Assembly: GCF_001536285.1 (NCBI RefSeq)
Contig: NZ_FAOZ01000003.1
Span: 62,001-126,000, forward strand
Direction: 5' to 3'
DNA: 64,000 nucleotides
From: Parafrankia irregularis
GTDB taxonomy: Bacteria; Actinomycetota; Actinomycetes; Frankiales; Frankiaceae
Made by a program: the position numbers and the translations under genes. The notes under the pieces are model-generated. The model was not told the DNA's origin and made no database searches. It saw nothing but the letters and a program-made list of their open reading frames with translations. Below, piece by piece: positions 1 through 64,000 of this stretch; within the stretch, counting starts at the first letter, position 1; every line of letters starts with the position of its first letter.

Positions 1-2
1 AG

Positions 3-518
3 ATCCCGTCGGCGCTGCTGCCGGCGCTGGGGCTGGCGGCCGCGGGCATCGCCACGAAGACGTTCACGGGCTGGTGGGCGGCGCGGCGCTCCGGCATCGC
101 CACGATGGGACGCTTCCGTGCCGGTGCGGCACTGATCGCGCGCGGCGAGTTCTCCATCGTCATCGCCGGCCTCGCGGTCGCCTCCGACGTCGAGCCCCGG
201 CTCGGGCCGCTCGCGGCCAGCTATGTGCTGCTGATGGCGATCATCGGCCCGGTGGCAGCCCGTGTCGTCGAGCCGCTCACCCGGGCCGCACTGCGCCGCC
301 GGCGCGGCCCCCACGCGGCGACCGGTTCAGCTCCCACGATCAGATCAGCCCCGGCGACTGCCTCGCTCGCCGTGACCAGCCCGGTCGCGGTGGCTGGCCC
401 GCTTCCTCCAGAACCGCGCGGCCCGCTGTCGGTCGAGGGCGCCGCCGAGCCGGCCGCGGCCGGCCGGGACGATCCGGCTGATCGGCCACAGTCCCAACGG
501 GACACCGTGCGCGACTGA
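3..518 (+). CDS. Cation:proton antiporter, C-terminal part (partial)
   Basis: This is the 3' end of a gene that begins before the window. The reading frame enters at base 3 and stops with TGA at 516-518. The first ~95 residues are hydrophobic with small polar motifs (RGEFSIV, then a final membrane helix ending in GPVAARVVEPL) that match the last helices of KefB/CPA2-type sodium or potassium/proton antiporters, which are integral membrane exchangers. A hydrophilic Ala/Pro/Arg-rich tail of about 75 residues follows and looks cytoplasmic and poorly conserved. No TrkA-N domain is visible after the membrane part. The family call is good; the transported ion is unknown. Confidence 0.75.
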   Translation: MPSALLPALGLAAAGIATKTFTGWWAARRSGIATMGRFRAGAALIARGEFSIVIAGLAVASDVEPRLGPLAASYVLLMAIIGPVAARVVEPLTRAALRRRRGPHAATGSAPTIRSAPATASLAVTSPVAVAGPLPPEPRGPLSVEGAAEPAAAGRDDPADRPQSQRDTVRD

Positions 519-1018
519 CTCCGGCCCCAGGCGCCGGCCCGCGGCACGTCCGTCGAGGGCGTGACCGCGGTCGGCGCTCGGGCCGCGATGCCGGCGACCA
601 GCACGATCACCGAGCCGTCGGGGAAGAACCCGGCACCACTGGCTCGAGCCACGCCTGAACCACCGGCTCCCCGAAGCCACAGCCCGAAGGTCTGAGGATT
701 CCGCTGCTTCTGCCGCTGTCTCCGAGCAAGAACTAAGGATTTTGGCTGCTACAGCAACCAAAATCCTTCAGTCTTGCGGATCGTCAAAGGATTCCGCGTC
801 CCACTTTTCCGACTTGGCGTGAATTGCAAACGCTGCGCGGCGATGCCGGACCCCGGTGGGTCACCATGTGGCAGGTGGACGCGGACCGCCAGATCAATAT
901 CGGTGGCCCCGGATCCGCCGCTTCTAGAGATTTTGCTAGGCACTCCCCCACAACCACAATTCTCAGGTCCCGCTCGGCAGCCCGAAGCCGCAGCCCGAGG
1001 CTCTGAACGCCGCCACGG
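519..1018. other. Gene-free stretch between convergent genes
   Basis: About 500 bases between the antiporter stop and the NUDIX stop contain no gene I can support. The one clear structure is the long imperfect hairpin at 726-777, listed separately. Bases 780-1000 are slightly richer in A+T than the flanks, and one antisense frame stays open there, but its translation resembles no family I know. Confidence 0.6.
726..777. repeat. Long hairpin, copy A of a dispersed palindromic element
   Basis: Arms at 726-750 and 753-777 are complementary over about 25 bases with only a few mismatches and a 2-base gap. The left arm reads gcaagaactaaggattttgg and the right arm is its near reverse complement. 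A related hairpin lies at 46877-46928 and shares the core caag-(n)-tgaag-(n)-tttggt. Position between convergent genes would suit a terminator, but the second copy sits upstream of genes, so a mobile or REP/MITE-like element is the better explanation. Confidence 0.6.
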
Positions 1019-1486
1019 CTAACGGAGGACCGGTGGGCCGTCGGCGAGGTAGTCGTGGATGCGCGCGAGATTGCTCTCCTGTATCTCCAACTGGTCGAGC
1101 GTGGCGAGGTCATGGAAGCCGACCGCGGTCGACTCCTCGCTGACCTGCACCGATCCGCCCGTGATGGTGCAGGCGCAGCAGATGTTGAACTGCTGACGGA
1201 TCTCACCGTTGTCGTAGGCGAATACGTGATGCGGGTCGGAGTAGATACCGATGATGCGGTCGATCCTGACGTCGAACCCGGTCTCCTCCTTCGTCTCCCG
1301 GATGACGCAGTTCGCGAACGACTCGCCAATGTCCATCTGCCCACCGGGAAGGGCCCATTTCCCGGTGTCGGCGCGCCGCTGCAGCAGGATCCGGCCCTCG
1401 CCATCGACCACCACGGCAGATCCCCCGACGACCAGGGAGTTCGCGGCGGGAGCGTCAGGGTCGTGGTAGTAGTCAACGCGTCCCAT
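1019..1486 (-). CDS. NUDIX hydrolase
   Basis: A 155-residue NUDIX hydrolase, of the superfamily that cleaves nucleoside diphosphates linked to another moiety. The NUDIX box is canonical at residues 49-71: G49, E55, then R63-E64-x-x-E67-E68-x-G70-F71, the residues that bind the catalytic metal. An N-terminal extension ([14 protein letters not shown]) precedes the beta-sheet core. I start at the ATG ending at 1486 because AGGAGGT lies 8 bases upstream; the open frame continues further 5' without a better start. It stands alone and convergent with the antiporter. The substrate cannot be deduced. Confidence 0.88.
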
Positions 1487-1753
1487 CAGGCAATACCTCC
1501 TGGTCTCGACAGGCCGTTCGGCCGAGCGGCGGCCGCCCGGCATCCCTGCGCCGCAGGTCTCACTATGGCGACGGCCGGGCCGCATCCGCACGGGAACGCA
1601 CCAGAAGCCCACGCAAAGTCACCAGACCTACCGGCCCACCGAGACGGGGCTCCTTTCCTGCGACATCGACCCTGCCAGGAGATCCCAGCGGGGCTACCAT
1701 CGTCGGAGGATGCGCCGAAACCCGCGCGCGGCCGACCGTTTCGTGGAGGGGTC

Positions 1754-2032
1754 ATGCCCGACCTGGGTGCACCGGAAATTCTGATCATCGCGATCGTCGT
1801 GCTGGTGTTGTTCGGGTCGAAGAGGCTCCCGGATGCGGCACGTTCCCTCGGCCGCTCGATGCGGATCTTCAAGTCCGAGGTGAAGGGCCTCCGCGAGGAC
1901 GACCACAGCGAGCCCGCACCGGTGGCCACCGCACCGGCCGTCGCCACTGCGGCACCTGTCGCCCCAGCGGCAGTGCCCGACGCCGCGACCCCGGCCGCAG
2001 GCGAGGCAACCCCCTCAGCCGCCGCCAGGTAG
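1754..2032 (+). CDS. tatA: Sec-independent translocase subunit TatA
   Basis: A 92-residue protein with the TatA/B/E layout. A single transmembrane helix at about residues 7-21 is followed by the hinge [20 protein letters not shown], an amphipathic helix, and an acidic then Ala/Pro/Val-rich tail. TatA forms the pore-like oligomer that exports folded proteins with twin-arginine signals. FGSKRLP is the diagnostic motif. No tatC neighbour is present, so this copy stands alone. It may serve the Tat-dependent flavoprotein at 53.6-55.3 kb, but that is only suggestive. The start follows GGAGGGGTC. Confidence 0.88.
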
Positions 2033-2133
2033 CACCAGCAGCGCTGGGCCAGCGGAGCAGCGCCGAGGAAGCCGGCGCTGCAGAACGCCAGAGGCACACA
2101 GGTCAGACAACGGACACAGGGGCACGCAGCGGT

Positions 2134-2388
2134 ATGGACGCACCGAGCGGAATCATCAGTGCGATCGTCACCGGGCTCGTCATCGGGGTGCTCGGCCGCC
2201 TCGTGGTTCCCGGGCGGCAGGCCATCGGCTGCCTCATGACGATCCTGGTCGGCCTGATCGGCGCCGCCGGCGGCCTGGCCATCGCGAACGCCATCGACGC
2301 CGCCTGGCTGCTGACACTCCTGCTGCAGATCGGCGTCGCCGCCGTACTGGTGCTGATCACCGCGTCGGCCACCGGCCGCAACCAGTAG
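2134..2388 (+). CDS. GlsB/YeaQ/YmgE-family membrane protein
   Basis: An 84-residue, three-helix membrane protein. The order is a helix at about 6-24, the loop with GRLVVPGRQAIGCLMTILVG, a second Gly-rich helix and a third helix near 58-76. This matches the transglycosylase-associated/GlsB-YeaQ family, small envelope proteins often linked to stress responses with no proven enzyme activity. It follows tatA by about 100 bases on the same strand and could share its transcript. The start ATG has no strong ribosome site, so the exact start is less certain than the family. Confidence 0.8.
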   Translation: MDAPSGIISAIVTGLVIGVLGRLVVPGRQAIGCLMTILVGLIGAAGGLAIANAIDAAWLLTLLLQIGVAAVLVLITASATGRNQ

Positions 2389-2395
2389 ACACAGC

Positions 2396-2680
2396 TCAGC
2401 CGGCGCGGATGGTGAGGCGGCGGCAGCCGCCGAGCCAGGCCATCGTCACTTCGATCTTCCACTGGTGGCGGCCGAGCTTCTCGCTGGACTCGATGCCCGT
2501 GCTTGTCGCCGCGCAGCTTGCCCGGCTTGCGGCGCCGCGCACCGCGCCGGGAACGGACCGCAGGGATCCCGGTGACCAGCGGGATCAGGGCTTGGCCGTC
2601 GTGAAGAACGAGGGCAACAGAGGCTCCACGAGCTCCCAGAGCTCATCCGGTACCAGCCTCAGGGCAAGGTGGTCACTCAC
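2396..2680 (-). pseudogene. Decayed IS5-type transposase remnant
   Basis: Read on the minus strand from GTG at 2680, the first frame gives VPDELWELVEPLLPSF, the typical N-terminus of IS5-group DDE transposases, and then hits a stop. The next frame gives IPAVRSRRGARRRKPGKLRG, from the middle of the protein. A third frame gives GIESSEKLGRHQW and then AWLGGCRRLTIR, from the C-terminal region. The N-terminal, middle and C-terminal parts are thus joined with large internal losses and frame changes. About 285 bases remain of a gene normally near 800, so it cannot be active. It borders the AT-richer hypothetical gene at 2727 and marks a past insertion site. Confidence 0.85.
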
Positions 2681-2726
2681 CCCTCAGATCAGCAAGAAGA
2701 TCCACTATGCCACGAGAGACACGCTC

Positions 2727-3434
2727 TCAAGAAATCGATATCCGCTCGTGGCAAAGATTCGCAACGTGCAGGCGAAGGTCCTCCAGACTCTGAAATGAGC
2801 CCGGATTAAACTGAAAACGCAACTTCCACCCTGTCGCATTCATTCCTTCTGCAGTGACCGCTATTTCAAACTCATACGTTCCGGGGTCATCCAGGTACCA
2901 TCGCCGATCCAGCGGGGCACCCGAAGGCCGCTCTTGAGAGTCCGGTATCGTGGCAGCAAGCAGTGCGAACCTCGGCGGTTCACTACGACTATCAACTATA
3001 TAACTCAAAAAGTCCAACCTACGCCAAGACCCGGGGGGAATGTCGACCTTTCGGTCGTCTTGCCCAGTCCACCGGAATGACCTATCTGGAATATGGAAGC
3101 CGTTGACAGCATTCTCGGGACGCCGCGCCCTCAGAAGTAACACTTCCACGTTTCTGGCCGTTTCTTTATTCACCTCGGCATAGACACGAATCCGGTAGGT
3201 CAGACAAGTTAAATCCTCTAACTCTGTCGCCGAGACATCCTGATCAAGGTAGTCATCAGAGAAATCCAGCGACAGAACCGGACGCCTTCTTTCAACGAGG
3301 GTGATTTGCAGGAAAAGCGCGAGCCAAACCGCAGCTACGGTACCGACAGCGCCTATCAGAGCAGCAGCCACCCCAAGCCAATCCCGTACAGCTGTCGACA
3401 CGGCGCTTGGCTTCCTCCTCGAGATCAACACCAT
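2727..3434 (-). CDS. Hypothetical membrane-anchored protein
   Basis: About 235 residues from the ATG ending at 3434; the frame stays open to 3560, so a longer form is possible. Residues ~17-42 form one transmembrane helix with hydrophobic core LIGAVGTVAAVWLALFLQI. The rest is a soluble domain with predicted beta-strands and many charged residues (SFRWTGQDDRKVDIPPG, RRWYLDDPGTYEF). I recognise no family. Codon use is distinctly richer in A/T at third positions than its neighbours, and it abuts a dead transposase. Recent horizontal acquisition is therefore likely. Confidence 0.6.
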   Translation of the reverse strand: MVLISRRKPSAVSTAVRDWLGVAAALIGAVGTVAAVWLALFLQITLVERRRPVLSLDFSDDYLDQDVSATELEDLTCLTYRIRVYAEVNKETARNVEVLLLRARRPENAVNGFHIPDRSFRWTGQDDRKVDIPPGSWRRLDFLSYIVDSRSEPPRFALLAATIPDSQERPSGAPLDRRWYLDDPGTYEFEIAVTAEGMNATGWKLRFQFNPGSFQSLEDLRLHVANLCHERISIS

Positions 3435-4025
3435 TTCACAAAATCCGATCCTACACCCAAGAAGAGAAGAAAGTGGGACACTTGCCCCTGGGGGCGAACG
3501 CACGCGGTCAGCGTTGTTGAACTTGTACTCCAAGAGCTGTGACCACCTGTAGGCCTCCACGGACAGTGCGCGGGCCTACAGAACAGATTGGTCGAGTCGT
3601 GCCTGTGTGCGATCGAGGATCAACAACAGGACTGCCCCCGGGGCAGGTCCTGGCCTGGCCATTCTGGCGGGTCGTGTTCCCCGCTGGACGCCAGATGGTC
3701 TGACGTGACGCCGGCGGCGCTACGACGGGCACCGGCGGATCTCGGCAAGGTCACACTCCACCATCCTGCAACCGGTGGAGATGCCGGCCTCTCCACCCTC
3801 CATCGACCGGCAAACAGTCCGCCGGAATTTAGAAAACGGACCACGCCAGTGGCTACTGGAGGCGAGAATCGCAGGTCGGGCAGCGGTCCTGGCGGTACCG
3901 GAGGTCGCCCCGCCGGATCCGGTCCGGATCTCGCGCTCCAGGCCGCAGGCAGCCGGCCGAAGCACGCCTGACGGCCGGGGTGGCGCTGGACTGGTCAGGG
4001 GGCCGAGGGCCGGTAACTTACGGAG
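3435..4025. other. Gene-free stretch
   Basis: Roughly 590 bases between the hypothetical gene and the oligopeptidase. Composition changes from AT-richer at 3435-3560 back to high GC. Several open frames exist in this high-GC sequence but none has conserved motifs or a convincing ribosome site. The last 30 bases should hold the promoter and leader of the peptidase. Confidence 0.5.
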
Positions 4026-5882
4026 ATGGCAACCGGGACTCAGCCTGATCTGGCTTTGGAGAGCACCGCCTGGGATCTTGGGCCGCTGCTCGGCGGCCAG
4101 GGCGAGGAGAGCATCGACGGGCAGCTCGCCGACGCCCAGGCACGCGCCGAGGCGTTCGCGGGGCGCCACGCGGGCCAGGTCGCCGCGTTGGACGGGCCGG
4201 GGCTGGTCGCCGCGATCGGCGAGCTGACCGCGATCTACGAGCTGATCGGGCGGGCGGGCAGCTACGCGTCGCTGCGGTTCTCCACCGACACGGCCGATCC
4301 CGGCCGGGGTGCGCTGATGCAGAAGGTGCGGGAACGCTCGACCGCGATCGAGACCACCCTGCTGTTCTTCGGCCTGGAGTGGGCGGCGCTGGACGACGAT
4401 GCGGCCGAGCGGCTGCTCGCCGCGGACGGCCTCGACCAGGCCCGCCACTACCTGCGGACGGAACGGCGCTACCGCCCCTACCTGCTCAGTGAGCCGGAGG
4501 AGAAGCTGCTCACCGAGAAGTCGGTGACCGGCCGGGCGGCGTGGAGCCGGCTGTTCTCCGAGCAGGTCTCGGCGATCGAGGTCGGCGCGGGTGGGGCAGG
4601 CGCAGCGGGCGGCGCTGGTGGGGCGGGCGATGCGGGGGCCGGTGGAGAGGCACTCGACGTCGCGCTGAGCCGGCTGGCGTCCAGTGACCGTGAGGTCCGG
4701 CGTGCGACCGCCGAGGCGGTCACCGCAGCGCTGGCGCCGGGGCTGCGCACCCGCGCCTACATCTTCAACACGCTGATCCACGACAAGGCGGTGAACGACC
4801 GGCTGCGCGGCTATCCCACCTGGCTGACCAGCCGCAACCTGGCGAACGAGGTGTCGGACGAGTCCGTCCAGGCGCTCGTCGCCGCCGTCCGGGAGCGGTA
4901 CGACATCCCGCAGCGGTGGTATCGGCTCAAGGCGCGGATTCTCGGACTGCCCCGGCTCGCCGACTATGACCGGATGGCCGCGGTCACGACCGCGGACGAG
5001 CAGTTCGGCTGGGAGCAGTCACGCGATCTGGTGCTCGACTCCTTCGGCGCGTTCTCACCGGAGATGGCCCGCCAGGCCCGCCGGTTCTTCGACGAGAACT
5101 GGATCGACGCACCGGTGCGGCCGGGTAAGCGGGGAGGCGCGTTCGCGAGCTCGGCGGTGCCGACGGTCCATCCGTACGTCATGCTGAACTTCACCTCACG
5201 GCGCCGGGACGTGCTGACCCTCGCGCACGAACTGGGCCACGGAATTCATTTCTCGCTCGCCGCGAAGCAGGGGATCCTGCAGCAGAACACACCGCTGACC
5301 GTGGCCGAGACGGCGTCGGTGTTCGGCGAGACGATCGTGTTCAACCGGCTGTTGGCGCAGACGTCCGACCCCGAGCAGCGGCTGGCGCTGCTGGCGGAGG
5401 CGGTCGAGGGGGCGATCGCCACCGTCTTCCGCCAGATCGCGATGAACCAGTTCGAGCAGACCGTCCACACACAGCGGCGGACCGCGGGCGAGCTGTCCGT
5501 CGACGGTTTCAACGAGGCCTGGGTGGCGAGCCAGCGGGAGCTGCTCGGCGACTCGGTGGAGCTCACCGAGGGGTACCGGACGTGGTGGAGCTACGTCCCG
5601 CACTTCATCGGCACGCCGGGCTATGTGTACGCCTACGCGTACGGGCAGCTGCTGGCACTGTCGGTGTACCAGCGCTACGTCGAGGACGGTGCCGCGTTCG
5701 TGCCGCACTACCTGGAGATGCTCGCCGCCGGCGGGTCACGCTCCCCGGAGGAGCTGGGCCGCATCGTCGGCATCGACCTCGCCGACCCGGGGTTCTGGTC
5801 GGCCGGGCTCGACCTCGTCGAGGGCCAGCTACAGGCCGCCGAGTCGGCCGCCCACGACGCCGGGCGGATCGCACCGGCCTGA
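4026..5882 (+). CDS. M3-family oligoendopeptidase (PepF-like)
   Basis: A 618-residue cytosolic zinc metallopeptidase of the M3/PepF group, which cuts short peptides and is normally about 600 residues long. The zinc motif HELGH begins at residue 401 in the context TLAHELGHGIHF, with Glu402 catalytic. The downstream segment VAETASVFGE supplies the third zinc ligand. The N-terminal half is helical. Near residues 183-205 there is a Gly/Ala-rich low-complexity insert that most PepF proteins lack; it probably arose by slippage and forms a surface loop. The start ATG directly follows a GGAG-like ribosome site. The gene is monocistronic and convergent with the next one. Confidence 0.92.
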   Translation: MATGTQPDLALESTAWDLGPLLGGQGEESIDGQLADAQARAEAFAGRHAGQVAALDGPGLVAAIGELTAIYELIGRAGSYASLRFSTDTADPGRGALMQKVRERSTAIETTLLFFGLEWAALDDDAAERLLAADGLDQARHYLRTERRYRPYLLSEPEEKLLTEKSVTGRAAWSRLFSEQVSAIEVGAGGAGAAGGAGGAGDAGAGGEALDVALSRLASSDREVRRATAEAVTAALAPGLRTRAYIFNTLIHDKAVNDRLRGYPTWLTSRNLANEVSDESVQALVAAVRERYDIPQRWYRLKARILGLPRLADYDRMAAVTTADEQFGWEQSRDLVLDSFGAFSPEMARQARRFFDENWIDAPVRPGKRGGAFASSAVPTVHPYVMLNFTSRRRDVLTLAHELGHGIHFSLAAKQGILQQNTPLTVAETASVFGETIVFNRLLAQTSDPEQRLALLAEAVEGAIATVFRQIAMNQFEQTVHTQRRTAGELSVDGFNEAWVASQRELLGDSVELTEGYRTWWSYVPHFIGTPGYVYAYAYGQLLALSVYQRYVEDGAAFVPHYLEMLAAGGSRSPEELGRIVGIDLADPGFWSAGLDLVEGQLQAAESAAHDAGRIAPA

Positions 5883-5907
5883 GCCTGGCGCCTGCCCGGC
5901 AGTGGCG

Positions 5908-7044
5908 TCAGCCGATCCGGCCGGCCGGTGCCGGGCACGCGGCGGGGGGCGCGTCCGCGAAGCCGGTCGCCAGGTACCCGTCGCGGCCTGGTACCAGGGT
6001 CACCCGGACTCTGGACCGGATGCCGACCTCCCCGGTCGGAACCGCCAGCCGGAGCTTCTCCCGCGCGGTCTCGTCGACACAGCTGTCCACCGCGATGCTG
6101 CCGCCCTGCTCGGACACCGAGGTCACGAGCAGGTGCACCGGGCCCCGGGTGGAGCGGCCCGCGTCCCCCCGGAGCAGGTCGACCAGGCTCATCAGGCTGC
6201 TCATGAAGCTCGAGTCCACCCGGGCCTGCAGCGCACGCAGATCCGGGCGGTCGCTTTCCTGGATGCCGGTGAACGCGGCCCAGAAGGCGAGATGATCACG
6301 CAGGACGGGGCTGTTCGGGTCCACCCCGGCCGCGATCGTCAGCTGCACGGAACCCGCGCTGCCCGCGGCGGTGCCGGCCGGCGCCGGGGCGTCCTCCTGG
6401 CCACCGGCGCGAGCCGGGGATCCGGCGCCGTCCCAGGAGGTGAGCGGCGCGAGCGCGGAGACGAGCTGGCGGTCGGTGGGGGCGCTGAACACCTCGGCGC
6501 CCGCCCACGCGACCTTGACCGAGGTCGGGCAGCCGGCGGCCGCCGGGTCGACCGGCAGTGTGGCGACGACCGCGCCGGTGTGTGCCTCGCGCACGGTGAT
6601 CAGGTAGGAGGTGCGGAAGAACGGCACCTCGTCGACGGCGCCGATGTCGAACCGGCAGATGATGTCGGTGGGTTTCCGCCTGTCCCGCTCGGCACACGCC
6701 ACCAGCTGGGTCCGCGCGATCGGGGCCCCGAACGCCGCCCGCTCCTGCTGGTCCGTGTCGGCCAGCAGGCGGATCGACAGTTTCGGGCCGGTGGGGTCGT
6801 TCCCCTGCGGCTGGCTGAACACCGTCACCGGATGCGGGCCCGGCCCCGCGTAGGGCGGCGCGCCGGTCAGGGCGACGTCGCCGTCGCAGACGTCGCCCAG
6901 GGTGCCCCGGTCGACCGGTCCGTCAACAGCGCGTGCCGCCGCGCCGTCGGTCCCGGCCCCACCATCACCGGATCCCTGGCCTGCGCAGGCGACGGAGCAC
7001 CCGATCACCATTCCGGTGACAGCCACCGACACCCATCGCCGCAT
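5908..7044 (-). CDS. Putative secreted lipoprotein
   Basis: A 378-residue protein starting at the ATG ending at 7044, behind GAGGTGGGAA. The N-terminus MRRWVSVAVTGMVIGC is a signal peptide with a lipobox-like VIGC (Cys16); Cys21 in SVAC is an alternative. The mature part begins with a Gly/Ser/Asp-rich linker and contains several cysteines that could form disulfides. Alternating short strands suggest a beta-rich fold. Residues near 230-260 are a low-complexity Gly/Ala/Pro stretch. I recognise no family or function. It is convergent with the oligopeptidase, 25 bases away. Confidence 0.6.
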   Translation of the reverse strand: MRRWVSVAVTGMVIGCSVACAGQGSGDGGAGTDGAAARAVDGPVDRGTLGDVCDGDVALTGAPPYAGPGPHPVTVFSQPQGNDPTGPKLSIRLLADTDQQERAAFGAPIARTQLVACAERDRRKPTDIICRFDIGAVDEVPFFRTSYLITVREAHTGAVVATLPVDPAAAGCPTSVKVAWAGAEVFSAPTDRQLVSALAPLTSWDGAGSPARAGGQEDAPAPAGTAAGSAGSVQLTIAAGVDPNSPVLRDHLAFWAAFTGIQESDRPDLRALQARVDSSFMSSLMSLVDLLRGDAGRSTRGPVHLLVTSVSEQGGSIAVDSCVDETAREKLRLAVPTGEVGIRSRVRVTLVPGRDGYLATGFADAPPAACPAPAGRIG

Positions 7045-7404
7045 GCCTGATTCCCACCTCACGTGTCTCACCCGACGGCGGCGATGTCCAACCGGCAGTT
7101 CGATACCCGGCAGGCACAAAGCGCCCCAGAAAACAGTCCCCCGTGGAAAAGGCCTCGCGCCGACAACGGCACGACCCGCATTTCCCGCACCCTACCGGCA
7201 GGAGAGGCAGGCGGCCCGTCCCGGTCTCGACATCGGGGATTCCCCCGCGCCTGTTGGGCACCGAAAGATGTGACGGCCCAACTGTTGTCAGTCGGCGCTT
7301 TCCCTGCCGGCAGCGACATGCTCAGTCAATTCATTCACAACGCGGGAACTGGCGTGTCGACGCCGGCACCTGGCCCGACGGCCGGCGTAGGCGGAGGCGG
7401 AGGC
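7045..7404. other. Gene-free stretch upstream of the lipoprotein gene
   Basis: 360 bases between the lipoprotein start and the stop of the next minus-strand gene. It should hold the lipoprotein promoter and any terminator of the sugar-importer operon. I see no strong hairpin, repeat or supported gene in it. Confidence 0.5.
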
Positions 7405-8370
7405 TCAGAGCATCGGGCAGAGCGTGGCGAGGAATTCGGTGGTCCGGCGGCGGGACTCGACCCGGGCCGCCAGGTCCGCGCCGAGCGGGATCACCCGGGC
7501 GCCGAGGTCGGTGACACCGGCGTCGCGGTAGCGGCGCAGGCGGTCGAGGATCGCCGCCTCGTCGCCGGCGGCCATGACGTCGCCGATGCCGCGGGCGTCG
7601 CCCTGCTCCAGCAGCCGCAGGTAGTTCGGGGAGAGCTCGGCATGCCCGAGGGTCTGTTCGGCGTGCTCGCGGGCCGCGTCCACCTCACCCGGTGCGCACA
7701 GCGCCACCGGCACGCCGGCGACGATCCGCGGGGCCGGCCGGCCGGCGGCCTCGGCGGCCTTCGCCAGCCGCGGCGCGACATGGTCGGCGATGGCCCGCTC
7801 GTCCGCCATCCACAGGATGGTGCCGGACGCCTGGCCCCCGGCCAGTCCCAGCATCACCGGCGCAAGGGCCGCGAGCAGGATGGACGGCGGCGCGGTCGCG
7901 GCCGGGTCGAGGACGTCGAGCGGGCTGTGCACCCGGTAGCTGTCGTTCTCGACGTCGACGCGCCCCGCTCCGGCGAACGCCGCGTTCAGTACCTCCAGGT
8001 AGTCGCGCACCAGGCGGGCGGGACGCTCGTAGGGCAGGCCCAGCTGCTCGGTCACGATCCAGTGGTGCGACGGCCCGAGCCCCAGCGTGAACCGGCCGCC
8101 ACAGGCGGCCTGGGTGGACAGCACCTGCTGGGCCATCGCGACGGGGTGGCGGGTCTGGATCGGCACGACCGCGGTGCCCAGCTCGATCCGGCTGGTCGCC
8201 TGGCCCATCAGCGTGACGGCGGTCAGCGCGTCGAAGTAGCCGGGGACCTGCGGCACCCACATCGAGGTGAAGCCGAGCTCCTCGGCCTGGCGCGCATCGG
8301 CGGCGAGGTTCGCCGCCCGGTCCCGGGCGGGCCGGTCGCGGTCCGAACCGATCATCGTCCCGATGCGCAT
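7405..8370 (-). CDS. Luciferase-like F420-dependent oxidoreductase
   Basis: A 321-residue luciferase-like (LLM) oxidoreductase. The opening MRIGTMIG, then GFTSMWVPQVPGYFDALT and the segment ACGGRFTLGLGPSHHW, are typical of the actinobacterial F420-dependent branch, close to the group TIGR defines around MSMEG_4879. These TIM-barrel proteins transfer hydride between F420H2 (or FMN) and a small substrate in the cytosol. The start ATG ends at 8370 and follows GGAGGGG. It is the last gene on the strand after the sugar importer, but the 21-bp hairpin at 8490-8539 separates them, so cotranscription is doubtful. The substrate is unknown. Confidence 0.85.
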   Translation of the reverse strand: MRIGTMIGSDRDRPARDRAANLAADARQAEELGFTSMWVPQVPGYFDALTAVTLMGQATSRIELGTAVVPIQTRHPVAMAQQVLSTQAACGGRFTLGLGPSHHWIVTEQLGLPYERPARLVRDYLEVLNAAFAGAGRVDVENDSYRVHSPLDVLDPAATAPPSILLAALAPVMLGLAGGQASGTILWMADERAIADHVAPRLAKAAEAAGRPAPRIVAGVPVALCAPGEVDAAREHAEQTLGHAELSPNYLRLLEQGDARGIGDVMAAGDEAAILDRLRRYRDAGVTDLGARVIPLGADLAARVESRRRTTEFLATLCPML

Positions 8371-8489
8371 CGTGGCAGCCCCTCCAGTGGATCGGCGGCA
8401 GATCACCCGTCCGCCGGCACCCGTCGGCAGCCGCCGGCGGGACGAAGCGCTTCGGACGATACCGAGACGATCACTCACACGGGGTGGGT

Positions 8490-8539
8490 CCGCGGCCGGG
8501 TCGGCGCCGGGGCTGCGGCCGGCGCCGACCCGGCCGCGG
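8490..8539 (-). terminator. Perfect 21-bp hairpin after the permease gene
   Basis: Arms 8490-8510 and 8519-8539 are exact reverse complements over 21 bases with an 8-base loop. The structure begins one base past the permease stop codon (complement of 8541-8543). No T-tract follows, which is common for high-GC actinobacterial terminators. It probably ends or stabilises the importer transcript. Confidence 0.8.
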
Positions 8540-8540
8540 C

Positions 8541-9506
8541 CTACTTCAGTCCGGAACGGACGAAGGCGCTCACCACGTGGCGCTGCAGCATCAGGTAGAT
8601 GGCGAAGATGGGCAGGCACGCCAGGCCCGACCCGGCCATGAGACCGCCCCAGTCGGGGCCCTCGACACCGACGAACAGCCCGCGCAGGCCGAGCTGGACG
8701 ACGGACTCGGCCCGCTGCAGCACCAGCGCCGGCCAGAAGTAGTCGTTCCAGGCGTTGATGAACAGCACGATCGCGAGCGCGGCGAGCGGGGCCCGCAGGT
8801 TCGGCACGATGACCGTCCACAGGATGGACCAGGCCGAGCGGCCGTCGATGCGGGCGGCGTCGATCAGGTCCCGGGGGAAGCTGGCCATGTGCTGGCGCAG
8901 CAGGAGGACGCCGAGCGCGGACACCAGGTTCGGGATGATCACGCCGGGTAGCACGTTGAGCAGGCCCAGGCGGTACAGCAAGGTGTAGTTCGGCAGCATC
9001 GTCACCTGGAACGGGACGAGCCAGGTGCCGACGAACGCCAGGTACAGCAGCGTCTGGCCGCGGAACTTCCAGGCGGTGAAGGCGTAGGCGGCGAGGAGCC
9101 CGACCAGCATCTGGCCGACCGCGACGGCCAGCGCCACCAGGAACGTGTTGAGGATCAGCTGGCCCATCGGCAGGACGTCGGTGACGTGCGTGTAGTTGCC
9201 GATGGACAGCGGCCAGGGGAACAGGGTGACGTTGTAGACCTCGTCCGGCCGGCGCAGCGAGGTGGCGTACATCCAGTAGATCGGGAAGATGCAGAACAGG
9301 CTCAGCCCGGCCAGCACGCCGTGCCCGACGACCGCGCGCACCCGGTCACGCCAGCCGCTCTCCCCCGCAGGGCCGTCGTCGCCGGAGCGGCCGGAGCGGC
9401 CGGTCGCCGCCCGTGCCGACACCCGCCGTGGCGCGGGCGCGTCAGGCGTGGCCGGTGTGGACGGCGGGCCTGCCGGGGCCGGCATCGCCGTGTCGGCCGC
9501 TGCCAT
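8541..9506 (-). CDS. Sugar ABC transporter permease (MalG type)
   Basis: A 321-residue inner-membrane permease of the carbohydrate importer CUT1 class. After a ~55-residue Ala/Pro-rich cytoplasmic extension come six predicted helices. The EAA loop that docks on the ATPase is visible as DAARIDGRSAWSILWTVIVP, and the C-terminus ends in the family-typical LQRHVVSAFVRSGLK. It pairs with the MalF-type gene just upstream to form the channel. The long N-terminal extension is unusual and may reflect a later true start, but no better ATG with a ribosome site is evident. Confidence 0.9.
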   Translation of the reverse strand: MAAADTAMPAPAGPPSTPATPDAPAPRRVSARAATGRSGRSGDDGPAGESGWRDRVRAVVGHGVLAGLSLFCIFPIYWMYATSLRRPDEVYNVTLFPWPLSIGNYTHVTDVLPMGQLILNTFLVALAVAVGQMLVGLLAAYAFTAWKFRGQTLLYLAFVGTWLVPFQVTMLPNYTLLYRLGLLNVLPGVIIPNLVSALGVLLLRQHMASFPRDLIDAARIDGRSAWSILWTVIVPNLRAPLAALAIVLFINAWNDYFWPALVLQRAESVVQLGLRGLFVGVEGPDWGGLMAGSGLACLPIFAIYLMLQRHVVSAFVRSGLK

Positions 9507-9590
9507 GGGGGGCTCCCTTCGAGGGCGTTCGGTGGTGTTCGGGACTGTTCGGGGGCGTTCGGGATGACGTCGCGGCCGCGGGGGACCGTC

Positions 9591-9624
9591 AGGACTCGTG
9601 GAACGTCAGGAGTCGTGGAACGTC
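9591..9624. repeat. 17-bp tandem duplication over a stop codon
   Basis: Two copies of a 17-bp unit lie head to tail at 9591-9607 and 9608-9624 with one difference (aggactcgtggaacgtc versus aggagtcgtggaacgtc). The stop codon of the MalF-type permease (complement of 9606-9608) falls at the junction, so the unit duplicates the last codons of the gene. Confidence 0.85.
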
Positions 9625-10556
9625 AGGCGGTCGGAGAGGCGGATCAGCCCGACCGCGATCACACCGAAGGCGACGAAGAACAGCAGTCCCGCGGCGCTGG
9701 CGAAGCCGGTGTCGAAGTTCTGGAAGCCGTACTCCCAGAGCAGGTAGTAGACGTTCGTGGTCTGCGAGTCGGGCCCGCCCTGGGTGAGGGTGTCGATCAG
9801 CGGGAACGTGAGGGTGCCGGACATCAGAACGGTCATGAGCGCGAGGAAGACCAGCGTCGGCGAGAGCAGCGGCAGGGTGATCCACCGGGTGATCTGCCAG
9901 CGGGAGGCCCGGTCGAGCACGGCGGCGTTGCGGTACTCCTCGTCGATGCCCGCCAGCCCCGCGCTGACGACGAGCACGGCGAAGCCGAGCAGGTGCCAGC
10001 CGGTGATCACGACGATGGCGATCTGCGCCGGCCGGGTCTCGTGGATCCAGTTGATCTCGACGCCGAGGACCTTGTCGACGGCGCCGCTGTGCGGGTCGAG
10101 CATCCACTGCCACAGCGCCGCACCCGCCACCGGCGGCACCAGCACCGGAGCGAAGATCAGAGCGCTGTAGACGGTGCGCCCACGGCCGCCGATCGCGGAC
10201 GTCCACAGCGCCACGATGGTCGGCAGCACGACGGTGAACAGCATCAGCGCCAGCGTCATCATGGCGGTGATCCACAGTGCTGTCCGCAGCTCGGGCAGGT
10301 CCAGCAGCCGGTGGTAGTTGTCCAGCCCGACGTATTCCTTCGGGGTGGTGGGCAGCAGGTTCCAGGAGAAGAACGACAGGTTGAGCGCGGCGGCGAGCGG
10401 CCGGTACGTCCAGACCGCCAGGCAGCCGACGGCGGGCAGCAGGAACAGGTAGGGCGTCACGCCCTGCGCCGCTCGCCGGGCGAGCGGCGGCCGGCGCGCC
10501 GTGGCGACGGTGGTCGCCCGCGGTATCGCGGCGACCTCGACGAAGGTTCCGGACAT
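9606..10556 (-). CDS. Sugar ABC transporter permease (MalF type)
   Basis: A 316-residue CUT1 permease with six predicted helices. Residues ~30-50 hold the first helix (TPYLFLLPAVGCLAVW), a periplasmic-side loop follows, and the EAA loop region reads DEEYRNAAVLDRASRWQITR followed by WITLPLLSPTLVF. It forms a heterodimer with the MalG-type permease 99 bases downstream. Its 3' end overlaps a 17-bp tandem duplication, so its last codons RLTFHDS may have been reshaped by repeat slippage. It lies downstream of the binding-protein gene after a strong hairpin, which should lower permease expression relative to binding protein. Confidence 0.9.
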   Translation of the reverse strand: MSGTFVEVAAIPRATTVATARRPPLARRAAQGVTPYLFLLPAVGCLAVWTYRPLAAALNLSFFSWNLLPTTPKEYVGLDNYHRLLDLPELRTALWITAMMTLALMLFTVVLPTIVALWTSAIGGRGRTVYSALIFAPVLVPPVAGAALWQWMLDPHSGAVDKVLGVEINWIHETRPAQIAIVVITGWHLLGFAVLVVSAGLAGIDEEYRNAAVLDRASRWQITRWITLPLLSPTLVFLALMTVLMSGTLTFPLIDTLTQGGPDSQTTNVYYLLWEYGFQNFDTGFASAAGLLFFVAFGVIAVGLIRLSDRLTFHDS

Positions 10557-10609
10557 TCCTGGTCCTCACGCGTTCTGTTCTGTGCGGTCTGTGTGCCTGT
10601 CCGGCAGTC

Positions 10610-10660
10610 GGTTCTGCGCGGCGGCCGGTTCTGCGCGGCGGCCGGTTCTGCGCGGCGGCC
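10610..10660. repeat. 17-bp tandem repeat, three copies
   Basis: Three identical copies of ggttctgcgcggcggcc run from 10610 to 10660 in the gap between the permease and binding-protein genes. The copies are exact, which implies recent duplication or conversion. No coding role is apparent. Confidence 0.9.
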
Positions 10661-10682
10661 GGAGCGCGGCGCTGGTCCGGCC

Positions 10683-10734
10683 GATGCTGGTCGCCCCCGG
10701 CGGGCGGGACGGCACGCCGGGGGCGACCAGCATC
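10683..10734 (-). terminator. Perfect 20-bp hairpin between binding-protein and permease genes
   Basis: Arms 10683-10702 (gatgctggtcgcccccggcg) and 10715-10734 are exact reverse complements around a 12-base loop. On the transcribed strand it lies about 70 bases past the binding-protein stop and before the permeases. It is a good candidate for a partial terminator or 3'-stabilising stem that sets high binding-protein and low permease levels. Confidence 0.8.
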
Positions 10735-10802
10735 TGGGTTCTCCCAGTGGTTCGTCACCGCGGCCGCCGGTTCACCGACGGCCGCGGGTTCGTCGACGCC
10801 GT

Positions 10803-12209
10803 TCAGGACTTCGGCAGCAGCTTCGTGGCCTCGGCCTGGGCGTCGGTCAGGGTCTTCTTCGGGTCCGCGCCGTTGTAGACGACGTTCTCGACGGCGCCGA
10901 GCATCGCGGTGCGGATCTGGACGTAGTCCTTGCCGGGGAAGGACACCCACGGCTTGAGCTTGGCCAGCTGGTCGAGGTTCGGCTTGATCAGCGGGTTCTC
11001 GGCGGCCCAGGTCTTGAGGCCGTTCGGGTCGTCCAGCAGGCCGGTGCGCAGCGGCAGGTAGCCGATGCCACTGGTGATCTTCGTGTAGGCGGCGTCGCTG
11101 GTCAGGAACTCGATCAGCTCCCAGGCCGCACGCTGCTTCGCCGGGTCCTTGGAGAACATGAACAGGGCGGCACCGGAGTTCGTCGGGACGACGGGCTTGC
11201 CGCCGAACGCCGGCATGGTGGTGGCCTTCAGCGTCCACGCCGGCTTGGAGCCGGCCGCGCCCTTGATGAAGACGCCCTGCGCCGAGCTGCTCTCGATGAT
11301 CATGCCGATCTCACCGCGGGAGAAGGCCGGGTAGGCCTGGTCCTGCGACAGCTTGGGACTGGCGCCCGAGTTCACCAGGTCCTGGGCCATGGTGACGGCC
11401 TCGACGGCGGGCGCCTCGGCGAAGGTCATCCTGGTCTTGTCCCCGGAGATCACCGTGCCGCCGTTGGAGGCGACCAGCGCCTGGTAGCACCAGTCACCGG
11501 AGACCTTGGTGAGGCAGTCGATGTAGGCGCCCTGCTTGCCGGTCTTGTCCTTGATCGCCAGCGCGGCGGTCTTGAACTCCGCCCAGGTCGTCGGCGGCTT
11601 CTCCGGGTCGAGGCCGGCCGCGCGGAACAGGTCGGCGTTGTAGTAGAGCACCGGCGTCGAGAACACGAACGGCACGCCGAAGGTCTTGCCGTCGACGTCA
11701 CCGAGGGTCTTGGCGGCCGGGGCGAACGGGTGCGTCCCGCCGAAGTTCTCCTGGACGGCGTCGCGCCCGACGATGTCGTCGAGCGGCTTCGCGCCGAGCG
11801 ACTCGACGGCGTAGTTGAGATCGCCGAAGGTGAGCTGGGCGACGTCGGGGGCGTTGCCGGTGGCCAGCTGCGCCTGGATGCTGGCGGTGGCCGCCGTGCC
11901 GAAGCCCTTGAGGGTGGACGTCTGCGGCTTCTGCGCGGTGACCGTGATGTTCGGGTGGCTCTTCTGGAAGTCCGCGACCAGGGCGTCGAAGGTCGGCGTC
12001 CAGGAGGCCTGGGCGAGGTTGTAGCTCTCGAAGACGATCGAGACCTTCTGGTCCGGACCGAGTTCCGGTACCGCCTTCACGGTGGGGGAGGCGGGGGACG
12101 CCGCGGTCTCGTCGCCGTCGTCCGATCCACACGCGGCGAGGCCGAGTGTCAGCGCGAGGGCGGCAGCGCAGGCGGCTGCCACGCCCCGGGCAGAGCGCCG
12201 TCGAATCAC
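10803..12209 (-). CDS. Sugar ABC transporter substrate-binding lipoprotein
   Basis: A 468-residue extracytoplasmic solute-binding protein of family 1, the class that captures oligosaccharides or polyols for CUT1 importers. The GTG start at 12209 follows AAAGGAG at good spacing. The signal peptide ends in the lipobox LAAC with Cys at about residue 27, followed by a Gly/Ser/Asp/Thr linker. The mature domain shows typical segments such as NITVTAQKPQTSTLKGFGTA, GKTFGVPFVFSTPVLYYN and WELIEFLTSDAAYTKITSG. It is encoded between the ATPase and the two permeases. The ligand cannot be deduced. Confidence 0.9.
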   Translation of the reverse strand: MIRRRSARGVAAACAAALALTLGLAACGSDDGDETAASPASPTVKAVPELGPDQKVSIVFESYNLAQASWTPTFDALVADFQKSHPNITVTAQKPQTSTLKGFGTAATASIQAQLATGNAPDVAQLTFGDLNYAVESLGAKPLDDIVGRDAVQENFGGTHPFAPAAKTLGDVDGKTFGVPFVFSTPVLYYNADLFRAAGLDPEKPPTTWAEFKTAALAIKDKTGKQGAYIDCLTKVSGDWCYQALVASNGGTVISGDKTRMTFAEAPAVEAVTMAQDLVNSGASPKLSQDQAYPAFSRGEIGMIIESSSAQGVFIKGAAGSKPAWTLKATTMPAFGGKPVVPTNSGAALFMFSKDPAKQRAAWELIEFLTSDAAYTKITSGIGYLPLRTGLLDDPNGLKTWAAENPLIKPNLDQLAKLKPWVSFPGKDYVQIRTAMLGAVENVVYNGADPKKTLTDAQAEATKLLPKS

Positions 12210-12295
12210 GTCTTGCTCCTTTTGCAGTCGTACCTGGCGTCGATGTGATGCGTTGTCGTCGTAAGCGACGGATCGTCGCGGCGCGCTGACGTTCC

Positions 12296-13423
<1,128 letters not shown>

Positions 13424-13690
13424 GCTGCTGGCTCCTCCCCCGGGCGCGACCTGTGGTGTCCCGTTGTCCGTGCGCTGATCCCCCGGCTCCCCCGGCTCCG
13501 ATGGCCTAGCCAGCCCGACCCGAGACCGGTGGGATACCGGCTCGGTGTGGAGAGCGCGCGGGTGAAGAATACGGTCCACGCTTATTCCGGAGTCAGCCGA
13601 TTGCATTTATGGATGAGGCGATTGCCCAGACGGATGACCAGACCCCGGCTGATTCTCCTGAAATTGGCCGGGAGTAATTTCTGGTGGATT

Positions 13691-14737
13691 TCAGATGTCC
13701 AGTTCCAGACGCTCACCCAGGCTGCGCGAAACGCACACCATCATCGTTCGGCCGGCCGCGCGCTCGGCCTGGCTCAGAACGGTGTCGCGGTGGTCCACAT
13801 CGCCGCCGAGCACGGTTGTCTCGCAGGTGCCGCAGGTGCCGTCCCGGCAGGACGACGTGACCGCCGCGCCAGCGGACTCCAACGCCGCCAGGACGGACTG
13901 TCCAGGCCGGACGGTGAGCACCCGCCCGCTGCGGGCGAGACGCAGCTCGAACGGGTGGTCGCCGTCGCGGACAGCCGGCTCCGCCGGCCGGAAGCGCTCG
14001 GTGTGCAGCGCACCGGCCGGCCAGGCCGCGCAGGCCGCCTCGACCGCGCCGAGCAGGCCTTCCGGCCCGCAGCAGTACACCGCGGTCCCCTCGTGCGCGC
14101 CGGAGCCCGCCAGGTCACCGAGGACGTCCCCGATCGGGAGCAGGCCGTGGGTGTCCTGCGGGTGCAGGACGACCCGCGGACCGTACCGGGCCAGTTCCTC
14201 GGCGAATGCCATCGCCGCCAGTGCCCGCCCGCCGTAGAGCAGGCTCCAGTCGGCACCGCGCGCCGCGAGGTCGGCCACCATCGGCATCAGCGGGGTTATC
14301 CCGATACCGCCCGCGACCAGCAGGTACCTCGGCGCGTCGACCAGCGCGAAGGCGTTGCGCGGGTGGCTGACCGTCAGCGTGGTGCCGGCCCCGACCCGGT
14401 CGTGCAGGTGCATCGAACCGCCCCGGCCGGCTGCCTCACGCAGGACGGCGATCCGCCAGACCCCCCGGTCGGACGGGTCACCGCACAGCGAGTACTGACG
14501 GGTCAGGCCCGGCCGGACGGTGACATCGACGTGCGCGCCGGCCGTCCACGCCGGCAGCGGGGTGCCCGCGGGGTCGGCCAGGTCGAAGCAGACCACGTCG
14601 AGGGCCAGGGAACGCCGGGCGCGGACGACCAGCGTCAACTCCGGTCCGCCCCCGGACGGATCACGCCGCGATCCAGATGCTCCGGACTGATCCGGCCCTG
14701 GGGCGGCAGGCGGTGCCACAGACGAGGACAAGGACAC
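13691..14737 (-). CDS. Ferredoxin-NAD(P)H reductase-type oxygenase reductase
   Basis: A 348-residue protein of the phthalate dioxygenase reductase / vanillate demethylase reductase type. The N-terminal flavin domain has TRQYSLCGDP, the NAD(P) domain has LLVAGGIGITPLMPM and later YCCGPEGLL, and the C-terminal plant-type 2Fe-2S domain has CRDGTCGTC with a last Cys in MMVCVSR. Such proteins pass electrons from NAD(P)H through flavin and 2Fe-2S to an oxygenase. No Rieske oxygenase lies next to it, so it may serve the P450s 2-6 kb away, which is inference. The GTG start at 14737 follows GGGAGG; an upstream start at 14800 is possible. Confidence 0.88.
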   Translation of the reverse strand: MSLSSSVAPPAAPGPDQSGASGSRRDPSGGGPELTLVVRARRSLALDVVCFDLADPAGTPLPAWTAGAHVDVTVRPGLTRQYSLCGDPSDRGVWRIAVLREAAGRGGSMHLHDRVGAGTTLTVSHPRNAFALVDAPRYLLVAGGIGITPLMPMVADLAARGADWSLLYGGRALAAMAFAEELARYGPRVVLHPQDTHGLLPIGDVLGDLAGSGAHEGTAVYCCGPEGLLGAVEAACAAWPAGALHTERFRPAEPAVRDGDHPFELRLARSGRVLTVRPGQSVLAALESAGAAVTSSCRDGTCGTCETTVLGGDVDHRDTVLSQAERAAGRTMMVCVSRSLGERLELDI

Positions 14738-14899
14738 GGACGACCTCCCGGGAATTCCCGACGGATACTGAATCCTTTTCCATCGTCGACGCGGTCTCAC
14801 GGCAGCTGGCCGTGGCCCGCGAGATGGTGAGCGATCGCTGGTTCTGGAAAAGGTCAGGGCCTTCCCACGGTAGCGACGCCCCGGCGGCCGGCGAACCGC

Positions 14900-15862
14900 T
14901 CAGGGTGCCATCATTGAAAAGTTCGATCGCCGGGCCGCGGCAGACTGATCGCTTTTCGCCTCCGTGGTCTGCTGCTCGCGCTCCAGGTCGGCTTCGGCGT
15001 GTTCCAGGCTGTCCAGCAGGGTTTCCACCAGGCGGGTGCGTGGCGGGCGCCACACGACGTGCACGGGTATCGTCGGCACGGGATCGACGAGTGGTACCGC
15101 ACGCGCACCCGCGATACCGAGCGCGCGTTCCTGTGAGGCGAATCCGACCACCGGCCGGGTGGTGACCAACAATGCGCTCGCGCCGGGATCGTCGACCTCG
15201 GCCACGACCCGGAGCTTTATGCCGGCCCGGTCGGCCGCCCGGGAAATCGTGTCGTAGAGCGCCGGGCACTGGGTGCGGTGGAACAGCAGGCATGGCTGGC
15301 GTTCCAGGTCACCGAACGGCACCTGCGCCCGCGCGGCCCATTCATGATGCTCACCGACGACCGCGAGAATGCGGACCCGCAGCACCTCCTTCGAGTGCAG
15401 GCTGGAGGTGGGCGGCAGCCCGAAGATGAAGCCGACATCCAGCTCACCGCTGAGCAGGCTCTTGATCTGGGGGCCGGTCCGCCGCTCCCACAGCCGTGGC
15501 ACGACTCCCGGGTGGGACGTGTGCATGTGGGCGAGCGTCGGCGGAAGAATGCGGTGCCCCGCCGGCAGGTTGAATCCGATGTTGATCTTCCCGGCCCGGC
15601 CAGCGGCCGTGTCGCGGGTGATTTCGAGCGTTCGGCGCTTCAGCTCGAGGATTTTCTTGGCCTCACCCCGGAACGCATGACCGGCGGGAGTGAGACGCAC
15701 CTCACGCGAGTTTCTCGCGACCAGCTGCACACCGACCTCGCGTTCAAGGCGGGCCAGGTGCTGGCTCAGTGAGGGCTGGGTCAGGTTGAGCCGGCGCGCG
15801 GCCCGACCGAAGTGGACTTCATCGGCGATGGCGAGAAAAGAGACCAGATGACGGAACTCCAC
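14900..15862 (-). CDS. LysR-family transcriptional regulator
   Basis: A 320-residue LysR-type regulator. Residues 1-60 hold the winged helix-turn-helix with the classic AARRLNLTQPSLSQHLARLE. The effector domain covers about 90-300, with LDVGFIFGLP typical of the RD1 fold. The last ~25 residues are a polar, Glu/Ser-rich extension. It reads in the same direction as the reductase downstream, 162 bases apart, and away from the P450 gene upstream. That gap may hold the reductase promoter. The inducer is probably a small acid or aromatic compound, as is common for this family. Confidence 0.9.
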   Translation of the reverse strand: MEFRHLVSFLAIADEVHFGRAARRLNLTQPSLSQHLARLEREVGVQLVARNSREVRLTPAGHAFRGEAKKILELKRRTLEITRDTAAGRAGKINIGFNLPAGHRILPPTLAHMHTSHPGVVPRLWERRTGPQIKSLLSGELDVGFIFGLPPTSSLHSKEVLRVRILAVVGEHHEWAARAQVPFGDLERQPCLLFHRTQCPALYDTISRAADRAGIKLRVVAEVDDPGASALLVTTRPVVGFASQERALGIAGARAVPLVDPVPTIPVHVVWRPPRTRLVETLLDSLEHAEADLEREQQTTEAKSDQSAAARRSNFSMMAP

Positions 15863-16174
15863 GAGCGTCCTCCCTCATTCCCCCGCTCGCCAGTCTAGTG
15901 TGGCTGCCTAACAGACGATGAAGCCCGAGTAAGCCACGAGTAATTCTTCGGCTGCCAGGGTGCGCCGGCACGCCTGCGGATCGGTGCGGAATTTATTCCG
16001 CAGCCGCACCGCAATGTGTCCTGCGCCGCTTTTTCGTCGACTCCGGGCGGATATCCCGACGACACGCTATGAAGAACCGGATGGGGCGGGAATTTGCGCG
16101 AGCAATAGGGAGGGCAGTCGCACGGGCGGCTGCACGAGGCGTTCGCAAACCGCGGGTCCGTGTCACGGGCCGTC

Positions 16175-16213
16175 TCCGCCGACCGACTCCGCCGACCGAC
16201 TCCGCCGACCGAC
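16175..16213. repeat. 13-bp tandem repeat, three copies
   Basis: Three exact copies of tccgccgaccgac occupy 16175-16213 in the non-coding gap between the LysR gene and the first P450 stop. No function is evident. It belongs to the set of short gene-edge tandem repeats in this window. Confidence 0.85.
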
Positions 16214-16254
16214 GCCACCGGCCGGCGGCCCGGATCAGGCCACAACGAGATCGG

Positions 16255-16282
16255 CCCTGGTCCGGGCATGCCCGGACCAGGG
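16255..16282 (-). terminator. 28-base perfect palindrome downstream of P450 gene
   Basis: Bases 16255-16282 are a perfect palindrome whose left half is ccctggtccgggca. It is followed by two degenerate copies of the right half (atgcccagaccaggg at about 16284, then tgcccggtcccg). It lies about 35 bases past the P450 stop on the minus strand. As a loopless palindrome its hairpin would open a few central bases. Terminator or protein-binding site are both possible. Confidence 0.6.
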
Positions 16283-16317
16283 AATGCCCAGACCAGGGCG
16301 TGCCCGGTCCCGACGGG

Positions 16318-17607
16318 TCAGCCCGCGACGCGCACCGGCAGTGCCGACATGCCACGGACCACGATGTTCGGCCGGTACGGGGGCGGATCCGCCAGCAGCG
16401 TGATCCCGGTCAGCCTGGTCGCGACCGCGCGCAACGCCTCGCTGACCTCGAGCCGCACCAGCGGCGCACCCAGGCAGTAATGGAGGCCCATCCCGAGAGC
16501 GAGATGGCGGTTCACCCGGGCCCCGCCCGCATAGCGATCGATGCGGAACCGGTCGGCCTCGTCGAACGCCCGCGGGTCACGGTTGGCCGAACCGAGCACG
16601 AGAATGACCGCCTCGCCCGGGGTGAAGACCCTGCCGGCCACGGTCACCTCCCCGCGTGCGGTGCGTGTCGTCACCTGCGCCGGCGGGTCGAACCGCAGCA
16701 TCTCCTCGACCGCGGGCAGCGCCAGCTCCGGCGCACGCCGCAGGGCGTCCAGCTGATCGGGGTTGCGCATCAGGGCGAGCACACCGTTCCCGATCAGGTT
16801 GACCGTCGTCTCATGGCCCGCGACCACGAGGATGAGCAGGGTGCCGAGCATCTCCGTCGTCGTGAGCCGGTCGCCCTCGGCATGCACCTGCGCGAGCGCG
16901 CTGATCAGATCGTCGCGTGGGTCGGCCCGGCGGTCCGCCACGAGGGCGCCGAAGAACTCCCGGAACTCCCCGACCGCGGCGGTGCGCTCGGCGAGCTCGG
17001 CGGGTGAGAGAAGATCGTCCGGGTCCAGGCCGCGCGCGATCCCGGCCGACATCCGGCGCACCGCGGCGTGCTCGGAGGCGGGGACGCCGAGCAGCTCGCA
17101 GATCATGGTCAGCGGCAGCGGGTAGGCGAACTCCTCGATCAGGTCCAGCTCGCCGACGGCGAGCGCGCGGTCGAGCAGCTCGTCGACCACACGACGGGCC
17201 GTCGGGCGGGTCGCCTCGATCGTCCGCGGGGTGAAGGCCCGGCTCACCAGGCCACGCAGCCGGGTGTGGTCCGGCGGCTCCATCCACAGGAAGGATCCGG
17301 GCAGCTCGACGTCGCTGGCCGGGTGCAGCAGCTCGGATTCCTCGGCGTGGCTCCACACCGGGTCGGCCAGGATCGCGGCGCACTCGGCGTAGCCGGGCAC
17401 CAGCGACGTGCCCAGCGGCCCCGGCAGGAAGGTGCCCGCCGCGCGCAGGATGCCGTATGCCCGGTAGGGGTCGTGCCGCCAGGCCGGGTCGAAGGAGTCG
17501 ATCACCGCCTGGCCGAGCACCTCGGCGCTGATCCCCCCGGCCGGAGCGATCTGGGTCGCGGCGTCCGTGGGAGCCTGGCCCTCCGGGCCGGTCGCCGTGG
17601 TCGTCAT
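16318..17607 (-). CDS. Cytochrome P450 (first of three)
   Basis: A 429-residue soluble bacterial P450, a heme monooxygenase. The I-helix oxygen-binding motif is AGHETT, the K-helix ExxR lies in EEMLRF, and the heme-thiolate Cys is Cys378 in LALGMGLHYCLG. The usual Phe at the start of the FxxGxHxCxG motif is Leu here, a tolerated but uncommon change. EPPDHTRLRGLVSRAFTP is a typical C-helix segment. Its ATG overlaps the stop of the upstream thioesterase (ATGA), so the two are translationally coupled. The product likely acts on a small hydrophobic molecule or an acyl-CoA, but the substrate is unknown. Confidence 0.93.
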   Translation of the reverse strand: MTTTATGPEGQAPTDAATQIAPAGGISAEVLGQAVIDSFDPAWRHDPYRAYGILRAAGTFLPGPLGTSLVPGYAECAAILADPVWSHAEESELLHPASDVELPGSFLWMEPPDHTRLRGLVSRAFTPRTIEATRPTARRVVDELLDRALAVGELDLIEEFAYPLPLTMICELLGVPASEHAAVRRMSAGIARGLDPDDLLSPAELAERTAAVGEFREFFGALVADRRADPRDDLISALAQVHAEGDRLTTTEMLGTLLILVVAGHETTVNLIGNGVLALMRNPDQLDALRRAPELALPAVEEMLRFDPPAQVTTRTARGEVTVAGRVFTPGEAVILVLGSANRDPRAFDEADRFRIDRYAGGARVNRHLALGMGLHYCLGAPLVRLEVSEALRAVATRLTGITLLADPPPYRPNIVVRGMSALPVRVAG

Positions 17608-18110
17608 GACGCCCGCACCGCCGGCTCGATCAGCAGGCAGGTCGACGTGCCGTGGGCGACCAGCGCGCCGGCCCGGTTGGTCACCCGGGCCTCGGCGGTC
17701 GCGGTACGACGTCCCACGTGCACGGCGGACCCGACGCAGGTGAGCAGGTCGTCGTCCAGCGCGACCGCTCGGATGAAGTTCACCTTCAGCTCCAGCGTCG
17801 TGTAGAGCACGCCCTCGGGCAGCTGGGTGTAGACGGCGCTGCCCATCGCGGTGTCCATCAGCGTGCTGATCACCCCGCCGTGGACGGTCATCATCGCGTT
17901 CGCCGCGGCTGGTGACGGGGTGAGCGTCCAGACCGACGAGCCGTCACCGAGCTCGGTCAGCAGCACGCCCAGCGAGTGGCCGACGCCGATGCCCGCACGC
18001 AGGCCGTGGGTCACCAGGTCGGCGAGCTCCCGCAGGCGGCGGGCCTGGTCAGGCTGGTCGACGGTGACCACCGGTTCGGTGGCACGGTCCAGGTCCAGGG
18101 TGCGGTCCAT
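17604..18110 (-). CDS. PaaI-type hotdog thioesterase
   Basis: A 168-residue hotdog-fold acyl-CoA thioesterase. The diagnostic motif is VHGGVISTLMDTAMGSA, which contains the active-site Gly-Gly and Asp. The following segment TTLELKVNFIRAV is the usual core strand. The start ATG at 18110 follows GGGGAG. Its TGA stop overlaps the P450 ATG by a shared ATGA, which means the two products are made together. Thioesterases next to P450s suggest hydrolysis of a CoA ester made or used by the P450 step, an inference from context. Confidence 0.88.
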   Translation of the reverse strand: MDRTLDLDRATEPVVTVDQPDQARRLRELADLVTHGLRAGIGVGHSLGVLLTELGDGSSVWTLTPSPAAANAMMTVHGGVISTLMDTAMGSAVYTQLPEGVLYTTLELKVNFIRAVALDDDLLTCVGSAVHVGRRTATAEARVTNRAGALVAHGTSTCLLIEPAVRAS

Positions 18111-18519
18111 GGTCGGCGGCTCCCCGCGCGTCGGTGTCGGCCAACTATGCGTCGCGCCGCATCGTGACCCCGGGGATCGGCGACTGACGAGATGCATTCG
18201 CAGCCCGAATCGATCGATCGGGTCCACCCACACCCTCCCGGCCGCCACAGCCGGGACGGACCAGGCTGCCGCCCGGGCGGCGCGGTCGCCCGACCGGCGC
18301 AGTCGCCCGACCGGCTCGGCTGGCGCAATCGCCCGATTGGACTGTGCCGCTCATGCTGTCGGTCGGCGGTGCGATCGGACATCGTGCGTCCCGTCGGCGC
18401 GGTCGCGCCGCCACGCCCCCGCGTACGACAGGCGTACGACGACAGTGCCGTTGCGGACGTGCCCGGTGCCGATGTGCCGGTGCGGGCCTGCCGGCGCGGA
18501 CGACAGGAGTGGGACAGCC
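18111..18519. promoter_or_regulatory. Divergent control region with repeated dyads
   Basis: 409 bases between the divergent thioesterase-P450 and P450 transcription units. Three 14-base dyads of form CRRTCG-CC-CGAYYG lie at 18283-18296, 18300-18313 and 18326-18339. The third (caatcgcccgattg) differs from the first (cggtcgcccgaccg) at paired positions, so symmetry is kept. A direct repeat gcgtacgac lies at 18421-18429 and 18432-18440, 11 bases apart, about one helical turn. Both patterns look like operators for a regulator of the two P450 units. No clear -10/-35 pair could be assigned. Confidence 0.55.
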
Positions 18520-19776
18520 ATGGTCGCCGGAGACGTCTCCACCGAGCCCACCCAGGCCGAGTCCGACCAGGTGGAGTTCACCGCCTTCCACCCGGCCCAC
18601 AAGGCCGATCCGTACCGCAACTACGGGCAGGTGCGCCAGACCCGGCCGTTGTGCCCGTTCATGCTCGGCGACATCCCCGTCACCGTGGTCACCCGGTACG
18701 CCGACTGCGAGGCCGTGCTGCAGAGCGACGACTGGGTGCACGGGTACGACGCCGGGATCAGCCCGTTCCGCGAGGGCAACGCCAGCGCGCCCCGCTCCTT
18801 CCTGCGCATGGACCCCCCGGACCACACCCGACTGCGCGGGCTGGTGAACAAGGCGTTCACCCCGCGCATCGTCAACGCGATGGAGCCGCGCATCCGGGCA
18901 CACGCCGACCGGCTGGTCGCGGACGCCCGTGCGACCGGCACGCTGGAGGTCATCAGCGAGTACGCCGCACCGATGGCGAGCGGGACTCTCGGGCAGCTGC
19001 TCGGCGTGCCCGACGACGTCGGCGCGTCGCTGCGGGGATGGGCGCTGGCGATCGCCCGGGGCACCGACCCGGACAACCTGCTGAGCGAGGACGAGCTGGC
19101 CGCCCGCAAGAAGGCGACGCTGGACTTCCATCGCTACTTCGAGGAGCTCATCGCGCAGCGCCGGGCGCACCCCACCGACGACCTGGTCAGCAAGCTCGCC
19201 GCGGCGCGCGACCGGGACGACGCCCTGAGCGAGACCGAGCTGCTGGGGGTCTCCTCGCTGATGGTCGTCGCCGGGATGGAGACGTCCATCAACTACATCG
19301 GGTCGGCGGTACTCACCCTGCTTCGCCACCCCGACCAGCTCGCGCTGCTGCGCGAGCGGCCGGAGCTGCTGGCCTCCGCGGTGGAGGAGGTGCTGCGGTT
19401 CGACCCGCCGACCCAGTTCACGATGCGCACCGCGGCCCGGGAGACCGAGGTCGGCGGGCGCACCTTCCAGCGCGGCGACGGCGTGCTGCTGGTCAGTGCC
19501 GCGGCCGGCCGCGATCCCGACGCCTACGCGGAGCCGGACCGCTTCGACATCACCCGCTTCCACGGCCCGACGCCCGCTCGGCGCCATCTGGGCTTCAGCG
19601 TCGGCATCCACTTCTGCCTCGGGGCGCCGCTGGCCCGGATCGAGGCCGCGTCCGCGATCGGCGCGCTGCTCGCGGGATCCACCCACCTGGAGCTCGCCAT
19701 CGACGAGGGTGAGCTCGTCTATCTCCCGAGCCTCATCCATCGAGCGCTGGCCACGCTCCCGGTCCGGATCAGCTGA
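18520..19776 (+). CDS. Cytochrome P450 (second of three)
   Basis: A 418-residue P450. The I-helix motif is AGMETS, the ExxR lies in EEVLRFDPP, and the heme Cys is Cys366 in a full FSVGIHFCLG motif. MDPPDHTRLRGLVNKAFTP closely matches the first P450, so the two are probably related paralogues, but this one reads in the opposite direction from a shared control region. The start ATG at 18520 follows GACAGGAGTGGGACA. The next gene is a third P450 with a ferredoxin on the same strand about 235 bases on, so this enzyme may share that electron donor. Confidence 0.93.
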   Translation: MVAGDVSTEPTQAESDQVEFTAFHPAHKADPYRNYGQVRQTRPLCPFMLGDIPVTVVTRYADCEAVLQSDDWVHGYDAGISPFREGNASAPRSFLRMDPPDHTRLRGLVNKAFTPRIVNAMEPRIRAHADRLVADARATGTLEVISEYAAPMASGTLGQLLGVPDDVGASLRGWALAIARGTDPDNLLSEDELAARKKATLDFHRYFEELIAQRRAHPTDDLVSKLAAARDRDDALSETELLGVSSLMVVAGMETSINYIGSAVLTLLRHPDQLALLRERPELLASAVEEVLRFDPPTQFTMRTAARETEVGGRTFQRGDGVLLVSAAAGRDPDAYAEPDRFDITRFHGPTPARRHLGFSVGIHFCLGAPLARIEAASAIGALLAGSTHLELAIDEGELVYLPSLIHRALATLPVRIS

Positions 19777-19808
19777 CCGCCGACCCAGCCCCACCCTGGA
19801 CGGCCCGA

Positions 19809-19842
19809 CCCAGCCCGGCCCGGCTCCCAGCCCGGCCCAGCT
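19809..19842. repeat. 17-bp tandem duplication
   Basis: Two copies of a 17-bp unit (cccagcccggcccggct then cccagcccggcccagct) lie at 19809-19825 and 19826-19842, about 35 bases past the P450 stop. Flanking sequence has further degenerate cccagcccc-type copies. It is non-coding. Confidence 0.75.
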
Positions 19843-20011
19843 CCCGCAGCCCATCCGGCGCCGCCCGGCGCCGGACCGCAGCCGGGCTCTCCCGAAGTCC
19901 ACTGGTACGTCCAGTTACAGTGAGGGAGAGTCCGGTTCTCGCGTCGTTTGTGTCGTGTCGAACCTGGATGGGAGACTAGTTCGCAGGACTGGGAAGGGAG
20001 CACCCCGCACT

Positions 20012-21301
20012 GTGAGTGACCTTGAGACGCCGGACTACTTCCGCGATGCGCAGCTCGTCGCCGACCCGTACCCGTTCCTGGAGCAGATGCGCGATCGCTG
20101 CCCCGTGCTGCGGGAGGACCATCACGACGTGGTGATGGTGACCGGTTACGAGGAAGCCGTCGAGGTCTTCCACGACTCGGCGACCTTCTCCTCGTGCACC
20201 TCGGTGACCGGCCCCTTCCCCGGCTTCCCCGTGCCGCTCGAGGGCGACGACGTCACCGCGCTCATCGAGGCGCACCGCCACGAGCTGCCGATGAGCGACC
20301 AGTTGCCCGTCATGGACCCGCCGACCCACACCGCGCACCGGGCGCTGCTGATGCGGCTGATCACCCCGAAGCGGCTCAAGGAGAACGAGGCCCAGATCTG
20401 GAACCTCGTCGACCAGATGCTCGACCCGTATCTGGCCAGCGGCGAGGGTGACTACATCTCCGGTTTCGCCGGGCCGTTCACCCTGCTGATCATCGCCGAC
20501 CTGCTCGGCGTGCCGGAGGAGGACCAGGAGGAGTTCCTCGACCGGCTGCAGCGCCGGCCCGAGTCGCAGTCGGGCATCGGCAGCACCGGCGACGACCATC
20601 TCGCGCACAACCCCCTGGAGTTCCTCTACAACAAGTTCACCGCCTACATCGAGGACCGGCGCGCCGAGCCCCGCGACGACGTGCTCACCGGGCTGGCCCA
20701 GGCGACCTTCCCCGACGGTTCGACCCCGGAGGTCATCGACGCCGTCCGGGTGGCGGCGAACCTGTTCTCCGCCGGGCAGGAGACGACGGTGCGGCTGCTC
20801 AGCTCCGCGCTGAAGATCCTGGCCGAGGATCCCGAGCTGCAGGACCTGCTGCGCTCCGAGCCCGAGCGGGTCGGCAACTTCATCGAGGAGACGCTGCGGC
20901 TGGAGAGCCCGGTCAAGGGCGACTTCCGGCTTTCGCGGGTGCCGACGACCGTCGGCGGGGTCGACCTGCCCGCCGGGACGACCGTGATGGTCGTGAACGG
21001 CGCCGCCAACCGTGACCCGCGCCGGTTCGAGAACCCCAACGTCTTCGACGTGGCCCGCCCGAACGCGCGCCACCACGTCGCGTTCGGGCGCGGCATCCAC
21101 ACCTGCCCCGGCGCACCGCTCGCCCGGGCCGAGACGCGGGCCGCCATCGAACGGATCCTGGAGCGGACCACCGAGATCCGAGTTTCCGAGAGCGTGCACG
21201 GCCCGGCCGGCGACCGGCGCTACAGTTACCTGCCCACGTTCATCCTGCGTGGGCTGACCCACCTCAACCTGGAATTCACGCTGGCGCCGAGGAACGTGTG
21301 A
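20012..21301 (+). CDS. Cytochrome P450 (third of three)
   Basis: A 429-residue P450 from a different subfamily than its two neighbours. The I-helix motif is AGQETT, the ExxR lies in EETLRLESP, and the heme Cys is Cys365 in FGRGIHTCPG. The segment ESPVKGDFRLSR resembles P450s that act on fatty, terpenoid or sterol-like substrates, but that is weak evidence. The GTG start at 20012 follows GGGAAGGGAG. The stop TGA overlaps the ferredoxin ATG (TGATG), so P450 and redox partner are coupled in translation. The three P450 genes within 5 kb form the core of this region. Confidence 0.93.
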   Translation: MSDLETPDYFRDAQLVADPYPFLEQMRDRCPVLREDHHDVVMVTGYEEAVEVFHDSATFSSCTSVTGPFPGFPVPLEGDDVTALIEAHRHELPMSDQLPVMDPPTHTAHRALLMRLITPKRLKENEAQIWNLVDQMLDPYLASGEGDYISGFAGPFTLLIIADLLGVPEEDQEEFLDRLQRRPESQSGIGSTGDDHLAHNPLEFLYNKFTAYIEDRRAEPRDDVLTGLAQATFPDGSTPEVIDAVRVAANLFSAGQETTVRLLSSALKILAEDPELQDLLRSEPERVGNFIEETLRLESPVKGDFRLSRVPTTVGGVDLPAGTTVMVVNGAANRDPRRFENPNVFDVARPNARHHVAFGRGIHTCPGAPLARAETRAAIERILERTTEIRVSESVHGPAGDRRYSYLPTFILRGLTHLNLEFTLAPRNV

Positions 21302-21489
21302 TGAAGGTTTTCGTCGACGAGGACCGCTGCTGCGGGCATTCGACCTGCTGCACGCTGTGTCCCGAGGTCTTCTCCCTCTCCGATGACGGCTTCGCCGTGG
21401 TGATCGTGGACGAGGTTCCGCCGGACTTCGAAAGCGTTGTCCACTCCGCGGTCAGCAACTGCCCCGAGCAGGCCATCAGCGCGTCCTGA
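21301..21489 (+). CDS. [3Fe-4S]-type ferredoxin, P450 partner
   Basis: A 62-residue ferredoxin that starts on the overlapping TGATG of the third P450. The cluster ligands fit C-x-x-H-x-x-C (Cys10, His13, Cys16) plus C54-P55 near the C-terminus. This is the P450-associated actinobacterial pattern in which one Cys of a 4Fe-4S site is replaced, here by His. Two extra cysteines (Cys11, Cys17) and Cys20 lie close by, so the exact ligand set is uncertain. It should carry single electrons to the upstream P450. No dedicated ferredoxin reductase is adjacent. Confidence 0.9.
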   Translation: MKVFVDEDRCCGHSTCCTLCPEVFSLSDDGFAVVIVDEVPPDFESVVHSAVSNCPEQAISAS

Positions 21490-21517
21490 CCCCTTTCGGC
21501 GATCCACGGCTGGCCGT

Positions 21518-22213
21518 TCACCGGTCGACGGCCGGCCGCTCGTCCGGCCGTGGCGGAAGGCTCGGCGGCCGTGGTCGGTCCGCGGTCACGTCGAGGACGG
21601 TCTGCGCGCGGCCCGGCAACCCACCGGGCCGTGCGCGCAGTCCGTCGAGGACGATCTCCCGGGCCCGCTCGTAGACGAGGTCGGCCACCTCGCCGGGCAT
21701 CCGGTGCGACTCGTGCAGCAGCACCGCGAAGAGATGGGTGACGTCACCCGCCCCGACGTCGGGCCGCAGGGTTCCCTCCCGCTTCGCCGCCTCGACGAGC
21801 TCCTCGATCAGCTCGATGAGCTCGCGCCGGATGCGCCCGACCCGCGGATCGGTCCGGATCGCCTCGGTGATCGCGGCCTGGAACAGGCTCGGGGTCCGCA
21901 GCGCGAACCTGAGCTCCGGCGACCCGCCGAGGACCGCGATCAGGGCATCCCAGGCCCGCGGGCCCACCTCCACCGCGGCATGTGCCCGGGCGAGCATCGC
22001 CGCCAGGCTGTCCTCGACGACGGCCAGCACCAGGCTCTGGCGGTCCGGGAAATGCCGGTACAGCGTCCCCACGCCGACCCCGGCGAGTCGGGCGATCTCC
22101 TCCATGGGCAGGTTGGGGCCGTCCTCGGCGAACGCGGCCACCGCGGCGGAGATGATTTTGCCTCGGTTGCGCCGGGCATCGGCCCGTAACCGGACCGGGG
22201 ACGCCGCGGTCAT
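21518..22213 (-). CDS. TetR-family transcriptional regulator
   Basis: A 231-residue TetR-type repressor. The DNA-binding domain at about residues 10-60 holds EEIARLAGVGVGTLYRHFPDR, the classic helix-turn-helix ending. The rest is a helical ligand domain, with a Pro/Arg-rich tail of ~25 residues. Start is ATG at 22213 behind GGGGAG. It is convergent with the P450-ferredoxin unit and divergent from the hydrolase-like gene at 22630. The 21-bp-spaced direct repeat at 22327-22363 lies in the region between and could be its operator. Confidence 0.9.
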   Translation of the reverse strand: MTAASPVRLRADARRNRGKIISAAVAAFAEDGPNLPMEEIARLAGVGVGTLYRHFPDRQSLVLAVVEDSLAAMLARAHAAVEVGPRAWDALIAVLGGSPELRFALRTPSLFQAAITEAIRTDPRVGRIRRELIELIEELVEAAKREGTLRPDVGAGDVTHLFAVLLHESHRMPGEVADLVYERAREIVLDGLRARPGGLPGRAQTVLDVTADRPRPPSLPPRPDERPAVDR

Positions 22214-22629
22214 GCCGCCCGCTCCCCTGCCGGAATCCGGCCGGGGGCATGCGGGCATAACGCGATCGACGGGCCCGATAAGCGAAAGCCGATGGTGCGC
22301 AGCTGCCACATCGCTGCTCCCTTGATGTCTCGTGGTGCGTGATGGCCGTCTCGTGGTGCGTGACGACAGGTGTCAGGTGACTGTGCGCCCGAGAGCGCGC
22401 GGCGAGCGGTTGGCGACGGTGCTCCCGCACCTGGCCACGGGCCGGTCGGGCGACGAGTGGGCAGGATTATGCCTGGCAGGCCCGGCCGGCGAAAGAAATC
22501 CCGTGGCCTGCCCGGCAGCGACGGCGGCGCGGCCGGGAAACCGGGAAACCGCGGAACCGGTGCGGCCGGCGGCTCCCGACAGCGCGCGAACTGTTTCGCC
22601 CGCAGGCCGTTGCCGCTACTGTCCGCCTG
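22214..22629. promoter_or_regulatory. Divergent intergenic region with phased direct repeat
   Basis: 416 bases between the divergent TetR gene and the hydrolase-like gene. An exact 16-base direct repeat, gtctcgtggtgcgtga, occurs at 22327-22342 and 22348-22363. The 21-base period equals two helical turns, so both copies face the same side of the DNA, as expected for paired operator half-sites. The rest shows no gene I can support. Confidence 0.5.
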
Positions 22630-23493
22630 GTGGCAAAGGCGATCGTCAACGGTCTCGGCATCGGCTACGACCTCGTCGGCGACGGCGACCGGACCTGGGT
22701 CCTCACCCTGGGCGGCCGGTTCACCCGACGGACTCCGGGGGTGCCCGAGCTGGCCGCGGCGCTCGCCACGCCCGGTAACCGGGTGCTGCTGTGGGACCGG
22801 CCGAACAGCGGCGAATCCGACCTCTGCTTCGCCGGCGGAAGCGAGCCGCGGATGCAGGCCGACACCCTGGCGGCGCTGCTCACCGAGCTCGACCTCGGCC
22901 CGGCGGTGCTCGCCGGTGCCACGGTCGGGTCCCATGTCTCGCTGCTCACCGCCGCCTACCATCCCCAGGTGGCGGCCGGGCTCGCCGTGTGGTGGGTCAG
23001 CGGCGGTGTGCCCGGCCTGACGATCCTCGCGAACGCCTACTACACGGCGTCCGTCACGGCCGCGTGGACGACCGGGATGGAGGCGGTGGCCGCCCTGCCG
23101 GAGTGGGGCCCGTCGTTCGCCGCCAACGCGCGCAACCGGCAGCGGCTGCTCGCCCAGGACCGCGCCGAGTTCGTCGCCACGCTCCAGCGATGGATGGCCG
23201 CCTTCAGCGCGCGGCCGGGTGAGGTGATCCCGGGCCTGCCCGACGATGTCGCGCGGTCGGTGCGGGTTCCGGCGCTCGTGCTGCGCAGCGGGGCGAGCGA
23301 CCCGTTCCACCCGCGGGCCGTCTCGGAGGCACTCGCCGCGGCGCTGCCGCAGGCCCGGCTGGCGGAACCGCCGTGGGGCGACCGCGAGTACCTCGAGCGT
23401 CAGGCCGACATGGCACGGGCCGGCAGCCTGTTCGTGCGCTGGCCGCTGCTGGCTCCGGTGCTCACCTCCTGGGCCGCCGACACGCTCACCTGA
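22630..23493 (+). CDS. Alpha/beta-hydrolase-fold protein with altered catalytic residues
   Basis: A 287-residue alpha/beta-hydrolase-fold protein. It aligns without gaps over its full length to the hydrolase at 41305-42168; I count about 166 identical positions (58%). The paralogue has Ser98 in GGSGG at the nucleophile elbow, but this protein has Thr98 in GATVG. The paralogue's His258, a plausible catalytic base, is Gln258 here, while the Asp in RSG-x-SD is kept. It may be an inactive or repurposed homologue. GTG 22630 gives an N-terminus that matches the paralogue exactly. It stands divergent from TetR and convergent with a luciferase-like gene. Confidence 0.85.
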   Translation: MAKAIVNGLGIGYDLVGDGDRTWVLTLGGRFTRRTPGVPELAAALATPGNRVLLWDRPNSGESDLCFAGGSEPRMQADTLAALLTELDLGPAVLAGATVGSHVSLLTAAYHPQVAAGLAVWWVSGGVPGLTILANAYYTASVTAAWTTGMEAVAALPEWGPSFAANARNRQRLLAQDRAEFVATLQRWMAAFSARPGEVIPGLPDDVARSVRVPALVLRSGASDPFHPRAVSEALAAALPQARLAEPPWGDREYLERQADMARAGSLFVRWPLLAPVLTSWAADTLT

Positions 23494-23557
23494 ATCCGCG
23501 CGCCGGCGGCGGCGATCGTCACCCTGGAACGATCGACATCCTGCGGCGACCGTCGTC

Positions 23558-24427
23558 CTACAGCAGCGCCGCGGCCAGGCGGCGCCACTGCTCGCGCGGG
23601 AAGGCCTGCTGGTCGGCCGTAAGCACCTGGATGCACACGTGGTCCGCGCCGGCCGCGTGGTGCTCGGCGACGCGCCGCCCGACGGCCTCCTCGTCACCCC
23701 AGGCGATGAGGGCGTCGAAGAGACGGTCGCTCACGGAGGTGATGTCCTCGTCGGTGAAGCCGAGGCGGCGCACGTTGTTCGCGTAGTTCGGCAGCCCCAG
23801 GTAGCCCGCGAGCCAGCCGCGGCCGACGGTGTGGGCCTCGTCGGCGTCGGTGGTGAGGATGACCGTCTGCTCCGGCAGCACGAGCGGCCCCGCGCCGAGG
23901 CGCTCGCGGACCTGGCGGGTGTGCTCGGGCGTGACCAGGTAGGGGTGGGCTCCACGGGCGCGGCTGCCGGCGAGCTCCAGCATCTTCGGGCCGAGCGCCG
24001 CCAGCACGCGGTCCTGCGCCGGGACGGGGGTGTCGGCCTTGTCGAGGCCGTCGAGGAAGGCGCTCATCGCCGCCAGCGGGCGCCGGTACCGGCCGGCCTC
24101 CGCCGCGTCGATCAGGGGCGCGTGGCTGACGCCGATCCCCATCAGGAACCGGTCACCGTGCGCGGCGGTCAGCGCGGCGAAGCCGGCGGCGACGTCCACG
24201 GGGTCGTGCATCCACAGGTTGAGGATGCCGGTGGCGATCGTCACCCGGCTGGTCGCGGTGAGCAGGGCGCCGACCGCGTCGAGGACCGGGCCGCCGACGT
24301 CGGGGATCCACAGCGCGCGGTAGCCGAGATCCTCCAGCTCCGCCGCGGCGTCCGTCACCTCCGCCGGATCGCCGTAGCGCAGCTGCTGGCTCCACACGCC
24401 AATGCCTGACAGGTCCATCCCAGCCAT
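23558..24427 (-). CDS. Luciferase-like F420-dependent oxidoreductase
   Basis: A ~289-residue LLM oxidoreductase from a different branch than the one at 7.4 kb. The opening GIGVWSQQLRYGD, the segment YRALWIPDVGG and then DRFLMGIGVSHAPLI fit the F420-dependent group TIGR defines around MSMEG_4141. It is a cytosolic TIM-barrel redox enzyme with unknown substrate. Three in-frame starts are possible within 19 bases (GTG 24436, ATG 24427, ATG 24418) and none has a strong ribosome site; I chose the middle one. It is divergent from the acyl-CoA dehydrogenase gene. Confidence 0.82.
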   Translation of the reverse strand: MAGMDLSGIGVWSQQLRYGDPAEVTDAAAELEDLGYRALWIPDVGGPVLDAVGALLTATSRVTIATGILNLWMHDPVDVAAGFAALTAAHGDRFLMGIGVSHAPLIDAAEAGRYRRPLAAMSAFLDGLDKADTPVPAQDRVLAALGPKMLELAGSRARGAHPYLVTPEHTRQVRERLGAGPLVLPEQTVILTTDADEAHTVGRGWLAGYLGLPNYANNVRRLGFTDEDITSVSDRLFDALIAWGDEEAVGRRVAEHHAAGADHVCIQVLTADQQAFPREQWRRLAAALL

Positions 24428-24653
24428 CCCGTCCACTTGCCGGTCGCCCGGCGGCCGCTGTCGCTACGTTGACTATCAGACGTCGGGCGACGCCGCGACC
24501 GTGGCCGGCTCCGCCCGGCTGGCGCACTAGGCGGTACTTTAGATAAAGTATGCAATTCGGGAACGGGCGTCTCAGCAGGCCCGTCACCTCCCGCCGCGCG
24601 TCGCGGGCCCCGTCGCGGGCTCGGTCGCGAACCAGCGTCTGAAGGGAGATCGC

Positions 24654-25811
24654 GTGCTCGACGACGATGTGCGCCAGATCATCGCCGCCACCCGCCGCTT
24701 CGTGCGCGAACGGGTCGTGCCGGCCGAGGCCGACATCGAGCAGTCGGACGCGATACCCCCCGACCTGCGCCGCGAGGCCGCCGAGATGGGCCTGTTCGGC
24801 TTCGCCATCCCCGAGACGTACGGCGGCCTGGGCCTGAACATGAGCGCCGAGGCCAGGCTGGTCTTCGAGCTGGGCTACACCACCCCCGCCTTCCGGTCGA
24901 TGTTCGGGACGAACAACGGCATCGCCGGTCATGTGCTGCTCGAAGGCGCCACCGAGGAGCAGAAGAAGGCCTATCTGCCGCTGGTCGCCTCGGGCGAGTG
25001 GACGGCGTCGTTCGCGCTGACCGAGGAGAACGCCGGCTCGGACCCGGCGGGCCTGGCGACGTCCGCCCGCCGCGAGGGAGACGACTGGGTCATCAACGGC
25101 GCCAAGCGCTTCATCACCAACGCACCGGTCGCCGACGTCTTCATGGTCTTCGCCCGGACCGACCCAGACGCCAAGGGCGGCCGCGGCATCACCGCCTTCA
25201 TGGTGGAGCGGGGCACCCCCGGCCTGAGCGTCGGCCCGAAGGACCACAAGATGGGCCAGGCCGGCGCCTGGACGGCCGACGTCACGCTGGACGACGTCCG
25301 CGTGCCGGCCAGCACGGTGATCGGCGGGGAGGACGGGGTCGGGCGCGGTTACGCGACCGCGATGCGCTGCCTCGCCCACGGCCGCATCCACATCGCGGCG
25401 CTGTGCGTGGGCCTGACCCAACGGCTGCTGGACGAGTCCGTCGCGTACGCCGCCAGCCGGGTCCAGGGCGGCAGCGTGATCGGTGAGCACCAGCTCGTGC
25501 AGGGCCTGCTCGCCGACTCCGCGACCGACCTGTACGCGGCGCGGGCGCTGGTCACCGAGGTCGCGGCCGGCTTCGACGACGGAAGCGACACCCGGATCGG
25601 GCCGTCCTGCGCGAAGTACTTCGCCTCCGAGGCGGTCGGGCGGGTCGCGGACCGCGCCGTGCAGATCCACGGCGGGGCCGGGTACATGCGCGGTGTGCCG
25701 GTCGAGCGTTTCTACCGCGACGCCCGCCTGTTCCGGATCTACGAGGGCACCAGCCAGATCCAGCAGATCGTGATCGCCCGCCAGCTGCTGCGCGACGCGG
25801 GCGTGCGCTAG
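24654..25811 (+). CDS. Acyl-CoA dehydrogenase
   Basis: A 385-residue FAD-dependent acyl-CoA dehydrogenase, which makes the alpha-beta double bond in a CoA ester. Family signatures are visible in order: ASFALTEENAGSDPAGLAT (FAD/substrate loop), HKMGQAGAWTADVTLDDVRV, QIHGGAGYMRGVPVERFYRD and RIYEGTSQIQQ, where the Glu is the usual catalytic base position. The length is standard. The GTG start at 24654 follows GAAGGGAG. A strong palindrome after the stop implies its own transcript. It likely works with the other CoA-linked enzymes in the window, although the acyl chain is unknown. Confidence 0.93.
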   Translation: MLDDDVRQIIAATRRFVRERVVPAEADIEQSDAIPPDLRREAAEMGLFGFAIPETYGGLGLNMSAEARLVFELGYTTPAFRSMFGTNNGIAGHVLLEGATEEQKKAYLPLVASGEWTASFALTEENAGSDPAGLATSARREGDDWVINGAKRFITNAPVADVFMVFARTDPDAKGGRGITAFMVERGTPGLSVGPKDHKMGQAGAWTADVTLDDVRVPASTVIGGEDGVGRGYATAMRCLAHGRIHIAALCVGLTQRLLDESVAYAASRVQGGSVIGEHQLVQGLLADSATDLYAARALVTEVAAGFDDGSDTRIGPSCAKYFASEAVGRVADRAVQIHGGAGYMRGVPVERFYRDARLFRIYEGTSQIQQIVIARQLLRDAGVR

Positions 25812-25830
25812 CACCAGCGGCAGCCGAGCG

Positions 25831-25856
25831 CGGGGCGGTTCCGCGGAACCGCCCCG
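25831..25856 (+). terminator. 26-base perfect palindrome after acyl-CoA dehydrogenase
   Basis: Bases 25831-25856 form an exact palindrome with half-site cggggcggttccg, 20 bases past the acyl-CoA dehydrogenase stop. It would fold into a very stable GC stem with a small loop. There is no T-tract, as is common for intrinsic terminators in high-GC actinobacteria. Confidence 0.7.
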
Positions 25857-25984
25857 ACCATCGGACCAGACGCGGTCGCCGTCATGGCCCGGGTCATGGC
25901 CGGGCAACACATAGCCACCTGCCCCGCGGCGGATAGCGTCGGGCGGTGCAGCCGGAAGGCCGGCGCGGCGGGAGGGCTTGGGCG

Positions 25985-26854
25985 ATGCGTTTCGTGGGCG
26001 TGCGGGATGGTCGGCGGACCGTGGTCGGCCTGGTGCTGGAACGCGCCGGGGTGTCGAAGCTGGCGCGGATCGCCGACGTCGACGACTTCTACGCCGATCT
26101 CCCCCACTGGCTGTCGGCGGCCCGCGAGATCACGGCGAGTGGCCACGGCGGCGCCGATCTGGACGATCTCGCGGACGTCGCCGCCAGCCCCGGCCTCGCC
26201 CCGCCCGTGCCGGCCGGGGCCCGCGTGCTGGGCATGGGCCTGAACTACCACGCCCACGCCGCGGAGACCGGCCTCGAGCTGCCCCGCAAGCCCCCGATCT
26301 TCGCGCGCTGGACCGCGTCGCTCACCGTGGACGGCACACCCGTCCCGGTGCCGCCCGGCGAGCGCGGGCTGGACTGGGAGGGCGAGCTCGCCGCGGTCGT
26401 CGGGACCCGGCTCGTCGACGTCGACGAGGCCACCGCCCAGCGGGGCGTCCTCGGCTACGCGGTGTTCAACGATCTCAGTGCCCGCCGGGCCCAGGGCGCC
26501 TCCGCGCAGTGGACCCTGGGCAAGAACTCGGACCGCAGCGGGCCGATGGGACCGGTGGTCACCACCGACGAGGCCGGCGACCCGGCCGCCGGCCTGCGCC
26601 TGGTCACCCGGGTCAACGGCGAGGTCATGCAGGACGGCAACACCAACGACATGATCTTCACGGTCGGCGCGATCCTGTCCTTCGTCAGCCGCACCATCCC
26701 GCTGGATCCCGGGGACGTCCTCATCACCGGGACGCCCGCCGGAGTCGGCTACACGCGCACCCCGCCCCGCTATCTCGTCCCGGGTGACGTCGTCGAGGTC
26801 TCGATCGAGACCCTCGGCACCATCCGCAACCCCGTCACAGCAGCACAGTCATAG
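25985..26854 (+). CDS. Fumarylacetoacetate-hydrolase-family protein
   Basis: A 289-residue FAH-superfamily protein. The core has GLNYHAHAAETGLELP, then LDWEGELAAVVG with acidic metal ligands, GYAVFNDLSAR and ITGTPAGVGYTR, which are the metal and oxyanion motifs. Members hydrolyse or decarboxylate beta-diketo acids from aromatic ring cleavage, or act as hydratases and isomerases. The start ATG at 25985 is preceded by GGGAGGG. Its place after an acyl-CoA dehydrogenase and before methyltransferase and reductase genes supports a catabolic role. The exact reaction is not deducible. Confidence 0.9.
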   Translation: MRFVGVRDGRRTVVGLVLERAGVSKLARIADVDDFYADLPHWLSAAREITASGHGGADLDDLADVAASPGLAPPVPAGARVLGMGLNYHAHAAETGLELPRKPPIFARWTASLTVDGTPVPVPPGERGLDWEGELAAVVGTRLVDVDEATAQRGVLGYAVFNDLSARRAQGASAQWTLGKNSDRSGPMGPVVTTDEAGDPAAGLRLVTRVNGEVMQDGNTNDMIFTVGAILSFVSRTIPLDPGDVLITGTPAGVGYTRTPPRYLVPGDVVEVSIETLGTIRNPVTAAQS

Positions 26855-27055
26855 CGCATCAGTCCCGGTCGGCGATCGGACGCTGATCCGACAAGGTACC
26901 TCCGCACGGGGACGCACCCGCCTGAGGACCTACCCGAAAGTCCTATGATGTGCCGCGATGAGCCGGTGTCGTCACGCAGAACGACTGCCGCGGAGCGCGG
27001 CACGGGCGCGACCGGCGACAGGACGTATCAGCCGCGTACCGATGACAGGAGTCCC

Positions 27056-27904
27056 GTGAGCCAGGACAAGCCAGCCCGGAATCCGCTGGCGCGCGCCATC
27101 CACGAGCCACCCGCCGGGTGGAGCCCGGAGGGAATCGACACCTCCGTCCCGAGCATCGCCCGGGTCTACGACGCCATCCTCGGGGGCAAGGACAACTTCC
27201 CCGTCGACCGCGCGGTGGCCGACGAGCTGATGCGGCTGGCGCCGCGGGGCCGGCAGTCCGCCCTGTACAACCGGGCGCTGCTGGGGCGGGGTGTGCGGTT
27301 CATGGCCAGCCAGGGCATCCGTCAGTTCATCGATCTCGGCTCCGGTCTGCCGACGGCGCAGAACACCCACGAGACGGCGCAGGCCGCGGCGCCGGACGCC
27401 CGGGTGGTCTACGTCGACAACGATCCGATCGTGCTCGCGCACGGCCGGGCGCTGCTCGCCGAGAACGAGAACACCTCCGTGCTCACCGCGGACTTCCGTA
27501 GCCCGGAGCAGGTGCTCAACCACCCCGAGCTGACCGGGATCATCGACTTCGACCAGCCCGTCGCGCTGCTGCTGTTCGCCGTCGTGCACCACATCGAGGA
27601 CGCCGAGGATCCCGCCGGCATCCTCGCCACCTACCGCGAGCACCTGGCGCCGGGCAGCTACCTGTTCCTCAGCCATTTCGTGACCCATGGGGAGGAGACC
27701 GCGGAGCTGGAGAAGGTCATGCTCGCCGACCTCGGGCGGGGCCGCTTCCGGACGATCGCCGAGATCACGGCGTTCTTCGACGGGTTCGAGCTGCTGGAGC
27801 CGGGCGTCACCTACACGCCGCTGTGGCGCCCCGAGGAGCCGCTGCCCGACCCGCTCACCCTCACCGAGCGGCTGGTCGCCGGCGGCCTCGCCCGCAAGCC
27901 GTGA
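27056..27904 (+). CDS. SAM-dependent methyltransferase, PF04672 type (copy 1)
   Basis: A 282-residue protein of the actinobacterial S-adenosyl methyltransferase family PF04672. Diagnostic segments are ARVYDAILGGKDNFPVDRA near residues 35-53, QFIDLGSGLPTAQNTHE as the SAM site, and VVYVDNDPIVLAHGRALL. The C-terminal domain ends with the helix after ITAFFDGFELLEPG. This family is greatly expanded in Frankia and Streptomyces; targets are unknown. The GTG start at 27056 follows ACAGGAG. A second, divergent member lies at 58360-59184. Confidence 0.88.
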   Translation: MSQDKPARNPLARAIHEPPAGWSPEGIDTSVPSIARVYDAILGGKDNFPVDRAVADELMRLAPRGRQSALYNRALLGRGVRFMASQGIRQFIDLGSGLPTAQNTHETAQAAAPDARVVYVDNDPIVLAHGRALLAENENTSVLTADFRSPEQVLNHPELTGIIDFDQPVALLLFAVVHHIEDAEDPAGILATYREHLAPGSYLFLSHFVTHGEETAELEKVMLADLGRGRFRTIAEITAFFDGFELLEPGVTYTPLWRPEEPLPDPLTLTERLVAGGLARKP

Positions 27905-27910
27905 CCCGGC

Positions 27911-27952
27911 GGGCCGGTGCCGCCGTCGCCCACGGCGAGGCGGCACCGGCCC
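27911..27952. terminator. Bidirectional hairpin between convergent genes
   Basis: Arms 27911-27924 (gggccggtgccgcc) and 27939-27952 are exact reverse complements, and an inner 5-bp stem closes the loop after a one-base bulge. It sits seven bases past the methyltransferase stop and about 45 bases past the FabG-like stop on the other strand, so it could terminate both. Confidence 0.75.
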
Positions 27953-27995
27953 GGGCCCGACCCGGCCCGTGGCCCGGCCTGACCTGGATCGCCGC

Positions 27996-28757
27996 TCAGG
28001 TCTTCGGCCCACCGGCGACGTAGATCACCTGGCCGGTGACGAACCCGGCACCCTCACCGACGAAGAACGACACGGTGTTGGCGATGTCGTCGGGCTCGCC
28101 GACCCGACCCACCGGGATGTCCTTGGCCCGTGCGGCCGCGTACTCGTCCCACGTGCGCCCCAGCCGCTCCGCGGTCGCCCGGGTCATCTCCGTCGCGATC
28201 AGGCCCGGCGCCACCGCGTTGACGGTGATGCCGAACTTGCCGAGCTCGATCGCCACGGTCTTGGTGAAGCCCTGCAGGCCGGCCTTCGCGGTCGAGTAGT
28301 TGGCCTGCCCGCGGTTGCCGACCGCGGACGTGCTCGACAGGTTGACGACCCGCCCCCAGCCGGCGTCGACCATGTACTTCTGGACCGCGCGGGTCATCAG
28401 GAAGGTGCCGCGCAGGTGCACGCCCATGACGGCGTCCCAGTCGCTCTCCGTCATCTTGAACAGCAGGTTGTCGCGGGTGATGCCGGCGTTGTTCACCAGG
28501 ACCGTGGGGGCGCCCAGCTCGGCCACGACCCGCTCCACCGCGGCGGCGACCTGCTCGGCGTCGCTCACGTTCGCCCCGACGGCGATGGCCTTCCCGCCGG
28601 CCGCGACGATCGCCTCCACGGTCTCCTTGGCGGCGGCCTCCTCCAGGTCGAGCACGGCGACGGCCAGGCCGTCGGCCGCGAGCCGCCGGGCCGTCGCGGC
28701 ACCGAGCCCCCGCGCGGCACCCGTGACGATCGCGACGCGTTCCTTGACAGCGGACAT
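27996..28757 (-). CDS. Short-chain dehydrogenase, FabG-like
   Basis: A 253-residue NAD(P)-dependent short-chain dehydrogenase. The cofactor motif is TGAARGLG near the N-terminus, NNAG follows at about residue 90, the active site is Ser (NLSSTSAV) with YSTAK (Tyr and Lys), and the C-terminus is GFVTGQVIYVAGG. It is annotated in many genomes as 3-oxoacyl-ACP reductase but members reduce or oxidise many 3-hydroxyacyl-CoA or alcohol substrates. The ATG at 28757 follows GGGAGGA at ideal spacing. In this context a 3-hydroxyacyl-CoA dehydrogenase role is plausible. Confidence 0.92.
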   Translation of the reverse strand: MSAVKERVAIVTGAARGLGAATARRLAADGLAVAVLDLEEAAAKETVEAIVAAGGKAIAVGANVSDAEQVAAAVERVVAELGAPTVLVNNAGITRDNLLFKMTESDWDAVMGVHLRGTFLMTRAVQKYMVDAGWGRVVNLSSTSAVGNRGQANYSTAKAGLQGFTKTVAIELGKFGITVNAVAPGLIATEMTRATAERLGRTWDEYAAARAKDIPVGRVGEPDDIANTVSFFVGEGAGFVTGQVIYVAGGPKT

Positions 28758-28976
28758 GCTGAAGTCCTCCCACTATGCGGGTGATGGCCCGAGTGCCCGC
28801 AGGCGGCCCTCGGGGGCAGATCAGGTCGTTGGTACCGAAGTCTGTCAGGCGGCACCGGCAGACGCATCGCGTCCCGAGCCCACCGGCCAGCGCCGGTGGG
28901 TGCCACGGCGGGCGGCACGGCATGGCCGGCCCGGTTCGCGCCGGCTGCCCGGTGGGCGGACACTTGCTAGCCGGTC

Positions 28977-29008
28977 GGCCGGCCAGCTGACTGACCGGCT
29001 GGCCGGCC
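28977..29008. repeat. Inverted repeat in the gap before rtcB
   Basis: ggccggccag at 28977-28986 and its exact complement at 28999-29008 flank a 12-base loop. It lies between the divergent FabG-like and RtcB genes, upstream of both. It could be an operator or a stem in the RtcB leader; a terminator is unlikely because no gene ends here. Confidence 0.5.
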
Positions 29009-29163
29009 GGGACGCAGAAGCACGAGGAGCGCACGCAAAATCATTCGCCAACAGCCGCGGCACCAGCGATCGTGGAGCGCGACGCGAGGCGGTCCCACCG
29101 AGAGACCATCGGCCCGCGAGAGACACGCGAGAGACCCACACAAGAGACAAAGGAGTGATCCCC

Positions 29164-30387
29164 GTGCCCCCGGTTGACGAGCTGGCGGGAGCAGCGGCCC
29201 CGATCTGGATGTGGACCCATCCGCACGAGGTGGAGAGCGCCGCCCTCGACCAGCTCCGCACGATCGCCGACCTGCCCTACGTCCACCACCACGTCGCCGT
29301 CATGCCGGACGTCCACCTGGGCAAGGGCGCCACGGTGGGTTCGGTCATCGCGCTGCGCGACGCCGTCTCCCCCGCCGCCGTCGGCGTCGACATCGGCTGC
29401 GGGATGGCCGCGCTGCGGACCAACCTGACCGCTGCCGACCTGCCGGACGACCTCGGCCCGGTGCGGGCCGCGGTCGAGCGGGCCATTCCCGTCGGGCACC
29501 GCGGGCACGCCGAGATCTCCCGGCGGGTCCGCGGTTACGGCGAGCTGTGGACGGCGTTCGGTGATCTGCACCCGAAGGTGTCCGGGCGCAGCGGGGCCAT
29601 CGACCGGGTGATGTCCCAGCTGGGGAGCCTCGGCTCGGGCAACCACTTCGTCGAGCTGTGCCTGGACTCGACGGACGCGGTATGGCTGATGCTGCACTCG
29701 GGGTCGCGCAACGTGGGCAAGACGCTGGCGGAGCTGCACATCGCGGCGGCCAAGAAGCTGCCGCACAACACCGGGCTGCCAGACCGGGACCTGGCGGTCT
29801 TCCTCGCCGGCAGCCCCGAGATGGCCGCCTACCGGCACGATCTCACCTGGGCCCAGACCTACGCCCGCCACAACCGGGAGACCATGCTGGCGCTCTATGT
29901 CGACGCGCTGCGCACCCACCTTCCGCAGCTGCGGGTGCCGACACCGCCGACCGACGGCCCGCACGCGGGCGACGCCGCCTTCGCCGCCGTCAACTGCCAC
30001 CACAACTACGTCTCCGAGGAGCACCACTACGGCGCCGACGTCCTGGTCACCCGCAAGGGGGCCATCTCGGCGCGGGCCGGTGAGTACGGCATCGTGCCGG
30101 GCTCCATGGGCACCCGCTCCTACATCGTGCGCGGCCTGGGCAATCCCGAGTCCTTCCACTCCGCCTCGCACGGCGCGGGCCGGCGGATGAGCCGTACCCG
30201 CGCCCGCAAGGAGTTCACCACCGAGGACCTCGTCACCCAGACCGCCGGCGTCGAATGCCGCAAGGACCCCGGCGTGCTCGACGAGATCCCCGCCGCGTAC
30301 AAGGACATCGACGCCGTCATCGCCTACCAGCGTGATCTCGTCGATGTCGCCGCGGAGCTGCACGCCGTGATGTGCGTGAAGGGTTAG
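29164..30387 (+). CDS. rtcB: RNA-splicing ligase RtcB
   Basis: A 407-residue RtcB ligase, which joins 2',3'-cyclic phosphate or 3'-phosphate ends of RNA to 5'-OH ends using GTP and Mn2+. All core motifs are present: MPDVHLGKGATVGSV, VGVDIGCGMAAL, GSGNHFVEL, LHSGSRNVG and the guanylylated His in SASHGAGRRMSR. The length is typical. The GTG start at 29164 lies eight bases after AAAGGAG; a GTG at 29155 is too close to that site. No RtcA cyclase, archease or RtcR regulator is adjacent. The leader has GAGAGAC at 29100, 29118 and 29129. Likely role: RNA repair. Confidence 0.95.
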   Translation: MPPVDELAGAAAPIWMWTHPHEVESAALDQLRTIADLPYVHHHVAVMPDVHLGKGATVGSVIALRDAVSPAAVGVDIGCGMAALRTNLTAADLPDDLGPVRAAVERAIPVGHRGHAEISRRVRGYGELWTAFGDLHPKVSGRSGAIDRVMSQLGSLGSGNHFVELCLDSTDAVWLMLHSGSRNVGKTLAELHIAAAKKLPHNTGLPDRDLAVFLAGSPEMAAYRHDLTWAQTYARHNRETMLALYVDALRTHLPQLRVPTPPTDGPHAGDAAFAAVNCHHNYVSEEHHYGADVLVTRKGAISARAGEYGIVPGSMGTRSYIVRGLGNPESFHSASHGAGRRMSRTRARKEFTTEDLVTQTAGVECRKDPGVLDEIPAAYKDIDAVIAYQRDLVDVAAELHAVMCVKG

Positions 30388-30527
30388 CGGCACGGCGGCG
30401 GGGTGCCCGAACCCGACGGCGGGATGATCCCCGGGAACCAGGCTCCTCATGATGTCCGTCGCGGCACCGGCTCATAGTCTCCGCGTCTGCGCCACGAACG
30501 GGCGCCGACCGGAGGAGGCCGTGACCA

Positions 30528-32099
30528 GTGCCGCATCGGAGGAGATCTGGACGTCATGGTGGAAACCGGGCGCTGACGGCCACGCCCGCCCTCGGTCTGG
30601 TGCTGGCACTCATCCTGGCGTTGCTCTCCGCCTGCTCAGGTGACGGCGAGGGCACTTCGGGAAGCGCCGCCCCGGCCGACGCGGGCACAGCCGGCGCCGG
30701 CCCGTCCGCCGGGTCCGGCAGGTCGGCACGCCCGGCCGGCCCGGCGGCCGACCTCGCCACGGAACTGTCCGGTGGCAACGGTCCCTTCACCGCCGCGGGC
30801 ACACCGGCGGATCTGGGCAGCGCCGGGTACACCCAGCGGGAGGTGGCCGCCACCGGCACCGCGTCGTCCTACCGGGCGGTGGGCGCGCTGGGGGCCGACG
30901 GCCGCTGGACGTTCGCCCCCGACACCAGCGCGCCCTACCGGACCAGGGTCCTGGTCCGCCGTCCCACGGCGGCCGAGCGGTTCAGCGGCACGGTCATCGT
31001 CGAATGGCTGAACGTGAGCGTCGGTCTGGACAGCGACGCGGAGTGGACCACGTTGCACGAGGAGATCACCCGGCGCGGCGATGTGTGGGTCGGGGTGTCC
31101 GCCCAGCGGATCGGGGTCCAGGGCGGGCCGGTGCTCGTTCCGGTCACCGGGGCGGCCGGGCTCGCCGGGAAGGGCCTCACCACGATCGACCCGGCCCGCT
31201 ACAGCACGCTGAACCATCCTGGTGACGGCTTCTCCTACGACATCCTGACCCAGGTCGCCCGCGCGGTGCGGAGCGGCGCGGGCCTGGACGGGCTGCGGCC
31301 GCAGCGCCTCATCGCGGCCGGCGAGTCGCAGTCCGCGTACGCCCTGGTGACCTATCACAACGGTGTGCAGCCCCTGACCCGCGCGTTCGACGGCTTCCTC
31401 GTCCACAGCCGGGGCGCGACCGGGCTCGGGCTGGTCGGGCCCGGCGAGAACGCCGACCTGGTCAGCGTGCTCAACGACACGCCGACGATCTTCCGGACCG
31501 ATCTGGACGCGCCGGTGCTGGACGTCCAGACCGAAAGCGACCTCACCGGGGTGCTGAACTCCGCCCGCGCCCGGCAGCCGGACAACCCACACCTGCGGCT
31601 GTGGGAGGTGGCGGGCACCGCTCACGCCGACACGCGTCTGCTCGGCCCCGCGGCGGCCGTCCTCGACTGCGGCGTGCCGATCAACAACGGTCCGTTGCAC
31701 TTCGTGGCCAAGGCGGCACTGCGGGCGCTGACGGTCTGGCTCACGACCGGCGCGCAGCCACCGGTGGCACCCCGCATCGAGGTCGCCGCCGGCAGCGAGC
31801 CTCACATCACCCGGGACGCCGACGGCATCGCCGTCGGCGGAATTCGCACACCACCGGTCGACGTGCCCGTCTCGGCCCTCTCCGGTGCCGGCGGCCCGAA
31901 CACGTCGACGATCTGCGCGCTGGCCGGTTCATCCCGTCCTTTCACCTCCTCCCGGTTGGGCGAACTTTATTCGTCGGCAGCCGACTACCGTCACCGCTAC
32001 GACGAGTCGGCCAAATCTGCGGTCAACTCCGGATTCATACTGACCGCAGATCTCGAATCACTACGTAAAGCCACCGACACGACCGTGATCCCCTCCTGA
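30528..32099 (+). CDS. Lipoprotein with alpha/beta hydrolase domain
   Basis: A 523-residue protein. The signal peptide (LGLVLALILALLSAC) carries a lipobox LSAC with Cys36 and is followed by a Gly/Ala/Ser/Pro linker, so it should be anchored outside the membrane. The domain at ~90-510 resembles the alpha/beta hydrolase domain family PF20091. Its elbow is AAGESQSA, a G-x-S-x-S variant in which the first Ser is the likely nucleophile, and its His may lie in GTAHADTR. The GTG start at 30528 follows GGAGGAGG. The substrate is unknown. The last part (residues ~470-523) has weaker GC bias. Confidence 0.8.
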   Translation: MPHRRRSGRHGGNRALTATPALGLVLALILALLSACSGDGEGTSGSAAPADAGTAGAGPSAGSGRSARPAGPAADLATELSGGNGPFTAAGTPADLGSAGYTQREVAATGTASSYRAVGALGADGRWTFAPDTSAPYRTRVLVRRPTAAERFSGTVIVEWLNVSVGLDSDAEWTTLHEEITRRGDVWVGVSAQRIGVQGGPVLVPVTGAAGLAGKGLTTIDPARYSTLNHPGDGFSYDILTQVARAVRSGAGLDGLRPQRLIAAGESQSAYALVTYHNGVQPLTRAFDGFLVHSRGATGLGLVGPGENADLVSVLNDTPTIFRTDLDAPVLDVQTESDLTGVLNSARARQPDNPHLRLWEVAGTAHADTRLLGPAAAVLDCGVPINNGPLHFVAKAALRALTVWLTTGAQPPVAPRIEVAAGSEPHITRDADGIAVGGIRTPPVDVPVSALSGAGGPNTSTICALAGSSRPFTSSRLGELYSSAADYRHRYDESAKSAVNSGFILTADLESLRKATDTTVIPS

Positions 32100-33252
32100 T
32101 CGAGGATCCTCCGAAATCACCAATCACGTTCTCAACCGCATTATTTGCAGCCAGCGGAAACCGTTCGGTCAGGGTCGCGACGGGGAGAGAATCCACGGCC
32201 TGGTCGCCAGCCGGCGACCGCGCCCCGGTCGACGCCGAACGCCACGTCGACGCCGCCCGCCACCGCGTCCTTCCCCGTCCGCGCCACAACGCACACGGCC
32301 CGGCGCGGCGCACGCGGCCTGGGACGCCGGGGGACGCCCCCGCGGCCAGCCACCCGCGACATCGACCACACGGGCGACCACACGGCCGCGCGCCGAGTGC
32401 CGGCACCCCGTCAACTCAATGACTTCTCGGGCTTCCCGGCCGGTCCGCACCGGTGCGGACCGGCCGGCCGCGGCCGCCTCGGGCCTCGGTCTGGCGCCCG
32501 ACACGGATCACTGCCACGACCCCGGCGGCGAACCCCCAGCCGACCTCCGCACACGGCCACCGCGCCAGCACCAACCGGCGGATGCGGGCCTCGGCGGAAC
32601 CGAAGCCGGTGCCGTGGCATCACCTGTCTGTCGACCCCGACAGGCTCAACATCGACGGCTATCCGGATGATCCGTCACCGGTTTTCCCGTCCGACGCACG
32701 TGGATCCGTCCACTATTTGGTGACCGCCGTCACTGCCAGGAAGGCCGGACCTGCGCTCACCCGGGACGTCGGGGTCGGCCACCCGCCGACAAAACAGTGG
32801 CCTCGACCACATCCGCCCACATTCCGGGTGCTACCGCGAGTCCACCGCGGCCCGCTCCGAGGCCGGGCCCGGCCCGGGGGTCGAACCCGCCTCCAGAATC
32901 CATCGCAGCGCCATTAACAATGCCCAGAAAATCTTTAGAACGCCATTTCCGAAATTTCGATATCACACTCCTTCGGATGGAAATACGATGTCCGAAATGT
33001 CGCCAAACGGGCCCGCGACCTCCATGATCATCTATCTCGTGGCAGCTCCGAAACTTTGGGCGAGCGCCCGATCCAAGGACCGACAGACAGCTCTGCCGGC
33101 GACCGTCAACCTCCCCGAGGAATGTTGGCAACGGCGCCGTCTACGGCTATAACGGTGCCCACGCCATATCGCCGTATTCGCCCTCAGTGAGGAACTCGGG
33201 TCAGTTCGGTCGTTGTCCGCGCGACCTTCAGACGATCAAGGAAGCGAGCTGC
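32100..33252. other. Long gene-free stretch before the peptide importer operon
   Basis: About 1.15 kb without a gene I can support. GC content fluctuates: 32100-32170 and especially 32905-33050 are AT-richer (aaaatctttagaacgcc), unlike the surrounding sequence. Open frames on both strands give Arg/Pro-rich translations without motifs. It may be a scar of lost genes. The final ~60 bases hold the ribosome site AAGGAAG of the first permease gene. Confidence 0.5.
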
Positions 33253-34206
33253 ATGCTGCTCACCGCTGCGCGCCGTATTGGCCGCGCCCTGCTCGTGGTC
33301 TTACTCGTGACCATGGGGGCCGTGGCACTTCTCAGCCTGGCTCCGGGGTCGGCGGCCTCAGTCATCCTGGGCGAGAACGCGACGCCCGAAGCGATCGACG
33401 CCCTGAACGCCGAGCTCGGGCTCGACCGGCCCCTGTGGTCACAGTACGTGCACTGGATCGGCGACGCCGTCACCGGTGATCTCGGCACCTCGCCGATCAC
33501 ACATCAGCCGGTGCTGGACGCGATCATCGAACGTCTTCCGGTCACGCTGGAGCTCGCCGCGCTGGGCCTGCTCGTCGCGCTGCTGGTCGCCGTGCCCCTG
33601 GCGGTGGCCTCCGCGGCCTGGCCGGGCTCCCTGCTCGACCGGGCGATCACCGCCCTGTCCTCGGTCTTCCTCTCCGTCCCCGCGTTCATCGCCGGGCCGG
33701 TGCTGGTCTACGTGTTCGCACTGCAGGCCGGCTGGTTCCCCGTGACGGGCTGGACCCGCATCAGCGAGGACCCCGGCGAGAACCTGCGCGGCGTCATCCT
33801 GCCCGTCATCGCCATCGCGCTCACCGAGATCGCCTCGTTCCACCGGCTGCTGCGCACCGACCTGGTCGGAACGCTGCGCGAGGACTTCATCGGCGCGGCC
33901 CGGGCCAAGGGCATGAGCCCCGGCTACGTGATGGCCCGCCACGCCCTGCGCCCCTCGTCGTTCTCCCTGGTGACGCTGGTCGGCATCAACCTCGGGCGCC
34001 TCATCGGCGGCACGGTGATCGTCGAGTCCTTCTTCTCCCTGCCCGGGCTCGGGCAGCTCGTCATCTACTCGATCACCGCCCGCGACATCATCACCGTCCA
34101 GGGCGTCGTCGTGTTCATCGCCGTGGTCTACGTGGCCATCAACATGCTCGTGGATCTCAGCTACGGCTGGCTGGACCCGCGCGTCAGGAAGGCGGCCACC
34201 GCGTGA
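33253..34206 (+). CDS. Peptide/nickel ABC transporter permease (DppB type)
   Basis: A 317-residue permease of the oligopeptide/nickel (PepT) family. It has the N-terminal helix, the conserved ELGLDRPLWSQYVHWIGDAV segment, six helices in total and the ATPase-docking loop DFIGAARAKGMSPGYVMARH. The C-terminus is SYGWLDPRVRK, a family hallmark. The start is ATG 33253, behind AAGGAAG; the frame is open for 22 codons upstream. Its stop overlaps the next permease start (GTGA), indicating coupled translation. It opens a five-gene import operon. Confidence 0.92.
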   Translation: MLLTAARRIGRALLVVLLVTMGAVALLSLAPGSAASVILGENATPEAIDALNAELGLDRPLWSQYVHWIGDAVTGDLGTSPITHQPVLDAIIERLPVTLELAALGLLVALLVAVPLAVASAAWPGSLLDRAITALSSVFLSVPAFIAGPVLVYVFALQAGWFPVTGWTRISEDPGENLRGVILPVIAIALTEIASFHRLLRTDLVGTLREDFIGAARAKGMSPGYVMARHALRPSSFSLVTLVGINLGRLIGGTVIVESFFSLPGLGQLVIYSITARDIITVQGVVVFIAVVYVAINMLVDLSYGWLDPRVRKAATA

Positions 34207-35210
34207 CCAGCCCCGATGTCGTGGCGAACACCACCACCGGATCCAGGACCGCCCCGGCCGGCACCACAGCCGACGGCACCACACCTGACGGCACCTCGCC
34301 CAACAACACCCCGCCCAACAACACCCCGCCCGACAACACCCCACCGCCGGCCACGGCTGCGCCCGGCGCGCTTCCCGACGTGCCCGCGGTGCACGAGCGA
34401 CGCTCGATCCTGGTCGCGCTGTCCTTCGGCTGGCTGATCGCGATGATCCTGCTGGCCGCCATCGCGGACCTGCTGCCGCTGACGTCCTACTCGGTGCCGA
34501 TCGGCCGGCCGCGCCAGCCACCGAGCTTCGAGTCGTTCGACATGCTTCTGGGCACCGACCAGCAGGGCCGATCCATCCTCTCCCGCTGCATCTACGGCGC
34601 CCGGGTGTCCCTGCTCGTCGGCACCGCCGCCGGCCTCATCGGCGCGGCCATCGGCACCTTCTTCGGGATGCTCGCCGGCTACCTCGGCGGGCGTACCAAG
34701 GCCGTCATCGGCCTGATCACCGACGCCATGCTGGCCTTCCCGCCGCTGATCCTGCTGCTGGCCCTGTCCTCGATCCTCACCCCCAGCGTGCGGACCCTGC
34801 TGGTCGGCCTGACACTGCTGATCATTCCGACCTTCGTGCGCCTCGCGCTGGCCAACACCATCGCCTGGTCGTCGCGCGAGTTCGTCACGGCCGCCCGGAA
34901 CATGGGCGCCGGCCACGGCCGGATCCTGGTCAAGGAGATCCTGCCCAACCTGCTCCCCCCGCTGGGGGCGTTCCTGCCCGTCGTGATGGCGGCCCTGATC
35001 GTCGCCGAAGGCTCGCTGAGCTTCCTGGGCGTGGGCATCCCACCACCGCAGCCGAGCTGGGGCGGCATGATCGCCGACGGCAAGGACGCCATCGAGAACG
35101 CCCCGCACATGGTCTTCGTGCCGGCCGCCGCCATTTTCCTCACCGTGTTCGCCCTCAACCAGGCGGGCGACCATCTACGCCACCGATTCGACCGCACTCT
35201 GCGCGACTAG
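34203..35210 (+). CDS. Peptide/nickel ABC transporter permease (DppC type)
   Basis: A 335-residue partner permease. Family segments are LLGTDQQGRSILSRCIYGAR, the docking loop REFVTAARNMGAGHGRILVK and GIPPPQPSWGGMI. The first ~65 residues are an unusual Thr/Asn/Pro extension with three copies of PNNTP or PDNTP, encoded by a 15-bp repeat at 34299-34343. The GTG start overlaps the previous stop by four bases. The stop TAG (35208-35210) sits inside the first unit of a 16-bp tandem array whose other copies read CAG at that place, so the present C-terminus depends on one base of a repeat. Confidence 0.9.
   Translation: MTSPDVVANTTTGSRTAPAGTTADGTTPDGTSPNNTPPNNTPPDNTPPPATAAPGALPDVPAVHERRSILVALSFGWLIAMILLAAIADLLPLTSYSVPIGRPRQPPSFESFDMLLGTDQQGRSILSRCIYGARVSLLVGTAAGLIGAAIGTFFGMLAGYLGGRTKAVIGLITDAMLAFPPLILLLALSSILTPSVRTLLVGLTLLIIPTFVRLALANTIAWSSREFVTAARNMGAGHGRILVKEILPNLLPPLGAFLPVVMAALIVAEGSLSFLGVGIPPPQPSWGGMIADGKDAIENAPHMVFVPAAAIFLTVFALNQAGDHLRHRFDRTLRD
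34299..34343 (+). repeat. 15-bp in-frame tandem repeat, three copies
   Basis: Three copies of cccaacaacaccccg (third copy with two changes) encode PNNTP, PNNTP, PDNTP in the N-terminal extension of the DppC-type permease. The 15-bp period preserves the reading frame. Confidence 0.85.
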
Positions 35211-35258
35211 CACCGGGCGCGACCAGCACCGGGCGCGACCAGCACCGGGCGCGACCAG
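35201..35258 (+). repeat. 16-bp tandem array across a stop codon, 3.6 copies
   Basis: Unit gcgcgaccagcaccgg repeats from 35201 to 35258. The first copy has T at the place where later copies have C (gcgcgactag versus gcgcgaccag), and that T makes the TAG stop of the DppC-type gene. The 16-bp period would shift frame in every copy if translated. Confidence 0.9.
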
Positions 35259-35440
35259 CCACCTCTTTGACCGCAGGATGCGCGGCCGCCGCCGCAGCCG
35301 GACCCGGCCCGTGGGCGCGGTGTCGGCCGCGGTGCCTGCCACACGTGCGGTTCACCGGGATGTCCGCCACCTCGGGCGACGGTCGGGACGCCGTGGCCCG
35401 CCCGGACATCGACGTGCTCCACCACAGCGAAAGGCAGCAA

Positions 35441-37012
35441 ATGTTACGTAGGACCCGAACTGCCGTGGCCGCCATCGTGGGCGGCGCGGTCCTCGCCCTG
35501 GGCGCATGCGGCGGTGGCAGCGACACCGCTGACACCACGTCGACATCCGGCGTCACCGGCCAACCGGTGGCCGGTGGCGAGGCGCGGATCCTCGCGCTCA
35601 GCGAACCGAGCAGTCTCGACCCGGTGGTCAGCGGGAACAACGCGGTCATCGCCGGCGTCATCGGCAACGCGCTCTACGGCTCGCTGATGATCGACGATGC
35701 CGACGGCAAGGTCGTCTACCGGATGGCGGAGTCGTTCGAGACGACAGACAAGGGCGCGAGCTTCACCCTCAAACTGCGCGCGGGCCTGGTCTTCTCCGAC
35801 GGCACCCCGCTCGACGCCGCGGCCGTGAAGTTCAACTGGGACCGGTTCCGGGACCCGGCCAACCGCTCGACGTACCTCGCGGACGGATCACTGATCGCCT
35901 CCACCGAGGTGGTTGACGACGTCACGCTCAAGGCCACCATGGTGAGCCCGGTACCGTCCTTCGCCGGGGCGATCATCAACAGCTCGCTGAACTGGATCGC
36001 CTCGCCCGACGCACTGAAGAAGGGCCAGGCCGAGTTCGACAAGAACCCGGTCGGCGCCGGCCCCTTCAAGCTGGCGAGCTGGACCCGCCAGGCCGAGCTC
36101 CGCCTGGTGAAGAACCCGAAGTACTACGACGCGCCCAAGCCCTACCTCGACAGCCTCGTCGTGCGGGCGGTGACCGACGCCGGCCAGCGCATCAACACGG
36201 TGACCAGCGGCGGCGCCGACATCGCGATCGACTCGAACCCGGTCAACATCGACAAGGGCAACTCCGCGGACCTCAACGTCAACGTGGCCGCGCTCAACGG
36301 CGGCTTCTTCATGGCGTTGAACACCCGCCGGGCGCCGTTCAACGACATCCGGGCCCGCCAGGCGTTCAACGCCGCGATCGATCTGGACGCGGCAAACCTG
36401 GCCGTCTACAACGGCACCGGTGAGGTCCCCGAGACGCTGTTCACCAAGGACTCACCGCTCTACGCGGACGTCCCGCTGCACAAGACCGACAAGGCGAGGG
36501 CCCAGCAGCTGTTCGACGAGCTGGCAGCCGAGGGCAAGCCGGTCACCTTCACCTTCACCTCGTTCGCGAGCACGGAGAACCGCACGCTGGCGGAGAACAT
36601 CCAGGCGCAGCTCAGCAGCTACAAGAACGTCAAGGTCGAGGTCAAGGTCGTCGACTACGCGGAGGTGCCCAAACTACGCAGCACCTATGACTTCGACATC
36701 CTGGTCAGCTCCGCCTTCTTCACCAACCCTGACCCGCGGCTGACCACGGCGTTCGCCAGCGGCTCCGCCGCCAACCTCTCCGGCATCGAGGACAAGGCGT
36801 TGACCGATGCCCTCGCCGCCGGGCGGGTCGCCACGACGGACGCGGAACGCAAGACCGCGTACACCACGGTGCAGAAGCGGCTGGCCGAGCTCTCGCCGCT
36901 GGTGTTCTACACCCGGCCGAACTTCGCCGCGATCGCCGGTACCGACGTCGGCGGTCTGCATCAGTACGGCAGCGGCTCGCTCCTGCCCGAGGAAGTCTGG
37001 ATCAAGAAGTAG
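35441..37012 (+). CDS. Peptide/nickel-type ABC substrate-binding lipoprotein
   Basis: A 523-residue family 5 solute-binding protein. The signal peptide MLRRTRTAVAAIVGGAVLAL ends in lipobox LGAC (Cys23) and a Gly/Ser/Asp/Thr linker. The mature part has the family-typical SEPSSLDPVVSGNN, GASFTLKLRAGLVFSDGTPL, VKFNWDRF and VGAGPFKL segments. It captures peptides, nickel chelates or other ligands outside the membrane. Placing this gene third, after both permeases, is less usual than the binding-protein-first order. The start ATG follows GAAAGG. Confidence 0.92.
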   Translation: MLRRTRTAVAAIVGGAVLALGACGGGSDTADTTSTSGVTGQPVAGGEARILALSEPSSLDPVVSGNNAVIAGVIGNALYGSLMIDDADGKVVYRMAESFETTDKGASFTLKLRAGLVFSDGTPLDAAAVKFNWDRFRDPANRSTYLADGSLIASTEVVDDVTLKATMVSPVPSFAGAIINSSLNWIASPDALKKGQAEFDKNPVGAGPFKLASWTRQAELRLVKNPKYYDAPKPYLDSLVVRAVTDAGQRINTVTSGGADIAIDSNPVNIDKGNSADLNVNVAALNGGFFMALNTRRAPFNDIRARQAFNAAIDLDAANLAVYNGTGEVPETLFTKDSPLYADVPLHKTDKARAQQLFDELAAEGKPVTFTFTSFASTENRTLAENIQAQLSSYKNVKVEVKVVDYAEVPKLRSTYDFDILVSSAFFTNPDPRLTTAFASGSAANLSGIEDKALTDALAAGRVATTDAERKTAYTTVQKRLAELSPLVFYTRPNFAAIAGTDVGGLHQYGSGSLLPEEVWIKK

Positions 37013-37050
37013 CCGGTCGTCCGCAGGGCGGAGGAGAGGTCCCGCATCCC

Positions 37051-38154
37051 ATGAGCATCGAGTCCGTCAAGAGCGCTCCGCAGGCAACGAGCGCCGAGCC
37101 CACCGGCAGCGCCGAGCCCACCAACAGCACTGAGCCCACCGGCAGCGCTGGGCCTGTTCTGCAGGTGCGCAACCTGCGTGCGTACATCGGCACCCCACGC
37201 GGTGTCGTCCGGGCCGTCGACGACGTCTCCCTCGACCTCGACCACGGCCAGGCGCTCGGTGTGGTCGGCGAGTCCGGGTCCGGCAAGTCGGTGATGGCTC
37301 GGGCGATCATGGGGCTGATGCCCGGGCGGTCCGCCTGTTCGGGTGAGGTCCTGTTCCAGGGCCGGGACCTGCTCTCCCTCCCCCGCCGGCAGCGCGCCGA
37401 GATCTGGGGCAAGCAGATCGCGATGGTGTTCCAGGACCCCGGTCGGTCGCTCAACCCGGTCGTCCGGGTGGAGCGCCAGCTCACCGAGGGAATGCGACGC
37501 CATCTCGGCGTCAGCCGTACCGAGGCGCACACCCGGGCCCTCGACCTCCTGCGGGAGGTCGGGGTGCCCGACCCCGAACGGCGGCTGCGCAACTACCCGC
37601 ACGAGCTCTCCGGCGGGATGCGCCAACGCGTCATGATCGCGACCGCGCTGGCGTGCGAGCCGACGCTGCTGATCGCCGACGAGCCGACCACGGCGCTGGA
37701 CGTCACCGTCCAGCGCCAGATCCTCGACCTGCTGCGGCGGGTGCAGCGCAGCCACGGCATGTCCATGATCCTCATCAGTCACGACCTGGCCATCGTCGCC
37801 GGACGCACCGACCGGACCGCGGTGATGTACGCCGGCCGGCTCGCCGAGGCCGGCTCCACCGGCGAGGTCTTCGGCGCGCCGCGGCACCGCTACACCCACG
37901 CGCTGCTCGAGGCGACACCCACCCTCACCCACGAACGCCACTCACCGATGCGCCTCATCACCGGCTCCCTGCCCGACCCGACCGACCCACCGGCGGGCTG
38001 CCGGTTCGCGCCGAGATGCGCGCACGCCGACGCCGCGTGCTCCGAGCCGGGGCCGACGATGGCCTCCGTCGGCGCTGACCACCAGGTCGCCTGTCTGCGT
38101 CCCGCGCAGACCGGTACCGAGAACCTCACCGGAGGTGAGCTCGTTGGCCGGTAG
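37051..38154 (+). CDS. Peptide/nickel ABC transporter ATPase (DppD type)
   Basis: A 367-residue ATPase. Walker A is GESGSGKS, the signature is LSGGMRQR, Walker B ends in [12 protein letters not shown] and the switch His lies in LISHDLAIV. The C-terminal oligopeptide-transporter domain has [15 protein letters not shown], whose cysteines suggest an Fe-S site as in related ATPases. The N-terminal 36 residues are a low-complexity tail with three 18-bp repeats ([18 protein letters not shown]; 37093-37146) absent from most homologues. The ribosome site GGAGGAGAGG is strong. It overlaps the next ATPase gene. Confidence 0.93.
37093..37146 (+). repeat. 18-bp in-frame tandem repeat, three copies
   Basis: Three copies of an 18-bp unit (gccgagcccaccggcagc and variants) at 37093-37110, 37111-37128 and 37129-37146 encode (A/T)EPT(G/N)S near the N-terminus of the DppD-type ATPase. 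The period keeps the frame. Confidence 0.85.
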
Positions 38155-39316
38155 CGGGACCGCGCATCTACGTGGCGAGGAAGCCCTGCTCAGCGTGCGG
38201 GAGCTGGTCGTCGAGTACCCGACGGGCGGCGGGGTCGTGCAGGCCGTCTCGAAGGTGAGCTTCGACGTCCTGCCCGGCAGGACGCTCGGCATCGTCGGCG
38301 AGTCCGGCTGCGGCAAGTCCACCACCGGTCGGGCCGTGCTGCGCCTCGACCGCCTCACCGCCGGCGAGATCACCTTCGCCGGCGAGCGCATCGACGGTGT
38401 GAGCGAGAACCGGATGCGCGAGCTCCGCCGCTCCATCCAGATGATCTTCCAGGACCCGGTGGGGTCGCTGAACCCCCGGCGCGCCGTCAGAGACATCGTC
38501 GTCGAGGGCCTCGCCGTCGCCGGGGTACCGAAGTCCGAGCGCGCGACCGCCTCGGCGGAGGTTCTGTCGCAGGTGGGGCTCGGCGGCGAGCGGTTCGCCG
38601 ACATGCTGCCGCGCCAGCTCTCCGGCGGGCAGGCCCAGCGGGTCGCGATCGGGCGCGCGCTCGCGCTGCGGCCCCGCCTGCTGATCTGCGACGAGCCCGT
38701 CTCCGCGCTGGACGTCTCCGTGCAGGCGCAGATCCTCAACCTGATCGAGGAGCTCAAGGCCGAGTTCGACCTGACCGTCGTGTTCATCGCCCACGACCTC
38801 GGGGTGGTGCGGGCGGTCAGCGACGACGTCCTGGTCATGTATCTCGGCAAGGTGTGCGAGTTCGGCGACGCCGACCTGGTCTACGACCAGCCCGCGCACC
38901 CCTACACCCGGGCGCTGCTCGACTCGGTGCCGCTGACCGACGCCGGTCGCGGCTTCACCGGCCCCGCGCTCGAGGGGGACCTGCCCTCACCGCTGGCGCC
39001 GCCGTCCGGCTGCCGCTTCCGGACCCGCTGCCCGCGGGCCGAGGAGCGCTGCGAGGCCGAGGAGCCACCGGTCCTCGAGATCCGTCCCGGACAGTTCGCC
39101 GCCTGCCACTTCCCGCTGACGCCGGTGACGGTGGCCGTGTCGGCCGCACCGGCGGACACCGCCGTCGAGCCGGAGCCCACCCCGACCGCCGATGCGACGC
39201 CCACGCCCACGCCCGATGCCACGCTCACGGCCCAACCCACGTCCACGAACGAAGCCGAGCCGGCCACCGGGCAGAAGACGACCAAGGTGCTCAGCGGCCC
39301 GGACGCCACCGGGTGA
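38144..39316 (+). CDS. Peptide/nickel ABC transporter ATPase (DppF type)
   Basis: A 390-residue ATPase. Walker A is GESGCGKST, the signature LSGGQAQRV, Walker B ends in LLICDEPVSALD, and the C-terminal GCRFRTRCPRAEERC carries the conserved cysteines. I start at TTG 38144, since GGAGGT lies seven bases upstream; GTG 38135 is in frame but overlaps that site. The gene overlaps the previous one by 11 bases. The last ~60 residues form a Pro/Thr/Ala-rich tail (PEPTPTADATPTPTPDATLT) not normal for this family. Function: powers the importer with the DppD-type subunit. Confidence 0.9.
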   Translation: MAGSGTAHLRGEEALLSVRELVVEYPTGGGVVQAVSKVSFDVLPGRTLGIVGESGCGKSTTGRAVLRLDRLTAGEITFAGERIDGVSENRMRELRRSIQMIFQDPVGSLNPRRAVRDIVVEGLAVAGVPKSERATASAEVLSQVGLGGERFADMLPRQLSGGQAQRVAIGRALALRPRLLICDEPVSALDVSVQAQILNLIEELKAEFDLTVVFIAHDLGVVRAVSDDVLVMYLGKVCEFGDADLVYDQPAHPYTRALLDSVPLTDAGRGFTGPALEGDLPSPLAPPSGCRFRTRCPRAEERCEAEEPPVLEIRPGQFAACHFPLTPVTVAVSAAPADTAVEPEPTPTADATPTPTPDATLTAQPTSTNEAEPATGQKTTKVLSGPDATG

Positions 39317-39386
39317 TCCACCGGAAACCGCCTCGACCGGCCGCGCCGGAACCCGCGATACCGGCTGAACCGGCGGCAGCGCGGCC

Positions 39387-40334
39387 TCAGAGGGCGGTGC
39401 GGGCGACGGTGGCGACGCAGTAGGGCTTGCCGGCCGGCCCGCGGGCGGTCACCTTGTACACGGCGACCGTGCGCCCGCGGTGCTCCGGCACGACGTCGTA
39501 GCTGACCGGGGCATCCACCTCGGCCCGGCGCAGGTAGTGCACGGTAACCGAGGTCGTCCGCAGGAGGCCTTCGGGGTCGTCGGCCGCCACCGCGGCCTGC
39601 TCCACACCGCAGAACAGGATGCCCCCGTGCACGGCACCGCTGCCGTTGCCGAACTCCGGGCGGGCCGGCACCACGATCCGCGTGCCGCCCGTGGTGTCGC
39701 CCGACCCGGCCACGGCTGCGGCAGCCGCGGACGTCCGGGCAGCTGCGGAGGAGGCGGAGGAACCGTTCGACGCGGCGGGCCCGAGGACGTCGAGAGCTGA
39801 CAGATCGCTCGCCCCGGCCACGGCCGTCGCGCCGGTCCGCTCGGGCTGCGCCCAGCCGGCGGCGACGAAACGCAGCTGCGCACGCCCGGTGGCGACCAGC
39901 CGGCCCGCGCCGTCGACGATCTCGCAGTGCGACAGCCCACGCGCCGCGTCGACGTCGACGACCGTGCCGTATGCCCGCAGCAGCGGCCCGGACCAGGGCG
40001 GCGGCGTGACGATCTCGACCGAGAGCTCGAACGTCACGAGGTGACTCCCGGTGGGGCGCGCCATGAAGACGGGCCGGCCGAGAACATCGTCGACCAGCAC
40101 GCCCAGGGAACCGACCGCCGTGGTGGCGCCGACGCCGGTCAGCCAGGGGCCGACCCCCATGGTCAGCTCGGCGCCGTCGGGCCGCTGCCGGTAGCCGCCG
40201 ACCCGGAAGATCGCCTGTGGCCCGCCGATCTCCTCATCAGCCGCGGCGTCCGTGGCCGCCGCGGCCGGGGCCGGGGCCGGGGTTGGCACAGACGGAACGG
40301 ACGGGCCTGTCGCCAGGCCGAAACCACTGGTCAC
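39387..40334 (-). CDS. Two-domain hotdog thioesterase-like protein
   Basis: About 315 residues. The C-terminal half carries a clear PaaI-type hotdog motif, AVHGGILFCGVEQAA, then TTSVTVHYLRRAEVDAPV. The N-terminal half shows a second, degenerate hotdog (TTAVGSLGVLVDDVLG, then FELSVEIVTPPP). The two are joined by an Ala/Ser-rich linker. Such tandem proteins are acyl-CoA thioesterases of actinobacteria. I chose the GTG at 40334 because GGAGGG lies nine bases upstream, rather than the GTG at 40361. It is the downstream end of a minus-strand group with the nitroreductase. Confidence 0.78.
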   Translation of the reverse strand: MTSGFGLATGPSVPSVPTPAPAPAAAATDAAADEEIGGPQAIFRVGGYRQRPDGAELTMGVGPWLTGVGATTAVGSLGVLVDDVLGRPVFMARPTGSHLVTFELSVEIVTPPPWSGPLLRAYGTVVDVDAARGLSHCEIVDGAGRLVATGRAQLRFVAAGWAQPERTGATAVAGASDLSALDVLGPAASNGSSASSAAARTSAAAAAVAGSGDTTGGTRIVVPARPEFGNGSGAVHGGILFCGVEQAAVAADDPEGLLRTTSVTVHYLRRAEVDAPVSYDVVPEHRGRTVAVYKVTARGPAGKPYCVATVARTAL

Positions 40335-40538
40335 GAACGGATGCCCTCCATGCTCGTCCACTGCGGCGTCTCCGCCACGAGGTCCGGACGCATGGTTCGT
40401 GCCGCGGCAGCAGGATCAGCCTTCGCATCCTGCGGTCCGCTCCGCCGCCCGGACAAGCCGGGGACGCCTGCGTGTCAGCAAAGACACATTCCGGGCACCG
40501 AGCCGGGCCGGGCAGCGGGCGAGGCGTCGGGCCAGGTG

Positions 40539-41201
40539 TCAGCTCGGCAGGAACGGGTTGTCCCAGGTGTCGAGAGCCGTCACGGTGCCCACCGGGCGGC
40601 GCCGCACCGGACCGTGCCTGCCCTCCGGCCAGCCGGCCGCGACCAGCGACGCGATCCGCCAGTCGTCCGGCATCCCGATGACCGACCGAAGCTTGTCCTC
40701 CCCGAAGGTGAACCACGTGCTCGGCACCGTGCCGAGCCCTTCGGCCCGGGCGGCGAGCAGGAAGTTCTGCATGGCGGGGAAGATCGAGCCGGCCTCGATG
40801 AACTCGGAGACGAACCCGGACAGGCGGTAGCAGAACAGCACGTAGACCGGCACCTTCTCGAAGTTGTCGACCAGGTGCAGCATGGTGCGGGTGAGCCGGG
40901 CCTGGCGTGACATGTCGTCGGGGGCCGGCGGCTCGGCCGACTGGCCGTAGATGGTGCGGACCCAGTCCCAGCCCTCGCGGAAAGCCGGGCCCAGCACGGC
41001 CCGCGCCTCGGGCGACCGCAGGACCACGAACCGCCAGGCCTGCGCGTTCGAACCGGACGGAGCCCAGGTCGCCGCCTCCAGGCAGCGGGCGAGCACCTCG
41101 TCCGGCACCGGGTCGGGGCGGAACCGGCGCAGCGAGCGCGCGGTGCGCATGGCCTCGCGCAGGTCGATGGTGGGCGCGGTCCCGGGTTCGGAATCACTCA
41201 T
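40539..41201 (-). CDS. Nitroreductase-family flavoprotein
   Basis: A 220-residue FMN-dependent nitroreductase-fold protein. The opening MRTARSLRRFRPDPVPDEVL, then the FMN site WAPSGSNAQAWRF, and AAGWPEGRHGPVRRRP near the end are typical. These cytosolic enzymes use NAD(P)H to reduce nitro groups, quinones or enones; some release iodide. It precedes the two-domain thioesterase in the same direction and follows the alpha/beta hydrolase gene, about 100 bases apart. It probably belongs to the 39-42 kb minus-strand unit. The physiological substrate is unknown. Confidence 0.88.
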   Translation of the reverse strand: MSDSEPGTAPTIDLREAMRTARSLRRFRPDPVPDEVLARCLEAATWAPSGSNAQAWRFVVLRSPEARAVLGPAFREGWDWVRTIYGQSAEPPAPDDMSRQARLTRTMLHLVDNFEKVPVYVLFCYRLSGFVSEFIEAGSIFPAMQNFLLAARAEGLGTVPSTWFTFGEDKLRSVIGMPDDWRIASLVAAGWPEGRHGPVRRRPVGTVTALDTWDNPFLPS

Positions 41202-41304
41202 TCGGCTTTACTCCTTCGGCACCGCGCCCCTGGACGGACACGACGCGGCATGAGGGAAACGACAGCGGTGACGACGTGGCTGAACGACAGCGGGGCCGGG
41301 CCGG

Positions 41305-42168
41305 TCAGGCCAGGGCCTTGTCCGCCCATGCGAGCAGCGGCGGGGCGAGCAGGGGCCAACGGGCGAACAGGCCCTCCTCCCTCGCCTCGGGGGTGTGCCG
41401 GTCGTTCCACTCGGTGTCACCCCACGGCGGCTCGGCGAGCACGGCCCGCGGGAGCAGCCGCGCGATGTGCTCGGAGGTCTCGCGCCGGTGGTGCAGGTCG
41501 CTCTCGCCGCTGCGGAACACCAGGGCCGGGATGTCCAGGCCGCGCGCGTCGTCGTCGGGCAGGCCCGGGACCAGCTCACCGTCGCGCGGGCTGTAGACCG
41601 CCATCCACCGCTCCATGGTCGCCAGGAACTCCCGGCGGTCCTGGTCGAGGATGCGCTGGCGGTTGGCCGGGTTGCGGGTGATGGGCTCCTGCCATTCCGG
41701 CAGGTCGGCCACGGCCTCCATCCCGTGGTGCCAGGCAGCGGTGAAGGAGCCCGCCGCATAGTGCACGCCGATGCTCATCAGGCCGTACACGCCCCCGCTG
41801 AGCCACCAGATCGCGAGGCCGGCGGCGATGTCGCGGTGGCGCGCGGCGGTGAGCAGGGAGACCCGGGAGCCGCCCGAGCCACCCGCGATGACGGTCGGGC
41901 CGAGGCCGAGGTGGCGGATCAGCCCGGCGAGGGCGTCGGCCTGCATCTGCGACTCGGACTCGCCATCGAAGCAGACGTCCGACTCGCCGGTGTTGGGACG
42001 GTCCCAGACCAGTACCCGCCGACCGGTGGCGGCGATCTCCGCCGCAAGCTCACGGATTCCCGGATCGTCCTTGCTGTACCGACCACCCGGAGTAATCACC
42101 CAGGGCTGCCCGGCAGTGCCGATCAGGTCGTAGGAGATCGATAACCCGTCAACCGTTGCTAGTGCCAT
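41305..42168 (-). CDS. Alpha/beta hydrolase (intact paralogue of the 22.6-kb protein)
   Basis: A 287-residue alpha/beta hydrolase. Ser98 lies in the elbow AGGSGGSRVSLL, an acidic residue in RSGESD, and His258 in the C-terminal helix region. Segments WDRPNTGESDVCFDGE and EPPWGDTEWNDRH are shared with the altered paralogue at 22630-23493 (about 58% identity, no gaps). Likely reactions are ester or C-C bond hydrolysis of a ring-cleavage product, by context. The ATG ends at 42168, only 25 bases from the divergent amidohydrolase ATG at 42194, so the two promoters must overlap the coding starts. Confidence 0.88.
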   Translation of the reverse strand: MALATVDGLSISYDLIGTAGQPWVITPGGRYSKDDPGIRELAAEIAATGRRVLVWDRPNTGESDVCFDGESESQMQADALAGLIRHLGLGPTVIAGGSGGSRVSLLTAARHRDIAAGLAIWWLSGGVYGLMSIGVHYAAGSFTAAWHHGMEAVADLPEWQEPITRNPANRQRILDQDRREFLATMERWMAVYSPRDGELVPGLPDDDARGLDIPALVFRSGESDLHHRRETSEHIARLLPRAVLAEPPWGDTEWNDRHTPEAREEGLFARWPLLAPPLLAWADKALA

Positions 42169-42193
42169 GGCTCACATATTAACATTGATATCT

Positions 42194-43369
42194 ATGTCAA
42201 GTTCCTTAAAAGAGAGTGGCCTGTTCATCGTCGACGCGGACTCCCACTGGTCCGAGCCGCCGGATCTGTTCACCAGGCGCGCGCCGGAGGCGTATCGCGA
42301 CCGGGTTCCGCGGGTGGCCGATGTCGACGGCACTCCTATGTGGATCTTCGACGGCAAGCCGGTGGGGCGCTTCAGCGCCGCCGGTGTCATCGGGCGCGAC
42401 GGCCGCAAGGAGGCCGCCGACATCGCCCTGCACCACTGGACGGTCGACCAGGTGCACGTCGGGGCCTACGACCCCCAGGTCCGCCTCGGGGTGCTCGACG
42501 AGTGCGGCATCGACGCCCAGATCATCTTCCCGAGCACGATCGGCCTGGGCGGCCAGGACCTCGGCGCCGCCAGCGACCCGGCGCTGACCAGGCTTTCCGT
42601 CGAGATCTACAACGACGCGATGGCCGAGATCCAGAGCGACTCGAACAACCGGCTGCTCCCGCTGCCGCTGATGCCCGCCTGGGACGTCGACCTGTGCGTG
42701 CGGGAGGCCAGGCGCGTGCACGCGCTCGGCGCCCGCGGGGTCAACATGACCTCCGACCCGCAGGACCTGGGCGCCCCGGACCTGGCCAACCGGGCCTGGG
42801 ACCCGTTCTGGGAGGTCTGCACCGAGCTGCGGCTGCCGGTCCACTTCCACATCGGGGCCAGCGTCACGACGATGACGTTCTACGGCAAGTACCCGTGGGA
42901 GTCCCACAGCAGCAACACCAAGCTCGCCATCGGCGGCACACTGCTGTTCATCGGGAACGCCAGGGTCGTCACCAATCTCATTCTCTCCGGTATCTTCGAC
43001 CGGCATCCGGGGCTGAAGACGGTGTCGGTGGAAAGCGGCGTCGGCTGGATCCCCTTCATTCTCGAGGCCCTTGACTACGAGATGTCGGAGAACGCTCCGG
43101 AAGAACTCGCCGCACTGAGCAAGGCGCCCTCCGAGTACTTCCGCAGCAACATCTACGCCACCTTCTGGTTCGAGAAGAACCGGAACAAGCTACCGGCCCT
43201 CATCGAGGCCGTCGGCGAGGACAACATTCTTTTCGAGACCGACTTCCCGCATCCGACCTGCCTGTACCCGAACCCGCTGGAGACCGTCGCGCCCAAGCTG
43301 GCGACGCTCGCTCCCGAGACCCGGGCGAAGATTCTCGGGGAGAATGCACGCAAGCTGTACCGGCTCTGA
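42194..43369 (+). CDS. Amidohydrolase, ACMSD/LigW-like
   Basis: A 391-residue amidohydrolase-superfamily TIM-barrel protein. The metal site opens with VDADSHWSEPPDL, His ligands appear in LPVHFHIGAS, and the Asp ligand lies in FETDFPHPTCLYPN. This branch contains decarboxylases and hydrolases of ring-cleavage acids (ACMSD, 5-carboxyvanillate decarboxylase). No ribosome site precedes the ATG at 42194, so a short-leader or leaderless mRNA is possible. The stop codon lies in the first unit of a 17-bp tandem array. It pairs in context with the divergent alpha/beta hydrolase. Confidence 0.87.
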   Translation: MSSSLKESGLFIVDADSHWSEPPDLFTRRAPEAYRDRVPRVADVDGTPMWIFDGKPVGRFSAAGVIGRDGRKEAADIALHHWTVDQVHVGAYDPQVRLGVLDECGIDAQIIFPSTIGLGGQDLGAASDPALTRLSVEIYNDAMAEIQSDSNNRLLPLPLMPAWDVDLCVREARRVHALGARGVNMTSDPQDLGAPDLANRAWDPFWEVCTELRLPVHFHIGASVTTMTFYGKYPWESHSSNTKLAIGGTLLFIGNARVVTNLILSGIFDRHPGLKTVSVESGVGWIPFILEALDYEMSENAPEELAALSKAPSEYFRSNIYATFWFEKNRNKLPALIEAVGEDNILFETDFPHPTCLYPNPLETVAPKLATLAPETRAKILGENARKLYRL

Positions 43370-43425
43370 CCCTGCACCGGCTCTGACCTTGTACCAGCGC
43401 TGACCTTGCACCAGCTCTGACGCAT
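43360..43425 (+). repeat. 17-bp tandem array over a stop codon, about 3.9 copies
   Basis: Units of form ccggctctgaccctgca start at 43360, 43377, 43394 and 43411, with one to three differences each. The first unit supplies the last codons and the TGA stop of the amidohydrolase (43367-43369). Each later unit also contains a TGA. Confidence 0.85.
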
Positions 43426-43529
43426 CGCCGCCGCGGTGGCCCGCTCCTCCCGTTCCCGGCCACCGCGGCATCCCCTGTCCGCCACCGCAGCAGGCCCGGC
43501 GCCTGCCTGCGAGTCAGGAGTACGCCCGC

Positions 43530-45020
43530 GTGAAGACGATCGGCCACTGGATCAACGGCACCGCCGCAGCCCCCTCGGACCCGAGCCGCCTGGGCCCGGT
43601 GTTCGACCCGGCCCGCGGGGTGCAGACCGCCGAGGTCACTCTCGCGTCACCGGCGGATGTCGACACCGCGGTCCGCGCGGCGGTGGAGGCGGCGCGCACC
43701 TGGGGCGCCTCCTCGCTCTCCCAGCGGGCGACGCTGCTGTTCCGGCTGCGTGAGCTGCTCGACGGCAGCCGGGACGAACTCGCCGCGGCCATCGCGGCCG
43801 AGCACGGCAAGGTCCACTCCGACGCGCTCGGCGAGGTCGCCCGAGGCATCGAATGCGTCGAGTTCGCCTGCGGCATCCCGCATCTGCTGAAGGGCGCGCA
43901 CAGCTCGGAGGTCTCCCGCGGGGTGGACGTCCACACCGAGCTGCACCCGGTCGGGGTGGTCGCGGGGATCACCCCGTTCAACTTCCCGGTCATGGTGCCG
44001 CTGTGGATGCTCTCGAACGCGATCGCCTGCGGCAACACGTTCGTTCTCAAGCCGTCGGAGAAGGACCCGTCGGCGTCGCTGCTGCTGGCCGATCTCGTCA
44101 CCCGGGCCGGTTTCCCCCCCGGCGTCTTCAACGTGCTCCAGGGTGACGCGGAGGCGGTTCGCGGCCTGCTGGCCCACCCGGACGTCGACGCGATCTCCTT
44201 CGTCGGCAGCACGCCGGTCGCCCGCAGCATCTACGAGACCGGCACCGCGGCGGGCAAGCGGGTGCAGGCTCTGGGCGGGGCGAAGAACCACATGGTCGTG
44301 CTGCCCGACGCCGACCTCGACGCGGCCGCCAACGCCGCCATCTCGGCCGGCTACGGGTCGGCGGGTGAGCGGTGCATGGCGATCTCGGTCGTCGTCGCCG
44401 TGGGCGACATCGGTGACAGGCTCGTCGAGGCGATCGCGGCCCGCATTCCGGACGTCGTCGTCGGTCCGGCTACGGACGAATCCTCGCAGATGGGCCCGCT
44501 GATCAGCGCGGAGCACCGTGACCGGGTCCGCTCGTACGTGCAGCGGGCGACCGACGAGGGTGCCCGTGTCGTCGTCGACGGCGAGACCGCCGGCCGCCCG
44601 GACGGATATTTCGTCGGATGCTCGCTGGTCGACGGGGTGAAGCCGGGAATGCGGGTCTACGACGACGAGATCTTCGGCCCCGTTCTCAGCGTCGTGCGGG
44701 TCGACACCTACGACGACGCCATCGCCCTGATCAATGACAACCAGTACGGCAACGGCGTCGCGCTGTTCACCCGCGACGGCGGCGCCGCCCGCCGGTTCAC
44801 CCGGCAGGTCGACGTCGGGATGATCGGCATCAACGTGCCGATCCCGGTCCCGGTGGCCTGGCATTCCTTCGGCGGCTGGAAGGCCTCCATCTTCGGCGAC
44901 GCGCCGATCTACGGCCCCGAGGGAATCCGCTTCTACACCCGCCCGAAGGTCGTCACCTCGCGGTGGCCCGAAACCGCCGCCGTCAGCGCCGTCGACCTGG
45001 TCTTCCCCGCCAACCGCTGA
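43530..45020 (+). CDS. mmsA: Methylmalonate-semialdehyde dehydrogenase, CoA-acylating
   Basis: A 496-residue aldehyde dehydrogenase of the MMSDH group, which turns methylmalonate semialdehyde into propionyl-CoA with CoA and NAD+. Typical segments are IGHWINGTAAA at the N-terminus, GITPFNFPVMVPLW, KPSEKDPSAS for cofactor binding, GGAKNHMVVLPDAD and the catalytic Cys in GSAGERCMAISV. The length is standard. The GTG start follows AGGAG at nine bases. MMSDH acts in valine, thymine and inositol breakdown. Here, next to a CoA-ester lyase and MaoC hydratase, it may handle methyl-branched fragments. Confidence 0.92.
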   Translation: MKTIGHWINGTAAAPSDPSRLGPVFDPARGVQTAEVTLASPADVDTAVRAAVEAARTWGASSLSQRATLLFRLRELLDGSRDELAAAIAAEHGKVHSDALGEVARGIECVEFACGIPHLLKGAHSSEVSRGVDVHTELHPVGVVAGITPFNFPVMVPLWMLSNAIACGNTFVLKPSEKDPSASLLLADLVTRAGFPPGVFNVLQGDAEAVRGLLAHPDVDAISFVGSTPVARSIYETGTAAGKRVQALGGAKNHMVVLPDADLDAAANAAISAGYGSAGERCMAISVVVAVGDIGDRLVEAIAARIPDVVVGPATDESSQMGPLISAEHRDRVRSYVQRATDEGARVVVDGETAGRPDGYFVGCSLVDGVKPGMRVYDDEIFGPVLSVVRVDTYDDAIALINDNQYGNGVALFTRDGGAARRFTRQVDVGMIGINVPIPVPVAWHSFGGWKASIFGDAPIYGPEGIRFYTRPKVVTSRWPETAAVSAVDLVFPANR

Positions 45021-45062
45021 CAACCGCTGGCCCACCTGCCGACGCGCCCACCAGAAACCGGT

Positions 45063-45094
45063 CGGCCGGCCGATCAGAGTCGATCGGCCGGCCG
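45063..45094. terminator. Bidirectional hairpin between convergent genes
   Basis: A 13-bp perfect stem (arms 45063-45075 and 45082-45094, cggccggccgatc) with a 6-base loop lies between the stops of the MMSDH and CoA-ester lyase genes. It could terminate transcription from both sides. Confidence 0.75.
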
Positions 45095-45152
45095 GCCTCC
45101 CCGTGTTTACCGGCTCGCGTTCCCGGCTCCCGCTTTCCCTGCTCCCGCGTTC

Positions 45153-45959
45153 CTACTGCGGCGCGCGGCGCAGGATCTGGCGGGCCTGCGCGACCAGCGG
45201 CGCGTCGATCATCTGGCCGTCGAGCAGGAACACCGCGCTGTCGGTGCTGCCCGCCACGACCTTCTCCGCCCAGGCGACCTCGTCCGCGGACGGGCGGAAC
45301 GCCTCACGCACCACCGCCGCCTGCGACGGATGAATGCAGGCCTTCGCCACGAAACCGGACGCGACCGCCTCGTCGGCCTCCGCCCGCAGCCCCACCGCGT
45401 CGGCGGTGTCGAGGAAGACCGTGTCGATCGCGGGCACACCGGCCACCGCGGCGTTGAGCAGCACCGTGGACTTGGCGTACCGCGCGACGTCGCGGTACCT
45501 CCCGTCCGCCAGCCGGCTCCCGCTGCCGCCGATCGAGGCCATCAGGTCCTCGGCGCCCCACATCACGCCCGCCAGGTTCGACGCCTGCACGATCTCCGGG
45601 GAGGCCAGCACCCCGCGGGCCGTCTCGCACAGCGCGACCACCTGGTACGGCGCCGCTTCCTCGACCTGGCGGGCGCTCTCCGCCTTGGCCAGCATGATCA
45701 CGCGATACTCGGTCCGCCCGAGGGCGCGGAGGTCCTCGTCGTAGTCGGCGGTGGTGCGCGGGTTGACCCGCACGATCACCCGCGACGGATCCACCGGGTG
45801 CTCGACGAGCGCCTCACGGGCCAGCGGCCGGCGCGCCGCGGAAACCGCGTCCTCAAGGTCGAGGATCACCGTCTCGGCGGCGGCCAGCGCCTTCTCGTAC
45901 CTGTCCGGCCGATCGGCGGGGCAGAACAGAAGGGATGCGCCCAGGGTCCACTCGGTCAC
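45153..45959 (-). CDS. CoA-ester lyase (HpcH/HpaI, CitE-like)
   Basis: A 268-residue TIM-barrel lyase of the CitE / beta-methylmalyl-CoA lyase group. LLFCPADRPDRYEKAL, ILDLEDAVSAARR (metal-binding Glu/Asp), VRVNPR and CIHPSQAAVV are the family motifs. Such enzymes split 3-hydroxy-acyl-CoA esters, for example malyl-CoA or citramalyl-CoA, into acetyl- or propionyl-CoA and a keto acid. The GTG start follows TTGGAG. It lies 50 bases downstream of the MaoC hydratase gene on the same strand, the pairing seen for mesaconyl-CoA hydration and methylmalyl-CoA cleavage. That exact role is an inference. Confidence 0.9.
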   Translation of the reverse strand: MTEWTLGASLLFCPADRPDRYEKALAAAETVILDLEDAVSAARRPLAREALVEHPVDPSRVIVRVNPRTTADYDEDLRALGRTEYRVIMLAKAESARQVEEAAPYQVVALCETARGVLASPEIVQASNLAGVMWGAEDLMASIGGSGSRLADGRYRDVARYAKSTVLLNAAVAGVPAIDTVFLDTADAVGLRAEADEAVASGFVAKACIHPSQAAVVREAFRPSADEVAWAEKVVAGSTDSAVFLLDGQMIDAPLVAQARQILRRAPQ

Positions 45960-46009
45960 GCTTTCTCCAACCTCGACAAGAACCGGCGAGAACTCATGCC
46001 CACCGGGAT

Positions 46010-46504
46010 TCAGCCCGCCGCATCCGAATCGGCCTCGCCGGCCGGAACCCGCAACATCAGCGCGGTGCGCTCGGCGAGCGCCACCAGCTCACCCTTCTGG
46101 TTCAGGGCCCGGTGCTGGAAGACGACGATTCCGTTCGTCGGCCGTGACCGGGAATCCCGCTTCGACAGCACCTCGGTCTCCGCGTAGAGCGTGTCGCCGG
46201 CGAAGACGGGGGCCGGGAAACGGATTTCACCGAACCCCAGATTCGCGACGGTGGTGCCCTGCGTGAGCTGCGCGACACTGAGCCCGACCAGGATGGAAAG
46301 GGTCATCATGCTGTTGACGAGACGCTCACCGAACTCCGTCGACGCACTGGCGGCGGCGTCCAGATGCAGGCTCTGCGGGTTCATCGTCAGCGTGGAGAAG
46401 AGGGTGTTGTCCGCCTCGCCGACCGTACGGCCCGGGCTGTGGGCGTAGACAACACCGGTCTGCAGTTCCTCGAAATAAAGCCCTCGCTGCTGAATTCGCT
46501 TCAC
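46010..46504 (-). CDS. MaoC-family acyl-CoA hydratase
   Basis: About 164 residues with a hotdog MaoC fold. The motif [18 protein letters not shown] (Asp/Asn) and [14 protein letters not shown] give the R-hydratase active site, followed by [23 protein letters not shown]. Its closest resemblance is to mesaconyl-CoA hydratase-like proteins. I chose GTG 46504 because it aligns with the usual family start, though GGAG is only two bases upstream; a GTG at 46543 would add 13 residues. It forms a unit with the CoA-ester lyase downstream. Together they could hydrate and split a branched dicarboxyl-CoA. Confidence 0.82.
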
Positions 46505-47061
46505 ATCTCCACCCGAATGTATCCGCCGTTTTCCCAGCCGCACAACATCCTGTACTGTACGGAGGAGGCAAGACGACTGTCAACGTTTACACCGACCCGT
46601 CGGCACGCGACCCGGCCGGACTCATATCAGTTTTTCCGGTGCCGGTCGAGCCGACCACCCTTCACGGTGGCCAATATCGCTTTTCGATGTCGGTCGTGAT
46701 GTCAGCCTGTATTCGAATTCCCGATCAGCCTGGAGGCCGCCACCCGCGAGCGTGGTCGGGGTGAAAGTCTGTGGCACAGATCCGCCACCCTTCGGGATCG
46801 CGGGGAGTTTGGCGGGATATGGTTACCACCCGCTCTCGCATGAGAACTATGAGTCGTTGGAGGGGTTTGGGGAGTGACAAGCGTGAAAGTTTTTGGTCGT
46901 CAGAACGACCAGGATCCTTCACGCTTGTCCGGTAGCGACACCAGACGCGGTTGCGGCCCGGCTCCGCCGGTTCGGTGACGGTGCCGGACAGGTCGAAGGA
47001 CCGGCCCTGCTCGGGAAACAGGTCGCGGCCGGCGGGACGGCACCGAAACCGACAATGACTC
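46505..47061. other. Intergenic region with hairpin element and unexplained frame
   Basis: 557 bases between the divergent MaoC and methyltransferase genes. It includes the dispersed hairpin copy B (46877-46928). A short plus-strand stretch at about 46740-46877 reads as plausible protein (GYGYHPLSHENYESLEGFGE, then stop) with AT-rich codons, but no start or ribosome site supports a gene. It may be the tail of a degraded gene. Confidence 0.4.
46877..46928. repeat. Long hairpin, copy B of a dispersed palindromic element
   Basis: Arms 46877-46900 and 46905-46928 pair over 24 bases with four mismatches and a 4-base loop; the outer 11 bases (acaagcgtgaa) pair exactly. It resembles copy A at 726-777 in the order caag, tgaag, tttggt. 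It is located upstream of the methyltransferase gene, where a terminator would make little sense. Confidence 0.6.
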
Positions 47062-47691
47062 GTGGCACGGACGGATGACTGCGGTACGTTCTGGGAGAAC
47101 CGCTACCGCGAGACGGAACGGATGTGGACGGGCGCTCCGAACGAGCTGCTGGTCCGCGAGATCGGCTCCGTCGGACCGACCACGGCCCTCGACCTGGGCT
47201 GCGGCGAGGGCGGCGACGCGGTCTGGCTGGCCGCGCGCGGCTGGCAGGTCACCGCGGTCGACATCGCGCCCACCGCGCTGGAGCGGGTGCGGGATGCCGC
47301 GCGGGCCGCCGGCGTCGCCGAACGCGTGACGCCGCTGTGCCGGGACCTGGCCTGTGGGCCGCCGTCCGGTGAGTTCGGGCTGGTCGTCGCGATGTTCCTG
47401 CACTCACCGGTCGGCATGCCGCGCGGCGAGGTGCTCCGCGCCGCGGCGCAGCGTGTCGCCACGGGCGGCACCCTCCTCGTGGTGGGCCATTCCGGTGCCC
47501 CGTCGTGGCAGCCCCGGACCAGCCCGCACACCCGCCTCACGACCCCCGACGACGTGCTCGCCGAGCTCGGCACGACGGTGCGGGGGTGGTCGGTGGACCT
47601 GCGGGAGATGTACGAGGCACCGATGTCCCGCCCGAACGGGCAGGTGGGTTTCCGGGTCGAGAACGCGCTGCGGCTGGGCCGCCCGGTCTGA
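47062..47691 (+). CDS. Class I SAM-dependent methyltransferase
   Basis: A 209-residue Rossmann-type methyltransferase. The opening FWENRYRETERMWTGAPN and SAM motif I (ALDLGCGEGGDAVWLA) resemble TehB-like and small-molecule methyltransferases; VTAVDIAPTALERVR is the acidic motif II. The C-terminal half is less conserved. The GTG start at 47062 has no ribosome site, so a leaderless transcript is possible. It stands alone, divergent from MaoC and convergent with the thiolase. The target could be a thiol, metalloid or small metabolite. Confidence 0.83.
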   Translation: MARTDDCGTFWENRYRETERMWTGAPNELLVREIGSVGPTTALDLGCGEGGDAVWLAARGWQVTAVDIAPTALERVRDAARAAGVAERVTPLCRDLACGPPSGEFGLVVAMFLHSPVGMPRGEVLRAAAQRVATGGTLLVVGHSGAPSWQPRTSPHTRLTTPDDVLAELGTTVRGWSVDLREMYEAPMSRPNGQVGFRVENALRLGRPV

Positions 47692-47703
47692 GACCGGGCG
47701 GCC
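47677..47703 (+). terminator. Hairpin embedding the methyltransferase stop codon
   Basis: ggccgcccggtct at 47677-47689 and agaccgggcggcc at 47691-47703 are exact complements with almost no loop, so about 12 pairs could form around the TGA stop. It probably terminates this gene, and perhaps the convergent thiolase unit. Confidence 0.6.
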
Positions 47704-47752
47704 GCGCCCGTCGCCGGGAGGCGGATCAGGCGGTTCGAGCGGTTCAGTCGCG

Positions 47753-48898
47753 TCAGGTGGTCACGATCGACACACCGGCCGTTCCCGGCGCGCCGTAGAG
47801 CTGGGCGTAGCCCACCCGGGGGTTGCCGGGGACCTGCCGCTCGCCGGCCTGGCCTCGGAGCTGCAGGACCAGCTCGTGGATCTGGCGCAGGCCGGAGGCA
47901 CCGACCGGCTCGCCGTTCGCGATCAGACCGCCGTCGGTGTTGACCGGCAGCCGACCGCCGATCTCGGTCGCGCCCTCGGCGAGGAGCTTCTCCTGCTCAC
48001 CGTCGGCGCAGAAGCCGTTCTCCGCCATGTGGATGATCTCGGCGCCGGAGTCGGTGTCCTGGACCTGGATGACGTCCACATCGCCCGGGGCGATCCCGGC
48101 CGCCTCGTAGGCCGCCCGGGAGGCGTAGACCGTCGGCGCCTCGGCGGGCTCGACCGCGGCCCAGGAGCTGTGCACCTCGTGGGCCCCGTAGGTACGGGTC
48201 CGCAGCACGCTCGCCCGCAGGTAGATCGGGTTCGACGTGTACCGGCGCGCGATGTCGGCCCGGCAGAGCACGACCGCGGCCGCCCCTTCGTCCGGGCTGC
48301 AGAACATGTACTTGGTGAGCGGGTAGTTCAGCATCGCGGAGGAGAGGATCTCCTCCTCCGAGATCGCCTTGCGGCGGAACGCGTTGGGGTTCAGCACACC
48401 GTTGCGGTAGTTCTTCGCGGCCACCCGCGCCAGCGTCTGGTGCGAGATCCCGTGGTCGTGCATGTAACGGTTGATCTTCATGCCGAAGAACTTCGTGGTG
48501 AGGAAATGGCCGATATCCCCGTACCACGGCGGAGCGCTGTAGTGGACCGGGTCCGCGGTGAAGGCGCCGAACGCGTGCTTGTCCATGCCGACGGCCACGC
48601 CGATGTCGTACTTGCCGAAACGGATGGCGTCGGCGGTGAGATCCAGTGCGGTCGCGGCGGTGGCGCAGCCGTTGTAGACGTCCATGAAGGGGATGCCGGT
48701 CAGCCCGAGCAGGCCGACGACCGCGTCGGGGTTGTCCACCTCGCAGCTGCCGCCGAAGGCGAACTGCACCTGCTTCCACTCCACGCCCGCGTCGGCCAGC
48801 GCGGACCGGATGGCCTCGGCCCCCATCTGGATAGCGGACTTGTCACCGAAACGCCCGAAGGGGTGGATGCCCACCCCGATGATCGCGACGTCCTCCAT
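47753..48898 (-). CDS. Thiolase-family protein (lipid-transfer/Ltp2-like)
   Basis: A 381-residue thiolase-superfamily protein of the SCP-x/Ltp2 branch. The first catalytic Cys is present in VYNGCATAATAL, and His-type segments appear as NTDGGLIANGEPVGASGLRQ. The C-terminal position where classical thiolases have a second Cys reads LYGAPGTAGVSIVTT and has none. Ltp2 relatives act as retro-aldolases on steroid side-chain CoA esters with a DUF35 partner, encoded one base upstream here. A retro-aldol or thiolysis role in side-chain shortening is therefore likely. Confidence 0.87.
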   Translation of the reverse strand: MEDVAIIGVGIHPFGRFGDKSAIQMGAEAIRSALADAGVEWKQVQFAFGGSCEVDNPDAVVGLLGLTGIPFMDVYNGCATAATALDLTADAIRFGKYDIGVAVGMDKHAFGAFTADPVHYSAPPWYGDIGHFLTTKFFGMKINRYMHDHGISHQTLARVAAKNYRNGVLNPNAFRRKAISEEEILSSAMLNYPLTKYMFCSPDEGAAAVVLCRADIARRYTSNPIYLRASVLRTRTYGAHEVHSSWAAVEPAEAPTVYASRAAYEAAGIAPGDVDVIQVQDTDSGAEIIHMAENGFCADGEQEKLLAEGATEIGGRLPVNTDGGLIANGEPVGASGLRQIHELVLQLRGQAGERQVPGNPRVGYAQLYGAPGTAGVSIVTT

Positions 48899-48899
48899 C

Positions 48900-49331
48900 T
48901 CAGTTTCCTTCCTCTGCCGGCGCGAACGCGTAGGACATCACCTGGGTGCCGTCGGAGTCGGTACGGAACGGGTAGATCACCAGCTCCAGCTTCATTCCGA
49001 AGCGGATCTGCTTGGGATCACTCACGGTCAGGCGGCCCTCGACGCGCACGTCGTCGCCGAGCTGCACCAGACCCATCCCGAACGGCTTGAAGGTCTGCGG
49101 GGTCTCACCGCTGGCGTAGGGCTCCTTCGGCAGGAAGTCCTGCGTCGTCCACGTCCACAGGGTTCCTTCCCGCGGCAGCAGGAGCTGCTCCATCTCCAGC
49201 TTTCCGCACCGCGGGCAGGAATCCTGGGCGGGAAAGGTCACCGCCGCGCAGCTCGCGCACCGCGCGCCGATGAGCTGTGGTTTCTCCGCGGGCCAGGTGA
49301 AGACGTCCGGAGCAAAGGGAACTTGGGCCAT
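48900..49331 (-). CDS. DUF35 OB-fold zinc-ribbon protein, thiolase partner
   Basis: A 143-residue protein. A zinc ribbon with CASC and CPRC (C-x2-C pairs) near residues 25-45 is followed by an OB fold ending PFGMGLVQLGDDVRVEGRL. DUF35 proteins bind acyl-CoA and form complexes with Ltp2-type thiolases or with acyl-CoA dehydratases. Its stop is one base from the thiolase ATG, which shows tight coupling and equal production. The start ATG at 49331 follows AGGAG at seven bases. Confidence 0.9.
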   Translation of the reverse strand: MAQVPFAPDVFTWPAEKPQLIGARCASCAAVTFPAQDSCPRCGKLEMEQLLLPREGTLWTWTTQDFLPKEPYASGETPQTFKPFGMGLVQLGDDVRVEGRLTVSDPKQIRFGMKLELVIYPFRTDSDGTQVMSYAFAPAEEGN

Positions 49332-50254
49332 CAGAACACTCCTAGCATCTCGACCAGCCCGTAACGTGGTCACCGGCTTTGCCCAGGTGAATGAATGAGT
49401 CTTTTCCGTCGTTCGACGCGAACGCGCGTCGCCCCTGACCGTGCGCCCTGAGCCGGAAAAGGCCGGTGGGAGCGGAACCGCGCCGCGCCGGAACGCGGCC
49501 GCCGGCGAAAGCGCACCGCCGACTCCCCTGCCAGACACCGCCCCTGCCCGCCTGGTGGTTGCGGCTGGCGCAGCACGGCCGGTACGGGGACGGCATGCAA
49601 CGGATTCCAACCCTCCGCGTGGTCAGCTTCGTTTCGCCGGACGACGGCGATCAGCAGCCGGCGAATGCCGGCGGCCTTCGGGTAGGAGGAGCATATGCGC
49701 ATCCGACCCGCACCCGCACGATAAGGATCTCCGCCGCGGGCGACGCCAATCCAGGCCGGACCAGGGCGGATGCCCCTGGCACGCCGCCGTGGTCCGGGCC
49801 AGCCCCGCGCAGGCCCCGCAGCGTCGTGACCATGCCGACATACCAGGCCACGCCAACCCGATTCTGTGCTTTCCGCCTGCAGAGAACGCCCCTCTCGGCC
49901 CGACGACCACGAGGCGCCGCCGGCAGCGGCGGATTCCGCCAGTCCCGGCGCCACCCCTGGCTTTCCACCGCCAAGGCCGGTCGCAACCCGCTGACCTGCA
50001 GAAATCCGTAGATACGGCCGAAAGTTCCTGATAGATTCGCAGATGCGGACCAAACCGTGGTACCGCGGGAGGAGGAACGGCGGTCGCCGACACCGCTGCG
50101 GTCCCCGACCGGCCCGCCGCCCGTCGCAGACCGGCCTGCCGGCCCGTCTCTCCCTCAGGTTTCGTCCGGAGCTGTGGAGTATGCGCGCCGTTCTCATCCC
50201 ACCCGCGCACACGGGTGCCACCAGCACGACCGAACCGGCCGACGTGGCCCACCC
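49332..50254. other. Long gene-free stretch
   Basis: About 920 bases between the divergent DUF35 and hydrolase genes. Several long open frames exist on both strands, but their translations are Arg/Gly/Pro-rich with no motif and no ribosome site. I see no RNA gene, insertion-sequence end or strong hairpin. It should hold two divergent promoters. Confidence 0.5.
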
Positions 50255-51325
50255 GTGAACCGCGCGACCACACAGCGCACATGGGAGAACGACCGGGTCC
50301 TGCTCGACCAGGCCTATTCGCCCGGCCTGTACGTACCCGACCTGGCCTACCACCTCGACGAGTACGCGGCGCGATCGGCGCTCGCCCGGCGGACCCTGCG
50401 CTGGGAGGAGATCTCCTACGGCCCGTCCTACGCCGAGGCCCTCCATTTCTTTCCCGCGGTGGCCGGCTCGACGTCGGCGGCCAGGTCGAGCGCGGTCCAC
50501 GCCTCGCGCGCGCCGTACTCGGCTCACCGCGGAGCCCCACTGATGATCTTCATACATGGCGGCTACTGGCGGGATCCGAGCCGCTGGGAGTCATCCTTCG
50601 CCGCCGCGGACTTCGTGCGCGCGGGCGCGGCCTTCGCGGCGCTCGGCTACGGCCCGGCGCCGGAGTTCCGGCTGGACGACATCGTGGCCCAGGTACGACG
50701 GGGCGTCCTGTGGCTCTATCGGCACGCGACCGAGCTCGGCGTCGACCCCGGCCAGATCTTTCTCGCCGGCGCCTCAGCCGGGGCCCAGCTGGCGGCGATG
50801 TGCCTGGTGGACCACTGGCTGCCGATCACGTTGCGGGTGCGCGACGTCATCCGGGGGGCCTGCCTGGTCAGCGGTGTGTACGAGCTGGAGACACTGCGGC
50901 ACTCGTACCTCGGGGAGGCGTTCGGCCTCAGCGCGGCGGAGGCCGCCCGCAACAGCCCGCTGCGCCACGTGTTCCGGGCGGCGAACCGCGCGCCCCGGGC
51001 ACACCAGCCCGGGGCGGGGCTTCCGCCACTCGTGCTCGCCAGTGGGGAGCGGGAGACCGCGGCCTTCGCCGCCCAGCACGGATGGTACGAGGCCGCACTG
51101 CGCCAGGCGGGCGCGCACGTGACCTCGCTGGTGGCCGCGGCGCGTCACCACTTCGACCTGCCGCTCGGCCTGGGAGACCCGGCCACGCCTCTGGGCCGGG
51201 CGACGCTGGCGCAGCTGAGGGTGGGGCCGGGACCGGAGCTCAGGTCGGGACCGGAGCTCCGGTCGGGGCCGGAGCTCGGGCCGGGGCCGAACCAGCGGTC
51301 GGCGGGTGTCATGCGCCGGCGGTGA
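50255..51325 (+). CDS. Alpha/beta hydrolase, kynurenine-formamidase-like
   Basis: A 356-residue hydrolase. The oxyanion motif FIHGGYWRDP and the elbow LAGASAGAQLAAM (nucleophile Ser in GASAG) match the KynB/esterase-D-like group, and a catalytic His is likely in AARHHFDLPLG. Kynurenine formamidases hydrolyse N-formyl amides; other members are esterases. The C-terminal ~35 residues carry three 18-bp repeats (51230-51283) encoding GPELRS-type hexapeptides, and look disordered. The GTG start at 50255 lacks a clear ribosome site. Its substrate is open. Confidence 0.8.
   Translation: MNRATTQRTWENDRVLLDQAYSPGLYVPDLAYHLDEYAARSALARRTLRWEEISYGPSYAEALHFFPAVAGSTSAARSSAVHASRAPYSAHRGAPLMIFIHGGYWRDPSRWESSFAAADFVRAGAAFAALGYGPAPEFRLDDIVAQVRRGVLWLYRHATELGVDPGQIFLAGASAGAQLAAMCLVDHWLPITLRVRDVIRGACLVSGVYELETLRHSYLGEAFGLSAAEAARNSPLRHVFRAANRAPRAHQPGAGLPPLVLASGERETAAFAAQHGWYEAALRQAGAHVTSLVAAARHHFDLPLGLGDPATPLGRATLAQLRVGPGPELRSGPELRSGPELGPGPNQRSAGVMRRR
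51230..51283 (+). repeat. 18-bp in-frame tandem repeat, three copies
   Basis: Units at 51230-51247, 51248-51265 and 51266-51283 (ggaccggagctcaggtcg and variants) encode repeated G-P-E-L-x-x hexapeptides near the C-terminus of the formamidase-like protein. The frame is preserved. Confidence 0.85.
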
Positions 51326-51481
51326 CCCACGGCCCGGCCGCATGACCAAAGTCGCTGAGCACTGCTGCTTGTGACCCACAGAGAGTGATTTCGTCGATTC
51401 GCCACGTATCTTCAGCCTAAATGGCGAAATATCCGCTTCGTTCAGTTTGCGGGCGGTTCCGGTCCAAGGAGGGGCTCGGCG

Positions 51482-52051
51482 GTGGCGGAGAAGATTGGTC
51501 CGGAGTTCGGTCCGTTGGCGGCTCTGGCCGGCGAATGGGAGGGCGACCAGGGCGTGGACGTCGCCTTCGGTAACGCCGAAGGCAAAATGATCACAACGCC
51601 GTTCCGGGAGAAGATGACGTTCAAGCCGTTCGGCCCGGTGAACAACGGCGCCCAGCAGCTCTACGGGCTGGATTATCACATGATCGCGTGGCCGCTCGGC
51701 AAGGACAAGGCGTTCCACACCGAGATCGGCTACTGGCTGTGGGACTCCGTGCTCGGCCACGTCATGCGCTGCTTCATGGTGCCCCGAGGCCAGGCACTGA
51801 TCGCCGCCGGCACCGCGGCTCCGGACGCGACCAGCTTCACGCTGCGCTCCGACCTCGGCTCCACCACCTACGGGATCCTCTCCAACCCCTACCTGGCCCG
51901 CGCGGCGAACACCACCGCCTACCAGGTGACCGTCACGGTCCGTCCGGACGGGTGCCTGGAGTACGAGGAGACCACGACGATCGACCACGCGCGGGTCGCC
52001 GACCCGGTCGCCCACACCGACCGCAACGTGCTGCGGAAGCTGTCCGCATAG
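51482..52051 (+). CDS. Nitrobindin-like / FABP-family heme-binding protein
   Basis: A 189-residue protein of the DUF1794/THAP4 C-terminal-like family, beta-barrels of the fatty-acid-binding-protein type; mycobacterial members bind heme and NO. The N-terminal LAALAGEWEGDQGVD is the family signature (G-x-W-x-G), and the barrel continues to EYEETTTIDH. A heme-ligating His is typical near the C-terminus, and HTDRN at about 178-182 may serve. The GTG start follows AAGGAGGGG. Possible roles are NO or peroxynitrite detoxification. Confidence 0.82.
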   Translation: MAEKIGPEFGPLAALAGEWEGDQGVDVAFGNAEGKMITTPFREKMTFKPFGPVNNGAQQLYGLDYHMIAWPLGKDKAFHTEIGYWLWDSVLGHVMRCFMVPRGQALIAAGTAAPDATSFTLRSDLGSTTYGILSNPYLARAANTTAYQVTVTVRPDGCLEYEETTTIDHARVADPVAHTDRNVLRKLSA

Positions 52052-52344
52052 GCCTGGGTATCTGACAACGGCGGCACCCGGGCCGACCGGGGCCGTGCCA
52101 TTTGAGCGTGGCCGGGAACTCACGACGGTTCCGCGCGCTCACCACGGCCCCGTCTCCCAGGTGCCCGCGCGACGTCCCTCGCCCACACCCATCGGCCGGG
52201 AGCGTCCCGGCCGGTATCCCGCTGATCCACGACGGACCCTCGCGACGCCACAGCCTGCTCCCGGCACTGACGACGTAGGCTTGAGGGCGTTTCCGACTTA
52301 ACCGGTCGGGTATTCGTGGATTATGTCGTCAGGGGATACCGCTC

Positions 52345-52836
52345 ATGAGCGCAACAGATGACCTGCTGGCCAACGCCGCCGTCTACGCCCGCGACTTCGA
52401 CAAGGGCGACCTGCCACTGCCCCCGGCCCTCGGCGTCGCCGTCGTGGCCTGCATGGACGCCCGGCTGAACGTCTACGGCCTGCTCGGGCTGAGCGAAGGT
52501 CAGGCCCATGTCATCCGCAACGCCGGCGGCGCGGTGACCGACGACGAGATCCGCTCGCTGGCGATCAGCCAGCGCCTGCTCGGAACCCGCGAGATCATCC
52601 TTATCCACCACACCGATTGCGGGATGCTGACCTTCACCGACGACGGCTTCAAGGCCCAGGTCGCCGCCGACACCGGCATCCGCCCGCCGTGGGCGGCCGA
52701 GGCCTTCACCGACCTCGACGAGGACGTCCGCCAGTCGATCGCCCGGATCCGGTCCAGCCCGTTCATCCCGCACACCGACGCGGTCCGCGGTTTCGTCTAC
52801 TCGGTCGAGAAGGGCACCCTCACCGAGGTCAGCTGA
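52345..52836 (+). CDS. Beta-class carbonic anhydrase
   Basis: A 163-residue beta-carbonic anhydrase that interconverts CO2 and bicarbonate. Zinc ligands Cys36, His89 and Cys92 and the Asp38-Arg40 dyad are visible in VACMDARLN and IHHTDCGML. It resembles the small Rv1284-type group of actinobacteria, which are about 163 residues. The ATG at 52345 follows GGGGATACC. It stands alone, with intergenic gaps of about 290 bases upstream and 800 bases downstream. It probably supplies bicarbonate for carboxylases. Confidence 0.94.
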   Translation: MSATDDLLANAAVYARDFDKGDLPLPPALGVAVVACMDARLNVYGLLGLSEGQAHVIRNAGGAVTDDEIRSLAISQRLLGTREIILIHHTDCGMLTFTDDGFKAQVAADTGIRPPWAAEAFTDLDEDVRQSIARIRSSPFIPHTDAVRGFVYSVEKGTLTEVS

Positions 52837-53638
52837 CGGAGGCCAACCGGCCGCTCGTCCCGTCCTGATGCCGCCGCCGCGGTGCCGACCGGGTCCGGCC
52901 CGCCGCCAGTGCGGACCCGTACCGGTCGCCGACGCGGTCGCGCGGCTATGGCACCGTGTCGGGTAGGCGCGGCACTCGATCGTCGCGGTCGCGGCCCCTT
53001 CGCGCAGCACATTGACGGGACCGGACATGTGGCAGGCGGATCTCGGGTCGAACGACGACCAGGCGGCACCGCCGACCGCAGGTGTCGCCGCTGGCCACGG
53101 GCCGGCGACCGGCTCCCCCGGCAACGCCCGTAACGGCTGACGGCTGACGGCTGACGGCTGACGGCCCATTACTTTCATCCATTCAGCGCCACCCGCTCGA
53201 ACAGATGCCGCATCGCCGACCTCGCCTCCGCCCACCCGAGAATTCTTTCGACGGTGGATATCAAAATTTAGCAGCCGCAAAAATTCACCAGGTGCATAAC
53301 ACGCCACCTTAACCTGGCGCACAAACCGTCCGAAAACATCTGTAGCTGTTGACAAGTCTTCGACACGCCACGAAGCTTGGTCCCGCACGCGAACCGAGGA
53401 AGCCGCCAAAGGCACCTGGCCGCCGCAGCAGCGGCACCGTCGACACGTCCAGCATGTTCTCCGGACAACCATCCGGACTGCTTTACACCCGCCGTTTCCC
53501 CGGCAGATCATTCCTGTCTCCAGCCAGTGCGACGGCCCGGCGTCAGGAATTCAGTTGCGGCAGATCCCTGCGGCGTCCAATCCCTTTCCCGCATGGCGCC
53601 CACCGGGGCGCCGAACACGCGCGATCCTGGAGACCTCC
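52837..53638. other. Gene-free stretch with short repeat and AT-rich upstream region
   Basis: About 800 bases. A 7-bp tandem repeat (acggctg, 4.7 copies) spans 53133-53165. Bases 53260-53350 are AT-rich (aaaatttagcagccgc, then ttgaca near 53348), which is unusual here and may be the promoter of the flavoprotein gene, although no convincing -10 follows at proper spacing. No gene is supported. Confidence 0.5.
53133..53165. repeat. 7-bp tandem repeat, 4.7 copies
   Basis: Four exact copies of acggctg and a partial fifth (acggc) run from 53133 to 53165 in non-coding DNA. The period is out of frame with codons. Confidence 0.85.
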
Positions 53639-55273
53639 ATGACTGAGCAGACCGTCGAAACCCCGCTCGCCGCCCCTCGGCTCAGCCGCCGGAGGTTATT
53701 CGGCACGGCCGCGGTCGGCGCCGCCGTCGCTGCCGGGGTCAACGGCCTAGGCGCGTCCCCGGCACGGGCCGCGGCCACGACGGCGGCTGTGCCCACCACG
53801 GTCCAGCGGGAGCGGGCCGTGGTGGTCGGTAGCGGCTTCGGTGGAGGCGTCACCGCCCTGCGCCTGGCCCAGGTCGGAGTGTCGACCCTGGTACTCGAGC
53901 GCGGGATCCGGTGGCCAACCGGCCCGAACGCGACGACCTTCTGCCGCTTCTCGAACATCGACAACCGGTCGTCGTGGCTGACCGACCACGCCACGATCGG
54001 TGGCGTCGTGAAGACCTGGGATCCTTACGTCGGTGTCATCGAAAGCATCGCCGGCAACGGAATGACGGTCAACTGCGGAGCAGCCTACGGTGGCGGTTCC
54101 CTGATGTACCACGGAATGACGCTGCAGCCGACCAGGCAGAACTTCGCCAGGTCCATGCCGGCGGCGGCGGGCCTCTATGACGAACTCAACTTCTGGGCCT
54201 ATCCCCTGGTCGCCCGCATGCTCGGAATATCGACCATTCCAGACGACATCATGAACACGGACCCCTACAAGTCCTCCCGCCTGTTCCGCTCCATCGTTCC
54301 GCAGGCCGGGTTGGATCCCGTGGCGGTTCCGCTGCCCGTGGACTGGAACTTCGTACGCGGTGAGCTGGACGGCAGGTACGCGCCGACCTACACCACCAGC
54401 GACATCGCCTTCGGCGTCAACAACGGTGGCAAGCACTCCCTCGACGTCACCTATCTCGCGGCGGCCGAGGCCACCGGGCGGGTCCGGGTGTCGACCCTGC
54501 ACGTCGTACGCGACATCGCCCTGGACTCCGACAAGCACTGGGTGCTCTCCGTCGACCGCATCGACACCGGCGGCGTCCTCCAGGAGCGCAAGACCATCAT
54601 CGCCGACGCGGTCTTCCTCAATGCCGGCTCCGCGGGCACGACTCGCCTGCTGGTCAAGTCGAAGGCCAAGGGCCTGATTCCCAACCTTCCCGACTCGATC
54701 GGTACCCAGTGGGGCAACAACGGCGACCGCATCTTCGCCTGGATCGGCATGAACGGCGACGCGGGGACGATCCAGGGCGGACCGGCCTGCGTCGGCGGCC
54801 GTGACACACAGGCCACGATCCCCTACACGGTCCTCCACGCCGGCTCACCGGCGCCCACAGGCGGCAACAAGGTGCTGACCGTCGTCGGCCTGGGTATCGT
54901 CGACAATCCCGCGGGCACCTGGGCCTACGACGCGGCCAAGGACGACGCCGTGCTGACATGGCCGGCCAGCAGCGACGCCGCCCTACAGCAGCTGATCGCC
55001 GCGAAGATGCAGCAGATCGCCCAGGTCGGCGGCGGGTTCATGTTGGACACCAACGCCCAGGCACCGTCGACCTGGCATGCCCTGGGCGGCGTCCCGATGG
55101 GCTCCGCGGTCGACCTGGCCGGCCGGGTCCTCGGCCAGCGCGGGCTCTACGTGCTGGACGGCGCACGCATCCCGGGCTCGACCGGTGCCTGCAACCCGTC
55201 GATGACCATCGCCGCCCTCGCCGAACACAGCATGTCCAAGATCATCCTTCAGGACGTGGGTCGCGTCTTCTGA
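53639..55273 (+). CDS. Tat-exported GMC flavoprotein, cholesterol-oxidase-like
   Basis: A 544-residue FAD oxidoreductase. The N-terminus has a twin-arginine signal (SRRRLFGTAAV) ending near ASPARAAA, so export is through Tat. The FAD site is VVVGSGFGGGVTALRLAQ. AAYGGGSLMYHGMTLQP and the C-terminal HALGGVPMG, then GACNPSMTIAALAE, match class I cholesterol oxidases of Streptomyces, including the conserved His and Asn. The family oxidises 3-beta-hydroxysterols to 4-en-3-ones with O2. Substrate identity is inferred from family. The ATG at 53639 follows GGAGACC. Confidence 0.88.
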   Translation: MTEQTVETPLAAPRLSRRRLFGTAAVGAAVAAGVNGLGASPARAAATTAAVPTTVQRERAVVVGSGFGGGVTALRLAQVGVSTLVLERGIRWPTGPNATTFCRFSNIDNRSSWLTDHATIGGVVKTWDPYVGVIESIAGNGMTVNCGAAYGGGSLMYHGMTLQPTRQNFARSMPAAAGLYDELNFWAYPLVARMLGISTIPDDIMNTDPYKSSRLFRSIVPQAGLDPVAVPLPVDWNFVRGELDGRYAPTYTTSDIAFGVNNGGKHSLDVTYLAAAEATGRVRVSTLHVVRDIALDSDKHWVLSVDRIDTGGVLQERKTIIADAVFLNAGSAGTTRLLVKSKAKGLIPNLPDSIGTQWGNNGDRIFAWIGMNGDAGTIQGGPACVGGRDTQATIPYTVLHAGSPAPTGGNKVLTVVGLGIVDNPAGTWAYDAAKDDAVLTWPASSDAALQQLIAAKMQQIAQVGGGFMLDTNAQAPSTWHALGGVPMGSAVDLAGRVLGQRGLYVLDGARIPGSTGACNPSMTIAALAEHSMSKIILQDVGRVF

Positions 55274-55284
55274 CGCCTCCTGCT

Positions 55285-55316
55285 CACCTGCGTTCGGCCC
55301 CTTCCCCGCGCAGGTG
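55285..55316 (+). terminator. Hairpin after the cholesterol-oxidase-like gene
   Basis: cacctgcg at 55285-55292 and cgcaggtg at 55309-55316 form an 8-bp exact stem with a 16-base loop, 12 bases past the stop. It is a modest terminator candidate. Confidence 0.5.
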
Positions 55317-55423
55317 ACCCCCGGCCGCGCCATCACCCCCGGCTACCTGTCGACGGACGCGGGATGGTGGCGCGGCCGGGCAGCGGGCATGGTGCTGGGA
55401 GTCGTCGCGACCAGGAGGTGACC

Positions 55424-55966
55424 ATGACGAAGGTTTCCGGTGCCGGCGCCGGGCTGCTCACCGACGCGTTCGGGCGGATCCGCGAGGTCGTGCACGAGGC
55501 CGTCGACGGGCTGAGCGCGGACGAGCTGAACGACCGCCCGGGTGGCCGCGCGAACTCCATCAGCTGGCTCGTCTGGCACCTGAGCCGGGTCCAGGACGAC
55601 CACATCGCGGACGTCGCCAGGTCTGACCAGGTGTGGTTCTCCGGCGGCTGGGAGCAGCGGTTCGGGCTCCCGGCGACGGCCGGCCCGGCGAACCGATACC
55701 GGTCGATCGGGTACGGGCACAGCTCCGCCGACGTCGACACCGTCCGCGTCACCGATCCCGCCCTGCTCGTCGGCTACCACGACGCCGTCCACGACCAGAC
55801 CGTGCGTTTTCTGGCGGGGCTCGCCGACACGGACCTCGACAGGGTCGTCGACACCTCCTGGGATCCGCCGGTCACCCTCGCGGTGCGCCTGGTCAGCGTC
55901 GTGTCGGACGATCTGCAGCATGCCGGTCAGGCGGCATTCGTCCGCGGGCTCGTCCACCCGGGCTGA
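55424..55966 (+). CDS. DinB/DUF664-family protein
   Basis: A 180-residue four-helix DinB-like protein. His residues for a metal site appear in SWLVWHLSRVQDDHIAD and DDLQHAGQAAFVRG, the usual spacing for this superfamily. Actinobacterial members include mycothiol-dependent transferases and maleylpyruvate isomerases. The ATG at 55424 follows AGGAGGTG, a very strong site. It is convergent with the LmeA-like gene 34 bases away. The reaction is not deducible. Confidence 0.85.
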   Translation: MTKVSGAGAGLLTDAFGRIREVVHEAVDGLSADELNDRPGGRANSISWLVWHLSRVQDDHIADVARSDQVWFSGGWEQRFGLPATAGPANRYRSIGYGHSSADVDTVRVTDPALLVGYHDAVHDQTVRFLAGLADTDLDRVVDTSWDPPVTLAVRLVSVVSDDLQHAGQAAFVRGLVHPG

Positions 55967-56000
55967 TCACCGCCGGACCGTCAACTGTGCGAGGTACCGC

Positions 56001-57389
56001 CTACGGGCACTGGCGGGGCTCGGGCTTCTCCGCCGCGGGCATCACGACGTCGTAGGCCCGCGCGGTCAGGGACAGCCCGTCCGGGCCGCTGGAGGCCTCG
56101 ACGATGTTCAGGTCGAGCGGCAGCTGGCCCACCGGGATCGGCAGCGCCGGCAACAGCGAGCCACCCGGAATCGGGATGGAGAGGTTGATGGCACCGCGCA
56201 GCGCGACCTCGCTGGGTACCAGCGTCAGGACGTTGTTGCGGACCTCGAAGGTCGTCACCCCACCGACCTCCTGGGCCCCGAGCAGCGGGATGTCGACACG
56301 CCCGGAGATCTCGATCCGCCGACCGCCGTCGACCGGGTTGACCTGGATCTCACCGGGCAGCCCGGCCAGGTAGGTGTTCAGGTCGGCGTAGTCCAGCCGC
56401 ACCGTCGCCCGGATGTCATCGACGGGTACCTCGCCGACGTTCCCCGAGATCATGTCCCCGAGCGGCACGTGGATGCCGTTGAGCCTGGCCTGCACCCAGG
56501 AGATCCGCGGCCCCGGCGTGGGGATCCCCTCGATGGTCACGCCGATGTCCTTGAACGTGCCGGACAGGATCTGGGTGAGGAACGGGAAGCCGCCGATGGT
56601 GACATCACGCACCGTGGGCGCCGGCACGCCACAGTCCAGGCCCTCGAGCACCGCGACCTTGATCTGCTTCGCCATCTGGCCCTCGGCCACCGCGACCGCG
56701 GCGCGGTCACCCGCGATGAGCAGGACCAGCACCACCAGCAGCGCCACCACGGCGCGCACCCCACGGCGGCGACGCCTCGGCGCCGGCGCCCCCTGGACAC
56801 CGACGGCCTGCGGACCGTCCGGAGGCATCCCGGCACCCGCAGGCGGCCCGCCGGCCTCCGCGGGAGGTGCTCCCCAGTCGGCTGACGGTGCTCCCCAGCC
56901 GGCGGGAGGGCTCTCACCACCCGGGTACGGTGCCTGCGCGACCGCGGCCGGATCCCATCCGCCGGGATGGGGTGCCCCCTCGTCGGGCGGCCGTGACCAG
57001 ACGCTTTCCTCCGGGCGCTGCCACCCGCCATACCCGGGCCTGGGCCCGGGCCCGCTGACATCCGCGGACTCGTCCAACCGCCAGGTCGGCGTGGCTGATG
57101 CCTGGCGGGTCGGTGGAATCTCCCCCACCGTCGGCACCCCGAGCTCCGCCGGATCCACCTGGTACGCCGGTTGAGCGGAATGCGCCTCGCGGCCGTGGTA
57201 CCCGGCATCGCTGTGCCCGGCATCGCTGTGCCCGGCATCGGCGTTCCCTGCATCGGCTGGTGTCAGCGGAGCCTGCGGCTGGGCGCGACGCGGAAGACGC
57301 ATCGTCGGATGGTCGGTGTCGGTGGATGGCGGCGCCGGCGCCGGGCTCGACGGATCCACGGGCCGTTCCCCGTCACCGCCGTGATCCAC
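56001..57389 (-). CDS. LmeA-like phospholipid-binding membrane protein (DUF2993)
   Basis: A 462-residue protein. The first ~205 residues are Pro/Ala/Gly-rich and disordered, with a repeated DAGHS motif from a 15-bp array (57198-57257). A single transmembrane helix follows at ~213-232 (AVVALLVVLVLLIAG). The rest is a DUF2993/LmeA domain (VLEGLDCGVPAPTV, ARLNGIHVPLGDM). LmeA in mycobacteria binds lipids outside the membrane and helps lipomannan growth. The GTG start follows GGGAG. The long disordered N-terminus would lie in the cytoplasm. Confidence 0.85.
   Translation of the reverse strand: MDHGGDGERPVDPSSPAPAPPSTDTDHPTMRLPRRAQPQAPLTPADAGNADAGHSDAGHSDAGYHGREAHSAQPAYQVDPAELGVPTVGEIPPTRQASATPTWRLDESADVSGPGPRPGYGGWQRPEESVWSRPPDEGAPHPGGWDPAAVAQAPYPGGESPPAGWGAPSADWGAPPAEAGGPPAGAGMPPDGPQAVGVQGAPAPRRRRRGVRAVVALLVVLVLLIAGDRAAVAVAEGQMAKQIKVAVLEGLDCGVPAPTVRDVTIGGFPFLTQILSGTFKDIGVTIEGIPTPGPRISWVQARLNGIHVPLGDMISGNVGEVPVDDIRATVRLDYADLNTYLAGLPGEIQVNPVDGGRRIEISGRVDIPLLGAQEVGGVTTFEVRNNVLTLVPSEVALRGAINLSIPIPGGSLLPALPIPVGQLPLDLNIVEASSGPDGLSLTARAYDVVMPAAEKPEPRQCP
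57198..57257 (-). repeat. 15-bp in-frame tandem repeat, four copies
   Basis: Units such as gtgcccggcatcgct at 57198, 57213, 57228 and 57243 encode D-A-G-(H/N)-(S/A) repeats in the N-terminal part of the LmeA-like protein. The 15-bp period keeps the frame. Confidence 0.85.
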
Positions 57390-57580
57390 CGGAACGTCTC
57401 CCGTCCTGTTCCAGTCCCCGAGACCTGGTCGCCGCCCGCGTTGCTCTGGGCATTGAGCCTACTGCGCTGCCGGCACGATCCAGCCATCTCGACACCGCAC
57501 GAGTTGACAGCATCCCGACTCCTTCGCGGGACCGGGCCGGCGGACCTCCCCTGCCACCGGCGTGTCCCGGACCAGGCGCG

Positions 57581-58252
57581 TCAGAGCAGGGCTGGCCAGG
57601 ACAGCCCGGCCGGGCTGGTGCGCCGCAGTGCTTCGACGGTCTGCGCGGAGACCGGTGCGGTCACAAAGCCGGCGACGCCGTCGAGCAGGTCCATCACATG
57701 CACTTCGAAGGGAAGCAGCGGCCGGTCGCTCGCCCGCGCGCGCTGCCGCTCGGCGGTCGCGTCGATGATGAGCGCCATCGCCTGTGAGATCCGGTGCGCG
57801 CGCATGTGCTCGGAAAGGAACGGCAGGTGGGCTCCCACCTGTTCCTGAAAAGCCCGTGTCGATGCCCGCATCGACGATGACATGCAGTCGAAGACGTCAC
57901 GCCGGCCGTACTGCTTCAGCATTGCGACGAAAGTCAGGTAGTAGCTGTCCACCTCCTCGCTGTGCTCCATGAGGGTGCGGACCTGGCATTCCAGCAGGGA
58001 ACGGAGGTCGTGTGACGCCCGGGTTGCGACGAGATCCGCCCGGCGCTCGTGCAGCCGGGGCAGCCGGTATTCGAAGATCGCTCGAATCAGCCGGTCCTTG
58101 GAGCCGAAGTGGTACTGCACGGCGGAGTTGTTTCCGTTGCCCGCCGCGGCGCCGATCTGCCGCAGGGAGATCCCGTCAATACCGTGAAGTGCGAACAGCC
58201 GCTCGGCGGAGAGAACGATCTGCTTCTTGCTAGAAGTGGTGACCACCGGCAT
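57581..58252 (-). CDS. TetR-family transcriptional regulator
   Basis: A 223-residue TetR protein. The DNA-binding domain at about 10-55 includes SLRQIGAAAGNGNNSAVQYHFGSK, a slightly unusual helix-turn-helix with N-rich linker, as in several Frankia and mycobacterial regulators of lipid or xenobiotic genes. The effector domain is helical. The ATG ends at 58252. It lies between the LmeA-like gene and the second PF04672 methyltransferase, all on one strand, with gaps of about 110-190 bases. Its targets are unknown. Confidence 0.9.
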   Translation of the reverse strand: MPVVTTSSKKQIVLSAERLFALHGIDGISLRQIGAAAGNGNNSAVQYHFGSKDRLIRAIFEYRLPRLHERRADLVATRASHDLRSLLECQVRTLMEHSEEVDSYYLTFVAMLKQYGRRDVFDCMSSSMRASTRAFQEQVGAHLPFLSEHMRAHRISQAMALIIDATAERQRARASDRPLLPFEVHVMDLLDGVAGFVTAPVSAQTVEALRRTSPAGLSWPALL

Positions 58253-58359
58253 GGGCGGATGAAAGCATCAGCCGGCGCTCCGGGTCAAGCGACCCAACAG
58301 CTGATGACAGCGCGGCCTGCCCAGGTGACACCACTCCTGGACAGGCCACCGCGATACCT

Positions 58360-59184
58360 TCAGGGCTTCCTGCCGACACCGCAGGATTCCAGTGGCGCAA
58401 ACGGCCCGTCCGGCTCCGGGTTGTTACGCCAGTATGGCGGCGAGACGATTCCCGGCGCGATGAGCTCAAGCCCGTCGAAGAAACGGGTGATCTGATCGAC
58501 GGTCCGGTAGTGATATCCGTTCCCGACCGTGGTGACCTCGTTGAGGTCGGCCATACTGAGGTCTTTGTTCGTCGCCGGTACCGGTGCCGGGTCCGAGGTC
58601 CGGTCGTCGGAGCCGTCCTCCAGCACGAGGAAGCTTCCCGACGGCAGCTCCCCGAGCAGGTGGCGCACGATGGAGTAGGCCTCGTCGAGGTCCGCGATCA
58701 GGCCCATGATCGACATGAGCATCAGACCGACCGGCTGGGAGAAGTCCAGCGTCTGGCGGGCGAACGCGAGGATGCGCGCGGGGTCGCGTGCATCGGACTC
58801 CAGGTAGGTGGTGACGCCCTCGGGCGTCCCGGCCAACAGCGCCCGGGCGTGAATGAGCACCATGGGATCGTTGTCGACGTAGACGACCCGCGATTGCGGC
58901 GCTATCCGCTGCGCGACCTGGTGCGTGTTGTTCTCGACCGGCAGTCCGGTGCCGACGTCCAGGAACTGCCGCACCCCCTGCTCGGCCGCGAGGTAGGTGA
59001 TGGCGCGGGCCAGAAACGCCCGGGACGCCCGCGCCACGTCCAGGATCTGGGGGAAGACGGCGATGGTCCGATCGCCGTGCTCCCGGTCGACGGGAAAGTT
59101 GTCCTTGCCTCCCAGGTAGTAGTTCCACACCCGGGCCGAATGCGGGCGGCTGGTGTCGAAGGTCGGGGGCGGATAGTCGGTCAT
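58360..59184 (-). CDS. SAM-dependent methyltransferase, PF04672 type (copy 2)
   Basis: A 274-residue PF04672-family methyltransferase. It shows ARVWNYYLGGKDNFPVDRE at about 16-34, QFLDVGTGLPVENNTHQ, and VVYVDNDPMVLIHARALL, matching copy 1 at 27 kb in the same order but with low overall identity in the C-terminal part. These paired loci are usual for actinobacteria that carry dozens of copies. The ATG at 59184 gives the normal N-terminus; the frame continues upstream without family similarity. Confidence 0.88.
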   Translation of the reverse strand: MTDYPPPTFDTSRPHSARVWNYYLGGKDNFPVDREHGDRTIAVFPQILDVARASRAFLARAITYLAAEQGVRQFLDVGTGLPVENNTHQVAQRIAPQSRVVYVDNDPMVLIHARALLAGTPEGVTTYLESDARDPARILAFARQTLDFSQPVGLMLMSIMGLIADLDEAYSIVRHLLGELPSGSFLVLEDGSDDRTSDPAPVPATNKDLSMADLNEVTTVGNGYHYRTVDQITRFFDGLELIAPGIVSPPYWRNNPEPDGPFAPLESCGVGRKP

Positions 59185-59281
59185 GCGGTGTGGGCTCCCG
59201 TTCCGAACCAGGCCGGGCCGGGCGGTTCCTGACGGCACCGCCCGGCCCGGACCGTGGTGGCTTCCGGCTCCATGCCGGCCT

Positions 59282-59320
59282 GGTTACGTGAGCCGGCCTG
59301 GGTTACGTGAGCCGGCTGTG
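59282..59320. repeat. 19-bp tandem duplication near a stop codon
   Basis: Unit ggttacgtgagccggcctg at 59282-59300 is followed by a near copy from 59301 with a small change at its end. It lies 10 bases past the stop of the NitT/TauT-type binding protein (complement of 59330-59332). Confidence 0.75.
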
Positions 59321-59329
59321 GCGTGCCGG

Positions 59330-60493
59330 CTAGTTGAGCGAGATGCCGGTGTCGATGAACTCGTCGGTGACGACGTCGGCCGGCTTCAGCCCGGCCGCCG
59401 GCGGGGTCCCGGCCTCGGTGAGGCCGGGGGTCAGCCTCGTGATCAGCTGCTGGACCCGCGCGGTGTCGAAGGTGCCGTACACGCCGTCCGCGCCGTTCCT
59501 GACGAGCCCGAGCTCACGCTGTTTGGTGTTGCCGTCCGAGAGCAGACCGCTGGACAGCTCGTACCCGGCGGTGTCCAGCCGGGACGTGACCTCGATCATC
59601 AGGTCGTTCGCCGGCTTCGGGTCGGCCAGGTAGTCGACCATCGCCCGCTGGAACAGGGGCACGAGCCTGGACAGGCACTCCCGGTTCCCCGCCAGTTTGT
59701 CCTTGCGGATGCCCAGCACGTTGGCGTAGGCGGGATACTCGTCGCCGACCATCAGATATTTCACCGGCTTCGCCCACTCGGCGACGTCGTGCTCCAGCCG
59801 GTACGGCTCGTCGGTGACGAAGCCGACCTGGACGAGCTTGCCGTCCTCGGCGACGAACCGCCGCAGGTCACCGTCGTAGGAGTTGTCGATCTGGGAGCGC
59901 TGGAACAGCCCTTCCCCGACGAGCGCGTTGAGGTACGCCTCGTCACCGACCAGCACCGTCCGGCCGGACCTGCCGATGTCGGCGAGCGTGCGGAAGTCCG
60001 ACGACTGGTCGCCCCAGAAGAACATCAGCGGCGTCTTGGCGTACGGCGCCAGCACCCCGACGGACGGGTGCTCGGCGGAGTTGCGGATCACCTCGTCCAG
60101 GTCGAGGTAGCCCAGCAGGATGTCGTCGTCCTTCTCGAACAGCGCGGAGGTCGAGTCGAAGGACACCGCCGGCCCACCGGAACGGATCTCGAGGTTGACC
60201 CCGGTCGCGCCGAGCGGCCCGGACACCCGGAACCTGCCCTCGTCGATCTTCGGGTTGGCCCCGAGCAGCTGGTAGGTCGCCCCGTAGTCGACCTCCGGCC
60301 ACCAGCTGGTCTGGACGACCACGGTGTCGGGGCAGATCCCCTTCAGCGGCGTGTTGTAGCTCGCCGACGCGGCGGTCCCGGCACCGGCGGATGCGGACGG
60401 TTCGGTCTCGGACGCGGAGTCCCCACACGCGGCCAGGCCCACGGCCAGGCCCACGGAGCAGACCCAGGCCGCCACCGAACGAAGTCTCGTCAC
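59330..60493 (-). CDS. NitT/TauT-type ABC substrate-binding lipoprotein
   Basis: A 387-residue solute-binding protein. The signal peptide VCSVGLAVGL ends in lipobox LAAC (Cys23) with a Ser/Ala/Glu linker. The mature segment VVVQTSWWPEVDYGATYQLL and the later LGIRKDKLAGNRECLSRLVP fit NMT1/ThiY or TauA-type proteins that bind sulfonates, nitrate, pyrimidine precursors or similar. The GTG start follows GAGGAG. It is divergent from the permease gene at 60759, so an importer operates here, but no ATPase gene lies nearby. Confidence 0.85.
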   Translation of the reverse strand: MTRLRSVAAWVCSVGLAVGLAACGDSASETEPSASAGAGTAASASYNTPLKGICPDTVVVQTSWWPEVDYGATYQLLGANPKIDEGRFRVSGPLGATGVNLEIRSGGPAVSFDSTSALFEKDDDILLGYLDLDEVIRNSAEHPSVGVLAPYAKTPLMFFWGDQSSDFRTLADIGRSGRTVLVGDEAYLNALVGEGLFQRSQIDNSYDGDLRRFVAEDGKLVQVGFVTDEPYRLEHDVAEWAKPVKYLMVGDEYPAYANVLGIRKDKLAGNRECLSRLVPLFQRAMVDYLADPKPANDLMIEVTSRLDTAGYELSSGLLSDGNTKQRELGLVRNGADGVYGTFDTARVQQLITRLTPGLTEAGTPPAAGLKPADVVTDEFIDTGISLN

Positions 60494-60758
60494 GTGCTCT
60501 GCTCTCCTCGGTTCAGGAAGGACGGGCAGAAGGGAGGCACGGTCAGGCCCGGCCCGGGGACCGGCGAACCGCCAGTGTGAGCGCCCCGTCCGTATTCCGT
60601 GACCTCCACTTCCGCGCCAGCCTCCCACGCCCCACCAGACCTCCAGCAACCAGGTGTCTCCATCACATCGCGTACCGAAGCCGACGGAGACTCACCGCAA
60701 CCATCCGAAGCGGACCGAAATGGCTGATACCGACCGAGCGCCGAGATAGGGTTCCGGC
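60494..60758. promoter_or_regulatory. Divergent intergenic region of NitT/TauT transporter genes
   Basis: 265 bases separate the binding-protein start from the permease start on the other strand. It must hold both promoters. I see no clear operator dyad or conserved -10/-35 pair. Composition drops a little in GC near 60660-60730. Confidence 0.4.
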
Positions 60759-61613
60759 GTGCCAGACGGCCACCTCCCCCTACCGCCCGCGGCCACGCCC
60801 CCGACCGGTTCGCCACGCCTGCTCGGGCTCGCGGCGAGAACCGCGCGGACGGTCCTGCCTCCGCTCGCCGTCCTCGGCGTGGTGCTGGCCATCTGGTACG
60901 TCGTCTCCTACTGCTTTCTGACCCCGCGGCGCCGCTTCCTGCTCCCGCCGCCCCACGAGATCGTCGCGGAGGGTTTTCTCGACCGCCGGGCCGCGGGCGA
61001 GATCCTCACCGCGCTGGGCGGCACCGCCCAGGTCGCCCTCGCCGGCCTCGCGATCGCCGCGGCGATCGGTGTCGGCGCGGCGATCCTGATGGCCCAGGCA
61101 CGCTGGATCGAGAACTCGTTCTACCCCTGGGCGATCCTGCTGCAGACGATCCCCGTGCTGGCGATCGTCCCCCTGATCGGATTCTGGCTCGGCTACGGCT
61201 TCTGGTCGCGCACGGTCGTCTGCGTCGTCATCGCCATGTTCCCGATGATCACGAACACGCTGCTGGGCATCCAGTCCGTCGACGCCGGCCACCACGACCT
61301 GTTCACCCTGCGCCGCGTCGGCCGATGGCGCCGGCTGATCCATCTGGAGCTGCCCAGCGCGCTGCCCGCGATCTTCGCGGGCCTGCGCATCTCGGCCGGC
61401 CTGGCCGTGATCGGCGCGATCGTCGGGGACTTCTTCTTCCGCCGGGGCGACGTCGGCATCGGCGCGCTCATCGACAACTACACCCGCGACCTCTCCTCGG
61501 GCCGGCTGTTCGCCGCGATCATCGCCGCCGCGTTCCTCGGCCTGGTGGTTTTCTGGATCTTCGGCCTGGCCGCCCGCCTCGCCGTCGGCTCCTGGCACGA
61601 GTCCGCGCGCTGA
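60759..61613 (+). CDS. NitT/TauT-type ABC transporter permease
   Basis: A 284-residue permease of the SsuC/TauC group with six predicted helices. The docking loop reads LFTLRRVGRWRRLIHLELPS, then LPAIFAGLRISAG, the typical EAA region. The family mark GDFFFRRGDVGIGALI is present. The GTG start at 60759 has only a weak ribosome site. It likely pairs with the divergent binding protein; the ATP-binding subunit must come from elsewhere in the genome. Confidence 0.88.
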   Translation: MPDGHLPLPPAATPPTGSPRLLGLAARTARTVLPPLAVLGVVLAIWYVVSYCFLTPRRRFLLPPPHEIVAEGFLDRRAAGEILTALGGTAQVALAGLAIAAAIGVGAAILMAQARWIENSFYPWAILLQTIPVLAIVPLIGFWLGYGFWSRTVVCVVIAMFPMITNTLLGIQSVDAGHHDLFTLRRVGRWRRLIHLELPSALPAIFAGLRISAGLAVIGAIVGDFFFRRGDVGIGALIDNYTRDLSSGRLFAAIIAAAFLGLVVFWIFGLAARLAVGSWHESAR

Positions 61614-61764
61614 CCCAGGCCTCCGGCTGTCAGCAACGCGATACGACGGCCTTGCCGGAGGCGGCGAGAGATCATCCGGTGTGGGCGTGATGTGGCTAGC
61701 CTGATGCGGAGCGGCGCTGGACACGTGGACGGAAGCGGCGCCCGGCCAGCGCGGGGGGTCTGCG

Positions 61765-63786
61765 GTGCGGGGTCTGCGGGGGAACACTGTGCGGCGAGGC
61801 AACACTGTGTGGCGGGGAAAGACTGTGCGGCGGGGAAGCACTGTGCGCGCCGGTACGGTCACGCTTGCCGCCGCGCTCGCCGCGCTGACCCTCCTCGGTG
61901 TGCTGGGTACCAGCCCCGGCGCGGCAGTCGTCCGTGTCACCGACAGCGGCGCCTGGCTGTGGAGCGCGGCAAAAGGCTGGGTCACCCACGTGAACGGCCC
62001 CTCCGGCGCCCCTGACTTCAACGTCGAGCTTGCGGCAGCCCGCGGGCATCCCGTCGAGCTGGCGCAGGACGGCGTGTCGGTCCTGGTCACCGATCTGCGG
62101 ACCGGAGTCGTCAGCCGTATCGACCCGGCGACGATGGACCTCGCCTCCCGGCAATTCGGGCCGGCGGGGGCCGACGGCTCCACCGGTGCGGTGCGGGTGG
62201 TGGCCCGGGACGAGCTCGCCTTCGTGATCGAGACCGACAGTGGCCTGGTGACCCGGATCGACCCACGAACCCTCGACATCATCGGCGAGCAGATCTCCGT
62301 CGGAGCGCGCGTCACCGGGGCCGGCATCGACGCGGACGGTGTGCTCTGGGTGGTGGTCGCCGAACGCGGCGAGGCCGTTGCGATCAGGGATGGCCGGCGG
62401 CTGGCCACGGTGCCGGTCGCCGCGCCACGTTCCACGTTGGGCCTGACCATCGCCGGCGGGCAGCCTGTGGTCATCGACGCGACCTCACCCGCGCTGGTGC
62501 CGGTCACTGCCACCGGCGCCCACCCGGCGGTCAGCCTCCCGGCACCTGCGGGCGGCAACCGCCGTCTGCTGGTGGCCCCGACGATCGAGGGACGTGTCGT
62601 CCCGGTCCTGGTGGAGGGCACCGGCACCGTGCTGCTCGTCGACCTGGACGCGCACGACGGCGACGGATCGACGCAGCAGGTACAGCTGGCCGGGCAGCGA
62701 CCGTCGCCGGACCTCGGCGCCCCGGTCATCGAGGCCGGCCGGTTGTACGTGCCGGACAACGGCACCGGCCGCGTTCTCGTCTACGACCGGTCAGCGGGAC
62801 GATTCGAAGCTCCGATCCAGCTCGCCGGCGACGCGGGCATGGTGACGTTGTTCGTCCGCAACGGCACCGTGTGGGCGAACAACACCGACGGGACGAGCGC
62901 TGTCGCGGTCGACCCGGACGGCCGCCGCCGTGACGTCGACAAGTACGCCCCGGACCTGGCGGTGCCGGTGGCGAACGCCAGCACGAGCGCCCCGCCGCCG
63001 GTCGTTGTGCCGTCCGCGCCCGGACAGCAGATCCCGCCGACCGTCCGCCCGAGCCGCGCCGCCAGGCCGACCGTGCCCGCACGCACCCAGCCCGGTGCCG
63101 CCCCCAATCCGGTACCCGGTACAGGCCAGCCGCCGACGACCGCGGCCCCGCCTCGGCCACCGGACACGGCTACGGTGCCGTCGGTGATCGCCACGTTGCC
63201 GCCCACGACAACGCCGGCGGCCGTGCCTGGCCAGCCGTCCATCACCGCGGGCTCCGCGTCCGGAGCCGTCATCTTCACGGTGGCCGCGGGTGCCGGCGGG
63301 CCTGCCACCACGTTCACCGTGAGCACGAGCCTGGGTACGAACGAGACGCTGCAGGGCTCAGGGAGCCTTTCCGTGCCGACGACCGGCTGCCAGACCGTCT
63401 CCGCGACGGCGACCGCCACCGGGCCGGGTGGTACATCCACCTCCTCGACACCGGCGCAGGCGCTGGGCTGCGTCCCACCCGGACCGGTGCGAAATCTCGA
63501 CGTGGTCGGGGTCGGCCTGGGGACCGACGATCCGAAGCGGAGAATCACCTGGCAGCCGCCACTCGACGACGGCGGTGGGCCCCTTGAGTACGTCGTCACC
63601 ATCACGAACTTCGGCAACCCGGGTGAGTACCCGCCGGAGACCTACACCACGACCGGACTCGTATTGGACGTCGTCGGCTACACCGGCGGTACGGACACCT
63701 GCGCATCGTGCCAGGACTTCACAGTCCAGGCACGGAACGCGGCGGGTACCGGGGCGGGCCAGACCAACAGAGCGCGTTCCGAGTGA
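61765..63786 (+). CDS. Secreted protein with propeller-like and Fn3-like domains
   Basis: Up to 673 residues. A signal peptide (TVTLAAALAALTLLGVLG) is followed by a repeated beta-strand region (~50-400) with VLVTDLRTGVVSRIDP and LWVVVAERGEAVAI, which suggests a beta-propeller. A Pro/Thr/Ala linker (~410-490) and one or two Fn3-like domains (RNLDVVGVGLG, then YVVTITNFGN) complete it. The first ~30 codons contain four 18-bp repeats, each with a GTG, so the true start may be 61765, 61789, 61807, 61825 or 61843; the last gives the most normal signal peptide. Likely extracellular, function unknown. Confidence 0.75.
   Translation: MRGLRGNTVRRGNTVWRGKTVRRGSTVRAGTVTLAAALAALTLLGVLGTSPGAAVVRVTDSGAWLWSAAKGWVTHVNGPSGAPDFNVELAAARGHPVELAQDGVSVLVTDLRTGVVSRIDPATMDLASRQFGPAGADGSTGAVRVVARDELAFVIETDSGLVTRIDPRTLDIIGEQISVGARVTGAGIDADGVLWVVVAERGEAVAIRDGRRLATVPVAAPRSTLGLTIAGGQPVVIDATSPALVPVTATGAHPAVSLPAPAGGNRRLLVAPTIEGRVVPVLVEGTGTVLLVDLDAHDGDGSTQQVQLAGQRPSPDLGAPVIEAGRLYVPDNGTGRVLVYDRSAGRFEAPIQLAGDAGMVTLFVRNGTVWANNTDGTSAVAVDPDGRRRDVDKYAPDLAVPVANASTSAPPPVVVPSAPGQQIPPTVRPSRAARPTVPARTQPGAAPNPVPGTGQPPTTAAPPRPPDTATVPSVIATLPPTTTPAAVPGQPSITAGSASGAVIFTVAAGAGGPATTFTVSTSLGTNETLQGSGSLSVPTTGCQTVSATATATGPGGTSTSSTPAQALGCVPPGPVRNLDVVGVGLGTDDPKRRITWQPPLDDGGGPLEYVVTITNFGNPGEYPPETYTTTGLVLDVVGYTGGTDTCASCQDFTVQARNAAGTGAGQTNRARSE
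61783..61854 (+). repeat. 18-bp tandem repeat carrying ribosome-site and GTG modules
   Basis: Four units at 61783, 61801, 61819 and 61837 follow aacactgtgcggcggggA with small changes. Each holds an in-frame GTG, and each of the last three GTGs is preceded by a G-rich purine stretch (ggcgaggc or ggcgggga) ending six bases upstream. In translation the units give (N/K/S)TV(R/W)(R/A)G. Confidence 0.85.
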
Positions 63787-63804
63787 CCTCCGCCGTCCTT
63801 ACTG

Positions 63805-64000
63805 TCAGGGCAATGCCGGTGCGGGGGCCGTCGCGTGAGCCGCTGTCGCCGGCAGCAGCTCGCCCAGGACTTCGCGCAGCAGATCGAAGCCGTCCTCGCT
63901 GAGCACCGACTCGGGATGGAACTGCAGGCCGGCGAATCCCGGCCCGCGCAGCGCGTGGACCGCGGCGCCGGGCCCGTCGGGATGTTCGTCGGTGTCCCGG
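63805..64000 (-). CDS. Class I glutamine amidotransferase, C-terminal part (partial)
   Basis: The last 65 residues of a gene that begins beyond the window, ending at TGA (complement of 63805-63807). GFAGLQFHPESVLSEDGF carries the catalytic His and Glu of the class I amidotransferase triad, as in TrpG, PabA or fused anthranilate/phenazine synthases. Those enzymes supply ammonia from glutamine to chorismate. Which one it is cannot be decided from the fragment. A short Ala/Pro-rich tail follows. Confidence 0.85.
   Translation of the reverse strand, partial: RDTDEHPDGPGAAVHALRGPGFAGLQFHPESVLSEDGFDLLREVLGELLPATAAHATAPAPALP

Follow-up and report, generated by a model that had tools for sequence, protein, structure and literature searches.

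An in-frame 18-bp tandem array at the 5' end of a Parafrankia irregularis gene: probable minisatellite growth in a signal-peptide n-region, with a start-like codon in every copy

A gene for a protein of 673 amino acids in Parafrankia irregularis (positions 61765 to 63786, plus strand) carries five in-frame GTG codons at its 5' end, the last four of them in a tandem repeat with an 18-bp unit. This raises the question of whether the gene is translated from several starts, the number of which would follow the number of repeat units, or whether a repeat has simply grown within its coding sequence. A first-pass annotation of the window, as we call the whole stretch of 64,000 nucleotides that was analyzed, had favored the former and described a slippage-tunable initiation region. 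The source genome, that of a soil actinobacterium, comprises 9.54 Mb in 82 contigs. Judged by eye from its basic and hydrophobic N terminus, the protein is probably exported or membrane anchored. A Pfam search with the protein returned no family above the cutoff, and its structure model is of low confidence (mean pLDDT of 54, and below 50 in residues 1 to 105), showing one N-terminal helix (residues 32 to 43) and mostly strands in the rest. The reading frame is open from 61705, and the first start codon in it is the GTG at 61765. Further upstream, the bases CTA..CT (61696 to 61702) are identical in all five of the sequences that we aligned (see below), and the −10-like block TAGCCT at 61697 to 61702 (plus strand) may be part of a promoter; a sigma-70 consensus scan found no site. 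Directly downstream of the gene lies a convergent ORF (L084:2805-4970, minus strand) with chorismate-binding and glutamine amidotransferase domains, of the anthranilate or aminodeoxychorismate synthase type, and beyond it are two FecCD transporter ORFs.

The array is real, as are the in-frame position of its roughly four units and the five potential starts named in the annotation. TRF places it at 61776 to 61847 (plus strand; 4.0 copies, 83% matches, score of 102), where it encodes (N/K/S)TV(R/W)(R/A)G repeats of the signal-peptide n-region. Read as codon blocks from 61783, the copies are NTVRRG, NTVWRG, KTVRRG, and STVRAG. Their likeness is close only for blocks 1 to 3, which are mutually identical at 15 to 16 of 18 positions, whereas block 4 agrees with them at just 11 to 12 of 18, its second half being similar to the flanking sequence in an ortholog that lacks the array (from Parafrankia sp. 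EUN1f). The choice of start would indeed alter nothing but the basic n-region, since 9, 7, 5, 3, or 1 Arg and Lys residues (counted by hand on the translation) precede the hydrophobic stretch when the start is at 61765, 61789, 61807, 61825, or 61843, respectively. A whole-genome search found no other copy of the unit with 0 or 1 mismatch, which rules it out as a dispersed element; with 2 mismatches, it matched 66 places, compared with 50 for a reversed-pattern control for which all matches were counted. The RNA structure signal was not unusual (z = −0.29).

In order to rank the candidate starts, we scored their Shine-Dalgarno (SD) pairing in two ways, using for all duplex energies an assumed anti-SD sequence rather than one taken from the 16S rRNA gene of the host. 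A 16S rRNA search of the 82 contigs returned nothing; its control was positive in just 9 of 14 well-known genomes, so that the gene may have been missed or may fall into an assembly gap. The first scoring covered bases −20 to −3 and was compared with 1,560 sampled internal GTGs. The GTG at 61765 to 61767, with a G-run at 61753 to 61758, 6 nt upstream of it, reached −10.6 kcal/mol, and 2% of the internal GTGs were equally strong. The corresponding values were −8.6 (7%) for the GTG at 61789 to 61791, −6.5 (20%) for that at 61807 to 61809, −5.9 (28%) for that at 61825 to 61827, and −6.1 (26%) for that at 61843 to 61845 (all on the plus strand). The second scoring was restricted to bases −16 to −5 and was compared with 4,916 internal ATG or GTG codons and with 339 unambiguous starts. 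In the same order, the energies were then −8.9, −8.6, −5.8, −5.7, and −5.7, with 0.8%, 1.3%, 6.6%, 7.2%, and 7.2% of the internal codons and 13%, 18%, 43%, 46%, and 46% of the unambiguous starts equally strong. The three later copies are thus ordinary by the first scoring (20 to 28% of internal GTGs as strong) and better with restricted spacing (about 7%). Given both rankings, the SDs of the repeat copies are believable yet middling, and that of 61765 is the best of the five. The annotation had assigned a G-rich SD to the last three GTGs only; those three do have one, but a G-rich stretch ends 6 to 7 nt before each of the four repeat GTGs, and the best SD among them belongs to 61789, which uses an older GGGGG run that is also present in relatives.

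The relatives single out the same start. We scanned a collection of genome contigs with the protein from 61840 onward, which yielded three loci, and searched 6 genomes of the genus, Frankia sp. EI5c among them, which yielded those three loci, a paralog in the host genome, and weaker matches. A 200-amino-acid query against 16 genomes of the family retrieved, besides the two copies of the host, just weaker relatives with 29 to 38% identity. Leaving the weaker matches out, we aligned the start region of the gene with those of four relatives, namely the EUN1f ortholog in syntenic position (L002; 86% identity), a locus of EI5c (L003; 62%), the host paralog (L011; 59%), and a paralog in EUN1f (L012; 59%), which lies on the same contig as L004. 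The array is absent from all four. The G-run of 61765 is aligned in all five sequences, and each of the four relatives has a GTG or ATG after it, aligned with 61765, with a duplex energy of −12.5 kcal/mol in every case. The start at 61765, which the annotation had listed as one of five alternatives, is therefore both the conserved and the best-paired one and the most likely main start, and the GTGs at 61789, 61807, 61825, and 61843 are possible secondary ones. At the position of 61789, the EUN1f ortholog reads CAC GCT GTC, with GTC where the repeat has GTG. It also has two more start codons nearby, GTG 2959 and ATG 2977, and the latter, 9 nt past the aligned GTG and with an SD of −8.7, may be its real start. 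Counted on the translations from the aligned starts, the relatives have 4 to 6 basic residues in this region, or 3 in the EUN1f ortholog if it starts at ATG 2977.

The comparison with this nearest relative also confirms that the number of units varies, and at the same time it shows that such change is common to arrays of this region rather than peculiar to the 673-amino-acid gene. Over its right half, from 32.3 kb onward, the window aligns to a 102-kb contig of EUN1f in six syntenic blocks with 90.7 to 96.5% identity; two weaker EUN1f matches (71% and 79%) are located elsewhere. The window holds 23 arrays with a score of at least 60; no pair of flanks could be located for 12 of them, and two more (19809 and 51228) were set aside for inconsistent flank mapping. 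Among the nine left, seven are of another length in EUN1f, the differences amounting to whole or nearly whole units; the set favors longer copies in the window, because it was chosen from arrays that are present there. Relative to the window, EUN1f lacks two 15-bp units at 34292 to 34342, two 18-bp units at 37090 to 37148, and one 6-bp subunit of a 24-bp period at 39175 to 39238, all three in called genes. It also lacks three 17-bp units at 43356 to 43421, an array with 14 of its 66 bases in a gene and the others past the gene end, and two 15-bp units at 57201 to 57255, where the only overlap is with the 5'-extended part of an ORF. At 59274 to 59316, in no called gene, EUN1f is longer by one unit, of 17 instead of 18 to 19 bp, and at 61776, in the 673-amino-acid gene, it is 45 bp shorter, i.e., by three 18-bp units less 9 bp. 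The array at 45116 is unchanged. That at 35201 to 35259 (16 bp, 3.7 copies) has been replaced, with 176 bp between the same flanks in EUN1f and only the first unit recognizable. Since seven of nine arrays differ, inside as well as outside genes, unit gain and loss are common in this region, and minisatellite turnover, as far as these alignments tell, seems to be frequent in the lineage.

How unusual the array is depends on what is counted. For these counts, genes were called by a home-made codon score rather than a published gene finder. Tandem arrays are common, with 459 of score 50 or more in 864 kb. Among arrays whose period is a multiple of three and that have at least 2.5 copies, start codons that recur at least three times with the period of the array are present in 2 of 49 at gene starts versus 11 of 114 in gene interiors, so that iterated starts at gene 5' ends do not form an enriched class. 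The other gene-start array with iterated starts is a 15-bp array (G000:C1:199251-199320, minus strand, within L038) that spans a called gene start and has four in-frame start codons in PPGGM repeats. When arrays are disregarded, equally spaced chains of at least four start codons occur at 3 of 528 gene 5' ends, this gene included, versus 11 of 6,530 interior stretches, an excess that is biased upward because the 5' stretches begin with a start codon by construction. The bare number of starts is only mildly unusual, given that 36 of 626 genes have at least five in-frame ATG, GTG, or TTG codons in their first 30 codons and 6 of 626 have at least five GTGs (the 673-amino-acid gene being included in each count). 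We then counted chains of SD-plus-start modules 15 to 21 nt apart in 1.66 Mb, about 17% of the genome. At each of three thresholds, a chain of four modules is present at 1 of 909 gene starts, that of the gene under study, and in none of 7,648 interior stretches; chains of three are present at one more gene start, at two of the thresholds, and in as many as 11 interior stretches. At one gene start (G000:C1:374944-374980, minus strand, within L047), three start codons follow one another in frame every 18 nt, and each of them shows SD-like pairing at two of the three thresholds; this site does not count among the arrays found to carry iterated modules. We also read 180 arrays, each with a period that is a multiple of three and at least three copies, on both strands; of these 360 cases, 2, 4, or 11, depending on the threshold, repeat such modules at least three times with the period of the array. 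Applied to 55 gene-start arrays, the rate from arrays other than that at 61776 leads to an expectation of 0.15, 0.46, or 1.5 such arrays in the sample, with the scoring region and thresholds of both this analysis and the chain census picked after the array was known. The SD-plus-start array is thus mildly surprising in the sample at the strictest threshold and not at the laxest, and for the genome as a whole it does not clearly exceed the chance expectation. What does exceed chance is the array itself, unlike its iterated start codons.

Given that four relatives without the array keep one older start, we regard ordinary repeat growth as the most likely explanation: a minisatellite has probably expanded in the n-region of a gene whose main start would be 61765, with additional starts that would be weak or silent. 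A stretch of six codons (18 bp) in the n-region would have become tandemly repeated in the lineage of the host; the difference from EUN1f is seen by comparison, while its direction and its cause, slippage or unequal exchange, are what we infer. The n-region is rich in Arg and Gly codons (CGG and GGN), so that every copy would carry a G-run; with the Val codon GTG 6 to 7 nt past that run in the copied stretch, every copy would come to resemble an SD with a start. Translation would proceed mainly from the conserved GTG at 61765, as its conservation and SD strength suggest, giving a lengthened basic n-region with 9 Arg and Lys residues ahead of the hydrophobic stretch, and the copied GTGs would add little or nothing as starts. 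Several results count against this explanation. The codon usage of 61765 to 61842 is unlike that of genes (summed log-odds of −7.1), the repeat SDs, scored with restricted spacing, exceed those of about 93% of internal ATG or GTG codons and come near the median of unambiguous starts, and the gene has the sole fourfold chain among the 909 gene starts. The possible ATG start in L002 and the assumed anti-SD sequence weigh in the same direction.

The two results on SD strength and on the fourfold chain speak for natural multisite initiation, in which every unit would load ribosomes and start in the same frame, so that unit number would tune output. The anatomy matches a published engineered device as far as sequence and the accessible text go (PMC9723656), which keeps this reading alive, and the unit number does differ from that of the sister genome EUN1f. 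On the other side, the modules are absent from the four relatives, 0.15 to 1.5 such arrays are expected by threshold, and the repeat SDs are weaker than that of 61765. Also, according to the same text, a single initiation site was all that the engineered modules yielded in Escherichia coli (PMC9723656), and in the available part of another report tandem sites brought no gain in Bacillus megaterium (PMC10821235). We therefore consider it unlikely that the units act in this manner, and equally unlikely that they produce n-regions of graded length, differences that signal peptidase would erase. Somewhat less probable again is a naturally evolved multisite leader, in which growth of the minisatellite unit by unit would add in-frame SD-plus-GTG modules and act as a heritable translation dial; to the same low degree we credit the corollary that the varied n-regions of an exported protein would be removed with the signal peptide. 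Of the slippage-tunable initiation first proposed, the in-frame units, the GTGs, their plausible SD spacing, and the differing unit number stand, but the copied starts are missing in the four relatives.

A true start within or past the array, e.g., at 61843, with the array as a 5' leader element, is improbable. The codon usage of the array speaks for it: 61843 is the top start by codon likelihood alone, and a codon-based caller puts the start there because codon usage from 61765 to 61842 is poor, which the copying of a few rare codons (ACT and GGA) may explain. Against it, conservation covers both the start codon and the G-run at the place of 61765, the unit length is divisible by three and the frame is open across the array, RNA structure gave no signal, and with a start at 61843 one basic residue would remain ahead of the hydrophobic stretch versus the 4 to 6 (or 3) of the relatives. 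That the units are operator-like direct repeats to which a protein binds, with incidental GTGs, is hardly credible despite the regular 18-bp spacing 3' of the conserved −10-like block, as the repeats are absent from the four relatives and the genome holds no further copies with 0 or 1 mismatch and, with 2 mismatches, 66 places against 50 for the control.

If the copies are silent, the locus would be a plain case of a signal-peptide n-region that tolerates minisatellite growth. If they serve as starts, the array would be nature's counterpart of a synthetic-biology part, and such a genome, in which many 15- to 18-bp arrays vary between close relatives, would be a good hunting ground for more. 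A literature search for natural tandem initiation sites found none among the matches listed, which is no proof of absence, and the accessible part of one paper has "tandem repeats" once, in a reference (PMC2770080). The engineered counterpart is that of Zhang et al. (2022), who, in the text available, combined tandem RBS-plus-GTG modules and obtained output that rose with RBS number up to six, with 5-fold GFP from six modules in Bacillus licheniformis and one protein band per RBS (PMC9723656). There, the SD-to-SD distance had to be 15 to 21 nt, an SD-start spacing of 8 nt was best, and the extra start codons were needed; the modules were also used in Bacillus subtilis and Corynebacterium glutamicum (PMC9723656). 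Like these, the present array repeats an SD and a GTG in one frame, with an 18-nt period that falls within their spacing limits and an SD-start spacing of 6 to 7 nt (PMC9723656). Unlike them, it is natural, has weaker SDs, no designed hairpins, and a conserved upstream start, and its starts are candidates only; its modules are not kept in relatives, which would be expected of an old natural device and is not required of an engineered one. With bacterial coding minisatellites (VNTRs), the array shares imperfect head-to-tail units that, given a start of translation at 61765, lie within a reading frame and have a period divisible by three, and a unit number that differs between related genomes, here compared with one genome per species. 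It differs from them in sitting on a start region, with start-like codons. Some phase-variable loci, such as the Haemophilus lic genes, likewise have a repeat near the gene 5' end and more than one start codon; in the present array the copies are imperfect and, because an 18-bp unit keeps the frame, a change in unit number causes no on/off switching. Among these systems, we file the array of the 673-amino-acid gene with the coding minisatellites.
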